Shown piece after piece: positions 1-64,000 of a stretch of DNA of 64,000 bases. Position numbers and translations under genes: made by a program. Origin of the DNA: Xylona heveae TC161 (taxonomy: Eukaryota; Ascomycota; Xylonomycetes; Xylonales; Xylonaceae). The notes below the pieces were generated by a model. It did not search any database. It worked only from the letters and a program-made list of their open reading frames with translations, and was not told the DNA's origin. The number at the start of each line of letters is the position of its first letter. The first letter of the stretch is position 1. The stretch covers positions 1,736,001 to 1,800,000 of the forward strand of contig NW_017264195.1 of NCBI RefSeq assembly GCF_001619985.1, in the 5' to 3' direction.

Positions 1-1225
1 CTTTACTAAGCACATCATTCACCTTTTCACCGTTCCCCCCATCTTTTTTCCTTTTACTTCTTTTTCAATGTCCTCTTGCGTACTTTAGTTTCATGTTTGT
101 CATTGATCTGTAAAGAGCTTTAGCTCCTGGGGCTCCTGTCTACATATAAATCTGTCCTACGCTTTTGATGACTTTACTGATATCGATGCATTAAACCTTT
201 TCAGTTGTATTTATTTTCAGTGGAGATGGTTAGGACTGCTTCCAGCAAGGTCCAGTAGATCACTTTCGGCAAAAGCCAACTGGGCGGAGGGGAGCATTTC
301 TGGGATTTATTCCGCCAATTGGCGTTTTATGGCGGTGTTTCATTTTTTAACCAAAATATTTGGGGTTCTTCATTCGTTGCATAGCAGTTCTTTGCATGGT
401 ATCTCTATTTTGCAGCATTCTTTGGCGCTTTGTGGCATTTGCATATAGAAAAATGTCTTTCCTCATGAGCTACGGGATGTGCTGGTCTATGACTACTTCT
501 TGGTAAACCACACTTTACCGAATGTCATTTTCTAATATTGGATCACCTTGTGGCATATGCACTCTTCTTTACGAATCTATTGGCTTCATCTTCTAGGGCT
601 AGTGCCTGTCATTGCATATCGGGGAAGCTTATTTCCTCCGGCAAAACTCTACTATTGTAGTGCTCATTCGCTCAGTGTAACGGAGGCTTTATACGGAGCT
701 ACTGCTATTTAATTCCCACTCAGGTAGCGTTTAGTACTGGAAAACTAAGCCGAACGTGCCCCATTGGGTGAACCAGGCATTCCCCGCTTGAAATAATTTA
801 TTGCTGAGCAAATAAAGTGTGGGGGCCAAATCAATATCGGATCATGCCCCAGACTGAAGCCGGCTTCACGCTAAAGATGTAGACTTTTGGTGCATACCAA
901 TAATCTTGCCCGGATATTCTTGGGCTGTACGTACTAAGTAATTCGACGAATGGTTAACTCACGTTATGGATTTCCGCATATTCCCTTTCTGAGTCGAACC
1001 GGAATTTTGAGGCGTGGCAATCAGAGCGACAGCAACATATGTAAGATGCCAGAATTAAGGAAAGAAATGGCGCCAATCATATCCCTACTAGGTCGGATCG
1101 CGAGAGGATGTCAACATACGTCCACATGGTGAGAAAGGCTGGGATCGAATGAACAGTCGCGAAAGAGGCAAGACAAATAATTCTTGATGACATAATATAT
1201 TTATGAGAGCCGTTATATCAGAAAA
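1..1225. other. Intergenic, no gene seen
   Basis: No frame here shows a recognisable protein or a plausible spliced gene. The longest open frames are about 60 codons and out of keeping with the codon use of the neighbouring genes. I see no repeat or RNA gene before the tRNA. Confidence 0.5.
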
Positions 1226-1304
1226 GGCAAGATGGCCGAGTGGTTAAGGCGCTGGATCCAGGTTCCAGTGGGAAACCGCGTGGGTTCGAGTCCCACTCTT
1301 GTCA
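1226..1304 (+). tRNA. tRNA-Leu, anticodon CAG, no intron
   Basis: A class II tRNA can be folded directly. The acceptor stem GGCAAGA pairs with TCTTGTC (one G-U pair), the D arm is GCC/GGC around GAGTGGTTAA, the anticodon stem is CTGGA/TCCAG, a variable arm of about 11 nt follows, and the T arm is GTGGG/CCCAC with loop TTCGAGT. The discriminator is A, as expected for Leu. The seven-base anticodon loop TCCAGGT puts CAG at 34-36, so it should read CUG. Position 33 is C rather than the near-universal U. Internal A and B boxes for RNA polymerase III are present (TGGCCGAGTGG and GGTTCGAGTCC). There is no intron. Confidence 0.9.
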
Positions 1305-1310
1305 ATATTC

Positions 1311-1317
1311 TTTTTTT
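1311..1317 (+). terminator. RNA polymerase III terminator of tRNA-Leu
   Basis: A run of seven T residues begins seven bases after the tRNA 3' end, the usual Pol III stop signal. Confidence 0.8.
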
Positions 1318-1785
1318 GTCTTTTGTCGCAAACGACAACAGATTGCTGTCAGGTATAATTTTTGCTGCGAAAAATTACCTTTTGAATCTGTTTATAATTT
1401 TACAATTTTTATTTCTAGAACATTAGCCCGTCTGTTATTCATCTGAGGAGAACGCATGCACAGAGAAGGTACCGAGGACACAAGTCCAGCGGGGAGAGCC
1501 GAGACCCAGTGCCATCGCCTATCAAAAGTAGTGAGGGTCCCTTGCGTATGTGGGGGTCCATCATGCGACCACGCACCTTGGTTACGAGCATCAACTCCGC
1601 TTGCGCGGTCCTTGAGCGAAAGACAGGCGGATTAACGATGCATATTTTAGCGTATCTCGAATATTAGGAATTTCTTAACACGTCCTTGACCTTCTTTATC
1701 GGATCTTGCTACTCCTAATTTAACGCTTACGAGATATTTATTACTTTGCGGGGTTGCATCTGGGGAAGTGGGTCTGGTACCCGAC
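1318..1785. other. Intergenic, upstream of GH76 gene
   Basis: This holds the presumed promoter and leader of the GH76 gene. No coding frame or clear motif was seen. Confidence 0.4.
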
Positions 1786-3639
1786 ATGGTATTCAAGCAA
1801 CCCTCTGCACATCGTGGAAGACGACGTTTGACAGCGCTTCTCGCGGTATCATTCGGGGTCATAGCGAGTTATGCGGAAGGTGGAGAATCGTCGCGTGTTG
1901 TAAACTTCTCCGATGTCGTGCAAGATGTTAAAGAAATCGCACCAGCCGGAGCAGATTCGAGCAGTGAGCTCCAGATGCTGAATCAAGAGCAGGTCTCCAT
2001 TATTTTACCAGCCTCGAGAAAACCAGAAATCGTCGAATCAGAGGCCCTTGATTATCAGCCACACGAATCATTCCCCGAGATAGATACTGTCGGGACACTC
2101 TCTGCCTTGATAAAAGCCATGGATGTCATGCAATCCCATTTTTTTGAGCTCTGGCAGGGTACATGGCCAGATGCCATAGATTGGACTGCTGCAGTAATGG
2201 GAACACACGTTTCTGCATGGCTGCAGACTCTCAGTTCAACACTTTCAGACGATGTTCTAGGCTCGAGTGCGGCAAATGCAGCAGCACTGGGGGATGCTCG
2301 AGCGCATGAGAATATAATAAACCGTTATTTCACGCAAATCGGTGCTTTTTATTTTGGGGAAAATGCCTTTAGCTTGAGAAACCAGGCTTACGATGATATG
2401 CTATGGGTTGTTCTTGGGTGGCTGCACGCCATCAAGTTTATCTATCATCATTCTTCACTCCATTATCAAGGCCAGTATTCCGGGCCAGGTTCTTTTAACT
2501 CAACCGGCTGGTACGGTGCCCAATTTATCCCATCATTTGCTCATCGTGCACGCGTCTTCTATGATTTGGCGTCGCAGGGTTGGGATACATCACTTTGTGG
2601 TGGCGGAATGATTTGGTCTCCCTATCTTACGCCATACAAAAATGCTATTACCAATGAGCTTTTCATATCAGCATCGGTGAGCATGTATCTCTACTTTCCA
2701 GGGGATAATAATCCTTCACCTTTTGCGTCAGAGCTGCCTCAAGGAAGCCCTCGTCCCGCAAAACCTCATGATCCGGACTATCTCAACTCGGCAATTGATG
2801 CATATGACTGGCTTAAACGAAGTAATATGACGAACGAGAAAGGATTATTTGTTGATGGTTTTCACATACGAGGCTGGGGGCATGGAAGCAACCGCACTGG
2901 AACCGGAAAATGCGATGTAAGGAACGAGATGGTGTATACATATAATCAAGGCGTACTCCTTTCTGGTCTAAGAGGCCTCTGGGAGGCCACGGGAGCCACA
3001 AGCTATTTGGAAGATGGACACAGACTTGTCCGAAATGTCATCGTTGCAACTGGATTCCAAGAACCGTCAGGTATCGAGAACGATGGCAAATGGGCTGGCC
3101 TGGGTCGCAACGGCATACTCGAGGATATTTGCGACGCTGCTGGCTCGTGTTCGCAAAATGGACAGACATTCAAAGGCATATTCTTCCACCACTTGACTCT
3201 CTTCTGCGCTCCGCTTCCACCCGAACCGGAGATCCCTGGAATAAGCTTTGCGGCCTCGAAAGAACTGAGAGCTCTGCATCGGCGCAGCTGCGCAGACTAT
3301 GGTCCCTGGATCGCCAGGAATGCTCGGGCTGCTCTTGGCACAAGAGATAAGGATGGTGAATTTGGTATGTGGTGGGGCCACGAAGCATCATCAGAAGCTG
3401 AAAGCCTTCCAGAGGGAAGCGTTGACTATCGAAATCTTGGAATACCAGCTGAACCTTTATGGCAAGGAACTAACGGCAGGTTTCTGCAACACCAGAACCC
3501 CCGTCCAAGGTCCTTGAAAATGGAAAATCTTCGCAGTCAACGCGATGTCAATGATAGAGGTCGTGGTCGGACGGTTGAAACTCAAGGAGGAGGTGTTTCC
3601 GTGCTCCGCGCCCTTTGGGAGATTGTCGAGTCTCAATAA
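1786..3639 (+). CDS. Secreted GH76 family protein (alpha-1,6-mannanase / Dfg5-Dcw1 type)
   Basis: A single-exon gene of 617 residues. GH76 enzymes cleave alpha-1,6-mannan; the Dfg5/Dcw1 branch transfers GPI-anchored proteins to the cell wall. The first ATG in this frame is at 1786; the frame is open a little further upstream but only from a GTG. The N-terminus has a basic stretch (RGRRR) followed by a hydrophobic segment ending near SYAEGG, a likely signal peptide. Family signatures follow in order: the acidic pair YDDMLW near residues 202-207 (Asp203-Asp204 as the expected catalytic pair), CGGGMIWSP, a YKNAITNELF block, and KCDVRNEMVYTYNQGV further on. No C-terminal GPI-type hydrophobic tail is visible; the end is Arg-rich instead, so it is probably soluble and closer to the mannanases than to Dfg5. 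The exact activity cannot be told from sequence alone. Confidence 0.87.
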   Translation: MVFKQPSAHRGRRRLTALLAVSFGVIASYAEGGESSRVVNFSDVVQDVKEIAPAGADSSSELQMLNQEQVSIILPASRKPEIVESEALDYQPHESFPEIDTVGTLSALIKAMDVMQSHFFELWQGTWPDAIDWTAAVMGTHVSAWLQTLSSTLSDDVLGSSAANAAALGDARAHENIINRYFTQIGAFYFGENAFSLRNQAYDDMLWVVLGWLHAIKFIYHHSSLHYQGQYSGPGSFNSTGWYGAQFIPSFAHRARVFYDLASQGWDTSLCGGGMIWSPYLTPYKNAITNELFISASVSMYLYFPGDNNPSPFASELPQGSPRPAKPHDPDYLNSAIDAYDWLKRSNMTNEKGLFVDGFHIRGWGHGSNRTGTGKCDVRNEMVYTYNQGVLLSGLRGLWEATGATSYLEDGHRLVRNVIVATGFQEPSGIENDGKWAGLGRNGILEDICDAAGSCSQNGQTFKGIFFHHLTLFCAPLPPEPEIPGISFAASKELRALHRRSCADYGPWIARNARAALGTRDKDGEFGMWWGHEASSEAESLPEGSVDYRNLGIPAEPLWQGTNGRFLQHQNPRPRSLKMENLRSQRDVNDRGRGRTVETQGGGVSVLRALWEIVESQ

Positions 3640-4266
3640 ATGATTTTTGGTTACATTCTATTTTATTTATATGATTACAGTTTGGGATAAAATTTTTGGT
3701 GCCTACTTGTACATAGTCCTTATCCTCTTTAAAAAGAAATATTCGATGTTCCATTTTCCTTTTTCAGGCACAACTTATATCAGCTTTCGGTGATTTCAGA
3801 AGATTTTCACCGATCGAATCTGAAAATGATTATCTCCCTTGATCAAAGAAAATGCTTCTGCGGCTTACTTGAAGCGATTGCAATAGGTGTATGATAGCAC
3901 AGTGATCTAAATAATTTGAACTCTAGGAGCTTTGAGATAATCGATAATGCCGTAAAGCGCAGATTCCAAAGCATACCTTGAGAACCACTTATTAAATCAA
4001 CGCAGTATAACGGTTCATGGTTTAAAGAAACACGACCTCACAGAACATACGGAGTACAGTTATCGGGCCAACAGCTGGTTTTAGTATCCGAGCTTCGGAG
4101 GTCCGCCCGGACCGATTGGCGGATTTATAGAGCTCCACCACCTGCTCCGTACCTACCCGAGCTTTCTCTGCCTTCCAGTAACATCAAATCTAGCTTCCCC
4201 TTCGAGTCATACCTTTCCGCCCAGACAACTTATATCTGCAGCTTCGTCCTGTGCCTGAGACAAAGA
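3640..4266. other. Intergenic with RidA gene promoter
   Basis: The 3' end of the GH76 gene and the promoter of the RidA gene lie here. Apart from a reverse CCAAT box at 4115-4119 and a pyrimidine-rich leader, nothing stands out. Confidence 0.4.
4115..4119 (-). promoter_or_regulatory. CCAAT box (reverse orientation)
   Basis: ATTGG on the + strand (CCAAT on the other) lies about 150 bp before the RidA start codon, inside CCGCCAATCGG. This is the usual place and form for the fungal HapB/C/E complex. Its role here is inferred. Confidence 0.35.
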
Positions 4267-5053
4267 ATGCTCGCGCAATCCCTGCGATCTGCAACCCGTC
4301 GGAACATTCCTACCCTCGTCTCTTCTGTCGCTCGCCGCTCTTCGCCACGCGTTGCTTCCGCTGTAACCTTTTCTCAGCAGAGCCGTACTATGGCTGGCAT
4401 CACCAGGATCAAGACCGATAAGGCCGCCCCGCGTAAGTATTCTAATTCTTTCCTACGCTTCTAATGAGCTTTCCATTTGGCAGCAATTGTGAGAGCACAA
4501 TTGCTATGAGCCACATATATTTCCAGAGAAAACTCACATTGGCTAACGTATGAACCTTTGTTTGAAATATAGCTGCTGGCCCTTACGTACGTGCTCAATG
4601 CCCTTCAATCCCGTTGTAATTGGTTCTTTTGGATCTTCTATCCATGCTGATTGCGAGGATGACGACGTTCCAAGCTCATATTTTTGTGTGCAATTGCTGA
4701 CTTCACTTACTTGATACCTGCAGTCCCAGGCTATCCTCAATGGCCAGACCCTCTACGTCTCTGGTCAGATCCCGGCTAACTCAAAGGGCGAGCTCGTGAA
4801 CGGTACCATTGCCGAGCAGACTGAGCAGTGCTGCACCAACGTTGCGGCCATCCTCGAGGAAGCGGGCTCACATCTCGACCGCGTGCTCAAGGTCAATGTC
4901 TTCCTTGATGACATGGCCAACTTTGCGGAGATGAACTCCGTCTACGAGAAATGGTTCACTGGCCGCCCTGCCCGCAGCTGCGTTGCTGTCAAGACTCTTC
5001 CCAAGGGCGTGCCCGTCGAGATCGAGTGCATTGCTTACGTCCCTACCGCCTAA
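4267..5053 (+). CDS. MMF1: RidA/YjgF family imine deaminase, mitochondrial (Mmf1-like)
   Basis: Three exons, 4267-4432, 4573-4586 and 4724-5053, encode 169 residues. RidA proteins hydrolyse reactive enamine/imine intermediates released by PLP enzymes such as threonine dehydratase. The core reads TDKAAP-PAGPYSQAILNGQ across two introns, which fixes the 14-nt middle exon; without it the PYSQAI motif is lost. The conserved PARSCVAV segment carries the substrate-binding Arg, and VEIECIAYV ends the fold. Residues 1-42 are Arg/Ser-rich without acidic residues, a good mitochondrial presequence. Met43 (MAGITRIK) would give a cytosolic Hmf1-like form by leaky initiation; this is inference. It converges with the APT gene. 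Confidence 0.92.
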
Positions 5054-5547
5054 AGGTGTTCCGAAACTTGAGGGCCGGATCAAAGATTGAAATTTTCAAG
5101 GTGTGAGGTTGAGTCTCACCGATTGAAGTAAATATTTTATTCTGCGCTCAGGAACAAATAAAAAGTGTCTCCCTCAAATACAATTATCCACTTCGTGAGG
5201 TCGGGAAATCTTCTCTGGAATCATAGCAGTTATTTTGATATGGATATATTCTCTATGATGGCTACTCTAGCTTGGCCTACGAAATGCGGCCAGGCGCGCT
5301 GTTCTGCATTCAGGGCCGGTAATTTTCTTCTTCTTCACTCTCTTTGAGAGCGGAAAGGGGGAATCACATCAACGCCGGTGACTATCATGCCATGCCCTCA
5401 AAAAGAACGGGGATATATATCTCTTTCAAAACCGCAGGTTTACCCCAATTTATTCGAGGGAAGACAGCATGCTGTAAATTTTGTGCTTCAAAGAACCTCT
5501 CCGGGATCAAATGGTGCTGAACCCCAGATCCCAAGTGCTTCCATTAT
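5054..5547. other. Convergent 3' intergenic region
   Basis: The RidA and APT genes end toward each other here. No gene or repeat was seen. Confidence 0.4.
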
Positions 5548-6324
5548 TCAGCTCTGGCCAGTCAAAAGCGAGTAGACCGGAGCGTTGAGCTTCTCCCGAC
5601 CTTTAAGGAACTCCAACTCCATAATGAAAATATATTCGAGCAATTTTCCACCCTGCTTCTCGACGAGGGCTCCAGCGGCTGCAGCAGATCCACCTACAAA
5701 TAAGGGAAAATATGAATCAGCACTGCAAATAATGTAACAATATGTAATCAAGACTCCAAATATTTTCACCAAGCATGACTTACCAGTGGCAATGAGGTCG
5801 TCAACAATAACGACCTTCGAGCCCGGCTTGATCACACCTTTTTGCATCTCGAAGAAGTCCTGGCCATATTCCTTCTGATAGGCGGCCACCTCAGTAGGGC
5901 CTGGCAGCTTGCCTCTCTTGCGAACGGGGACGAAAGCAGCGTCTAGCCGGAGAGCCAGGCTGGGGCCGAAGAGGAAACCTCGGGCATCCAAACCAACAAT
6001 CACATCAGGCTTCTCGCCTCCAAAAGTGTTCAAAATGTGGATCTCGATGGCACGCAGCAAGCCGGCATGAAGGTGAGGGTCCGCAAAAATGGGCAAAATA
6101 TCTTCAAATAAAATTCCAGGCGACGGGAAATCAGGGAATTGTCGAAGAGCCTTCCGCAACCTTATCTTAAGACCGGAGAGTTCGGCGGTGCCGGCGGGAG
6201 AGGAGGCGGCGAGTCCCGTTGAGGCATTTCCGGTGACAGTAGGATCAGGTTGGTCGCGAGGAGGGTGAGAAGAGGTCGACTCCACGCCGTAGGAGCGCTG
6301 TGCCGAAATGGACGGATCGCTCAT
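5548..6324 (-). CDS. APT1: Adenine phosphoribosyltransferase
   Basis: Two exons, 6324-5784 and 5693-5548, encode 228 residues. APRT converts adenine plus PRPP to AMP in purine salvage in the cytosol. The PRPP-binding loop [18 protein letters not shown] spans the splice junction (intron placed inside ATG|G), and the body has the [16 protein letters not shown] and [12 protein letters not shown] blocks typical of the family. There is an extra Ser/Pro-rich N-terminal stretch of about 50 residues before the conserved core, longer than in bacterial enzymes. The 90-nt intron is a multiple of three with no stop, so the unspliced frame stays open. Confidence 0.94.
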
Positions 6325-6626
6325 CGTGAAGAAGAAAGGGAAGAAAGAAGGACTTTTAGGAGGAGGGGAGGGTTGAAAAAGAACTAGTTCTGGGCTTGCG
6401 CTTGTGACGGCGGGAGATTGACACGCAATGCTATGTCAAGAAAGAAAGTGACAGAAGATTGCTGATGCCTGCAGTTCAGGAAGAAACAGGTCGTATCGCA
6501 ATCGCAATTGGCTTCTGCGCAAGTAAACGGATGGGGTGTCAGCAAGGAACAAGGGCCCCGCGGCGGATGAGAAACAACTTGAGATTTTCGCTTCTGCATC
6601 TTCCGTCTTCCGCCATCTCGAACGGG

Positions 6627-6631
6627 CCAAT
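6627..6631 (+). promoter_or_regulatory. CCAAT box
   Basis: CCAATCA lies about 300 bp upstream of the APT start codon and matches the fungal CCAAT-complex core. Function is inferred from position only. Confidence 0.3.
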
Positions 6632-7634
6632 CATAGAATCGAGAAACAGCAGGCACCGTGGTCGATTTATCACCGTCTCGACGGAGTCATGGCGGCCTAG
6701 ACATTACGCACGTTCATGATAGCGGGAAACTCCTGGTTCATTGCCCAATTTATTATGAGGTGGCTGTTTGACTTTCTGTCTGTGCCCATGCAAAGTCGTG
6801 TTTGCGTGGCCGCGATCAGGCTTGCGGTACGGATAATACCCCTCCTGTAGAAGTCACCAAGTGGGGTTATATGTAGTTACGATAAGACGCGGCATGATCC
6901 TTACCAACAATGCTTCATTTCGCTGGATACTCTTGGGTCCGCTCGGGATTCTCGTCTTCGTCGAAGCGTCATGATTGAGTCAACGTTTACTTGATGTTCG
7001 TAGGCGGGAAACAAGACCAGCACGGCCTAGATTTGTGGCGCAAAATAGTCGTTTTGACATAAAAGATAAGCATCCGCAGGACTAGTTGATCGGTGATTTC
7101 GAATAACTACTTGTACACCAAGATCGAGAGATGCAGCAAAATGATCAACTGTCGGGTATAAATGCTGACTAGGGTTCGTGGCCGAGATCCACAATTTTCA
7201 ATCAAAATAAACCCCGCTGGGCGCAACCTCCACTCTTTATGGTGCGAGCAAATATATCAGTTGGCTCTGATCCTGCCCTTGCATGTCTGTTCAGTCGGTA
7301 AAGCAGGTGTATCAGCCAATGTGTAAAGCACGCCACTGTCAGAGACACTGCATAACAATAGGCATCAGGGATCATGCTATTCGGATCATCCTTAGATCAC
7401 CGTAAGTGACGGCTGCCTCGCACCGCAGAATATGGTCCCGCCTGCGAGCTTTGATATCCAATGCGGGACACGTATGCACGAGACAATTTCCTCTGTCAAG
7501 GAAGATTTCAAGTATTTTCATGATGTACTAGATACGACTTGATGATTAATGTTGGGAGAGGGGAAACGTCGTCAGTATTGAAGTAGAAATTATATATTTC
7601 ATCTTGATTATTTTAAAAATCATTTGTCCAATCC

Positions 7635-7656
7635 TTTTTTTTTTTTTTTTTTTTTT
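7635..7656 (+). repeat. Poly-T tract (T22)
   Basis: An uninterrupted run of 22 T residues in the intergenic region about 350 bp upstream of the PheRS-alpha start. Such dA:dT tracts often exclude nucleosomes in fungal promoters; no retroposed sequence is attached to it. Confidence 0.9.
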
Positions 7657-8007
7657 GAACCTGGGCACATGGAGGGATGAGATGGATTTCCCTATAGCTT
7701 CATCAACTAAACTGATTTAATGCACAAATATTTCAAATTCCTACTTTGGAATCAAACACTCGATACAAAATTGTTGATTCCTACCTTATGTGACGGGATA
7801 GTACGAATGTCAACATGCGCTCTTGGCATAACCCACACACTGCATCAAACGAGCTTTTGCGCAAGTGAATAAGATGACAGCCGTACAAAATGCCGACTCA
7901 GAAAAGAGTCACAATCAGATTGAAGTGACTTTTGATAATAATTCAATTTGACGCCGCTGCACTCTGACCTTAGGCTCCCTCGACGGGACAAGTGACGGCA
8001 CAGAAAC

Positions 8008-9939
8008 ATGGCGACAGAAGATCTGACCAACGACGTCCTCCGTGCTCTGGAGTCGAAGGACACAATCCTTTCCGACGATGCCTTCCCCACCTTCCCCTCC
8101 TCCAGCGTGAAGGCGGCCGTGGATCGTCTGGGTTCCCGTGAAATGGTTACCTATGAGACAATTGACCGTGAAGATGCGGTATTGACGGAAGAAGGCAAAG
8201 GCATTGCCGCAGAAGGTAGCCACGAGGCAAAGGTTTTCGAGGCTGTCAGGAAAGCCGTTGAGGGGCTTAAGATTACGGATTTGCCCGTACGTTTTCCGAT
8301 GCTTATGGAGCAATGCTCTTAACAATTGAGCCTTGCGCGAGGTATCCTAATATTTTCCTGGCTGACTATTATGTGCTCAGGGCATCGTTGGCAAGGATAA
8401 TGCCAAGGTCGGCCAAGGAAAAGCGTTCAAGGAGGGCTGGATTAAGAAAGACAAGGACCTTTTGAGGGCCAATGTACGCGCTGTCCCTAGCATTTCATTC
8501 TCCAAAAATTTAAAGGGCTTACACATTCTAGACCGACTCTATCAAAGATGTTACCCAGGAGCAGCTGAAGACCATTCAACAATCCCGTACCCACCCTGAC
8601 CCGAAAGTGATTGCGGATCTTCGCAAGCGCAAACTTATAACCATTCAAAAGGTTATCAGCTTCAAGATTTCCAAGGGCCCGAAATATACTCCGGAATTTC
8701 AGAAAGAGGAGACCGACCTTACCGTTGAGATGCTTGCCAGGTGAGGAGGATAGGTGACCGGCAGTCGACAGAAAAGTGTACACTAACTGTAGTCTAGCGG
8801 AGCGTGGAAGACTGCTTCTTTCAAGCCTTACAACTTCAAGTCCCTTGGCGCTTTCACTCCAAGTGGAGCCCTGCATCCTTGTAAGTGCTCAGCTGAAGTT
8901 ATTGTCTCTGCGCTGGATCTGACATAGTGCTTTCCAGTGATGAAGGTTCGACACGAATTCCGGCAAATCTTCTTTGAGATGGGTTTCGAGGAGATGCCTA
9001 CGAATCGGTAAATCTACCTTGCAATTTTTTTTTTGGAAAGAAGTTCAATTTGGCTAAAATGAACAGATATGTCGAGACTGGATTCTGGAACTTTGATTCC
9101 CTTTTCGTCCCTCAGCAACACCCTGCTCGAGATCTGCAAGACACCTTCTATATCTCCGACCCTCTTTGGGCAGACAAGCCTCGTGCCGACCCTCAGCCGG
9201 CTCAGTCACTGCACAATGTTGCCGCCAAATCCGAGGAGCCTACGAAACCTCAGGATTATGAAGAATACTGGAACAATGTCGCCGAAGTCCACCAGGATGG
9301 CAAATACGGATCAATTGGTTATCGATACCCCTTCAAGCCTGACGAATCTCTACGACTAGTCCTCCGCACCCATACGACTGCGATTTCAGCATATATGCTT
9401 CACAAATTGGCAGCCAACCCTCGACCTGCACGATATTTCTCCATTGACCGTGTCTTCAGAAACGAATCTGTTGACGCTACTCACCTTGCCGAGTTCCATC
9501 AAGTCGAAGGTGTCATTGCCGACTTTGGACTCGACCTTGGCGGTCTTATTGGCTTCATGGAGACCTTCTTTGCGAAGATGGGCGTTTACGGATTGCGCTT
9601 CAAGCCCGCATACAATCCTTACACGGAGCCCAGTCTGGAAATCTTTGGCCACCACAGCGGTCTAGGAAAGTGGGTCGAGATTGGTAACAGTGGCATGTTC
9701 AGGCCTGAAATGCTTGAAGCTATGGGTCTGCCAAAGGGCCTTCGCGTCTACGGTTGGGGTTTGAGTTTAGAGCGCCCTACCATGATCAAGTGAGTTGCTC
9801 ATCCTTTGCTCGATTTTGCATTTTTATACTAATTATTGTTTGCAGATACGGCGTCAAGAATATTCGAGAACTACTAGGTCACAAGGTCGACCTTGGTTTC
9901 ATAGAAACAAACCCAGCGGTGCGACTGGAGAAGCGTTAG
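8008..9939 (+). CDS. FRS2: Phenylalanyl-tRNA synthetase alpha subunit, cytosolic
   Basis: Seven exons (8008-8286, 8381-8473, 8532-8740, 8798-8880, 8938-9007, 9067-9789, 9846-9939) give 516 residues in a continuous frame. This is the catalytic subunit of the heterotetrameric enzyme that charges tRNA-Phe. The N-terminal third has the winged-helix DNA/tRNA-binding-like repeats seen in eukaryotic alpha subunits ([17 protein letters not shown]). The class II catalytic core follows, with [18 protein letters not shown], motif 2 around [20 protein letters not shown], and motif 3 as [15 protein letters not shown]. Length matches fungal homologues. The last intron splits the motif 3 Lys codon. Confidence 0.95.
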
Positions 9940-11300
9940 AGCTTACGTGACTAGATCTGTTTCAATTATATCATAGAGATACTCTTACCACGTTTTAACG
10001 TTTCATGTACACGAAAATAAAAAGCATTGCTTGCTGCCATCTTAGCAGCAGATTTCCTGGATGATAATTCCTTGGCCTCCTGCTTTGTTATATATTATAT
10101 ATATTAACCCTGCGCTAAGGAAGATTTCTGAGCGCTTGAGGATATCATGAGAGTAAAAATAGACTATACTTTTCAATTCTGATTGGAACAGGATATGATT
10201 CCGCTCAAAGGCGGAATTAATGAGAACCAAATCGTCATAGATCTGCCCGTGCTATCTGGATCCGAGTATGATATATTGGCAGAATGAAATGACAGGACCG
10301 GAGGCATAGAAAGCCAGTAATAGTGGTATTCGGCTCTAACCTGGACGCTCTCAACGAGACGATCTTTCTGCATACACTTTGAAAGAATTCCATAGAGATT
10401 GATGAAACTGCAAGCTATTGACTGATCAAAGCACCTGGTTGGAGCCTTTTGCGGAACACAATTCCCCAAACACACCAGGATCTCATGCTCCGGAACCGGC
10501 ATTATAATGGCTAAACAACGCTTCTCCGTTTGACCAACTCATTAAAGCGATGGTCCTTTCAGAGAAAAGGCAGAGCCGTGATTGTACTACTAATCCAGGT
10601 AATCATGTATCATTAATACGGAGGGGGAAAACACCTGGGTAAACAATTAATTTCAGTTAATTGACATCACACGCCCACCACAACCCCCTCGGTTCGGCTC
10701 AGCAGGTGTCTTTTTTAGCTAAATTTCTAAGTCAAGTTAGGCGGGACAACCTTAACTGCTTAAGTTGAGGTTTGTAAAAGGTAAATCTGGCCCTTACCGC
10801 ATGGCACGCGCCGACCGTCCAAACCGCCCTCTCTCTTGGACCGAGTGGGACCCGGGACCCGCACCCATCCTTTCCCGAAACTATGAGGAAGGACAAGTTG
10901 CGATCATCATCAACAAACCACCATCACCACCCCCCTCTGACGTCGGAGCCAAACGCGGACGGAACCCGGTTCCGAAGCTGGGAGCAAAAAGCTCGCTCTG
11001 ATGTCGCCTATGTGGAAATAAAAACATTCCAATTTCTCTCGCTTCTCTCTCGCCCGTCCTTCTGACAAGATTCCATCTGGAGCTTCTGCCGACTGAGATT
11101 GATTGCATGGAGAGTTAAAGTATAGCAGTCGTTGCGCGCGCGCATAAATCGATTCAACTCGCCAGAACCTGTGACAGCCTTAGAGAGGGAGAGAGTTCTC
11201 TGAGCAGTCTGGTATCCCAAAAGGGCCTTCTTCATCTTTTCCAATCTAGTCTGCTACAGAAATTCATGTCGTCGCGTGCTGCGGTCATTAGGTGCCTGTG
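9940..11300. other. Intergenic with EDEM gene promoter and leader
   Basis: The 3' region of the PheRS-alpha gene and the promoter of the EDEM gene. A C/A-rich stretch near 10910-10935 and a CGCGCG run near 11145 are visible. No supported gene. Confidence 0.4.
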
Positions 11301-14300
11301 ATGGTCTTCGCTCGTGCTGGAAATGGGCCAGTCCGATACTCGAATCGCCCGGTGCGCTCAAATGGGTTATCGAGTGCGGAGCTCAGAGGGGGATCAATTT
11401 GGGTGCTGGCTACACTTCTGCTCGTTCTCTGCTGCGCGCCTCTAAGGGGTTACTCCATGACGGATGCGCAAATTGCGGCGTTGAGGTACGTTGTTGTGTG
11501 AATCCGTGTTGTTAGAAATAAGACACTGTAGAGAAGAAATGGTCGACAGTAGAGAGGGCAAAAAAAGAAGAAAGGGCGATCAATTTGTTATTGCTAAGAA
11601 GTTACTATCCAGCGAGTCAAGGATCCTCGTATTTAACGGGGGCTGCGCCAGATGGCTTGATGATTAGCACAACAAACTACACACAATCAGAATTCAGTAC
11701 TAACATCCTTTTCTGTGAATAGACAAGAAACGGTAGACGTATTTTTCCACGGCTACGACAACTACATGAAATATGCCTTTCCCGAGGACGAACTTCGACC
11801 GCTCTCCTGCGGACCATTAACAAGAGATCGCGAGAATCCGGGCCATGTGGCGCTCAATGACGCTCTTGGAAACTACTCATTGACGTTGGTCGACAGTCTC
11901 TCTACGCTTGCGATTTTTGCTTCCTCAACTACAGACGAGAATGGAGAAAGTAGAGGGCTGCAAAGGTTCCAAGAGGGCGTCAAATTGTTCGTTGAGCTCT
12001 ACGGAGACGGTACGGACGGACCAGGCGGCCAAGGGACAAGGTCCCATGGCTTTGATATCGACAGCAAAGTCCAGGTTTTTGAGACGGTAATTCGTGGGCT
12101 GGGAGGCTTACTGAGCGCCCATCTCTTCGCAGTTGGAGAACTACCAATTCGAGGGTATAACCCACAATTCCAGCCCAATGGTACCGATTCTGGCAGTGGA
12201 GAGGATGGAATTGCGTGGCCGAATGGCTTCAAGTACAATGGCCAACTTCTACGACTAGCACACGACCTGGGAAAGCGCCTGCTGCCGGCTTTTCGTACCC
12301 CAACAGGAATGCCTTACCCCCGCGTGAACTTGCGGCATGGCATTCCATTCTACGCAAATTCACCCTTGAACAACGACCCGGAAAATGGACAGTGCGAAAG
12401 GAACGGCGGCCGGACTGAAACAACCCCGGTAGAAATCACAGAGACTTGCAGTGCTGGCGCGGGGTCTTTGGTGCTCGAATTTACAACCTTGAGCCGACTT
12501 ACCGAAGATGATCGCTTTGAAAAGCTCGGGAAAAAGGCCTTTTGGTCAGTCGTCAACCGGAGGAGCGCCGTTGGGCTCGTAGGTGCTGGCATTGATGCGG
12601 AGAGTGGCTTGTGGATTGGGCCATATACAGGAGTAAGAAGACATCTTTGCCTCATCCCCCCTTCCTGTTTGGATTGCATCTTCTAACTCACTTCCATGGC
12701 AAAAAGATCGGAGCAGGGATTGACAGTTTGTTCGAATACGCGTTCAAATCTCACATTCTCTTGTCTGGGACTGACACTGGAAATGCCTTCCTGACGGAGA
12801 CCCCTTCAATCGATCCCCGAAGTAATATTTCCATGCAATTATCGGGTGATGAGGATACGCATTCTGCCGACGCATTTCTCAAGGCCTGGGAAGACGCCCA
12901 TTTCGCGATCAAGCGCCACCTTTATCGAGGCCCGTCGTATCATCATCCGCACTATATCCAAGCGGACCTGAATACCGGAGCACTACGAGCATTCTGGATT
13001 GATAGCCTTAGTGCGTACTATCCAGGTCTCCTAACACTAGGTGGTGAGCTGGAAGAGGCGATTGAGACACATTTGCTGTACACGGCGCTCTGGACTCGAT
13101 TTTCCGCCCTCCCCGAGCGGTGGTCTACCATGACCGGCGACGTTGAGGGCGGACTTGGATGGTGGGGTGGTCGTCCAGAGTTTATCGAATCCACTTGGTA
13201 TCTCTACCGTGCGACGCAGGATCCTTGGTATTTGCACGTCGGTGAAATGGCATTACGAGATATCAAACGGCGATGTTGGACCAAGTGCGGATGGGCTGGG
13301 CTTGAAGATGTCCGCACTGGCGAGAAACAGGACCGGATGGAGAGCTTCTTCCTAGGAGAGACTACCAAATACCTTTTCCTCCTCTTCGATCCAACTCATC
13401 CCTTGAATAAAATTGATGCGCCCTTTGTTTTCTCAACAGAGGGGCATCCTCTGATTCTTCCCCGGCAAACCCGGAACTTAAGAGAAAAGGGCACTGTCAC
13501 CAAGCGTCGACATGATGACAGTCTTCCAGAGGAGACCAACGAGGCTGTTTGCCCCGTTCCCTCGTCCCATATACCACTCAGTATTTCTGCCACAGCTGCC
13601 AGAGGGGATCTTTTTCACGCAGCTAGCCTTGCAAGGCTCCATCTTCGACCAAACAGCTCCATCACCGAATCTCCTTTGGTAGAATTCTCAGCTAGTCAGC
13701 CAAGCATTTCATTGGCAGACTTACAATCTCCCACGAATTATACATTTTTCCCATGGACGTTACCATCGGATCTCATCCCGCACAACGGAACTTGCTCGAA
13801 GATGGCTACCAGACTCACATTTGACATTTCATTTCCTACTTTGCCTAATACGTTCCCGGGCTCGGCCACTCTTCAACGCGTACGGGAAGGTATCCTACTG
13901 CATTCCATGAGCGGTACAAAATTGAGCATGATCAAAGAAGATATGCTTACGGCGACCGACGAGGGAGAAGTCGCATCGAAGGACACGTATCGAGTGTCTG
14001 CCGTCTCCCACATCATTCTTGGAAGGGACGAGAGAGTATTCGTCCCCAGAGATCTGGTGACCAACTTCAATCCGCTGGATCCGAATTTTACTAGGATCCG
14101 CGATGCCGTGTGGCTCGATCTTGTTATCGACGCTGAACCTCCAGAGACGGAGGACCATCTCGAGTCTCCTGTGATTCTGGAGGATGATGGGGAAATCGCG
14201 TCCTTGATTGAGCCTACTCTCGTACTCGCCCAAAGTCCTGACTCCATGCAAGATACGCCATCCAGTATGCGTCTGGTTTTCAGCTCGCTCCTGCAGCATG

Positions 14301-14887
14301 TATCTTCCATGCTCAGCGAGCCAAGTACGGGTTCTACCAATCCGGAGCTTCGAGAGACTATCCCTGCCATTATGCCTTCAGGCATTGGCGCCGCGCCTCT
14401 CCCCGAAGTGGAGGATGCGCCCGGTCTAGATGCACCTGGTCTTTCCTTACCCTGGCATAAGATCTATGTAGGGGACGACACATGTCGTGGAAGACTGCCG
14501 ATGCAGGTTTCTCGAGATTATCAGATTATAGTCATCAAACGAGGTGGCTGTAGTTTCAACGAGAAGTTGAGAAATATTCCAAGCTACCCGCCTTCCGCAT
14601 CTTCCCTTCAGCTCGTGGTTATTGTGTCATTTGCTGAAAATGACAGGGAATCTGTATCTCCGGGCGAAGAGGAAAGCCTCCCCGAGGGAGTCTTTGTTCG
14701 GCCTCTGCTCGATCAGGTGCAGTACACCAAAGGTGGCATTCCGAGACGGCATCCCATTCCAATGATCATGGTTGGTGGAGGGGACAAAACGTATCAGATG
14801 CTCCAGCATGCCAAGGCGGTAGGCTTCCGGAGAAGATACAGTGTGACGAGCCAAGGATTACCCATCTCAAACCTTATAATTTTGTAG
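11301..14887 (+). CDS. MNL1: EDEM/Htm1-type GH47 alpha-1,2-mannosidase-like protein with PA domain
   Basis: Three exons, 11301-11485, 11723-12632 and 12707-14887, give 1091 residues. Htm1/EDEM proteins trim mannose from misfolded ER glycoproteins and mark them for degradation. The start is the ATG at 11301. A hydrophobic segment at about residues 32-48 (IWVLATLLLVLCCAPL) acts as signal peptide or anchor. The GH47 barrel starts with ETVDVFFHGYDNYMKYAFP, then SLTLVDSLSTLAIF, FETVIRGLGGLLSAHL, WIGPYTGIGAGIDSLFEYAF (across intron 2) and RPEFIESTWYLYRATQDPWY. A protease-associated (PA) domain lies near residues 945-1070 (KIYVGDDTCRG, IIVIKRGGCSFNEKL). The C-terminus (NLIIL) has no HDEL-like retention signal, so ER retention would need the N-terminal anchor or a partner. 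Confidence 0.93.
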
Positions 14888-17111
14888 TCTGCGTTTAAAT
14901 GCATTTGTCGGCGTTTGGTGCCAATGCGATAATGGCGGCTTTTTCCCCCACTTCAGTCCCATATTGAGACCCCCCTTCTCGTCTGCCTCTGGTTATTTGC
15001 AAAATCCGATTAGATGCAAGCGATTTTTGTTGAGATATCCTTTTTCTTCTACAAGTATATAGTTGTTGGAGATGAATAGCAGCATTCAGAGAAGGAAACG
15101 TGAAACAAATTTTTGAAAGGCATGCCGATTGGAAGAAAACACATGGTCAATCTATCACATACTGGTGAGCGCATCTCCTTGGCATCTTGGGCCTCAAAGC
15201 CGGAAAGGTGCTGCATATCCAGTCCGCTCTGTTGTTTCAATCTATTGAGGCGGTTAGCTTTGAGCTACGAAAAGTACCGAGTAAAAATTGTGGATCGTCA
15301 CTCGGGACTTCTCCATTGAGCAAAAGTATCCAGGGTTTGTAGCCGCAGACTAAGCTGAGAAGAATTGTCCGAGCCCAATATCGCCATGGGTTTGCCTTGG
15401 ACCCATTTCGCTTCTGGCTTCCCAGCGCGCTCGGGGCCTTTCCGACAGCCGATAGTGGGTCTTGCCAAACCACGGAGTAAGATGAACATTTGAAAATAGG
15501 ATGAGAACCACTGAATTGTCAATGCGTGGCATTGAAAGAAATTTTCTAGACCTCATAGTTTGGTTTACTCGACTATTGCCGTAATATTCGGCGTATGCAC
15601 CAGGTGAAAGTTCACAGAGAGCGGCCAGCCTTGAAGAGTTTGAACTAAGGGTTCCCTGGTAAACATCATACTTGCCAAGACAATCTGTCTCTTCATATGC
15701 ACCAGACAGCATATAGCTCTCCTATAATCCTTGCTGTGGCGGCTGTTAGGAGGAACACTTCGAAAGCATGTTGAGAATCATCTGCCACTCGACCCTGGGC
15801 GAAATCATCAATACGCGAATGGTTAGAGAAGCTGTTCCATAAATGACTTTGGTGCATAGGCAATGCTTGTAGTAAGCAAAGCAGCGGCGGATTTGCAAAA
15901 CGCATTCGTAAATGCACAGGTTCTGCATGAAGCCAAATCCAAGATATTAGAATATGACTCATTCCATTCATTTTGCCCAGGGCTATCTTGCGTGGTTACT
16001 CATGCAGATGATGGTGAAAGTCGCGCTCGCGGCCGGAGCGACCCGGATGGGTGTTGTAAGTCCGGCTTAAGCTTGCCGAGGAACATGTCGTGACGAGCGG
16101 ACCCGCGGCAGGGTCTGACTTGTGGTCCCTGGCTAAGATAAAGAGATTCGGCAGCTAGCTCCACAGAACCGGTGAGAATTGCTTAGTAGCTCTCTAGACA
16201 GCTGTTCATTGCTCAGAAAAGCGCACGAGAAATAGTTAGCAGTAACCTTCGTCGTTGTTGGATAATGATTTGTCTCACATCTCACAGCAAGAGGCATTAA
16301 AATGAGTTATGCCAGGCATTCATTTCAAATCCCCTGACCCTTGTCCGTTCCAGTCTGGTCTATCAGAACGATTGGTTACTCTTGTCAAACACTAAGCAAA
16401 AGGCGTTCATTGGAGCAATGGACATGCTCGGTCATCGGACAATAATGCATGTTGGACGAAGATTCAATAAGCTAGTCGAGCCCTTCGGAGTGACACATGT
16501 AGTTTCCTACGCAGTAGCAGACTCTCTCGACGCCGCCGGGTGGACACCCAGTGGTTGAGATGGCCGGATTGACCTCCACGAAACTATCACGCCAAGATGC
16601 CTGAAAATTAGCATCTATCGAATTGAATGTAATCTAAACGAGGCAACTTTACCCCTGGTTTTTAAGCCATCTGGCATGTCAAAGTTACTCAGCTATGAAA
16701 GGTTTGGGGATTCGTATCAATCAGCCCGCCACTTCCAAGATACAATATCTTGGTTGAGGGCTTTACCACGGCGGGTTGCCAGATGGCCATGGACCCTGAG
16801 TTTCGGTTGGGGATTAGCCTGCTGGTAGTTAGTGGTATCTTCCGCAGAGGACAGCCGAACGTCGTTCGTCAGAGGAGATCGGCCCGTACAACAACACGTT
16901 CTAGTGCCGGCGAGTGGGATCACAACGACATTCAGGGAACATTGATTGCAGCAAAAAGGAAGCTAGTATTGGGCATGGGAGCTTACCTTGATTGCCTAAC
17001 CTGTTGTCCAAAATTATCTTGCAGATAAGCACTATCCACGCTTGCGCAGAACCCAAGATAATAGTGACCCTGCAGGAAAGATACCAGACTTGTCACTGGG
17101 GATGTCTATTA

Positions 17112-17183
<72 letters not shown>

Positions 17184-18646
17184 GTATTAGTCCTCTGAAA
17201 CTGTAGCAACTCAGTATTCAGCATTTCATTGTCATGCACCTTTGGGGGAATATCTTTCTCTTGCAAAGTTAGGATGGATCACATCTCAGTTGACCCTGGG
17301 GACATAGCACACAGAGTAAGGGTAGGGGACGTACGAATTGACAACCTCGAGAAGCGAAACATGCATCATTTTCGTAAGCTTCAGGATGCCCGCAGCACCA
17401 TGCGATGGCCACAGTTTCAATTGGTCTAAATGAGCATACAAGTCTTTTACTATGTCCAACGAAACAGATTTAGCAAATTCCCCGCGCGAATGATCGGTAA
17501 CGAGCGGTGTAAACGCAGTTTATTCCCGAGACTTACTGCCGAATTTGCACATGAAGGTTGCCAGACCGGTAGGACATGGCCCAGCACGGCGTTCCCGATG
17601 GGTGATTTGGACGATATATCAAAAAGGTGCTAAAAGGGAGCTTTTAAGTATCGTTTAACTGCATCACATCCTTGCGATTTTTCTGCGCAACAAGAAATGA
17701 GCCGGGATGGATGTTAGCGCTAGTCGGTGCTTAGACAGCCTGGGCTGCAGAGTAAATATCACCGTCAATTCTAGAGGGTTTCTAAATGACAGGTTTCTTA
17801 TTGATACAGCCAAGTAGGGAACTAGCCAAGGCTGGAAAAATCCTCGTCATCCCAATTGAGTAGGAAAATCTTTCCGGAAGGCGCGGCTGAAGCGAAAAGG
17901 ATGAGGGTGCCTGCGTGAAGTCCTAACGCTCCATGCTTTGGTACAGCTTCTATCCTCTGACCATCACACCATTACACAGGTCCAGAAATGCTCATATTTA
18001 GGAAATTCCCAAACCGGCCTCGTCAATTAGCCGGACAATGCCGTTTCGGCGGTCCCCAGAATGGGGAGAAGGGGTTTCACGAATGATAACCAGCCCGGAA
18101 ATCATCCCGCCGAGTTCAACGAAAATTCTTTATTTGACACCCTGGTCCCTCTTTGAACCTTCTCTACATTTTGAAAAGATGTTCTAAATACAAAAATGCC
18201 CTGTCCCTCTTTCTACCCAGAGAGAAATCCACAGTGACGGGGAAAAGTTGGCCCAAAACGCAGTCGATGCTTGTCGGCTGGAAATGCTAAGCTCATTGCA
18301 TTTCCATAATGACTTTTCCTCTTAGAGGCTGCACGACTCATAATAGTATAACGAAAAACAAGTCAACCTACCATGCTCGACATCAATAGGAAGAAACAAA
18401 AGGGCAATATGATAGGGGAGGAGGGCGTTTCCAATTGCAAAGAACGAATTAAAAGGAAAGAAAAAAAAAGATTACATTTTCAAAAGGCCTTGTCACTCTG
18501 ATCGCGGTGAGGCAAATGTTGAAGATCGGACTGTGCTACCCCCCTGTAGCACGCCTCAATCATGCCTCGTGTGCTGACACCAGAACAGGACCAAAACCAG
18601 GCTGCGATTCATGAGAAGGAACATCAGCCAAAGATGCAGGCATGAA
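14888..18646. other. 3.8-kb intergenic region, no gene recognised
   Basis: Several open frames of 60-120 codons occur on both strands, but none carries a known motif, a good splice structure or neighbour-like codon use. The only clear feature is the TTA microsatellite. It lies downstream of both the EDEM gene and the Myb gene, whose 3' ends face each other. Confidence 0.45.
17115..17182 (+). repeat. (TTA)n microsatellite
   Basis: About 22 uninterrupted TTA units, with imperfect units just upstream (ATTATTG). It is not inside a gene; translated forward it would read as a run of Leu, which is an artefact. Confidence 0.95.
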
Positions 18647-20859
18647 TTAAGACAGTCCTTGCGGCCAAAACTCCCCAGACCAAACGGAAGAAAGCGAGTT
18701 GGTTTGCTGCAAAGAGAGATCAAGATGCTCAAGTGATTCCTCATTCCAAGACAGAGTCGCGTCCAAGGCCGCATCGCTGCTTAGGATGGGGTCAAACTCT
18801 GGCGGGTATGATGATTCGCTAGCTGCGTCAGAAGCATAGCCGACGGCATCGGTTGAGGCCGCGTTCGACGGCGGTTGGCTATACATGTAGCTGTTTGCTG
18901 GGTAGTCCCGACTTTGTGTTTGAGGGCCTCCCAATTGGTAAAGAGAGTCGGCGCTCGGTCCCAAATTACCGTCTTGGGATGCTGTCCTGGCATTGTTTTG
19001 GAAACGTGATTCATCAGAAAGAGTCAAGTTAAAGGGAACTGTCATAGCTGTAAGTTGACTTATTTGCGCCATTGTCTGCTGAGGAAAATGCTGATGAGCT
19101 GAGAAAGCTGGGTCCTCAGTTTGTTTTCCCGTCCTACTAGGTCCGGCAAGCGGAGTGATGTCCCAGGCGGAGGAGTCTCCCAGTGTTCCATCGTGCGAAT
19201 TAAACAAAGCGCTATCAAACGTTCCAGCTGCAGCCGGATTGAGTGCCAATGGGTCCTGACTGAAAAAGTCAGAGGACGCTTCAGGTATGTGATCCTGCGC
19301 GCTGCCAAACTGAGAGTGGTCTTGAAATAGAAGATCAAGTGCGCGCTGCAAGGAGTTTTGTGTTGTTATCTCATCTTGAGTTGGTGGAGGTGCCGCAGCT
19401 ACGTTCATCGTTGTCTGGAAAGAAAAGAGTCCTTGCCCGTGCGGGTTTAGGAGATCGAAGCTTAAACTTTGACCAAACAAGCCACCGTCAACAGCATATT
19501 GCGAGGCTGCCATGGGCGGTTGTTGCGGTTCTTCATTTTTTGATACAGGTGTTGCCGGAGGTACAAGGTTCGGCTCGGAAAGAAATGACGCTTCTGGGGC
19601 AATGCTTGAGTCCACCGAGACTGAGGACTGTGACGCTATACTATTCCTGCCTCTTCTTCTGTGGTAAATCCCCTCATTTCCCCATACGTCAGGAGTCTGC
19701 GACTCCAACAGTTCCTTCTCAAGCACCTCGATCGAGAGATTTGCATTTCCGGCACTAGATTTCTTTTTCATCTTTCGGTAAAGACGGAGGAGATGATCAT
19801 ATCTAACATGAGAGGTTCGGACAACACCGTTAGGATCCGCTTCAGATTTATCGAGACAGCGAAAGTATCGAAAGGAGTCACAACCATGTGTATCCGCGGA
19901 ACATACCTATTCTTCGCTGACAGACTTGTGCGACCAGGAAAATTTTGGTCCACAATTACGCGCCATAATTTGCCGTGTTTCTGCGTAGCTGCTATGAGCG
20001 CTCGATCCTAAATGACGAACCTGGGTTAGTCTATTCCGACAAACTTGGAACCTTGTCATGTCTCATATTAGGTCTTCAAGTGCATGTTGGAGCGTCCTCA
20101 AGACCACCGAAAAGGCTGAGAAATCCACTCCTCAAGTGCAAACGAGCATGCAACATCTTACTGATCGCATTCTCGCACCTCAAAGTTCTTCCAAGCTCTT
20201 CCCATGCAATAAAGGAAATGGGATGGTGCGTACTTCTTCGGGGGTCCATGGACTGCGATCAATATCTGGGTTCAAAGCGTCATGCCAGCGTTTCGAGCAT
20301 TCTATTCACAGCAGAAAAAAAATCAGATTTGCTGCAAATATTAAGTAATAGGACGATCGAAAAGGGCACCTCCAAAGTCAAATATTAGATAGTGCAATAT
20401 CAGGGAAGCACATACGATCACCATTCCTGGTTCCGACTACTTGTGCGACCAGAAACCATCTATCTCTATATGTCAGTTGTAAATTCCCAGGGTGATCTCA
20501 TATGGGATCAACTATTTTCGAACCTTGTTCCGTATTTTCGAACCCCGGCTAACAACCGCTCATCCTCAGCATCCTGCCATGAGCCCTTATTTACTTTGGC
20601 ACCAGTCGAATAATGCCATCGTTTCCTACAATCTTTGTTATTTCGGCCAGGAATATAAGAAGCAATGCGATGCCAATCGAGGTGTTCGCCGTTCTCGGCT
20701 AGCCCGCCAAACTTGTCAGTGCTAGATTTCTCGGCAAGCAATTGGCGACCATCAAACTGGGCTCTCACTAAATTTCTGGACCACTTTGCGAAGCATTTCA
20801 TCTTCTTGCTCATCCCACATGGACCGTTTTCGAGTTGTTCTCTGCTCGGTTTGAGCCAT
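18647..20859 (-). CDS. Three-repeat Myb (SANT) transcription factor
   Basis: Six exons (20859-20769, 20698-20524, 20459-20416, 20301-20234, 20007-19907, 19802-18647) give 544 residues. Assembly was guided by the Myb helices. Repeat 1 spans [17 protein letters not shown] to [20 protein letters not shown]. Repeat 2 spans [19 protein letters not shown] to [20 protein letters not shown]. Repeat 3 spans [18 protein letters not shown] to [21 protein letters not shown] short basic stretch YRKMKKKS follows. The remaining 370 residues are Ser/Gln/Asn/Pro-rich and low in complexity, with acidic patches ([19 protein letters not shown]) near the C-terminus that could activate transcription. Intron 4 is 226 nt, longer than the others. 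It is a nuclear DNA-binding regulator of unknown targets; nothing ties it to the distant polyketide synthase. Confidence 0.9.
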
Positions 20860-23710
20860 AGCGGGCGGTATACGCCTGAGCTCAGGCTGACGGATGCGGC
20901 AATGGCCAGCTGAAATGAAAGTGTTAAGTATGAAGAATTGGAAGATGTACTTGATGTTGGGACTTTGGAGCAACAAATAGAGCTTTCTATGTGTTCGATG
21001 TGTTCAATGTCAACGAAAAAGCATAAATCTGTTAGAGGGATCTCAAATAGCTTCCAGGCGATCATTCATATCCTGCGGCCGGGGGCTGATGGAAGATCAT
21101 AAGGTGGGGCGATGATTCCAAAAAAATTACTGCGACCGCTAAGCACCAGCCATCTTGAGGTGGTTGGACTAACCATTACGATCAAACAAGACAGTGATTT
21201 TTCTCAGCCGTGCCGCGAAACTACTCCCTCCGTACCGCTCCGGTCCATGCCTGGTATGGTACGGAGTACTCGAGATCCCGGCGAAGAGTCCCATGCTGAC
21301 TGCAGGCTCGTGAGACGTTTCTGCTTACCGCACGCAAGCCGGTGCCCTAGCGTTCCTATACTTCATCGTGTGCTTCCGTAAAAACATCTTGATATCTGGG
21401 GTGAAGAGAGCGCGACACTTGCAGAACGGAGCAATACTAGGGCAGGCGGTTCTGACGCAACGCGAGCTTGCAACCGGTTCCACGTTGCTCAGACGATCCC
21501 CACAAAGAATGCCAATCAGTAAGCTGGAGGACCCACGGGGAAAACCACCATTTGCTTTGGAGTGAGAAAGGACCTCCTACTACGGGCCCTAGTGCCATGA
21601 ACGAAGCATTCTACAGCGTAACTGCCTCGTGTTAGGGCGGTGGGGGTTGCTTGGAGGGGATGGACCCGCTGAGGGAAGGCCACGCGGTACTATACCCAGC
21701 ACAAAAGTATACAGGGATCGCCTTCCACAACAAAGGGAACGTCTTGGTTCCCTGACTTGCTCCAAAGTCTATATGCAGGGGCCTGGACAGATTAGTATAC
21801 CGATTAGGGAACCAGATAAAATGATAATCCATGCATTGTCTGGGGTGTAGGATGATTTCGGCTGCGGCCGATCCATGTCGACCGCCTGTGGATATGATCG
21901 CCATTGGACGGTTGATAAGGCGGGATACTGTCTTGGGTGGACTGGAGTCGAACCCTGTGTCGTTGTGTACAGTACAGAAAATCAAAGGGGCATAATTTAG
22001 TGCAACGGGTAAACGGGACCCAGCAGTTGGCGTGAAAACCCGGCGGGAGCTTGTGAGGGAACTAGATTCAGCCGAGGGGCCCCGTGTTCTGCCATGAAAT
22101 GAAGTGCGACCTCGCTGACCAAATGCCACAGAAGATTACCTAAGCTAAGCCAATCTCTTGAACCGTCTCTGCGCCATGCGATTGGCCCAAGGTCAAGCTT
22201 ACCAACAAGACTGGTCACAGCACACTCTACAAAAGTACCTACACCATAACAATTCATACTCGATTAGCGGCTTCTACCTGCAGTTTGTCCGAGTGAAAAA
22301 ATGATTTAGTTATTCTGCACTGCCATGCAAGCAGTTGGCTTCGTTATGTTTAGATACCTCTTTCCTTTTTGTTGAGGATGAGCTGAAGATCGACGATCCT
22401 GAATTGAACTGATCTTGTATGTCTCTCCTCATCAGCTTGTTGTTTTGGTAACTGACTGAGAACTGTGAACCCTGAAAAGTTACCAGGCAAGAGCAAGTGG
22501 AATCGAGTGACTACTCATTTGCTCAAATCCATTTATATGTAAGAGACATATATGACGAGTCATCTGACAGCAAGAAGCAAGAAGTTATCCGGGAAGGGAT
22601 CACGTGAAGCATCAAACTACATCCCAGTTCACTATTAAACACAATATAAGTAAAAGTACGCCCTTTGTTGGGAGCATGCCTGTCATTTGCATTGCATACC
22701 TATCCGGTAGATCCGGCACTCTGCTAACGAGGATGAAGATCAGCTGTGTTGTTCCGGCATATACAAAGATCAAGCTAAATTAGCTATAACATCCTGCTCA
22801 GAAAAAGCAAAAAGACAACGCCGACCATGAACCTTAGTGGATGGATGGAAAATCACTACCTCCTCGTTTGCCAGCAATTTCAACTGATGAGACAGCAAAA
22901 CTACCCACCATATCTAGCTGGTATGGGCTTTCCTCATCTGGCTTGACCTATCTCCACTACTTTCACGCGATAAGTTTAGTCTACCTAGGTATGTATGGAC
23001 CAGGCACTTTCTCAACATCACACAAACGAACTCCCATGTGAACGACCCTCTTCGCGTAAATGTATCAGATTCACGCTGCACGTGTGGTCCCTTCTTCAAA
23101 ATGCGAAAATTTCTTTGTTCTATGGCATATGACTCAGTAACCCGATGGAAGCAAACTACCCATTATGTTTACCTAAGTATGTTCGAGAACCCAAAACGCC
23201 AAGATCACTTTTCCGAGCTTATGACATCAGAGATCCTTACATTTCCTCAATTCATCAGACTGTTTATCTGGCAACCTGAGACAGTTTTGGCCCACCGCGT
23301 TCCTTTTACACCATTAGAAAAGCCGGGCGCCTGCTGCCTTGTGGGGCTGAATTTCGCTTGGTCAAGCTTTGACCGATGTATCTTGGCAAATGACAAAGAG
23401 AAAGTAGCTTCGTTTCTCGTCCTACCCCATATCTCGTTTTTGGCCACGATTGCGACAGTCAGCACTATACCGCTAAACAACCCGGAAGCTCAGAAACTTA
23501 ATGCAAGATGACGATTACCTTCTTAAACTCGATCAGTAATAAATGTCATCACACACTTTGCCGAGATGAAATTTTCCGGTGACAAATGCCTCTGCCCCGT
23601 GAGGTGGTAATTCAGTTCAGCGTGGTGGTCAGGAGAAAAGCCCATTGGCACGTGTTGAGAATCTCTCTACAAGGGCGGGGAACGCCAATATTCATTCATT
23701 ACCTTATTTA

Positions 23711-23724
23711 CCTACCTAGGTAGG
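23711..23724. repeat. 14-bp perfect palindrome CCTACCTAGGTAGG
   Basis: Exactly self-complementary sequence in the intergenic region. It belongs to the same family of CCTAGG/CCTAAGG-centred palindromes as the 20-bp one at 23936. Confidence 0.85.
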
Positions 23725-23916
23725 CTGACTGTACGGAGTATAACCAAGTATAAATTACATTCCACGTAGAACATTAGGGGTCATATTAGCTGCTGTTCGA
23801 GTTCACGTAAGGGATTCATTCTCCTGAGGGCGTTCCCTCTCTCCGCACAGCCTCCGTACCATGTCACGATTCAGGGTTCCCGATCCGGCATCGGTAGCTT
23901 CGTACTTTCCTTGGCT

Positions 23917-23940
23917 ACCTTACCTTACCTTACCTTACCT
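23917..23940 (+). repeat. CCTTA short tandem repeat
   Basis: About five tandem CCTTA units run directly into the 20-bp palindrome at 23936, so the palindrome may have grown from the repeat. Confidence 0.85.
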
Positions 23941-23955
23941 AAGGTACCTTAGGTA
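23936..23955. repeat. 20-bp perfect palindrome centred on GGTACC
   Basis: TACCTAAGGTACCTTAGGTA reads the same on both strands. A near copy of its half (CCTTAGGTACCTTAGGTA) lies at 27783-27800. Confidence 0.9.
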
Positions 23956-24811
23956 GCGACTAACTCCCGTTTGGCTTGATTTAGGGCCCGTCTCCAGTTT
24001 TACCGTTTGCGGAGCAACACTTAAAGAGATGATGGAATTTCTCACTCACGACAACTCCCTCCAACACTTGCAACACTACAAGTGGTCCAATTTATCAAGA
24101 GTAGTAAATTAAATGACGTCGTTATGGAAGGTCAGTCTGCCCGACACGTGGGAAATGATGTCGGCGTTGAATCTCGTCCGAGTGAAATTTCCAAGAACGT
24201 CGTTTTGAAACGATTGCCTAACCTAGGTTCGTAATTCTCATTGGCTCAAAATCTTCGCTGGGCCGTTCATTCCCTCTGAACTTAAGTCCGTCCCCGATGC
24301 CCGAATCTTCGTTTATTCACCAGCAAGAGGCTACGATCCTCGTCTGGAGAAGCGACCTATGACCCTCTTTGGCAAACCAACTCCGTCACCCTGCATAATG
24401 TCATGGTGAACCCTGACCCTTATCTCCGTTTAACCTCGTCACTTCTCCGGATGCTGTCGGATGGGACAAAGGGCGGTAGTAGACAAACTCCGGAAAAAAA
24501 AGATGCTCTCGTAGAAAACCCAACGAACTGCTGATCATCGTCGTCGTCATATCCCCTTTTCCAACCACTTTCAGCATTTTTAATGAGCCATCCCCTTCTT
24601 TTTTCTGCGTTTCTTGCCTGACAGACTCTCCAACAACAATATCCGCCAAACTCGAACACTAAGGTTCACGGTTCAGCAACTAGTTAAGCCACCCTGGGTT
24701 GCACTCTGCAGAAAGACCCATCTGCTACGCACTGTCGGCGCTTGGCGTCTGCGATCAAAACCCACCAACTAAACAGAGCTCCGCACATACAAAATCCTCC
24801 TGTCAGCCAAA

Positions 24812-26334
24812 ATGACTGCTCACGAAGCAGAGTCCAACACCGCTGGTACACCACCCACCGAGCTTGATGAGAGGGCGAATACAGATCTCGAAAAGGAGGC
24901 ACCGGGTCGCTCCTCTTCTGAGAGCAGCCCTGGGCCACGCCCAACAACATCGCAGCGGGAGCCGCCGAATGGAGGTGTACGTGCTTGGTTGGTCGTCGTG
25001 GGAGCAACTGCCTCGCAGATCTGTACCTTCGGTTACATTCAGTCGTTTGGGTAAGTCATTCCAATTTTATTATTTTACTCGGATCCCACCCCTTCCCCAC
25101 CGCCATCATACGCGAATCATTCTTTGACTTTGAACTGACGGGTCCGCTTTTGGATTAGTATCTACGAACAATATTACCAAGCCAATCAGCTGAAGCACGA
25201 AACTCCCAGCAACATCTCTTGGATTGGTTCGCTGCAACTATGTCTGCTCTTCCTCTTGGGTATGGTTAGTGGGCCATTATTTGACCGCTATGGCGCACGG
25301 GTAAGTCTACTCTCTTCGAATGAAGGCGATGCCAAGAATCCACTGATTCGTTGCTGACCTCTGATTTCAAGGTTGTACTCATTCCGTCGTCTATTATCAT
25401 GGTCTTCTCGGCCATGATGACTAGTCTTTGCAAGGAATACTACCAGTTCATTTTGGCCCAGGGAATTCTCAGCGGATTTGCCTCTGGCATGATCTTCACC
25501 CCTGTCGTTTCGGCAGTGGGCCAGTATTTCACCACGCGACGTGCGCTCGCCATGGGTACTGTCGTGAGCGGTTCCTCTCTCGGGGGTGTCATCTTTCCGG
25601 CTGCCCTAAACCGTCTCTTCAACAATTCTACGGTTGGATTTGGCTGGGCGCAGCGAATTGTCGGATTCATTATGCTCCCGCTTCTGATATTTACTTGCTT
25701 GACGGTAAAAGAATTTTCCCCTCATAGACAGGGAGCCATTTTCCTTCCGAAGGCGTTCAAATCGGGCCCCTATATCTTCGCCAACATTGGCTTCTTCACG
25801 ACCCTCCTCGGCATGTACACTCCAATCTTTTTCCTGGTGACGTACGCTGTGTCACACGGAGCCAGCGTTCCAATGGCAATGTACATGGTTTGCATCCTTA
25901 ACGCTGCCTCCTTCATTGGCCGGACTTCTTCTGGGTACTTTGCGGACAAATTTGGTCGTTACAATGCCATGGTCGTTTCGACCATCGCCGCTGCCATTCT
26001 CGAGTTCTGCTGGATTGCGACGCACAACAATGCTGGTATCATTATGTTCGCAATAGTCTTTGGTGTTCTTACCGGTGCTGTTGTTTCTTTGTATTCGCCC
26101 TGTATTGCTGAGGTGACTCCGAACCGTTCAGATATTGGAACGTATCTCGGCATGGGAATGGCGTTTTCGAGCTTGGCTGGCCTTACTGGTTCGCCAATCA
26201 ATGGTGCCATGATTGAGCATTACGGGGATTACTGGCAAGCCGCTGTCTTTAGTGGGATGATGACGGTGGCAGGAGCAATTGCCAATACCATCGCAAGATT
26301 TTGGCTGGACAAGCGGGTATTCGTCAAGGTCTAA
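24812..26334 (+). CDS. MFS transporter, monocarboxylate-porter (MCT/Mch) type
   Basis: Three exons (24812-25050, 25159-25300, 25372-26334) give 447 residues. The cytosolic N-terminus is acidic and Ser/Pro-rich (residues 1-50), then PPNGGVRAWLVVVGATASQ begins TM1, the usual MCT opening motif. TM1 ends in FGYIQSFGIYEQYY across intron 1. About twelve membrane segments follow. The short motif GPLFDRYGAR after TM2 is the MFS loop signature, and the matching second-half motif is GYFADKFGRYNAM. Fungal members carry monocarboxylates, riboflavin or unknown substrates, so the cargo is not predictable. No metabolic gene adjoins it. The C-terminus is very short (KRVFVKV). Confidence 0.9.
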
Positions 26335-29300
26335 CTCGCTACCTTTGATTCAATCCTCTGAAGCCTTAGAAACACACTGTATATTTCCTTGAAAAACATC
26401 GGCGCTTATTCAACTTGATGGGCTTTACTTGCTGGAATGCATTAATATCCGACCCATAGTTAATAATTGTTTTTAGACATCCATATACTTTTTCTCCATA
26501 TTTGTGAACAAATGACCATGGAATGTGCGTCGGAATAAAGTCAATCGGCACGACGGATCAGATAGTTGAAGCTATGAGCGACAGCAACTATTTCACTCTC
26601 CGTGTCTCCGTTTGAGAGTTGACCGAAATGGAAAAAAATCTCTCAAGATCCCTGCTTTCGCTTGCACGACTTCATTTCGGAGCCCACTTCGGAGTTTGCG
26701 GACGACAGCGAATTTGAGTAATCGTTAGTTTTGGATAAATGAAGTGATTCTCTTGGTGAACATGAATTCAAGTTTGGAGTAATGATCGTCGTGTATTTCG
26801 GAGAAAAATGGAGATTGTAAGTTACACCCTATCTCCATGATATCTCCAAGGGAAAAAAAGCAGCTCCCTCCTGCATTAGCGTCGTCCTGACTAAACACAG
26901 TTAAGTCGCGCCCCACAGCTACGAGCGAGGAGCCGGAGTTAGACCCGACTCTCTTAAACTAACTTATGCATAGCTTCAGGGCCTTGGGCCCACTTATGCA
27001 AGCTCAGTCATACGGTTAACTTAATGCATCCTCTAAAGTGATTTGTGGTTGACTAAGCTAGGCCGGCGAACCTGCCATCACTTTGCCGTGCATAGGAAAT
27101 TGTGCGATGATAATACTCTTCATATGATGATAATAGATTTGCATATGAAAGAGTTTGAAATCGGATTGTACTTGTATAAGCCCATTATTATTGACCATCG
27201 ACTCTGCATCAATTTTAAGCTCAACGAGGTATGATTATTTGACGACTTCGCCTTGAAAAGACCTATGCACAGCGTCATTACAGCTGCCAAAGTGACTGGT
27301 TTACAGCTAGACGAGTCGTTACTGCAATGAAAAATCCATTCGATTTTATACTTCGTAACCTTAGCTGATCCGATTTCCCTCTATGCACCATCTCCGTATT
27401 TCTTTGCAAACGGAGCCTAAATGGGTTCATCCTTTGAATATGTTGCCTGTTTCTCGTCAAAGGATTTCGCCTTTGTTATGGAGTTTACATTGGGTCCACT
27501 GCAGAGACGACGGACGACCCCGCGAACCTGAACCGACTAAAGATTTTGCCGGGTCTACCACCGACATTGCTCGCTTTGTACAAAAGTACAGAGGTAGATC
27601 TCACCTGAATTCTTACCCGACAATGTGTATAGTCAGGTAACTGGCTACCGTAGGAGCCTACCGAACATTTCTCGACTACAGCGACTACCCAGAGAACAGC
27701 TCGCTCACTAAAGTACCTGGAATAACGGGTTACTATAGCGAGGTACCCTACACTATAGACCCCAAATGTATCTCCATACCTACCTTAGGTACCTTAGGTA
27801 TCCTATTCTACCTTCCCTACACAACTCTCTTGCGGGGAGATGAATGATCCCTTTTAGTTGCGGGAAGAAAACATCTAATGACACTTAACTGTCATAATTA
27901 GTGGAATGTCTTAACTGGAACCGTCAAATTAAGTCCCCGGAAGGGCTACTAAATAGCCGTGGGCTGCGGGGTTCTAGCAATAAACTAGTTGCCTGACGGT
28001 AAGTCCAACTGACGATACTATAGTACTATCGCTCTAAAAGTGGCGTAGAATCGACAGAGGTTTATTTCATTGTAAAGCCAAGCAGGGAATATATGGCAAG
28101 CAGCGTCGACGTCGCTGCTCAGTCGCAGAGGGAGTCCCTTCTTATTCCTGATTGGCTTTATCGTCAACTTACAAAGGCCATTCGTAAGATTGGTTCCAGT
28201 TATGATTAGGTAAGAAAGATACCTAAGATAAGTATAGATAGGGAGGTACATTAGGTAGATTACCGTCGTTGCCGTGGGCTTTCACCATCCTTGCCTGTGG
28301 CTTCCAAGTGACCAGGATACCCAGGCAGACCACCACCCCTTGGCTTTTGGCAATACCTGGGCATTCCCTACAGCGGGTGGCGCTATCTCTTGATGATCTG
28401 GTGATGATCCCTGACCTTTTCATTTTGCGTTTGCGCACTGGTTACCATATTGGGCGACGATCAAGTAGTTTCGTCACGCACCTGCACCATGTCCAGGGGG
28501 AATGTAACGTTCTCGGTATAATCCTTGTCACCATGACCCTTTCCCCCGCCTTTCCCCATGGGTTAGATGTCCAAGGATAAGGGTTCTAGGGGGTTGCATA
28601 GTACGGCTTTTTTTTTGAAGCTATTTATCAAATTGTTGTTAGTCTCGCGCGCGGAATTGCGCGGATTCATGTGCTCAAATTCCCCCGCTCTTCTTATCTT
28701 CTCTACGTTCCTTCTCATCTCTCCACGAAGTGATCCGAACTTCCCACATAGTTATCTGATCGATAGGCAATTGGGAATCCACGTAGGGGAACGAAAACAC
28801 ATCCCTGTTTTCACCGCAGACTGGGTTCAGATGGGGATCCTGGATACGTGTGAGAAATGTAGGCGCCGAAGAAGGGATCAGATTTGTACAGACTTCACAC
28901 AGATTTGCTGGGAACCCTTCTACCTGGATTTCAATCAAGACCCTTGAACTGGTCGGCTGCCTATGTGTTGCAGCAGCATAAGCGAACATGATTTGTATGC
29001 AGCGGACCTACACTGCATCCATCCGGCAACAGCATACATTGTTTTGGGGAACGTGCAGAACTCTTGTATCTTCTCTAAAATGAGAACAATGCTTACTGGA
29101 GAAACAAAAACGCGTCTAGCGTTACACAACAATATATAACATGCTAGAATTAACCTGATGATTAGGCACAATGATTGCATATCCCCGAGGTATGATTCGG
29201 CTTCGTGAAACTACCGTATATCAAGCATCCGGAAACTCACTGGGCCAAAAAGGAACCGAGTTGCTGGATCCCACAGCACATAGCGCGCAGGGAAAAAGAG

Positions 29301-31648
29301 GTACGTAATTGCATTTTGGAAAACCAGATCCGTCTTTTGTATCGTGAGGATCATCCATCGATCATCCGCAAATTCCATGATCTTCGGGACTTCTCATCAA
29401 CCTAAATGATTAAGCACTAAGCCGATACACGGCCGGTCTCCGGAAAAGGGGTGCCACTCTGGCCGTGCGCTCATCCTCAGCTCCTCGTAGGGCCAAAGAC
29501 TTGGCAAAACATAAATGATCATGCTATGTCTCCCCACGAGCTAGTTACCAAAACTTCTTTTTGCAACCCTCTCATCTGTTTGGCTTTTCCAGAGGCAGGC
29601 GCTTTGCAGACGGTATTTTGTGCTATGCCGAAGCTCTACAAATGAATCCAACATGCTGCACCTGGCGCGTAAAGTAATCCGGCAGAATATTGCACCGCGA
29701 ATACGTGATTATATTAATCTCGTAAAGCTGAGGCAAGATGGGTTTAAATTGTGCTGTGCTCAGACGGTCCAAGGTAACAGAATATTCCGATAGTGTAGCC
29801 ACTTGACGTCATTTTAAGATCGACAGTCAGATGCTATTGTTGCAGTTAGCACTCGTGCGGACCTGATAAAATAAATCAAGCAACTTGATCATAGATAACT
29901 CCTATACGCGTGAATGGCTGCAAAAACCTGAGGTCTAGCATAGTCTATTATTCTGACAGCAGTAAGCTGTCTGCGCAGCGAGGATGACAGATTAATCAAC
30001 CTCCCAGAACGGTAATCCTGTCAGAGCAGAAGACACCGTCGACCGTGGAGTAGCTTACCGGGCTCAGCCACCAAGGGTCTGTTCAAGGGTAGGTGGGAGC
30101 CCCGTTGCTGCGTTTCCTTCAATCTGGGGCGTGGGGCCTGCAGCAGTAAGTCCACCTGCCTCAAGCCACCATGAGTGGGGGAGAAAAAGGAAGAAACCTG
30201 GGGAAGGCGTCTGTTGATGTGTCTTCCGTCTGCAGTAAAATTAGTACAAAGTGGGGAAATGGCAAAATAATCATGAAGTAAACAACAACAGACCACGCTC
30301 TTCCAAATTAGAAACGATGCAACAAGGCAACTTAGCTCTCCAAGGAGAGAGGCTAGTTATGGTAGAAACAAAATAGACGATAGAGAGCCAAGCAAATCAT
30401 GCCGACCCGCAATTAACGGGCGCGATGGGGGAACTCGGGAATATCCAATAACGCAAGCATCTCCACTAATCTTTTCCAATCTGCCACGCTGCAGCCACAA
30501 AAATTGGACAATTACCTTGCGCAAAGTACCGGTACGAACAGCGTGTTCCACGAGCGAAATCAACAAGCTTGTTCCTGAACAAGGCGTCGTCTATGTTGGC
30601 CCTATCTTATGCAGCCACTCCTCGATACGCTGGGAAGCGGTCAAACACATGCAACAACAGGATTGGAGCGAAGAGGTGCCTGGTGTGTGTGCGTGCGTGT
30701 GTGTGGAGAGATTTGGAGGGGGAATGCATAATGAGTAATCTCGGGTCCTGAGTAAGGTCAGCCCTAACAAATGGGAGGCTTTCCATTTGGAGATCGCGGG
30801 CCTAGACCAATATCATCGCCAAGGACGACTCTAGCCTATCCCCTCAAGCATCGGTGGCATCTCCTCCCTCATGTCGTTGGAAATCTAGCTCCATAGTTTG
30901 TGGACACTTTACTGCACCATCTTCCTTTGCGCCGAATCCTGTTCGCCGGGTAGGCGGGGCATCACGGGCCGCAAAAAAGGGCCGACCCGCTCTCTGCGTC
31001 TTTGCCTCAGCATCTTGCGCCATCTTGTGAAAGTTGAGAGGTGACCGTGAAAGGATAAGGCTGTACTGTCAGTTAAGACGCTAGATTTTGTACTTGATGT
31101 TGTTGGTCTTGTTGCACGGAATAATATGTGTAATTTGCTCCATCATACACAATAAACACATTTTCTGTCAGTTACCCCCACCATTCCTCTTATTCGAGAT
31201 TGAAAGGGAGTGTGGTTGAAGATCAAAGAAGCTGAAGCCGAGCTGACGCCAGCGGCATAAAAATGTCAGGGCCACAGTCGTCTTACAATGCACACGTCGA
31301 GCGGTAAAAATGTAAAGCGGTCATGGCAAAAGGCTCCTGCTTAAGCCACCTATTTAACCAGATTTGGCAAAGTGAAACGAGAAAATGTTGAAGGTTTCAC
31401 CGTAGGCACAGTTCTATGAATGTGATAGAGAAATTTTGATGGTCTTATCAAGAGTACGAGCAACCATTTGATCATACTACGAAATCGTTCAATTCGAGAA
31501 AAGTAAACGTTGCATTGATACCTAGGAGAAAAGGATAAGACAGAAAAGTCAAAAGTCTAAGTACAATTTATGTATGCTTTACAAACTCCGTACAATTAGA
31601 AAACTCCAATTTCAAACTTGACGCTTTAACAAGTCAAATATCTCATAT
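26335..31648. other. 5.3-kb intergenic region, no gene recognised
   Basis: This is the largest gene-free stretch, directly downstream of the polyketide synthase. It contains CCTTAGGTACC-type palindromic sequence near 27780-27801, a related half-site pair near 28229-28258, and a GT-rich run near 30683-30706. Open frames up to about 125 codons (for example 28567-28947) have no domain, no splice support and unlike codon use. Confidence 0.45.
27783..27800. repeat. CCTTAGGTACCTTAGGTA palindromic repeat
   Basis: Two tandem CCTTAGGTA units; the internal CTTAGGTACCTTAGG segment is largely self-complementary. It is related to the 20-bp palindrome near 23.9 kb. Confidence 0.75.
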
Positions 31649-34600
31649 CTAAGCGGCCTGGACCTTGCCAGCCAGAGCATCAATGGTTGTATCCTGGCTC
31701 ATCAGCTCGTTCAATGCGACATTAAGACCGAAGCTGGCGGCAAAGAATGTCCTGAGCTGTGATGCAATCATACTGTCCAAACCATAGCTGGCCAGAGCTT
31801 TCTTGACACTAATCTGCTCGCGAGCAACGAAGAGAAGCTTAGCCATGGTATCGACAATGGCATCCATGGCAACCTCCACATATCGTTGATCGTTCTTGTC
31901 GATGGTACTCAAGACTTCACCCACCGGCACAGACTCGGTACTCTGCTCAGCGTTCTCAGAACTGCTCTGGAGAGCACGAATCATGGCGCTAACGGCAATA
32001 TTTTGGGACCATGGGACGTCTTCACCAGCATCTGTGTCGGACTCGACAGGAAGTTTTGCCTTGCTAGGATCAAGTCCCAATAGCAAACTGCTAGGCTCTG
32101 CCAAGGCCTCAAATTCCTCGGATTCATTGGCCTTGTCGGGAATGCCGTCGACTATCGCTGCTTCCAAGAGTTCTAGTACTTCATCTATTGGTCTTGTTGC
32201 CAAGCCAACCTCCGCATTATCACCTTCCTCCTGGACGGGGCCAAGGGCGATGAAGCGGGCGTTGAAGCCTTGGGATCTCCATTGACGTGCAATTGACTCA
32301 CGCAAAGTGTCAATGAGTGGATTAAGAGTCAAACCAGAATCACCAAGGACAGACTTGATGGAACCAAGCAAAGTGATGAACCGTGGCGGCGGGCCTTCCT
32401 TGACAAGTTCGTGAAGACGCCGTAACTGGTAGCTTTGAGACCGGAACGCTTTTTGATATTGAGCGTGATCGAGACCATCCAATGATTCATCCTATCCAAA
32501 TTAGAATTGATGAGGAAAACGATGCAGTGTATGCTCACCTCTAGATTGGCCGGTCCTTGAATAATTCCTCCAATGGACTTGCGGAATTTGACCTTCAGCA
32601 AATCGACATCGTTAGGCTTCGTCATAGAGCTCTCTACAAATGACAAGGAGACACCCAAATCGGCCAGCTGCTTAGAGTAATCATCAATCCCGGACGCATG
32701 AGTCGAGACGGTTTGTGGCTGCGAAATAAAGACGAGGTCTTTTGCACCCTTTTCAGCCAACCACATGCCGATTTCTCTGCCCAGATGGGATTCCAGACAG
32801 CCAATGAGAATATAGCTCTCATGTGGACTGCATTTGAGTGTCCAAGCATGGGGAAGAGCCTGGTATGTTCATAAGCGAGAAGACATAAAAGTATTGGTTC
32901 GTTATACTTACAGTTTCCTGAGCGGATTGATCAATCCGTAATACTGATTTGCCAAACTTGACGGCATCCATCTCTGGGAAGGACTCATCTCGGATCGCGG
33001 ACATTGGGAGTACTGAAGCCGGACTTGGAAATTGAATAACTCCTTCGCGATAGAGGGACAACGTCTCCGCGAGGAGGCTACAGCAATGTCAATATGGGAA
33101 GAATTCCAGCCAATACGGAGAGATATTTACCTGGAGAACACTTTTGGCTTCTTGGACACGATAAGATCCATATCAAGAGAAACCAAGGCCCAGTTCTGGT
33201 CTCGCTGACGGTGCCATAGCTGTCGCCCTTGGTCCTTCTCAGCGGCTATGCGGACGACAAACCCGAGCGGCGACACCATTGCGGACAGCTCATCCACATA
33301 GCCCTGGGACTCATGTGCAACTATGATATCAAAGCCTTTTTCTTTTGTGAGTTGAAGCGCATCGTTGACAAAAGACCCTTCGTCTGGCTTGAGCACGTTC
33401 TCCACGGGTATTTGGAGCTCGCGCGCGACGGCTTCAGAGCTTTGGTTAGGGCCAATAGAAGCGAAAACCTTGTAAACATTGTAAGCACATGAGGACTAAG
33501 GTAATATTGAAGATTGGGAAATTCACCTTTGCGCCTTTCAACTTGGCAATTGTGCTCATGGCGAGGGCGATGTCTTCATCGAGTATGTGCAGAAGCAGGT
33601 TCTGTAGAGCGTAATTAGAAAGGCACTCTCCATGTCTGTATTAATCAACTTACATCACCGGCGGAAACCTTGGCAATATGCTTGATCAGGTAAAGAGCCG
33701 AACAATATGCAATCGGCATAGTGGTAACTTTTTCAAGGATCTCCCCTGGCCGAAGCAGTTTTATTAGGTCTCGAGAGACCCTCATCTTGGACTGCCAGCC
33801 ACCTCTGGCAAGTGCAAAAACATTGTCACCCTTGTGGAGCCCAAGAATTCTTGATCCGACACGAGTCACGGTGCCTGTACATTCTCCAGTGAGGGAGAAG
33901 CCGGGAACTCCGTCTGCAGATCCAGAGTGTTTAAGTGCAACCGTCTTGAGGTCAAACTCAATCTCTTCGGGTTCGAGTGGCTTCGAAGTGTCGATTCTGT
34001 TTGTGAGGATCTCAGCAATGTCATCCGCATATCGAGCCTTCGCAGTAGACTTAATAGCCGGCGGAGCAGTGGGCAGAATACGCTTGATCTGAATCAAGCC
34101 ATCCAAATAGGTTAATTCCGTCTCCGTTTCGGCCGGTGCTGAAAGTCCTTCGGAGAGTATCAATTTTGCTAATTGACTTTCTTCACCTCCTTTAATGTCA
34201 AGCCTCAAAACGACAAATGGGAGTGTCGGATTCTGTGCCTTGATGGCTTGCGCAAAACCAGTAACGAGAACAGATTTCGGAGAATCCTCTGGCTGGAAGC
34301 CCGATGGTGTAACCCAGACGATAGATTTCGCATTATCGGACAGCTTTTTCAAGTTGGTGAATTCAGTCTCATTCATGTCTGGGAAGAGAGGTCGCTCTAA
34401 TTCGGCAAGCATTATGACTTGGCCAGACACGTCTCCAAGTTCGGATAGAGATACGACGTTAATAGAAATGCTCTGTTCTTTAGCAAGGTTTTCAACTTCC
34501 GATGCAAGCGCAACTGTCTGATCGCGGTATACCTAAAGACACAATGTTAGCTTCTCAAGCGGACTTCTTCAGAGCAGCATCCTTACTAGTGTCAAAGCTT

Positions 34601-37600
34601 CGTCCGCCTTGTCCTTGGACACGGAATTCACTGGCTCCGGCTCAATAGCTGTAGAGACCATGACATTCATGAACTGGCTTGGCTGAATGTAGTCGTCCAG
34701 CTCAATTGCTGGCCTGGTGAAACCGGTTTCTTTAAGGATAGTTTCCCATTTAGCCACCGTCATGAAAGGAGAGTTGGGTCTTCCATCAGTGTGACCCTTC
34801 CAGTAATCTTGGAACCCTCCCAAAACAATCGCCAGCCAGATTGGTTCAATGGTTGTCTCAACAAGGACTAACTTTCCGCCTGGCTTCAGAAGCGATCTTA
34901 CGTGGGTAAGCGTTTCCTTCATTACAGTTGTGGCATGGAGAACCTAATACACATTAGTCAAGTTGTTCAGGCCAATCGAGGTAGTCCCCTTACATTCGCT
35001 GCAATGATAACGTCCATTGAGCCCTTCTCAAAGCCCTGATCGCTAACGTCGCGCTCGATATCGATGGTGGCGTATTTCATGCCGCCATACTCCTTAAATT
35101 CTTCTCGAGCTCCACTCAAGAAAAAACTTGAGACATCAGTAAAAGTGTAGCTCCCATAGCGCCTGACTGGATCTTTTCCATTCAAGACAGCTAATATCTC
35201 TCGTGTCGCACCACCAGTGCCACCTCCAATTTCCAGGTAATTTGCAGCCGGGGACTTGTGGCCTATCAAATCGATTACCCGTCGCAACTGGACCATAGAT
35301 CCGCTTGCCGTAGCAGAGTTAGTATATAGCTTGGGCAGAAGCTCTCCTTCCATCAAGACTTCGTGTGCCGACGCTTCATTGTTGAAAATTCTCTCCATAT
35401 TCTGGTACATCCGGTGCATCAGCTGAGCCTCAACCGCGACAGGTCCAACTTCAGTACAAATCTTGTCAATCAGAGTATCGCGACTGGAAGGGGAGAGTGC
35501 TAGCGCTTCCTTTCCGTAGGCAATTTCTCCGCTTTCTGCTTTCTTGACTGTGGCATGCATCCAATCCCAAAATCGTACAAGACCAATGTCAAGCTCCGAG
35601 CGATCAACATTAGGTGCAATCTTCGAGACAAACTGAACCAAAATCGCGATGGATGCTTGATCAATCTTTTCGAAGGCCTCAGCGGCCTCGAATGACACGG
35701 GAGGAAACATCTCACGCGCGCGCTCTGGGAGAAGCCTGGTGTAGTCTGCCTTCCAGACGGGATGGGTAAACGGAGTAGCACCGGCATTTTCAGCCTGCCT
35801 AGAGCTTTTCACAGGCTCAGCCACAACATTACCAATATCCATCACTACTTTGCCAGAACTAGAGATGAGCTGAACACGGGCCTCGAGGTTTCCTGTATCC
35901 GTTTGCTTGCCCCAGGCCATTGCCGAACCATCAATATCTTCGATCGCCTCGGAAGACACAGGAATTGACAGTCTCGATAAAGTTATAGGCCGAACCAAGT
36001 TATGGGCATTACGAGGCTCGCCTCGTTTTGCTGCAATTAAGCCAAGCTGAATGCATGCATCAATTGCAGTGGGATGAACCTCATAAGAGGATTCGCCGAT
36101 AGGCCGACCTGTGCTTGGGAGGAGTGCAATTTGTGCACCTGCCTTGTTCCCCACAGGGTTGGTGCGCAAAAAGCTCATTGCCTGAAAAGCGGGCCCATAT
36201 TCTAGACCGAGGCTCGCGAATCTTGAATACCAGGCGTCTGCTGAAACCGGCTTCGGCGTCTCAGCCATATTAACCTGAGATTTTGTGCCTTGAACGCATT
36301 AGTGATGGGCATGCAATCGTAGGGACGATGTGACGTACTGATATTTTGACTCTGAATGCTGACAAGACCAGAGCAGTGTACTGTGGTGCGGCCGTCCGCG
36401 ATAGAAACAATCTCAAATGCCTGAGAGAATCTTGATTGACTAGAACCTTGCTCATGAAGACTTATGACGAGCTCAGTGTCGGAAGCCGACACACCTAGGA
36501 GAACAGGGTCCTCAAATGTGACAGCCGGAAAGTGATATCCTGAGATACGTTCGTTGCCTTCTTTCTCAGAAAACATTTGCTTCACGGCTTCCATCGCCAT
36601 AACAAGGAAGCATGCAGGAGAAAGCGTTGTGGTTCCTCGAACCTGGCATTGAATCAGCCCAAGATTAGTCTTTAAAATGAAATCTTTCTTGCTCACCTTG
36701 CAATCCTCAAGCCATGGAACATCTTGGACAGTAATAATATTTCTCCAGCTTGGGCTACGCGGGGAGCAGCCCGGGATTCTTGAGCCGAGAAGGTCATGCC
36801 GTAGAAATTTGCGTTCCTTCACCTCACGATGAATTCTGTTCTCATGCCAGAAAATATCTTTATACTGGTATCGATAGGTTGGCAGGTCGGGAATAACATG
36901 TCCCTTCCTCTGAGAACCGGTTTTCTGGTCTCGAACGGCGTTGATCTCATCAAAATTGATGTCGACGCAGCGAGTGAATAGAGTTCCAGCAAGAGAGAGA
37001 GCGCATGTTACCGCATCCTTTCCACGTGTCAGGACAGAGCTATAACCTGGAAATTTCTTGCCCTTTGACTTCAGCAGCGACTCCAGTTGCCGAATGGGAC
37101 CAGCAAGAGCTGAATGAGGGCCAACTTCAACAAGCATGTCCACAGGAACGTCAGGAGTTGAGACGAGATCTTCCAGTGCGGTCGTGAATAGCACTGGATT
37201 CTCAAGATTCTCTCTCCAGTATGCTGCGTCAAGACCATCTCCCTGGAAGCGCTTGCCATACACGGAAGAAAAGAATGTCTTCAATGGGCGTTGGAGCCTA
37301 ACACGGTCATTTGCAATCTGTTTCAGGCCATTAGATGTTGCAGACTCGTAATATTCCGAGACCTCTTTCATGTGGGGAGAATGGTACGCTTTGCCTCCAG
37401 TTTGGAGGACCCTTGCAAACACGCCCTCTGCAGAGACATCCTTGGTTATCTGGTCTATCGTCTCGGGATCGCCACTTATAGTCACACCCTCGGGAGAGTT
37501 GACTGCGGCTACCTTGACTATACCGTCGTAGTTACTCAGACGGGGCTCGATCGCATCTCTGCCAAGACCAATAGCAGCCATTGACCCCTTCTTGGTAATC

Positions 37601-39945
37601 TTTGTGACTGCCTTTCCTCGATAATATGCAGCGACAATTGCTTCCTCGCCGGTGATGATGCCGGATGCATATGCAGCACCAAGTTCGCCAGAAGAATGGC
37701 CCATAGTAGCCACTGGCTCAATATTCCAGGAGGCAAGCAACTCGACCAATCCAATCTGAAGGGCTGTGCAAATTGGCTGAGAGATATCCGCATTATTTAC
37801 ACGACTCGTCTCCTTTGGCTCTTGGAGGAGATCGAGAAATTTCCATGAAGGAGGTTCATCCAGAGACTGGAGAATGTCGTCCAAGGTCTCAATGGTTTGC
37901 TTGAATATAGGGAAGCGGAAGATGAGCTCCTTGCCCATTCCAGCCCATTGCGCTCCTTGTCCCGTAAAAATGAAGCCTAGACTGGAAGGCTCCTGGATAA
38001 CGGTGCTCGCGTGAGTCACGTTGTTTGCTTCAAGGCTTGTAGAGAGACTGTCTTGATCGGAAACGGCAAAAGCTTTATGAAGGAAACGCGACCGACGCGC
38101 GCCAAGCGTATACGATAGGTCTGCGATACTATACTCGCTTGCAACATTTCGTAGTGCCTCAATGTTGTTTTCGAGAGAGTCTTTGTCATGGGCAGAGAAC
38201 GGTAAGAGGTACTCGGGTGGAATCTCTGAGGAAACGGGCTTTTCTCCCGAATCGACAAGGCGCTGTCCGTGCTTGTAATTTGGAATGAAGCTCTCGACGC
38301 CTTCAAGAATAACATGCGCATTGGCGCCACCAAACCCGGAGGAAGCTACACTCGCACGGCGAACAGGAATATGCGATGGCCATGCAGTACTTTCAGTGAC
38401 GATCTTGAACTTATTCGCGTTGAAGTCGACTGGCTTCGATTAGCGCCAAGCTTCAGACAAAGACAAATATGGAACTCACTTCGAGGATTAAGATTCGTCA
38501 CACCCGTTGTAGGTGGAATAATGTTTTTCTCGATGGCAAGGACGGCTTTCATGAGTCCTGCAAGACCGCTTGTTGGCTCAGAATGCCCGACATTCGTTTT
38601 TACCTAGATATATTAGAATTGTTCAAAGGCCAAAGGTGGGGCGGAACTAACTGATCCGATGAGAAGAGGTTTGTCGAGAGTCCTTCCTTTTGAAAACACC
38701 CGTGAGATAGCGGATAGCTCAAGCGGATCTCCGACTGGTGTTCCAGTGCCATGGCATTCGTAGTAGCCAGTCATGTCCGGATCAAGCGTGCCAGCACGCG
38801 CATAAGCGTACCGCATAGCGGCTTCTTGGGCTGCTGCGGACGGATGAGTTATTCCGCTATTTTTCCCGTTGCTAACCATCCGTGTTAGCCCGTATCCAAG
38901 TGTCGGACAGGCAAAGAGGGGAATATCATTACGTACGCATTTACAGCCGTAGCTCTAATGACGGATCGGATTGGATCCCTGTCTCTGACAGCGTCTGAGA
39001 GCCTCTTCAGATAGAAAACGCCAAAACCATCGGCACGGCCATAGCCATCGCCGCTAGCGTCAAATGTGTGGCACTGAGAAGTGGGTGAGAGGGCGCCTAG
39101 TTTGTCCAAAAATATCTGCATATCTGGTGACAAGATCAAGTTCGAGGACCCAACCAACGCCGCTGAGGACTCGCCGGATTGCAAAGATAAACATGCCAAA
39201 TGTAGTGCGTAGAGAGAAGCAGAACAAGCAGTGTCGACAGTCATACTAGCGAAAAGTCTCAGCGAAATCTCAGAGAAAAGAAGGATGCTTGATAGCTCAC
39301 CTCGGACCTGTCAGGTTAAATACATAACTGACGCGGTTCGACAAGAAGGGAGCAATTGCACTGGTGGCGGTATAGGGTTTCGTGTATTCGGAGTCCCTGA
39401 CCTCGCCAAATAGGTGATCATGATTGAAATTTCCCATGAAACAACCAGTGTTAGTGCCAGAGATTGACTCCAGAGTTGCACCAGCCGATTCCAAGGCTTC
39501 ATAAACAACTTCAAGGATTTTTCTTTGGGCGGGGTCGAGGGTCATTGCCTCAACCGAATTGATTCCGAAAAAGGCAGGGTCAAAAAGCTTTGGGTCATCC
39601 TGAATGAAGTAACCGCCTTTTGTTGTCAAACTTCCAGGCCGGCTACGGTTCGGATGGTAGTAAGCGTCGATGTTGAATCGATTCGCTGGAAAGTCACTAT
39701 GTGCAGATCGCTTTTCCATCATCAATTCCCAAAATTTGGAAGGATTGACGGCGGTCCCAGGCCAACGACATCCTGAAAACCGGAATCTAGAGTTATTGTC
39801 GATTCTCATATTGGGAATGGTAAAGAGATTGCAAACACTTACCCATGCCAACAATTGCAATAGGCTCCGCAATGGGGACTCTTGGGGTCTCCATACTAGC
39901 CACGCCGGCCAATGCCGCATTGCTATCAAATTCTTCCGGCTCCAT
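31649..39945 (-). CDS. Reducing-type polyketide synthase with degenerate DH, ER and KR
   Basis: Fifteen exons give 2512 residues: 39945-39843, 39772-39301, 39245-38937, 38871-38652, 38603-38480, 38429-36697, 36642-36339, 36288-34994, 34943-34587, 34532-33654, 33601-33527, 33468-33131, 33077-32912, 32859-32539, 32491-31649. Every junction keeps the frame. Intact: KS (Cys199 in VDTACSAS, His335 in HGTGTP, His375 in NVGHSE), AT (Ser655 in GHSSGE), C-methyltransferase (SAM loop LEIGGGTGG at 1440-1448) and ACP (Ser2472 in YGLDSM). Degenerate: in the DH HxxxGxxxxP motif His is Cys986 and Pro is Ser995, though HPTAIDACIQ keeps Asp1165. The ER GGVGQAA site reads LDEDIALA near 1939-1946. The KR Rossmann loop reads GCLESHLG (2145-2152), and the KR Tyr position aligns with Asn2289. 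There is no thioesterase. Expected output is an unreduced, C-methylated chain released by cyclisation or by another enzyme. Confidence 0.93.
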
Positions 39946-41507
39946 GGTTGACAGCAGTTGTCGACCTAGGCTGCTGGTAAGAATGGAGAAGGAATAATTG
40001 AGACTGCGGGTGGCTCAGGTATTTTATCTAAAGGGCGAAGGTACCACTCGGCCCAAGCCGGCTTCGTGGGACAGGAGTATGGGCTGTTATCCAAAGCGCG
40101 TCATGATTCCTTGTTTTCAATTTTTTTTATAGTGTATCCTGAGCGTCACGTAGCGGCATAATGCCGTAAAGGAACATTGCCATAAGTGGCAAACGCTGGT
40201 CCATGATTCGCTATGTAAGTGTACAGCAAAAAGCAGAGCGGTCGTCCAAGCATTGCATCAACCGATATCATTTCAGACTCAGGAGCCAGGTAAAACTAAG
40301 CTGGGGTCAGTCAGATTCAGCTCCGGAAGCAAATTCCACCATAATGAGTTAGGAGTAACTAGCACTTACTCCGGCCGTATAGGGTTCCCCCACAAAAGTG
40401 AATGTGGGGACAAGGGAGGGTACGCGTATGAGTGGTGTGCGGGTGTGGTCCGCATCGTGTTACATTTCAATTTCGTAGGCATATTTGTTGTATCAGCCTT
40501 ATTACTCGGATCTCTTATTGTGGTTCACCACGCTGAATAGATGCTTGAGATATGCTGGAGTACAATTTAGCCGATGAAAAGCGGCCGGGGTGCCATCTCC
40601 CGCCACAAGGGGGGACCGGACCGCATCCGGCTGCCGTTTTTAGGGCCGTTCACTCGCTAAGTCCCCAGTTAAACCCCTGCGCCAAGCACAGGCCCTTATT
40701 TCCATAATCCAGTTACGAACAGCAATGCTCTCACTCATGCCATTCCCAATGCCCTTTTCCTGATGATAGTATACTAGCATCATTTCTCGGACAGGCGTGT
40801 CACTATCTGTAATTTCACTTTTGCACCATCGTACATATACAATGGCAATACTGCAATGCATTAACCAGCGGAGCCGGAACGCCCCCCAGGGTTCGTGTCC
40901 GCATGGGAAATGGGAAATGGCAAATGGCAAATAGTATCTTGTCCAATAGACTCACTCGGATCTCGAAGGCTCCTTTCGTACATGGGTGGTGCTACTCTGA
41001 ATGATCTTAGTATGGACGGATGCTAAAGTCTGTCAACCTCTTTGGCGCTGACAGGCTTGCTGTTAGGGTTTGTGGCGCTCACTCGGTGCCTAGGATAAGG
41101 CCCTACTGAAGGTTGACTACGAAGAACTACGTTTGATGTGGGGCATCACAGTCAAGGAGCGGGTCGAGCCATATCACCTCCCCGCATCTCTCACACATTG
41201 AACACACGTCTTTACTGACGGCCGTTGCCATATGTCCTGGGAGACGAGTGATACTGGTTAGCTTTTGCAAGACCTCGGTCACTCAGTGGAGCGATGACGC
41301 CCATTACTCTCCGCCAATATCGCTGGTGCCAAGAAAGGCATAGGCTGATGTTCCTTCTGTGATTTAAAATAGATGATATCATCAATTTTTATGTTCTGAT
41401 ATCCCCTTCAGGAGATTGCCACTCGTTCGTCAGCCCTTTATGAGGATGAAGCCGCAACCTTAGACTGCCATCTGGAAGTTGAAGACTCTTCTCAGCAATC
41501 AGTAACC
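39946..41507. promoter_or_regulatory. Bidirectional promoter of PKS and FAD oxidase
   Basis: The divergent starts are 1.56 kb apart with no gene between. Two sequences resemble binding sites for Zn(II)2Cys6 regulators: CGG-N6-CCG at 40049-40060, about 105 bp from the PKS start codon, and CGG-N7-CCG at 40617-40629. No Zn2Cys6 regulator gene lies in the window. Whether the motifs work is inference. Confidence 0.45.
40904..40931 (+). repeat. Four tandem 7-bp units (TGGGAAA x2, TGGCAAA x2)
   Basis: Two TGGGAAA units run straight into two TGGCAAA units, giving 28 bp of 7-bp periodicity in the shared promoter region. Confidence 0.9.
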
Positions 41508-43438
41508 ATGCTGGGGGCACGCCTGAATTTGGCCGTCCTTGCTCTGTGCGGGATCTTTAGCCAAGGTATTGCAGTGAACCGTTTCGGAGGCAATGTTGCG
41601 ACACCTAATAATATTGCGGCCGATGTCAAGTCTGTCCTGGGCCCAAAGCTCTCCCAAAATGCTACGATAGCATTGCCCGGTGAGCCGCTCTTCGACGAGC
41701 TTATTACCCGTTACAGTGACTATGACCGGCCGACCTTTAGTGTATCGATTGCAGTCGCTACAAAGGAAGATGTTCAAGCAGCTGTATGTGTTTCCCCGAC
41801 AGACGTGCTGAAGAGCTTTTGCAGAATAACATCATTCAGGTTGCATACGCCCGCTCGAAGGACATGCCATTTCTTGTCCAGTCAGGTGGGCATGGATTGA
41901 CTACTTCGACCCAGACCGTCCAAAATGGGATGCAAATTAGTATGAGGAGATTAAACTACACCATTTTTGATCCGGAAACCGAGATCATGAGAGTTGGAGG
42001 CGGCGCCGTCACAGGGGAACTCGCAAACGCATCCTATGCTTTGGGATATGAAGTTAGTAAGTAATTATTTTCTCAATCTTTGGGAGAAACCATATCAGCA
42101 CAGGAGCTGATTAGAGGGGAATAGCTGTCGGCTCCTGCCCTTGCACCGGGGTCATGGGCGTGGGTTTGGGAGCAGGCATTGGACGTCTTCAAGGCATGTA
42201 TGGCCTTCTGATGGATAACATTGTGGCTATAACAATGATGTTGCCTGACGGTACCATTGAGAGAGTGACCGCCGAAAGCAATCCGGACCTCTGGTGGGCA
42301 GTCCGCGGTGCCGGGCATAATTTCGGAATCGCTCTTGAAGCCGAAGTTCAGCTTCATCCCCAGGTGAACGACGGCATGCATTATGTTGCTGATATGGAGT
42401 TTCCTATCAGCAAGACTGTGGAAGTCTTCAAGCTATTGAATCTTATATCAGCCAACGAGATTCCTAAACAATTAGCTTTCTTTATTACCGGGCATGCCCC
42501 GGGGCCTGGATCCGGTGTGGTGAGTACCGATACGCAGACACTCGCTGGAAATGTGTTAGAGCTGATAGCAATTTGTGATAGCCTGTCATCAATATCGATT
42601 TTGTGTGGCACGGTACGAAAGAGTCCGCTCGAGAGCATCTGCAGCCATGGCTTGACCTTAAGCCTCTGTATAAAAAGGAAGAATATGTGAACTGGGCGTC
42701 CCTCCCCTGGGTCACCTATGGAGGTCTCAACAATATCCTCTGCAGTCAGCCTGGTGGACAGCGAAACTTCTACGCAGCAAACGCCGCAACGTACGATATC
42801 TCCGCCATGGCAAGCCTCTGGAATGACTGGGAAAAAATGAGCATCAAGTACAATGGAACGGCCAAGTTCCTGCTCATGTTCCAGACCTTCGCTCAACAAG
42901 CAGTCAAATCTGTCGACCCCGACTCTTCTGCCTTCCCATGGCGCAAGGGCTCTGAACATTTCTTGTGAGTATAATGTTCCTAGAGTTTCGACTTGATATT
43001 CCTATAATTTGAAGCTATTTTCGCGCGGAACTCGCATCATGAAGCAAGCGCAGACAAGGAGTACTAACTCAAACCCATCATAGGCTCATTCAAGCCAGCT
43101 ATACGGACCTTTCTTTACGTGCTGAGCTGGATATCTGGCTGCGTCAATGGCAAACACTCTTTGTTGAGACTAGTGGCTATGGTCGGCTTCAGCAATACGT
43201 GAACTATGGACACGGCTACCGTGATCCCATGGAGGCCTTGTACGGGTACGACAGGTGGCGAATTGAAAAGCTATATGGTCTGAAGGAGAAGTACGATCCT
43301 GATGGACTTTTCGATTCGTACCAACCCATCCGCACAGACAAAGCATCTCTCCTTGCTGCGGCTCGTCCGCAACTCCACACATATAAGCCGTTTGGCCAAG
43401 GTGTCGTTGACCAGGAAGTTTTGCACACCGAGTTGTGA
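41508..43438 (+). CDS. Secreted FAD-linked oxidase, berberine-bridge-enzyme type
   Basis: Five exons (41508-41783, 41840-42056, 42125-42519, 42582-42964, 43084-43438) give 541 residues. The N-terminus MLGARLNLAVLALCGIF is a signal peptide. The FAD-binding domain carries both attachment sites known for this family: His110 in QSGGHG and Cys169 in VGSCPC, so bicovalent FAD is expected. The C-terminal BBE domain is present (YVNYGHGYRDP, then LKEKYDPDGLFDSYQP). These enzymes oxidise sugars, alcohols or pathway intermediates and often drive ring closure. Its divergent pairing with the PKS suggests it modifies that product, perhaps in the secretory pathway or outside the cell; this is inference from position. 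Confidence 0.92.
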
Positions 43439-44540
43439 ACACAGCAATGTGAGAGTGGATTCCGACGCACTTCTGATACCGCCAACTTGCAAGCTGCTAC
43501 CATACCATTTTTTCGCCTGGCGAAGGCAAAGAGTAAATATGCATCGAATGGATTCTGAAATATCATGCTCAGGAAAGGAAACGGATGCTAAACGAATAAA
43601 TGCAAATATAGACTTGGCCGTGTCTTATATTTTTCTTGGTTTCATGGAGCAAAACAGGGCGTTGAATGGGTTTCTTTCTGGATACTTTAGCGCTCCTTAC
43701 TATGATTTCTCTATTGGTCAGCCACACTCCAGAAAATATAAATATAAGTATGGTTAGATGTGTTGCAAGAAATGTCACTCTCTCTTTACCCTTGAAGCCG
43801 ATTAACTGCCGCTTCCCATTTTTCTTTAGCCGGATTGACCGTGAGAAAGTTCGTACGCAACAGTATTTACTGAAGTGATGCGTCATGAGGATTCGAAGTG
43901 TACTTAGTACCACACAATCGTGTGCTGATACAACGGATCTTGGGTCGGACCGGTTCTAAGTCAGTAGAAAGAGTATCAATACTAATTCAGCTACTCTCCG
44001 AACAATACAAAGTCATTACAAGCTTGAAGCATGACAAATAAAGGACACATTACTCAAAGCACTTGATCTCCCATATGTCACGACCATCATGCACCGGCAG
44101 CAATAGTCATAGGTTCCCAACATGCGTACGTTCGCGCTTCATCTCGTCTCGCGGCAGATTACGTGGATATCAGCGAGTTCTAAGTAAGCATCTAGTCAGT
44201 GAGCAGATGTCTTTTCTTTGATACCCATTGGATTGAGAAAAGACACAAAGGTTCAGCCGCACGACGGTGTAGGATCAAATCCGGAGGATTTGTCGCTTGC
44301 GAATGGGTAGATTTTCCAGTAGAAGAATAGGTCCCCAGATTCGATACCTAGACTAGCTTTATTTACTGATTAGAGAGTTGAAAGATATGAATGATGATTT
44401 GGGGGCATTAATGTATTCAAAAGCAAAAAAAAAAAAAAAAAAAATAGCAGACAAAATGGAAATATCGATAGCTGGGGATCCTATCGCAGAAAGCCTATGA
44501 CGCGAGGGAGGGGAGCACCAAGGCCTGGCGTCGAGGCTGT
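43439..44540. other. Convergent 3' intergenic region
   Basis: The oxidase and glycosyltransferase genes end toward each other. Apart from an A20 tract, I see nothing. Confidence 0.4.
44425..44444 (+). repeat. Poly-A tract (A20)
   Basis: Twenty A residues in a row, about 100 bp from the glycosyltransferase stop codon, with no attached retroposed sequence. Confidence 0.9.
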
Positions 44541-45986
44541 TTAGCCGGATGAAGTAAGAGGCGTCTTTTCGCTGTCGAGAACGTCAGTCTCGTGTTCAGA
44601 CAGCGCGACGCTGGAATGATTGACATCGTTTCTGCTGCCCCAAGAGGTCTCGAGAGAAGTTAGTTAAGTAAAAGCAAAAGAGGGATAGAGATACATGCCA
44701 CAGAGAGTGTGAATAAGGCATAGTACTTGATCAATCCATGGAAATATCCGAAGAGGATGGTGATCGGAAAGTACACCAGGTCGAATGGGTATCGAGCGAA
44801 ATGAGGAACCAATTTGACAGCTTTGCAGGACACGAGCCATACTAAAAACGAGGTCATCAGTCGAACCCGATTCAGGGGAGACACGTTCTCAGAAGCCCGA
44901 TAAAGCGAATAGATGAGGGCTGGATCGTGGACAAGAGAGCAAGAAGCAGTGGTGACTTGAACAGCGTACGTTGACCAAGGTTGCTTCCTGCTAACGTTGT
45001 TAGTAATTTACTTCTCTTACTCTTCAGGGGAAATAAGCTCAACTTACTTCCAAATGTGACGCTCAAGAACAATGCTCTTGTAGTTGCTACGCCAGTTGCT
45101 GCGGCACCAACGGAGGCATTGCGAAAGAAACTTGGAATTGGTTTCGAGAGTCGTCTCAATCTCTACCGAAGATTGAAAGCAGATTTTCCAGTTATGAGAA
45201 ACTAAGAACCGGGTGACGTAGTTGTCGTCATCGGCGTTCAATAGATTTCCGTTCCAGGTTTCGTTGCAGTATCCGTGGAGGAATTCGGCGCTCTGGATGA
45301 TAGGAGTTCGAATGACGACGGTGCGGCCGGACAGACAAGAAATACCGCCGTCCATGTGCATAGTAGCGGTGTTCTCAAAGTTTCTGCGCTCAATATAGCA
45401 TGCACCAAGGTATTCCCAGATTCTGCCAACAAAGGAAAGATGTCTGGCCTTCCGGATGCGCTGACTGGTGCCAACAGCTCCAACCTTGGGATCTTCAAAA
45501 GGTGCAAGGACATGTGCCATGAGGCTGTCAGGCCATATCACGTCGTCGTCGGCAAGGATAGTGATGCGGGAGCGTATCATTGGAATTGCCTGGCGGAGCT
45601 GGAGTCGCTTGTTACGCTGACCAGCGGTAATCACCCGGATCGAGGGATCGATAGAGTGTACCAATTCCTCGACGTGGTCTATGCAGTCGAGAACAGTGAC
45701 TACAATGATCTCTAATGGAGATGATTTAATGCAATTCAGGATGGTTCGTGTGAATTCGTGCATTTTCCCCCTCTCGCAGATAGTTGGGATGATAACTGTG
45801 ACATCTTCTGAGGTATTTGAAGGATATCTGGGAAGTGGAATGGCGTTGAAGGTCCAAGATGCAATGCAATTGACAATGAACCGAACATAACGTATCATCC
45901 TAAATGAAGGTGAGAATCTCATATCATAATCAAGCTCACAGGAGGCTTTACCAAAGGATGAGAAACACTCCTTGCCATGAATTCAT
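44541..45986 (-). CDS. GT2 family membrane glycosyltransferase
   Basis: Four exons (45986-45952, 45899-45048, 44987-44699, 44648-44541) give 427 residues. The first exon is only 35 nt and starts a hydrophobic N-terminal segment (MNSWQGVFLILW). The GT-A domain has VTVIIPTICERG, ITILADDDVIWPDS (metal-binding DDD), MDGGISCLSGRT, a second acidic motif NADDDNYVTRF and the QCLRWCRSNWRSN block matching QxxRW of processive synthases. Two or more C-terminal membrane segments follow. Exon 4 restores SVTSWGSRNDV, a tail I recall from related fungal proteins, but only if intron 3 starts with GC. Related proteins include hyaluronan/capsule-type synthases; donor and product are unknown. It may belong to the PKS neighbourhood or simply adjoin it. 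Confidence 0.87.
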
Positions 45987-47349
45987 ATCGACGTTCTTTA
46001 GCAGAGGAATTGTTCTTTGAGTTGGTGACTAGCTTATTGATTGTCAGTGTGGTGTAACATGGATATGGCACTGAGTTCTTACGAGAGATTTAGACTGTCT
46101 TTAGATGTTTCAGACACGTCTCCTGTATGATTTGACACTCAGTAGAAGTGAGATGAAGAAGATAAAGAGGAAATGAGACTGGACAATCTTGAAAGAAGAG
46201 AAAATGCGTGAAAGGCACGATGCAGCATGAACAATATATAACAATTTTAGCGAACAGGTGCCGAATTTTTGGAGACGAACTATTCACTTGTCTGCTTTTC
46301 AAAAACATTTTGGGCCAGAGTTGCTGTTGAGTTTAAAATAAGAATGTCATTACCAGCCGGGTATTCACGAGATCTGTGAAATCTCATGGCAGCTTCAATC
46401 TAGAAACATTCTTTTGCTGGCAGCGCAACGAAGCAGCCCACGGAGGAAAATAGAAAATAGTCACTGATTCACATCAATCACTGTATACCAGGATTCCATA
46501 ACGCGAGATGAAGAAATACATTCCCATTGAGAGGAATGGTCAGTGAGCCACTAGAATGGCATAGAGATGTAGAGTGATTTGAGATGAGAATAAAACTATA
46601 GTTTCAAGCTTTTTAAACGTTGAATCGAATGAGATCATATGAGATTCATTGATAGCTTCCCACCGGCGATGACACGTTGGGGGCTGGAGGAATATTGCAT
46701 ATTATCAACACTCTTTCGGACTGCTGGATACACACGCCACAATGACTTTTCGAGCCTTTTTTTAGTTAGTAAGCAGGTAAAGGCTAGTCAGGAAGGCCAT
46801 GACAATTTATCGATGGCAAGTTGTCTTGTTTTGGATTTCCTTTCCTCGTATGACGAGTTATGCCACCATCCTCGAATCGCATGGTGAAAGCTAGGCAAAC
46901 GGCGTCCGATGTGAACAACGACCTGTCTCCTATTGGACTTGAAAAGCAATGTATAGAATAATTCGTTTGTCTCATGCGATTGCAACGAATAAAGGGGCCA
47001 CGAGCGGCAATCAATTGGTTCGTGTCCAATGACGTCGTTGACTTCTCAAGCTCGAAAATCGGACGTCGGCCTCAACGGCCTGCATCTTGCAAACCAAACA
47101 ATCTCGCTAGGCCAAGAGCAAAAATCCCCCAAATTAAGCGCAGGCGCCAGAAACGCCTGTCGATCAACTGCGGCTAAGCGAAGAGGTATCTCACGAGTTG
47201 ACGAATGTGAAAGGTCACCCCGATCGGATCTTCAATATCAACGTCAATTCTAAAGGAAACACCAGCATCTTTACGATCGCCAGTTCACGAAAGACTGTCA
47301 GAACCATTACTGGCGCCACAAATTTCTTCAGCAGCACAGATTTGTCACA
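45987..47349. other. Divergent promoter region of GT2 and Y14 genes
   Basis: This gene-free 1.4 kb contains both promoters. Frames of 60-80 codons just before the Y14 start lack motifs and are best read as leader. Confidence 0.4.
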
Positions 47350-47901
47350 ATGGCGACCACGACGTCAGAAATGGACATCGATGCGCCCGCTTCGCCGACG
47401 GAGCAGCAGGCCCAGCCCGCGCCCGAGGCCGCTGCCACTCTGACAGCGAGCCGAGCAACTGCAGTCCGAAGTATTGAAGGCTGGATCATTGTGGTTACGA
47501 ATGTCCACGAAGAGGCGAGCGAAGAGGATTTGCAAGATGTCTTTGGCGAATACGGCGAGATTAAGAACCTCCACATGAACCTGGACCGCCGGACAGGCTA
47601 TGTTAAGGTCTGCTATCCACTTCCAATCCTCTCTCGACCTGTTCACATATATTGATATCAAACTTCTCTATTTTAGGGCTATATCCTTATCGAATACCCT
47701 ACTCTAAATGAGGCGCGCGCGGCCATCGATGGTGCGAACGGCACCAAGCTGCTTGATCAGACTATCGGCGTTGACTTCGCTTTTGTTCGACCACCGCCTG
47801 GAAAAGGGCAGCAAGGAAAGGGTGCAAGAGGAAGGGGCGGCCGCGCACGAAGTCGGAGTCCAGGCGAGGGAATAGACAGAGATGACGGTCGGAGCGATTA
47901 A
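47350..47901 (+). CDS. RBM8A: Y14/RBM8A exon-junction complex RNA-binding protein
   Basis: Two exons (47350-47607, 47677-47901) give 160 residues. Y14 pairs with Mago to form the exon-junction complex core deposited on spliced mRNA, acting in mRNA fate in nucleus and cytoplasm. The acidic N-terminus ([13 protein letters not shown]) precedes one RRM: RNP2 as WIIVVTNV, then [23 protein letters not shown]1 as KGYILIEY (formed by the splice), and [12 protein letters not shown] at the end. The tail is Gly/Arg/Ser-rich ([15 protein letters not shown]), typical of Y14. Length matches the family. It sits between the GT2 gene and the amine oxidase and has no evident metabolic link to either. Confidence 0.94.
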
Positions 47902-48375
47902 AAAGCCTGTTCATTAACTGGCGAATTACGATCACTATCACGAAAAAATCATCGTCGCATTGGACTTATGCATTTGGCATCTGACGCTCATCTCACAGAG
48001 GGGTATAGCGCACTAAATTATTCGGGTGCCGAGTGCCCTGTCCCTGTCGGCCGGCTAGTTGTTCCTCAGCTGATGGGAGAACTTGCCGGCACACGCATAC
48101 AAGAATTGATGGTAGGTTTGAATCACAATATCAAGCCCGTCTGGAGTAAATACTAAGTCCGCTGATCTCACGTTAGCTCGTTTTTAGCATGCAGCAGTGA
48201 CGGAACGTTGGAAATGAGCTGCTTGATATGCCCAGATCCATTTGGGTGTCAAAAGCACCAGAATATTGTCCAGTCTTCCACAACTTTAGCTTGTAATGAT
48301 ATCTCAGTCTAGCAAATTTTACTTCAAAAGCATAACAATGAAACTTTCATTTTATTCTGTTGAATTATTAGGAGG
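47902..48375. other. Convergent 3' intergenic region
   Basis: The Y14 and amine oxidase genes end here. No feature was seen. Confidence 0.4.
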
Positions 48376-50331
48376 TCAGAATCCCCAGGTCAGAAAGCTA
48401 GATACGCTCCATCCATTGGCCATTGTGTACTCGCTGCTCTTCGTGGTACCATGAAGTACGTCATAATTCTTTTCTCCTGTGCAATTGCCCTTGACGCATG
48501 AAGCAATGAGACTACCGGCGTTCTTGCCTTCATAGTAAGCGGCCTGAAGGAAACCAAAGTATTCAGGGCTTGTGGCTTCTCCAGCGAAGTAGAGTCTGTC
48601 AAGATTTGCACGCAGGTTTTGGTGCATCTCCAGGGTGGTGCCCGGAGGCCAGTTCGAATAGCTTCCGAATGCCCATGGCTCCTTTGACCAACGCGGATAC
48701 ATAAAAGAGGTAGGCACGGGCACATTCTCAGGACCATACATCTCTCGCAGGACCGCCAAAACCTCCTCCTTTGTTTGTTCATCGTCTTGGCTCTCGACGC
48801 GATAGGATTGATCTTGGACCACGGTTACGAAAAGAATGCCGGAATCTGGAATAAACCCATCCAAATCGAGTGATTGCCAGACTGGGTAGTATCCGCGTGT
48901 AGTAGGGGAAGCGTAAAGCAAGAACTGATAGGAGGTATTCCAAAAGACTTTGTCCGGCGGAAATTGGAGGAAGAGTTTGGTGTACGTCCCCATCGAGAAA
49001 CTATCAATGGCTTCTTTTTTCCAGTCGGGTAAAGGCGGGTCAAATTCAACAACATCGTTCTGGAGCACTCCGACCCTGATAAAACGTTAGCCAAAATCTT
49101 GGCGACTGGTCGCTGAGAGTCCCGTCCTTACGAGAAGGTACAAATAGCATAATCAGCATCTACACAGCTACCATCTTTATTATATATGGTGACTCCCGAG
49201 TCACTGTAAGTGATGTCCTTTACAATGGTGTTCAATCGGAGCCGCGAGTCATTTTTTGCGAGAAATTCTGACGCTTCACCTTTGATAAAAGCATTGAATC
49301 CTCGCTGATCAACGACAAAATTGTTCGCATCAGACCACTGGTAAAATGTTGTGTTCTGCCAAGAGGTGTGAGCTTTAATTTTCAAACATACAAAGAAAAT
49401 CTTACATAGTTGACGACGGCAAATTCTTGAGACGATTGCTCCTGTTCATAGCATTAGATTGATGTCTTGATACTGATCGACGATTGAAGCCTACAGGGCT
49501 GTACGCATATTCCCAGTCAAATTCCCACCATTCGACTGCCTGTGCTTCCATGTTCTTTTTTGGTTTCCAGCCGGCCAAACTCAAGCCGCTGCGGACGCTG
49601 CGATCCTGCAGATTTTCGGTAAGTATGTAACCAGCATCTTGCTCAAATGTCGCATAATAATCTTCAAAATCATCTAGGAGCTGGCTGTAGTCGGCATAGC
49701 CCGAGGCATTGAATGTTTGTATTGACGAATAATTGCTGTATGTGTTGCTGATATTCCACTTCTTGGCCTATATCCCCAATTGTATTAGCAAACTATGAGT
49801 TCAGGCTTTATGAAAGACATACTAGAGTCCAAATTGGATTTTCAGGGCCGCCTTCAGACCCCAGTCCTTGTACCTAGAATTCGCTCGAGTGTGAGTATGC
49901 ACACCGAATGGCAGCCCAATGGCGACGCACCCAATTAGCACCTAGCTCGACGACGTATGGTTTCCCATGTTTATCGGCACCAAAAGTCGTGTGAGCGACA
50001 CGACCGCCAATATCTCCATTGTATTCGAGAATTATAAAGTCGGACACGGATTGATTGGATAAAGCTTGCTGAAGTGATTTTAGCTATAGATCTGGTTATG
50101 AATTTGACGAGTGAGCAACCTACAGCGGCAGTGATGCCTGTAAGACCTGCTCCCCTGATTTAGAATTAGATGTTGGAACTTTCGAGGTTGCAAGTTATGA
50201 TTTACGCACAAAATTGCCACAGATGTCTTCTGACAGGTCTCATTGCGCCGAGCTAATGGGGGACTGGCGGCAGTTCCTAGGCTAGCAGTTGCTAACAGCC
50301 CCAAACACGCAACCTTTCCGGACAAAAACAT
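48376..50331 (-). CDS. Secreted FAD-dependent amine oxidase (polyamine-oxidase type)
   Basis: Eight exons (50331-50210, 50154-50124, 50068-49931, 49873-49823, 49767-49495, 49441-49406, 49355-49132, 49075-48376) give 524 residues. The signal peptide is MFLSGKVACLGLLATASLGTAAS. The dinucleotide-binding motif reads AILGAGLTGITAAQAL, rebuilt over two introns, and FIILEYNGDIGGR supplies the ribose-binding acidic residue. ELGANWVQG is the family's substrate-side loop. The C-terminal FAD motif is YFAGEATSPEYFGFLQAAYYEGKNAG. Exons as short as 31 and 36 nt are needed to keep these motifs. It oxidises amines such as polyamines to aldehyde, hydrogen peroxide and ammonia or a smaller amine; substrate is unproven. 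It lies 630 bp downstream of the NCS1 permease on the same strand. Confidence 0.92.
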
Positions 50332-50964
50332 CGTCAACGAATTAATGGCCTTGAAAATGGGACAGGCAAATTGAGTAGAAGACGAAAGCTACCTTTATAT
50401 TTTTCCATCTTCTGTATTAGAGAGATAAAGACCGGAAGATGGGACAACAACAGCCTGTCGATCAATCTGTGCTTATCGCGTCCTTGCAGCTTACCGGAAG
50501 AAACTCCAAGGCATCGCAACAAGGGTCCCCCTGGAAAGGAAGTTGGTGTTGCTTTTTCGCTAACTGAAGAAAGCAGTCCATGCCGGTTCCTGAACAACCA
50601 AGAACCGACCCCCGGCCAAGCGCTGCTCCGATAGGAAGTCCCATGCGATCTTCTATCGCGCACCTGAAGGAAAATGGAATGGCGATTTAAAGTAAGAAAA
50701 ACAAAGGCAACAGTTCTAACACCGCTTTATGCAGCTATTACTATAATGCTGAGACAAAAGCTAAACACATAAGATGAGATCTAAATAAAAGCAGCTGAAA
50801 ATTGAACGTGATCTCCTTTTTGGAGAGACTCTCCTCTACTGGTTGATCACTTCTAATCTATCCTTCGTCTATGCTAAAGTCTTTTCCTTCAAGTCGTCGC
50901 TGCGGAATGAACCATCCCACCAGCGTACTCGATCAGACTTTCTACGCCAACTTTCTTTTATCTT
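50332..50964. promoter_or_regulatory. Promoter region of the amine oxidase gene
   Basis: This is the space between the permease stop codon and the amine oxidase start codon. A frame of about 109 codons on the - strand has no domain and no clear motif. Confidence 0.35.
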
Positions 50965-52840
50965 TTACCGACCAGTTTTCTTAAGCTCATACCACCGCAT
51001 GGGTGGGTAGACGAGAGCCGCCCATGAGAAGCCGACGTAATTGCCAATCTGGAAGAAGGTTAGCTTGATAGTAATAATCATTGCCGTCGCAAGGTAACTT
51101 ACATCACCACCGTAATCGCCAATGCGAGCCGCAATAGGGCCGATATACCAAACTTGAGCCATGCAGATAATGGCACCGGCCCAGCCGATAAGGAACGCTA
51201 TCAATGCAGCAATGCCTATTGGTAGCTTCGAAGAGTCATTCCAAGACTCCCAGGAGTAGCCTCTTTTACGGCGGAAGATAAAATGTTCTTCAAACATGAT
51301 GGCCACCCAAATCGCTACCCAATATCCCATCAACGCAAGGAAGTTGGTAAAGATATCAGAGAGTGAATTTCGTCCTGCAAGGGCGCAGACTGTGTAAATG
51401 ATGACGCCAATAGTATTCCAGATAACACGTGGAATTTTCTCGGCATAACGGCCAAGAATCTGAAAGTCGACGCCGGAAGAATAGGTCGGGGCAACCAAAT
51501 TACCAATAAGACCAAGAGCGACGATGACCCCACAAAACTTTCCGAAATCACCCAGAGGGCCAAAGCCAGATACAATGAGTGCTCCTTGGGAGGTATTGTA
51601 AGCCGACTGCCAAGATTGGTCAGTCGAAGCACCTGAGCCGAGACCAATGCCCAACAGAAGGGCAAATGAAAAGCTGAAGGTCAATCCAATCATCGACATA
51701 AAGAAGACTTTCCAGCGTGGAGTGGTCTCAGGGTAGTATACAAAATAGTCTGCAGCCCCTCCTCCGTAGGTGATTGCAGCACTAAGAGCAAGTGAGAACC
51801 AAGAGATTCTATCTAATCGTTAGTAGGCAATCTAGAGACTTCTAGAGGACGGAATGACGCACCGATTTCCAATAATTGTCAAAGAATCCCCCTGAGAAGG
51901 CAAAGACGTATCAAATTTGGGGCCAGCGACTCCAGCGAGGATGCAATAAACCATGACCTGGGGAAACCAGGCATATCTATAGGGTCAATTAGATAACTGC
52001 ATCAACAATAGCCAGAGATTGAGGGCAAAGGATACCTCTCATAATAGTGAAAAACCTCGTATCCAAAAGTAGTAATAACCCATGTTATTACTGCTACAAT
52101 AATGATGCCTGACAACTGTTAGAACGACAGAGAAATTTCGCAGAATAAGTAGCTCTACGTACCGACGACAACGGGAAGACTTCCGTTTGGAGAAACGGCC
52201 GAGAGAATCTGGCCCGCAACGACGCAATCAATGAGGGAATATCCCAGAGAAACGATTAGATTCAGGATAACAATCAGCTTGCTAGGCCACCAGCCCATTG
52301 CGTAGCGAGCAAAGATCTAAATTCTTGGTGAGCGGAATTGGATCTGATTTATCTCTTGTGGATTCATACCATTGTCCGGTTTCCAGATATAGGACCAAAA
52401 GTGGCAATGTAGGCCACCGGCAGACTGCCAACGATGGCTCCAAAAACCGCACACATTGCCGAGTCAAGGAAGCTCAGTGTGAAGGTTTGCGAGGCGAGCA
52501 TTCCAAGGGTGATATTATTAGCAGCAAGATTAATCGAGATCCAAAATAGGATGATCTGCATGTATCCTAATGACGAGGTCCCATGTCTTTCATGGTCCTC
52601 TACTCGCTGGATGCCTCGAGCCTCTAGGTTGTAGAGCACCAATTGTTTCTCAAACTGTTGAGTATACCAATGAAAGCGCTCTGCAAATCGTGGAGAGGAT
52701 GCCGGCTCCTCAGAAGAACCGGTCGCTGTGACATCATTTTTGACATCTTTGGAGATGGACGGCCCATCCCCTACATCGATAGGATCATGAGGAGCCGTGC
52801 CCTTCTCTATGTCGGCTTGGGTATGGGGAATGGTCGCCAT
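50965..52840 (-). CDS. NCS1 family purine-cytosine permease (Fcy2-like)
   Basis: Six exons (52840-52370, 52316-52163, 52108-52036, 51976-51863, 51808-51103, 51048-50965) give 533 residues. This plasma-membrane proton symporter family imports cytosine, adenine, guanine or hypoxanthine. After an 85-residue hydrophilic N-terminus (NLEARGIQRVEDHERHG is typical), twelve membrane segments follow. Markers are FGAIVGSLPVAYIATFGPISGNRTM-IFARYAMGWWPSK across intron 1, VAPTYSSGVDFQILG and EEHFIFRRKRGYSW. The last intron is 54 nt, in frame and stop-free. The adjoining amine oxidase on the same strand hints at shared use in nitrogen scavenging. Confidence 0.92.
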
Positions 52841-53694
52841 TTCGACCCTAGAATTTCGTCAGTTTGAAAGAGCTCCTTCTGGAAAAAAATTAAGAAGCAT
52901 GATCCTTTCGCTGGAATTATCCAGATCAAGTTCAACCGTATGATCTCAGAACAGGAGGGGGCACAAGGAGAACCCAAGCAGACACTGAGTGTTGCCACCA
53001 TGAGGGTGGATGGGTCACCTTGGCAGCCTCCTGAACACCGGTTTCATGCAGGTTGGTTTTTGAGGTACCTTGATCAATCGATATTCCGATGCTACTTAAT
53101 GTCATGATTCCTGAGGGCAGACGGAAGACCTTACGACTTTTCTATGAATGGTCTTGATTAGTAGGGATTTTCTCAAAAAAAAAAATACGAAGTTGGTGTT
53201 ACACGACTGAAAGCTCGTAGCACAGATGACATACCTTTCGATACAGATCAATTGAGCGACCTGAAGCTGTTTGCAAAATCTGCACGCAGGAAATTTTTGC
53301 GGAGACGAAGTGGGAGATATAAGAATTGAGGGCGAGGGCAGAAAAGGTTAAGTTACTTAGCGGGATATATTCCCGCCAAAAAATGAAATTACCTTATCGT
53401 GGTGGTCTCATTCCGCGGCACCATCTCATGCGAGGAAGATCTTATCATTTTGACGTCGTCGGGAGGAGCAGGCGGTCAGCCCCGAAAATCGGCAGAAAAC
53501 TGTGCTCGCTTAATCTTCTCCTCAGGCCACCACCCAGGGAGCGAGGGGAGCCACGTGCTGCTTCCCGGCCCCTTTCTCGCAATTCGCCAGGTTGGCTACA
53601 GGATTCCGCTGCGTGATGCTTCTTATGGTTGTTTGTTCTTCTAGTCGTGTTTGACCGCGTTTGGCTCAACCGCGACATTTGTTGTAGTCTTTTC
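52841..53694. promoter_or_regulatory. Divergent promoter region, NCS1 permease / Ted1-like gene
   Basis: The start codons face away from each other across 854 bp. The frame of the Ted1-like gene is open upstream only from a non-ATG codon, so the ATG at 53695 is preferred as its start. No further motif is claimed. Confidence 0.4.
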
Positions 53695-55365
53695 ATGTTA
53701 TTGCTTACTTTCCTTGAACGCATTTTACTCCTTGTGGGTGCCCTTGTCCTCATTGGACAAGCATATCTGAATTTCTATCCCTCTTTACGGCGCTGCGCCT
53801 TTGCGCGTCCAGATGCGGGAGCACCCAGGCATGCTGAGCATAAAGCCACGAGCATTAACGTGGCCAACCATAGTCTCGCTCCTTTTCGTTTGCTAGCATT
53901 AGGGGATCCACAACTTGAGGGAGATTCTTCACTCCCAAATCCCAAAGAATCATTGCTTCAATCACTTGTGGATGTCTGGACGAATCGTGTGAATTATGAC
54001 TCACCGTTTGGGTTCGCGCGTGATTTTCGTCAAGCCTTTTACGTTTTATTGACCGAAGACCTGCCCCAGCTTTTCAAGTACTATCGAAAACGCTTGGATC
54101 TTCTCGGAAATGATTATTACCTTGGCCAAATATACAAGACCATCCGACGAACGACGCAACCGACGCATATCACCATCCTGGGTGACTTGCTAGGAAGTCA
54201 ATGGATCTCCGATGAAGAATTTGGAAGGCGCAGTAACCGATTCTGGGCGACCGTCTTCGCGGATGCGCTAAGGGTGGAAGATCATTTAATGATCGAACCC
54301 AGCACACAAAATCTCGGAGAAGACCTCAATTGGAGTCGGAGACTCATCAACGTAGCTGGTAACCACGATGTTGGGTATGCCGGTGATATGACCGAGGAAA
54401 GAGTCCAAAGATTCGAGTCTCACTTCGGGAAGGCGAATTGGGAAGTACGATTCCAGCTACCGTCTGAACAACTAAAAGATGCGCACGACAAGATTCAGAG
54501 CGTTCCTGAACTGAGACTCATTGTCCTCAACTCTATGAACATGGACTCTCCCGCCTTTGATGCCAGCTTGCAACAGCAAACATATGACTTTCTAAACAAA
54601 GCTATCACAACGTCTCGTCCAGTGGAGGATAGAAGCTCAGCCACAATTCTCCTCACACATCTTCCTTTGTATAAGGAAGCTGGCGTGTGCGTAGACGGCC
54701 CAATGTTTAATTTCTGGGGTAGCGAATATGGCGGCGGAGTGCGAGAACAGAACCATTTGAGCTATGAGGCGGGAAAAGGCATCCTCGAAGGTCTCTATGG
54801 GATGAGTGGTAATGCCAATGCTCCTGGGCATGGTATGGGCCGTAATGGTGTCATTCTTAATGGACATGACCACGAGGGCTGTGATACATATCATTATATA
54901 TCGGCTCACACCAACGGCAATGGAGGCGAATGGAAGGCAATGAGGTCTAATGAAGCTTCCAGTATAGCCAGCGACAATCATGTTCCGGGTGTTCGAGAGA
55001 TCACTGTTCGAAGCATGATGGGCGACTATGGCGGAAACGCCGGCCTATTGAGTGGCTGGTTTGACACGGATATTGGAGAATGGCGATTTGAGTATAAGAC
55101 GTGCCCTCTTGGAAAGCAGCACATTTGGTGGGCCGTGCAAGTGCTTCAGTTAATCGGTCTTCTACTTTGTTTCTGCATTCTCATACTGCTCGTCTCCAAA
55201 AGAGCTAGACGGCAATCGGTGCAGGTCACTGATGGCAAGAAGGCAGGTCCGCCTGCCCGAAAAATTCCTACTCGTAATGGGTTTTCTACAGGACTCGACG
55301 CCTCTGTTGGTCGCCGGGCCAATGGTAGAGTGCCTAAACCTGTAAACAGACAGGCTATGTCTTAA
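53695..55365 (+). CDS. TED1: Ted1/Cdc1-type metallophosphoesterase (PGAP5-like)
   Basis: A single exon of 556 residues. Ted1, Cdc1 and mammalian PGAP5 remove ethanolamine phosphate from GPI-anchor mannoses in the ER, which is needed for export of GPI proteins. A hydrophobic N-terminal anchor (LLLTFLERILLLVGALVLIG) is followed by a luminal phosphoesterase domain: ALGDPQLEG near residue 71, ILGDLLGSQW, NVAGNHD at about 221-225, LLTHLPLY, and NGHDHEGCDTYHY near 390. All five metal-binding blocks are present. A second membrane segment near the C-terminus (LIGLLLCFCILILLVS) ends in a basic tail with KRARR. Ted1 is favoured over Cdc1 on layout; the two cannot be separated firmly here. Confidence 0.88.
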   Translation: MLLLTFLERILLLVGALVLIGQAYLNFYPSLRRCAFARPDAGAPRHAEHKATSINVANHSLAPFRLLALGDPQLEGDSSLPNPKESLLQSLVDVWTNRVNYDSPFGFARDFRQAFYVLLTEDLPQLFKYYRKRLDLLGNDYYLGQIYKTIRRTTQPTHITILGDLLGSQWISDEEFGRRSNRFWATVFADALRVEDHLMIEPSTQNLGEDLNWSRRLINVAGNHDVGYAGDMTEERVQRFESHFGKANWEVRFQLPSEQLKDAHDKIQSVPELRLIVLNSMNMDSPAFDASLQQQTYDFLNKAITTSRPVEDRSSATILLTHLPLYKEAGVCVDGPMFNFWGSEYGGGVREQNHLSYEAGKGILEGLYGMSGNANAPGHGMGRNGVILNGHDHEGCDTYHYISAHTNGNGGEWKAMRSNEASSIASDNHVPGVREITVRSMMGDYGGNAGLLSGWFDTDIGEWRFEYKTCPLGKQHIWWAVQVLQLIGLLLCFCILILLVSKRARRQSVQVTDGKKAGPPARKIPTRNGFSTGLDASVGRRANGRVPKPVNRQAMS

Positions 55366-56622
55366 TGTTTCTGCCAATGCGCCAGAATCATTCAATCTAA
55401 TATATCCGCCATGTGTAACTGACATGGAATCTGCATCTGGGAAGCTTTTGGACATGGGTATGACAGCATATGTACTGCATTTCTGTAGAATATTTCCAGA
55501 CAATTTTCTGAGACCACGCTCTTGTATAAGGTACTTGATGTACTATCTAGCGTTCAAAGAATTGAAAAACGAAGAGAGGGGCATTCTACCTCGGCATTCC
55601 CTGTAGTTTTTCTTGACGAGCATGATAGACAAAGCTCCAGAGTTATAATGAGGTGATGTCAGATGAATCAGCGAGGCGCCAGTAACGAAGGGACGAACAG
55701 ACGAGGCTGCTCAAGCGCGACTTAAGCCCATAGCAAGGACAAGTCATGCCTTGTTCTCGAAGCATCTTCCTTTCATTGACTGAGACACCAACGCTAGATT
55801 TGACGTCGGTCATATGCCCGTCTGTCGTTGCGCTTGGGCGGTCACGCGACTTGAAGCGCACGTCAAATGTAAATGGCTTTTGTTTGCCACCAAAAATGTT
55901 GCAACAACAGTCTATACAAGCCCTAATTAATGGGCTGAATCCCTGCTTCGACGCGCTTGGATGATCACGACGGACGAGTATGAAGTCTCTTGATTATTCC
56001 GAATTATGATTCGTGCCGCTAGGATCATCAAACTCGCTGGTTTATTCGGAGCACACCAACCCATTATTGCCACGCTTCGCGATTATTTTCTTGATGGTTG
56101 CTTGGAAGACAAATTAGTGCCATCTTTTTACTACGTAGGAGTCCGCCTCAGATTGTATAGGCGGGAGCTGGCGCCATCTATACACTATCAAGCGAACCGT
56201 CCGTAGCGCTACCCTGCGACATCAAGCCATCCATGGGAACCTGAGAGCATTACTCCGATCTCCGAGAAAGACTTCACCAGCGCAAGAGCTTGAAGAATGT
56301 GTCTGCGCAGGTACTTTGTTGAGATCAGCCAATGACGGAAACCCACCCTGATCGCTGGGCCACGAGCGGCTCAGTTGATGAAGAAGATGAAAGCCCTCAG
56401 AGCGTACGAAGTGTGCCGTCCAAGGAACCCTATCGTTTCTTTCAATTTTGCAAAGATGTCAGTAGTCAACCATGAGTTTTCTTATTACTCGCGGATGTCT
56501 TGAGAAGATGACTTCCCATACCCAAACACTATATATATACATGACCTCGCATGTCTTGAGAAATTGTGTTACAACTTACAATGTTTTTTTTTGGGGGTGG
56601 ATGGATGTGGAATTGGGGGAGA
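55366..56622. other. Intergenic region, no gene recognised
   Basis: Frames of 60-70 codons occur on both strands without motifs. A TATATATATAC run lies at about 56530-56540. Confidence 0.4.
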
Positions 56623-57389
56623 ATGATGTACGGGAAGAGTCTAATGCGGCATGATTCCAGTTCGTCCTTGTCGGTCTTGTTAAATTCTCTATTCAAATCC
56701 ATCCTGCTGGGGGAACAGCGCAGACACCAAGCCCAGCATATCACACACCAAAGGTCACATCCATCAAAGCAAAGGTGTATCTGCCTCCCTCCTTCTCGTT
56801 ATATCCAGGTGGGCACGTTGAAAGAGGCGGCGGGGCGCAAGCGCCCTCAAAGGAAGAAAGAGTGGCAAAAATACGGTACCATGGATGGGAAGGCCTTTTT
56901 AGTCTAAACGTAGAGATAACCATCTTTGGACAACGAGAAACAGCTGGATATTTAAGGGAGGGGCTCGATGGGCAGACCGTAAGTGCAGACTCAGCACCGA
57001 ATCCTCGAAAGGTCGTCATAAAACGAAAGGGAATCGGAAGAACATACGCGGTTCATTTTGACGGCTATGAAGCTCGGATTGGCGGCGATACACTTTTCTG
57101 GAAGGGAACGAAATCGGAGCTAGCTCTTATTCAAGATCGAACTCATTCCAACAACGGTAATCTGAAATTGATCTCCCCTAATCGGCCAGAAAAGGTCCTC
57201 GCCGTGTATCAAAACCGATCCGACCCAACCATCTTGGGTACTCTTAGCGTTTTGGAAGAATTCGAGGAAGGCGCGGGTGGTCTCCTGGAGGAGATAATTA
57301 CGACCTGCTTGGCAATCGTTGTGGCCGAACGCTTGTCGCGTCGAAGTACTATTGGGGGTTTCTGGAAGCCAAGGGGTAGAGAGGAGTAG
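56623..57389 (+). CDS. Hypothetical protein, body in one frame, likely start in another
   Basis: I do not recognise the family. From 56655 to the stop at 57389 one frame is open for about 244 codons and reads like protein (VTSIKAKVYLPPSF, then RTYAVHFDGYEARIGGDTLFW, then LLEEIITTCLAIVVAERLSRR), but it contains no Met at all. The nearest sensible starts, ATG at 56623 and 56626, are in a different frame that reads SSLSVLLNSLFKSILL before losing sense near 56710, next to a GGGGG run. An intron joining them would be about 32 nt, too short for a fungus. So either this is a frameshift (real or a sequencing error in the G run), or the first exon lies further upstream. It converges with the aldehyde dehydrogenase gene. 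Confidence 0.5.
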
Positions 57390-57667
57390 AAAGCAAAGGG
57401 GCCTCGGAGAGGCGATTGGGGCGCATAGGTAAAGAACATTTGGATATGAGCTCTTCATGGCGGTTGCTTTGGGCATTGAATGGTGGGCAAAAGTCTATGT
57501 GCGTTATTCATTTCCAAGATAAGAGATAACTGAAGGAATGTGACTGCTAATGATATTCGACTGTGGTGCATTTTTGCCTCATAAAGGGTATAAACTCTCT
57601 TCAGTGCATTGGGTATAATTCGGAAACAAAGTTGACCGCCCACAGGATAACTAGGGATTATAGTTTG

Positions 57668-59334
57668 TCAGTTTTGGAAAGTGATAGTCTTTGTCTTCAA
57701 AAATTCGTTCAAACCCCAGTCGGCATTGAATCGGCCGTAGCCGCTACTCTTAATGCCACCATGGGGAAGACTAGGCTCGTCATGGAAAGTCATTGCATTG
57801 ATATGCACAGCTCTGGGTCAAGTTAGTAGCCATAATTTCTCCACCTAGACGTGGCCATCTTTCGACCCAGCCAGGACACAACTTTGTTACTTACCCGCTC
57901 TCTATCTGCTTAGCAACGCGCAAACCAGTCGCTAGATCCTCGGTGAAGACAGCGGCACTCAAGCCATATTCTGTGTCATTCGCAATGGCGACAGCCTCAG
58001 CTTCATCCTTGGCCGCAATTACACTGACAGTTGGGCCGAATGACTCGATATAGAAGATGTCCATTTGATTGGTGACATTCTGGAGCACTAAAGGTCGCAT
58101 CTGAGCAGATGAAGTCTCAATTTCCTCTATTTTTCCAAATAAGAGGTTGGCACCTTGGTCGAGCGCTGAGTCAACAAGCTGGCGCACCTTGTTTACTGCT
58201 GCGCTATTGACAAGGACTTGAGGAGGCTGGTCGTGAGGAAACATCTCATTTAAAGCCGCCTTTAAATGGTCACCAAATTCTTTCTCAATTGAAGCTTCAA
58301 CAATAATGCGTTCGGTACACATGCATGTTTGACCGCTCTAGGTGACGTGTCAGAGTGAGACAGAGGTTACTTTGGCGACGGCAAAATAGAGGGTGGTTGG
58401 AAGACGTACATTCAGGAAAGAACCCAGAACACATTCTTTCGCGGCTTTCTTGAGGTCGGCACTCTTCAAGACAATTGCGCTCGCCTTGCCTCCAAGCTCG
58501 AGTAAAACAGGCTTCAAAGACTTTCCAGCCATCTCCGCAATAATTCTACCCACTGCTGTGCTGCCTGTAAAATTGACCTTTTTTACAAAAGGATGTTTAA
58601 TTAAAACTTCGGTAATAGCCGCGGCGTCCTGAGGCCGGTGATACAAGACATTCAAGCATCCTTTGGGAAGGCCGGCATCTGCGAAGACTTTTCCAATTGC
58701 CCAAAAACATCGCGGTGTGTTTTCAGAGCCCTTGAGGACGACTGTGTTTCCCGCTGCAAGGGCAAAAACTGCAGCTCTGAATCCAAGAATGTATGGAGCG
58801 TTCCTACAATTCTGACTTGAGCACAATGATTGGCAGGAGGGAATGCGAAGAAGCATGTCAAACTTACCATGGCGCGATCCCGAGGACAACGCCATAGGGT
58901 TCTCGCGAGACCAAAGCCGTCGTGCTTTCATCCAGAGTGGACGGCAGGCTTCCCTGTATGGCCGCAATTCGGCCGGCTACATCGCGTATGATTTCCGCGC
59001 TTACCCCAATGTTTATTTTTTCAGAGAAAAATTTTGTGGCGCCGACCTCATCTTGCATATACTTGGCGAGTTCATCTGCTCTCGATTCCAGAATTGCAGC
59101 CGCACGCAACACTATGTCACGCCGCTTGACCGCACGTGTACGCGCCCAATCTGGGAAAGCAGCCTGAGCAGCTTCGACAGCTTTAACAGCCTCGACTTCC
59201 CCAGCACTGCAGCTATACGATACTAGCTTTTGGGTAGAAGGATTTTTTACCTCAAAAGTTGTCTTGGTGCTTATTTCTTGACCGTTTATCAACAAGGGAA
59301 CGGCGTTTACCGAGGAGCTGATCCGATCGATCAT
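57668..59334 (-). CDS. NAD-dependent aldehyde dehydrogenase (salicylaldehyde/vanillin dehydrogenase type)
   Basis: Four exons (59334-58868, 58803-58410, 58337-57895, 57812-57668) give 482 residues. The ATG at 59334 is the first in frame. Family signatures are [18 protein letters not shown] (across intron 1), [28 protein letters not shown] with general-base Glu258, GQTCMCTER with nucleophile Cys292, [21 protein letters not shown], and [22 protein letters not shown] near the end. The 34-residue spacing between Glu and Cys is standard. The [11 protein letters not shown] and [11 protein letters not shown] motifs resemble fungal and bacterial salicylaldehyde dehydrogenases that oxidise aromatic aldehydes to acids; the exact substrate is inferred. 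It is probably cytosolic. Confidence 0.92.
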
Positions 59335-60506
59335 ATTGATGTTGCTTCGTATTTTCACAACGAAGGAAAAAGTTAATGTAATCAGTGGCTGGGCAATACC
59401 CGTTTCCGAGTCAAAATATTAGTTCAATTCAAGTACGACCGGAAGTGATCGTTGCCTGGTGGACTCTTGGAGAGTTGTGGCGGACGGTAGCGTAATCCAA
59501 CGCTTGGAGAAGATGTACAAATCGGTCGTGCCATGGCATAGCTAACACTTGCAGAGACCTCCGGGTGGCACCAATTACCCCTCTGTGAGCGACGTTGGAA
59601 AAGCGGAGTCATTGTTTTGGTTTACTATAGCGCGAGAAACTAAAGGTCTAAGCTAGGTCATTCACTTATCCCTTACTCCGTAAGTCCTGGCGAAGATAGA
59701 GCGAAAGGTATCTCTCTCATCGTAAAACGCACTGCACTCGGTTTAAACAATTTTTCGGAGTCTTACAAACCTTATGAGAAGATTTTCAGGGTTTAGATTT
59801 GAATTTCAACTGCTAACGAAATGTGTATCATATCTTCATTCAGCCACAGATTATCGTCAACACGAGGTGATTCTGCTATGGGGTTACGTTGTAATGGAAC
59901 GGCGTTCTCCGCATTTGGTTGAAACGCGACGTTAATAATAATCTTGCTAGAAGAGGGCAAACAACAAGCAGCTCCACCAGTGGAAAACGAAGCGAATTGT
60001 GGGGGAAAGTTCTCTGCCAGCCGAGGTACTGTGGAACTGTACGTCCTGACGTTCGACTCGGCGACTCTGCAAGGAAGTCGTCACTTGGCAATTGTAGTCC
60101 TGAAACAGTGCAAGCAAGACCCATGGTAACTCTATAGTCATTCTCTATAACTTATGAGTTGTTCTAGCCCATTTTTCAGCCATGTTGTTTTCTGAGCCAA
60201 CGATGCGGTGAACTGTTTTACTAATCTTATTCATAATCATACCATTATGCACGTGAAGAGGGAGTTTTATGTCGTTACCGCTCTTACAGCAGCGCATCCC
60301 TGTCTTGAGGTGTCAAACAACTACATTTAAGATCTAAGGGTAAAGGCCGATGGCAGTTTCTCGTACTGTTTTAGGAAGGTCTGTCAAGATCCGGTTCGCT
60401 TCGGACCAGAAGAGCTGGCATTGCATACGGAACTCCGTCGTTTCATAACTGACAGGGAAATGTGCTCATCTGCGCTCCCAGCTAGAAGTAATCCCTGCTT
60501 TTGCTT
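59335..60506. other. Intergenic with ALDH promoter
   Basis: The aldehyde dehydrogenase promoter lies at the left end. No supported gene was seen in the rest. Confidence 0.4.
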
Positions 60507-60764
60507 ATGCCGGGGGGAATATTTGTTTCCAAGGCAGCGATGGCCCCGTATAGTATCCTCGCTGACCACATGGCTTTGCAAAGACTGATCGACAGAGATC
60601 TTGTGTTCGACGCAGCAGGGATAATAACATTCACGATGATCTGTGCATTTGGGAGCGGTCATATGTTGAAAAGTATTCCAAAACTGGAAAAGGAAATGGA
60701 ATATCAAAAAGAAATCATGGCGATGGATCAAAAGGGCAAGTATGGCAGTGTTGTCGCGACATAA
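60507..60764 (+). CDS. Candidate small membrane protein, 85 residues
   Basis: An ATG-initiated frame encodes 85 residues with one possible membrane segment (AAGIITFTMICAFGSGH) followed by a charged tail (KSIPKLEKEMEYQKEIMAMDQKGKY). I do not recognise it. It has no overlapping alternative gene, but the opposite strand is also open for 137 codons here, so chance cannot be excluded. A further exon-like stretch lies at 60934-61037. Treat as a weak candidate. Confidence 0.3.
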   Translation: MPGGIFVSKAAMAPYSILADHMALQRLIDRDLVFDAAGIITFTMICAFGSGHMLKSIPKLEKEMEYQKEIMAMDQKGKYGSVVAT

Positions 60765-62031
60765 GAGAGCAAGTTTTTGAACTGCAGTTCGGACCACTTA
60801 AGCCATGCAAGGTTGCGTGTGACCGTGGAAACTCAATTGCCCGACTTCAAATGACTGATCCTTTTCAAAGTCTTCATTACTCATTCGAACCATGACGCAT
60901 GCAAATGAGTTGGTAGATTTTTGGCATTGCAGCGACATGAATCTAAGCGACAGAAATTTCTTATTGGGCAGCTGACTGAGGGGCGTTTTGAAGCTTGGGC
61001 GGAGCAGGGAAAGAACAAGGTTGGTGACCAGTAAGGATCATCAAAGCCGACTATTGCCGGCGTCGCCGCCCCAGCTCACGAGGATGATCCGGGAGCAAAA
61101 GAGATTGTCATCAAAACTGTAGGTGATGCCGGTAGAAGCAATAGAAGACGGGGCTTGCATGATCTGGTGGTATAGCCGTCTCAAGATTCGATTGGGCGCA
61201 GGCAGAATGTCACCCTAAGGGTTCCATCCCATGAACAAAACAATACCCCGGCGCGCACATCCCCACCCAATCCCTCAGCCTTGGAAGGACAAAAGGCGGG
61301 GAAGTCTAAATGGTTTGGGATCGCTGATCCTCTCCCAAGGGCGAGTAGTTTCTGCATCTTTCTGTTTACTCTAACGTCCTTAGATCCACACTCTATTGGG
61401 CGTCGCGAAAGGTCCTGGGCTTGGCCGACCAACTCACCAAGGACGTATTCAGGTTAGCTAGGCTCCGAACTGATTAGAACAGTGAGCCCGGGCGAATCCA
61501 CACCTGCCACCTGCCATCTGATCCTAGGCATCCTTCACTACGCCGTCGCCGTCATCCCTTTGGCCTGATTGGCTCGACCGCGATGATTTGCTAGACAGTT
61601 TCAGCGAAGGGTACCTGGCGGAGTTTCGGCCCAGAGGACCCTTTTGTTTTTCTACCCTCATTGTCGTCATGGCCATGTTGCTGCGACCTCCCCCGCCGCC
61701 AATGATCACCTGCAACTGTTTGCCAGCTAAAGGTGAGAGCGGATGGTTAAGGGATGGGCCTACAATAATGATGGCGTTGCCAAGGATTGGCATGTGCTGG
61801 CGCTCTACTTAAAGGAGCCAAGGAATGCTCGTGGGGATGAAAAACATTCCAGATTGAATTAACTAATTCGTCCGACGCGAAGCCAGGGAGTGAATTGCAA
61901 TTTTTTTGCTCATCTGCCCTTTGCCTCTTATAGGCAGCTATATGGCCGCATCTCAAGAAATTTTATGAGCTTCGAACAATCTTGAATGCAGTTTGCTCCC
62001 TAGCCATTGCAATCATCATTGACCCTTCACG
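60765..62031. other. Intergenic, exon-like stretches and ExgA promoter
   Basis: After an acceptor-like TTGCAG, 60934-61037 reads RHESKRQKFLIGQL, then TEGRFEAWAEQGKNK, then a stop. A second readable piece at about 61050-61170 (VAAPAHEDDPGAKEIVIKT) is in another frame. No complete gene could be built. The ExgA promoter lies at the right end. Confidence 0.3.
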
Positions 62032-63512
<1,481 letters not shown>

Positions 63513-64000
63513 TTGCGTGGCATTTTTTTTTTTTGGACCATCTGGTTATGATCACTTTTTGATACAGCAAAGGATTCTCGGCATCAAATACTTGCAATCT
63601 ACTCTGATCTCACGACTCGGCCAAAGTAAGGCTCGACCCCGACACAAAAATTCCTGAGAGATATCGGCTCTCTTCTGTCCGTGCCGTTCGAAAATATCAT
63701 TCTTTACGTCTATAAAGGCTTCCTAAATCCCCTGGCGGCAAATCCTTCGGTTCTGCGAATGAGGATTCTATACTTGACTGCATTATCTTCATCGGATACC
63801 TTGCCGTTAAGAAATGGTGGCATTATAGCGGCCTGGTTCCAGCCGAAATCGCTGTTTTTCTTTGGGTGTACAGTTTGTGTACATATTCTATTCAGCCATA
63901 CAAATTTAAATTTTTTCGCAACATCATCCTAATGCACTTGCCATACAGTGAACGTTAGCTTGCACTTATCCAGCTTACCTGATACTGAAACCACCAATAT
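63513..64000. other. Downstream region of ExgA, no gene seen
   Basis: A short frame of about 80 codons without motifs is present; nothing is supported up to the window edge. Confidence 0.4.

What the first reader, a model, noticed from the sequence alone, without database searches (positions are those of the whole stretch)
31649..39945. A reducing-type PKS in which all three reductive domains look dead
The protein has the full KS-AT-DH-MT-ER-KR-ACP layout, but the signatures of DH (His to Cys986, Pro to Ser995), ER (GGVGQAA replaced by LDEDIALA) and KR (Rossmann glycines lost in GCLESHLG, Tyr position Asn2289) are gone. KS, AT, MT and ACP keep every catalytic residue. All splice junctions are clean and no stop interrupts 2512 codons, so this is not a decaying pseudogene: the structural shells have been kept while reduction has been lost. 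It should act as an unreduced, C-methylating iterative PKS, a product type normally made by a different PKS class. Lacking a thioesterase, alpha-pyrone formation would be a natural release route.
Basis: partly seen in the sequence, partly recalled or inferred. Interest (0 to 1): 0.78.

Follow-up and report, generated by a model that had tools for sequence, protein, structure and literature searches.

The report
Fungal polyketide synthase without working reduction
A fungal gene for a large, normally reducing chain-building enzyme has lost the key residues of all three of its reducing parts but kept the chain-building and methylating parts, so it probably makes a short, unreduced, methylated product; a related enzyme with the same losses is already known, which makes this an interesting variant and not a new kind.

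Summary
A minus-strand gene (39945..31649, 15 exons, 14 GT-AG introns) encodes a 2512-residue fungal-type KS-AT-DH-MT-psiKR-ER-KR-ACP synthase. The three reductive domains have lost residues that are near-invariant in a panel of 80 bacterial relatives. DH lost His and Pro (38 of 38 loci with a DH match). ER lost the GGVG loop (78-79 of 80). Motifs of KS, AT, MT and ACP are intact. ER and KR are eroded beyond the active site: KR keeps 13 of 29 conserved columns, LovB 23 of 28. The losses look old.

Best reading: an unreduced, C-methylating synthase releasing a short methylated poly-beta-ketone, probably as a 4-hydroxy-2-pyrone. Product and release are inferred. An intact, divergent flavin oxidase gene (41508..43438) may be a partner.

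Not a new kind: CpaS, of cyclopiazonic acid biosynthesis, has DH, ER and KR dead, and its MT too. Different here are the intact-looking MT and the absence of an NRPS.

The parts
31649..39945 (-). PKS gene, 15 exons, 2512 aa
   Evidence: spliced; all 14 introns GT-AG
38499..39867 (-). KS domain (residues 27-403); Cys199, His335, Lys370, His375 intact
   Evidence: Pfam; LovB 379.5 bits; panel; coordinates
37096..37974 (-). AT domain (562-854); GHSSGE motif intact
   Evidence: PsoA 196.8 and LovB 165.7 bits; coordinates
35804..36798 (-). DH domain (954-1250); catalytic His lost (Cys986, 36700-36702) and motif Pro lost (Ser995, 36619-36621); Asp1165 and Gln1169 kept
34869..35236 (-). C-methyltransferase core (1440-1545); SAM motif LEIGGGTGG and NVLHAT His1523 intact
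   Evidence: Pfam; LovB 151.1 and CurJ 147.3 bits; coordinates
34077..34484 (-). pseudo-KR (PF23114; 1656-1791)
32948..33884 (-). ER domain (1856-2113), degenerate; GGVG replaced by Glu1941-Asp1942-Ile-Ala1944
32228..32817 (-). KR domain (2140-2320), degenerate; Lys to Gln2251, Tyr to Asn2289, Asn to Asp2293, glycine loop altered; Ser2276 kept
31667..31864 (-). ACP (2442-2507) with GLDS site, Ser2472
41508..43438 (+). divergently transcribed BBE/PCMH-type FAD-linked oxidase, 541 aa, 5 exons, intact; candidate tailoring enzyme
   Evidence: model; FAD_binding_4 on one of its exons; solved relatives

Best explanation
It is a stand-alone fungal highly-reducing-type PKS that has lost beta-carbon reduction for good. 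KS and AT extend an acetyl starter with malonyl units, the C-methyltransferase methylates the alpha carbon of the beta-ketoacyl-ACP (its normal substrate, before reduction), and DH, ER and KR remain as scaffold. The chain stays a short methylated poly-beta-ketone and, with no thioesterase, leaves the ACP by cyclising to a 4-hydroxy-2-pyrone. The neighbouring flavin oxidase may act on it. Shown: domain order, catalytic losses and retentions, intact frame, intact neighbour gene. Inferred: activity of KS, AT, MT and ACP, starter and extender, chain length, methylation pattern, release, and the oxidase's role.
For: Reductive sites lost at near-invariant columns. KS keeps 67 of 81 conserved columns (LovB 74, PsoA 72) while KR keeps 13 of 29 (LovB 23 of 28, PsoA 24 of 29). 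KR is 27.4% identical to LovB KR although LovB and PsoA KRs share 45.2%; MT is 43.4% identical to CurJ MT (LovB to CurJ 35.6%). So constraint fell selectively. No RIP-like dinucleotide excess (TA/AT 0.58, window 0.67; second index 1.42, window 1.33); GC3 0.45-0.56 over all domains with no step at the reductive ones. Precedents in passages read: CpaS; pyrone from KR-dead FAS lacking TE; dead ER that serves as architecture in LovB (PMC7870829).
Against: No orthologue, transcript or metabolite was seen, so selection and activity are untested. KS lost a few more conserved columns than LovB or PsoA (67 against 74 and 72 of 81), which would also fit mild decay. Some identities do not single out the reductive domains: KR to the bacterial Lsd14 is 27.9%, PsoA to Lsd14 only 30.1%; DH to PsoA is 27.3%, PsoA to a MAS-like DH 31.8%; MT to LovB is 34.4%. 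In animal FAS a single KR Tyr mutant still reduced somewhat, so residue loss alone is not absolute proof. MT domains can be silent in fungal PKSs (XilA, strobilurin PKS, PKS8).
Confidence: 0.6

Rival explanations
1. Early-stage relic: the gene is no longer selected, the reductive domains are the first to drift, and the frame is open by chance or because decay is recent.
For: ER keeps 23 of 55 and KR 13 of 29 conserved columns, and KS has also lost some; no orthologue or expression evidence was available.
Against: ER and KR divergence is deep, yet 2512 codons have no stop and 14 introns keep GT-AG; KS, AT, MT and ACP motifs are intact; DH lost 2 of 12 conserved columns, exactly the catalytic His and the motif Pro, which does not look like random drift.
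Confidence: 0.17
2. The reductive steps are supplied in trans (as LovC does for LovB's dead ER) and the product is reduced after all.
For: Trans-acting ERs for ER-dead fungal PKSs are well known (PMC7421883; PMC10947347; passages).
Against: Pfam over 75 of the 108 listed ORFs of 95 aa or more outside the PKS matched 19 families, none an ADH-type or short-chain reductase. The other 33 ORFs and shorter exons were not scanned, and the rest of the genome is not held. In the passages I opened I met no case of KR, DH and ER all replaced in trans.
Confidence: 0.1
3. It makes only a diketide (acetoacetyl or 2-methylacetoacetyl) and hands it to another enzyme, as the CpaS PKS part does within one polypeptide, and not a free pyrone.
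For: Same pattern of dead reductive domains in CpaS, which makes acetoacetyl.
Against: The protein stops after the ACP and no NRPS or acyltransferase family was among the 19 matched by the 75 ORFs scanned.
Confidence: 0.13

Closest known systems
CpaS/CpaA, PKS-NRPS of cyclopiazonic acid (PMC3202784, passages)
   Same: Fungal reducing-type layout with DH, ER and KR present but lacking critical residues; KS, AT and ACP reported functional; unreduced product.
   Different: CpaS MT is also reported defective and it is fused to an NRPS module with a releasing domain; here MT looks intact and the protein ends at the ACP.
LovB, lovastatin nonaketide synthase (PDB 7cpx; PMC7870829, passages)
   Same: Best KS match among chains named as fungal (379.5 bits); dead ER kept as scaffold.
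   Different: LovB KR has S2294 and Y2307 and bound NADP; here KR and DH look dead as well.
TpeA (PMC9318984, passages)
   Same: Stand-alone fungal HR-PKS with DH and ER judged non-functional by motif (its author is cautious on the DH residue alone).
   Different: The passage read calls only DH and ER inactive, not KR.
KR double-mutant metazoan FAS without TE (PMC12856111, passages)
   Same: Reducing-type megasynthase with reduction off; triacetic acid lactone released without TE.
   Different: Engineered; no C-methylation described in the passages read.

Membership tests
fungal highly reducing PKS (by descent) | KS-AT-DH-MT-psiKR-ER-KR-ACP order | tested here: met
   ER is below the Pfam cut-off but aligns along its length to MAS and CurK
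fungal highly reducing PKS (by descent) | KS groups with HR-type fungal KS | tested here: inconclusive
   LovB is the best match named as fungal in the PDB, 46.0% identical; no fungal tree could be built
highly reducing PKS (by function) | catalytic residues of KR, DH and ER | tested here: not met
fungal non-reducing PKS | SAT and PT domains, NR layout | tested here: not met
   no SAT family among Pfam hits at E 0.01; DH-MT-ER-KR order present
CpaS-type PKS with all reductive domains dead | DH, ER and KR defective, KS, AT and ACP intact | tested here: met
   for this gene; CpaS itself from passages of PMC3202784, its sequence not compared
CpaS-type PKS with all reductive domains dead | fused NRPS module | tested here: not met
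   stop codon shortly after the ACP
CpaS-type PKS with all reductive domains dead | defective MT | tested here: not met
   SAM motif and NVLHAT kept

The most novel reading that the evidence does not exclude
A reducing-type fungal PKS has been turned by evolution into a dedicated non-reducing, C-methylating synthase whose reactive methylated poly-beta-ketone is the substrate of a divergently transcribed flavin oxidase. The oxidase's best solved match is EncM (97 bits), which from recall oxidises poly-beta-ketones; but that match covers only residues 76-243, the FAD domain, and matches nearly as strong that run along most of the protein are to carbohydrate and reticuline-oxidase-like enzymes, so EncM is a weak lead. 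(Odds set at 0.20 instead of 0.22 for that reason.)
Probability: 0.2. Interest if true: 0.65.

Novelty: new variant of a known kind. Interest (0 to 1): 0.46.

Why it matters
If active, it is a natural experiment on iterative PKS programming: which product KS, AT and MT give when all beta-processing is removed but the scaffold stays. It would also show that domain layout alone can mispredict product class in genome mining, and that C-methylation can be kept under selection without reduction.

Tried and rejected
Splicing or assembly artefact: rejected. The KR loop lies inside one exon (32539-32859), the ER loop aligns without gaps to MAS and CurK, and many independent positions differ. RIP decay: no sign. 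Paralogue search in the source genome: not possible. Viral contigs scan with the KS stretch found no relative. No fungal genome collection was on hand, so orthologues and selection could not be examined. Promoter scan and repeat search around the gene gave nothing above chance or of note. Papers opened that did not bear on the question: PMC4226871, PMC8403587, PMC10512364, PMC9495618, PMC13284220 (passages). Ten paper searches were made; in their listings and in the passages of the 14 papers I opened I met no stand-alone fungal HR-PKS reported with all three reductive domains dead and MT intact. Most listed papers were not opened, and papers outside the library were not searched.

Full report
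What is there. Pfam places KS, AT, DH, C-methyltransferase, a pseudo-KR, a weak ER, KR and ACP in the order of fungal highly reducing synthases. Among solved chains named as fungal, the best are LovB for KS and MT and PsoA for AT and DH. The protein ends just after the ACP; no thioesterase or NRPS family was matched. The source organism was not identified and no genome is held; a fungus is inferred from the short introns and these relatives.

How I tested the losses. The titles listed are bacterial. The scan patterns lay near the start of ER, so they did not select for the sites counted. In ER, three glycines of the GGVG loop (79, 78 and 79 of 80) are Glu1941, Asp1942 and Ala1944. In KR, the catalytic Lys, Tyr and Asn (79 of 79 rows with a residue, one gap) are Gln2251, Asn2289 and Asp2293; Ser2276 (79 of 79) is kept, and the glycine loop reads GCLESHLG with one extra residue. 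In DH, His and Pro (38 of 38) are Cys986 and Ser995, while Asp1165 (38 of 38) and Gln1169 (36 of 38) are kept; 42 of the 80 loci gave no DH match at E 1e-4 and were not assessed. The KS Cys, His, Lys and His are all kept (69 of 70 loci with a KS match agree at each). AT and ACP were checked by motif and Pfam only, MT by motif, Pfam and alignment. Which columns are catalytic is mostly recalled.

How deep the erosion goes. Counting columns conserved in at least 90% of the panel, the query keeps 67 of 81 in KS (LovB 74, PsoA 72), 10 of 12 in DH (PsoA 11), 23 of 55 in ER (CurK 52 of 52) and 13 of 29 in KR (LovB 23 of 28, PsoA 24 of 29). Median panel rows keep 96-100%; the lowest rows keep 36% (KS) and 24% (KR), probably fragments or misaligned. 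Pairwise identities mostly agree. KS to LovB is 46.0% and to PsoA 44.2%, LovB to PsoA 55.1%. KR to LovB is 27.4%, to PsoA 24.3%, to MAS 23.9%, to Lsd14 27.9%; LovB to PsoA is 45.2%, LovB to Lsd14 37.0%, PsoA to Lsd14 30.1%. ER to MAS is 28.4% and to CurK 23.4%, MAS to CurK 38.5%. MT to CurJ is 43.4% and to LovB 34.4%, LovB to CurJ 35.6%. DH to PsoA is 27.3% and to a MAS-like DH 28.4%, those two to each other 31.8%. So ER and KR are broadly eroded and the losses look old; DH is hit almost only at its catalytic motif, and its overall identity is not remarkable; MT is well kept.

Is it alive. In favour: no stop in 2512 codons, intact introns, no RIP-like signal, GC3 of 0.45-0.56 in all domains, and intact motifs in the non-reductive domains. 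Against or neutral: the frame through ER and KR must stay open for the ACP to be made at all, so it is weak evidence about those domains; KS lost a few more conserved columns than its fungal comparators; no orthologues, transcripts or metabolites could be examined. My estimate is about 0.8 for an active enzyme and 0.6 for the specific unreduced, C-methylating reading.

Mechanism. C-methyltransferases in these enzymes often act before beta-ketoreduction (PMC12010586, passage), so methylation does not need KR. Reducing-type megasynthases with reduction off give pyrones: animal FAS lacking TE, with both KR residues mutated, made only triacetic acid lactone, and its authors infer spontaneous release (PMC12856111, passages). 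The same paper found that single KR mutants still reduced somewhat, which is why the joint loss of Lys, Tyr, Asn and the cofactor loop matters here. Dead domains can remain as architecture, as LovB's ER does (PMC7870829, passages).

Neighbourhood. A complete FAD-linked oxidase gene (41508..43438, 541 aa, 5 exons) is transcribed divergently from the PKS. Its best solved matches are EncM (97 bits, residues 76-243 only) and 6-hydroxy-D-nicotine oxidase (94.6); matches along most of its length are to an FAD-linked oxidase-like protein (92.3), a reticuline-oxidase-like protein (91.9) and a carbohydrate oxidase (91.5); the sorbicillinoid oxidase SorD follows at 63.8. A tailoring role is a guess. Pfam on 75 of the 108 listed ORFs of at least 95 aa outside the PKS matched 19 families, among them MFS transporter, amine oxidase, GT2 and aldehyde dehydrogenase, but no alcohol-dehydrogenase-type or short-chain reductase that could act in trans.

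What is known. Dead ER with a trans-acting ER is well known in fungal HR-PKSs. TpeA is reported with DH and ER non-functional (PMC9318984). CpaS is reported with DH, MT, ER and KR all lacking critical residues and makes acetoacetyl (PMC3202784). The present gene differs from CpaS by an apparently intact MT and no NRPS. I therefore call it a new variant of a known kind. All 14 papers opened were seen as passages, with abstract openings in listings.

Noticed in passing
41508-43438 (+): Intact BBE/PCMH-type FAD oxidase gene, divergent from the PKS, with a hydrophobic N-terminus that looks like a signal peptide (by eye); best solved match EncM in the FAD domain only.
   Followed up: partly
26400-31600: About 5 kb between the MFS gene and the PKS with no ORF above 153 aa.
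   Followed up: no
48379-50388 (-): Flavin amine oxidase gene pieces (PF01593; two ORFs match), apparently split by introns.
   Followed up: no
25324-26334 (+): MFS transporter exon (PF07690), about 5 kb downstream of the PKS.
   Followed up: no
1226-1304 (+): tRNA-Leu (CAG).
   Followed up: no
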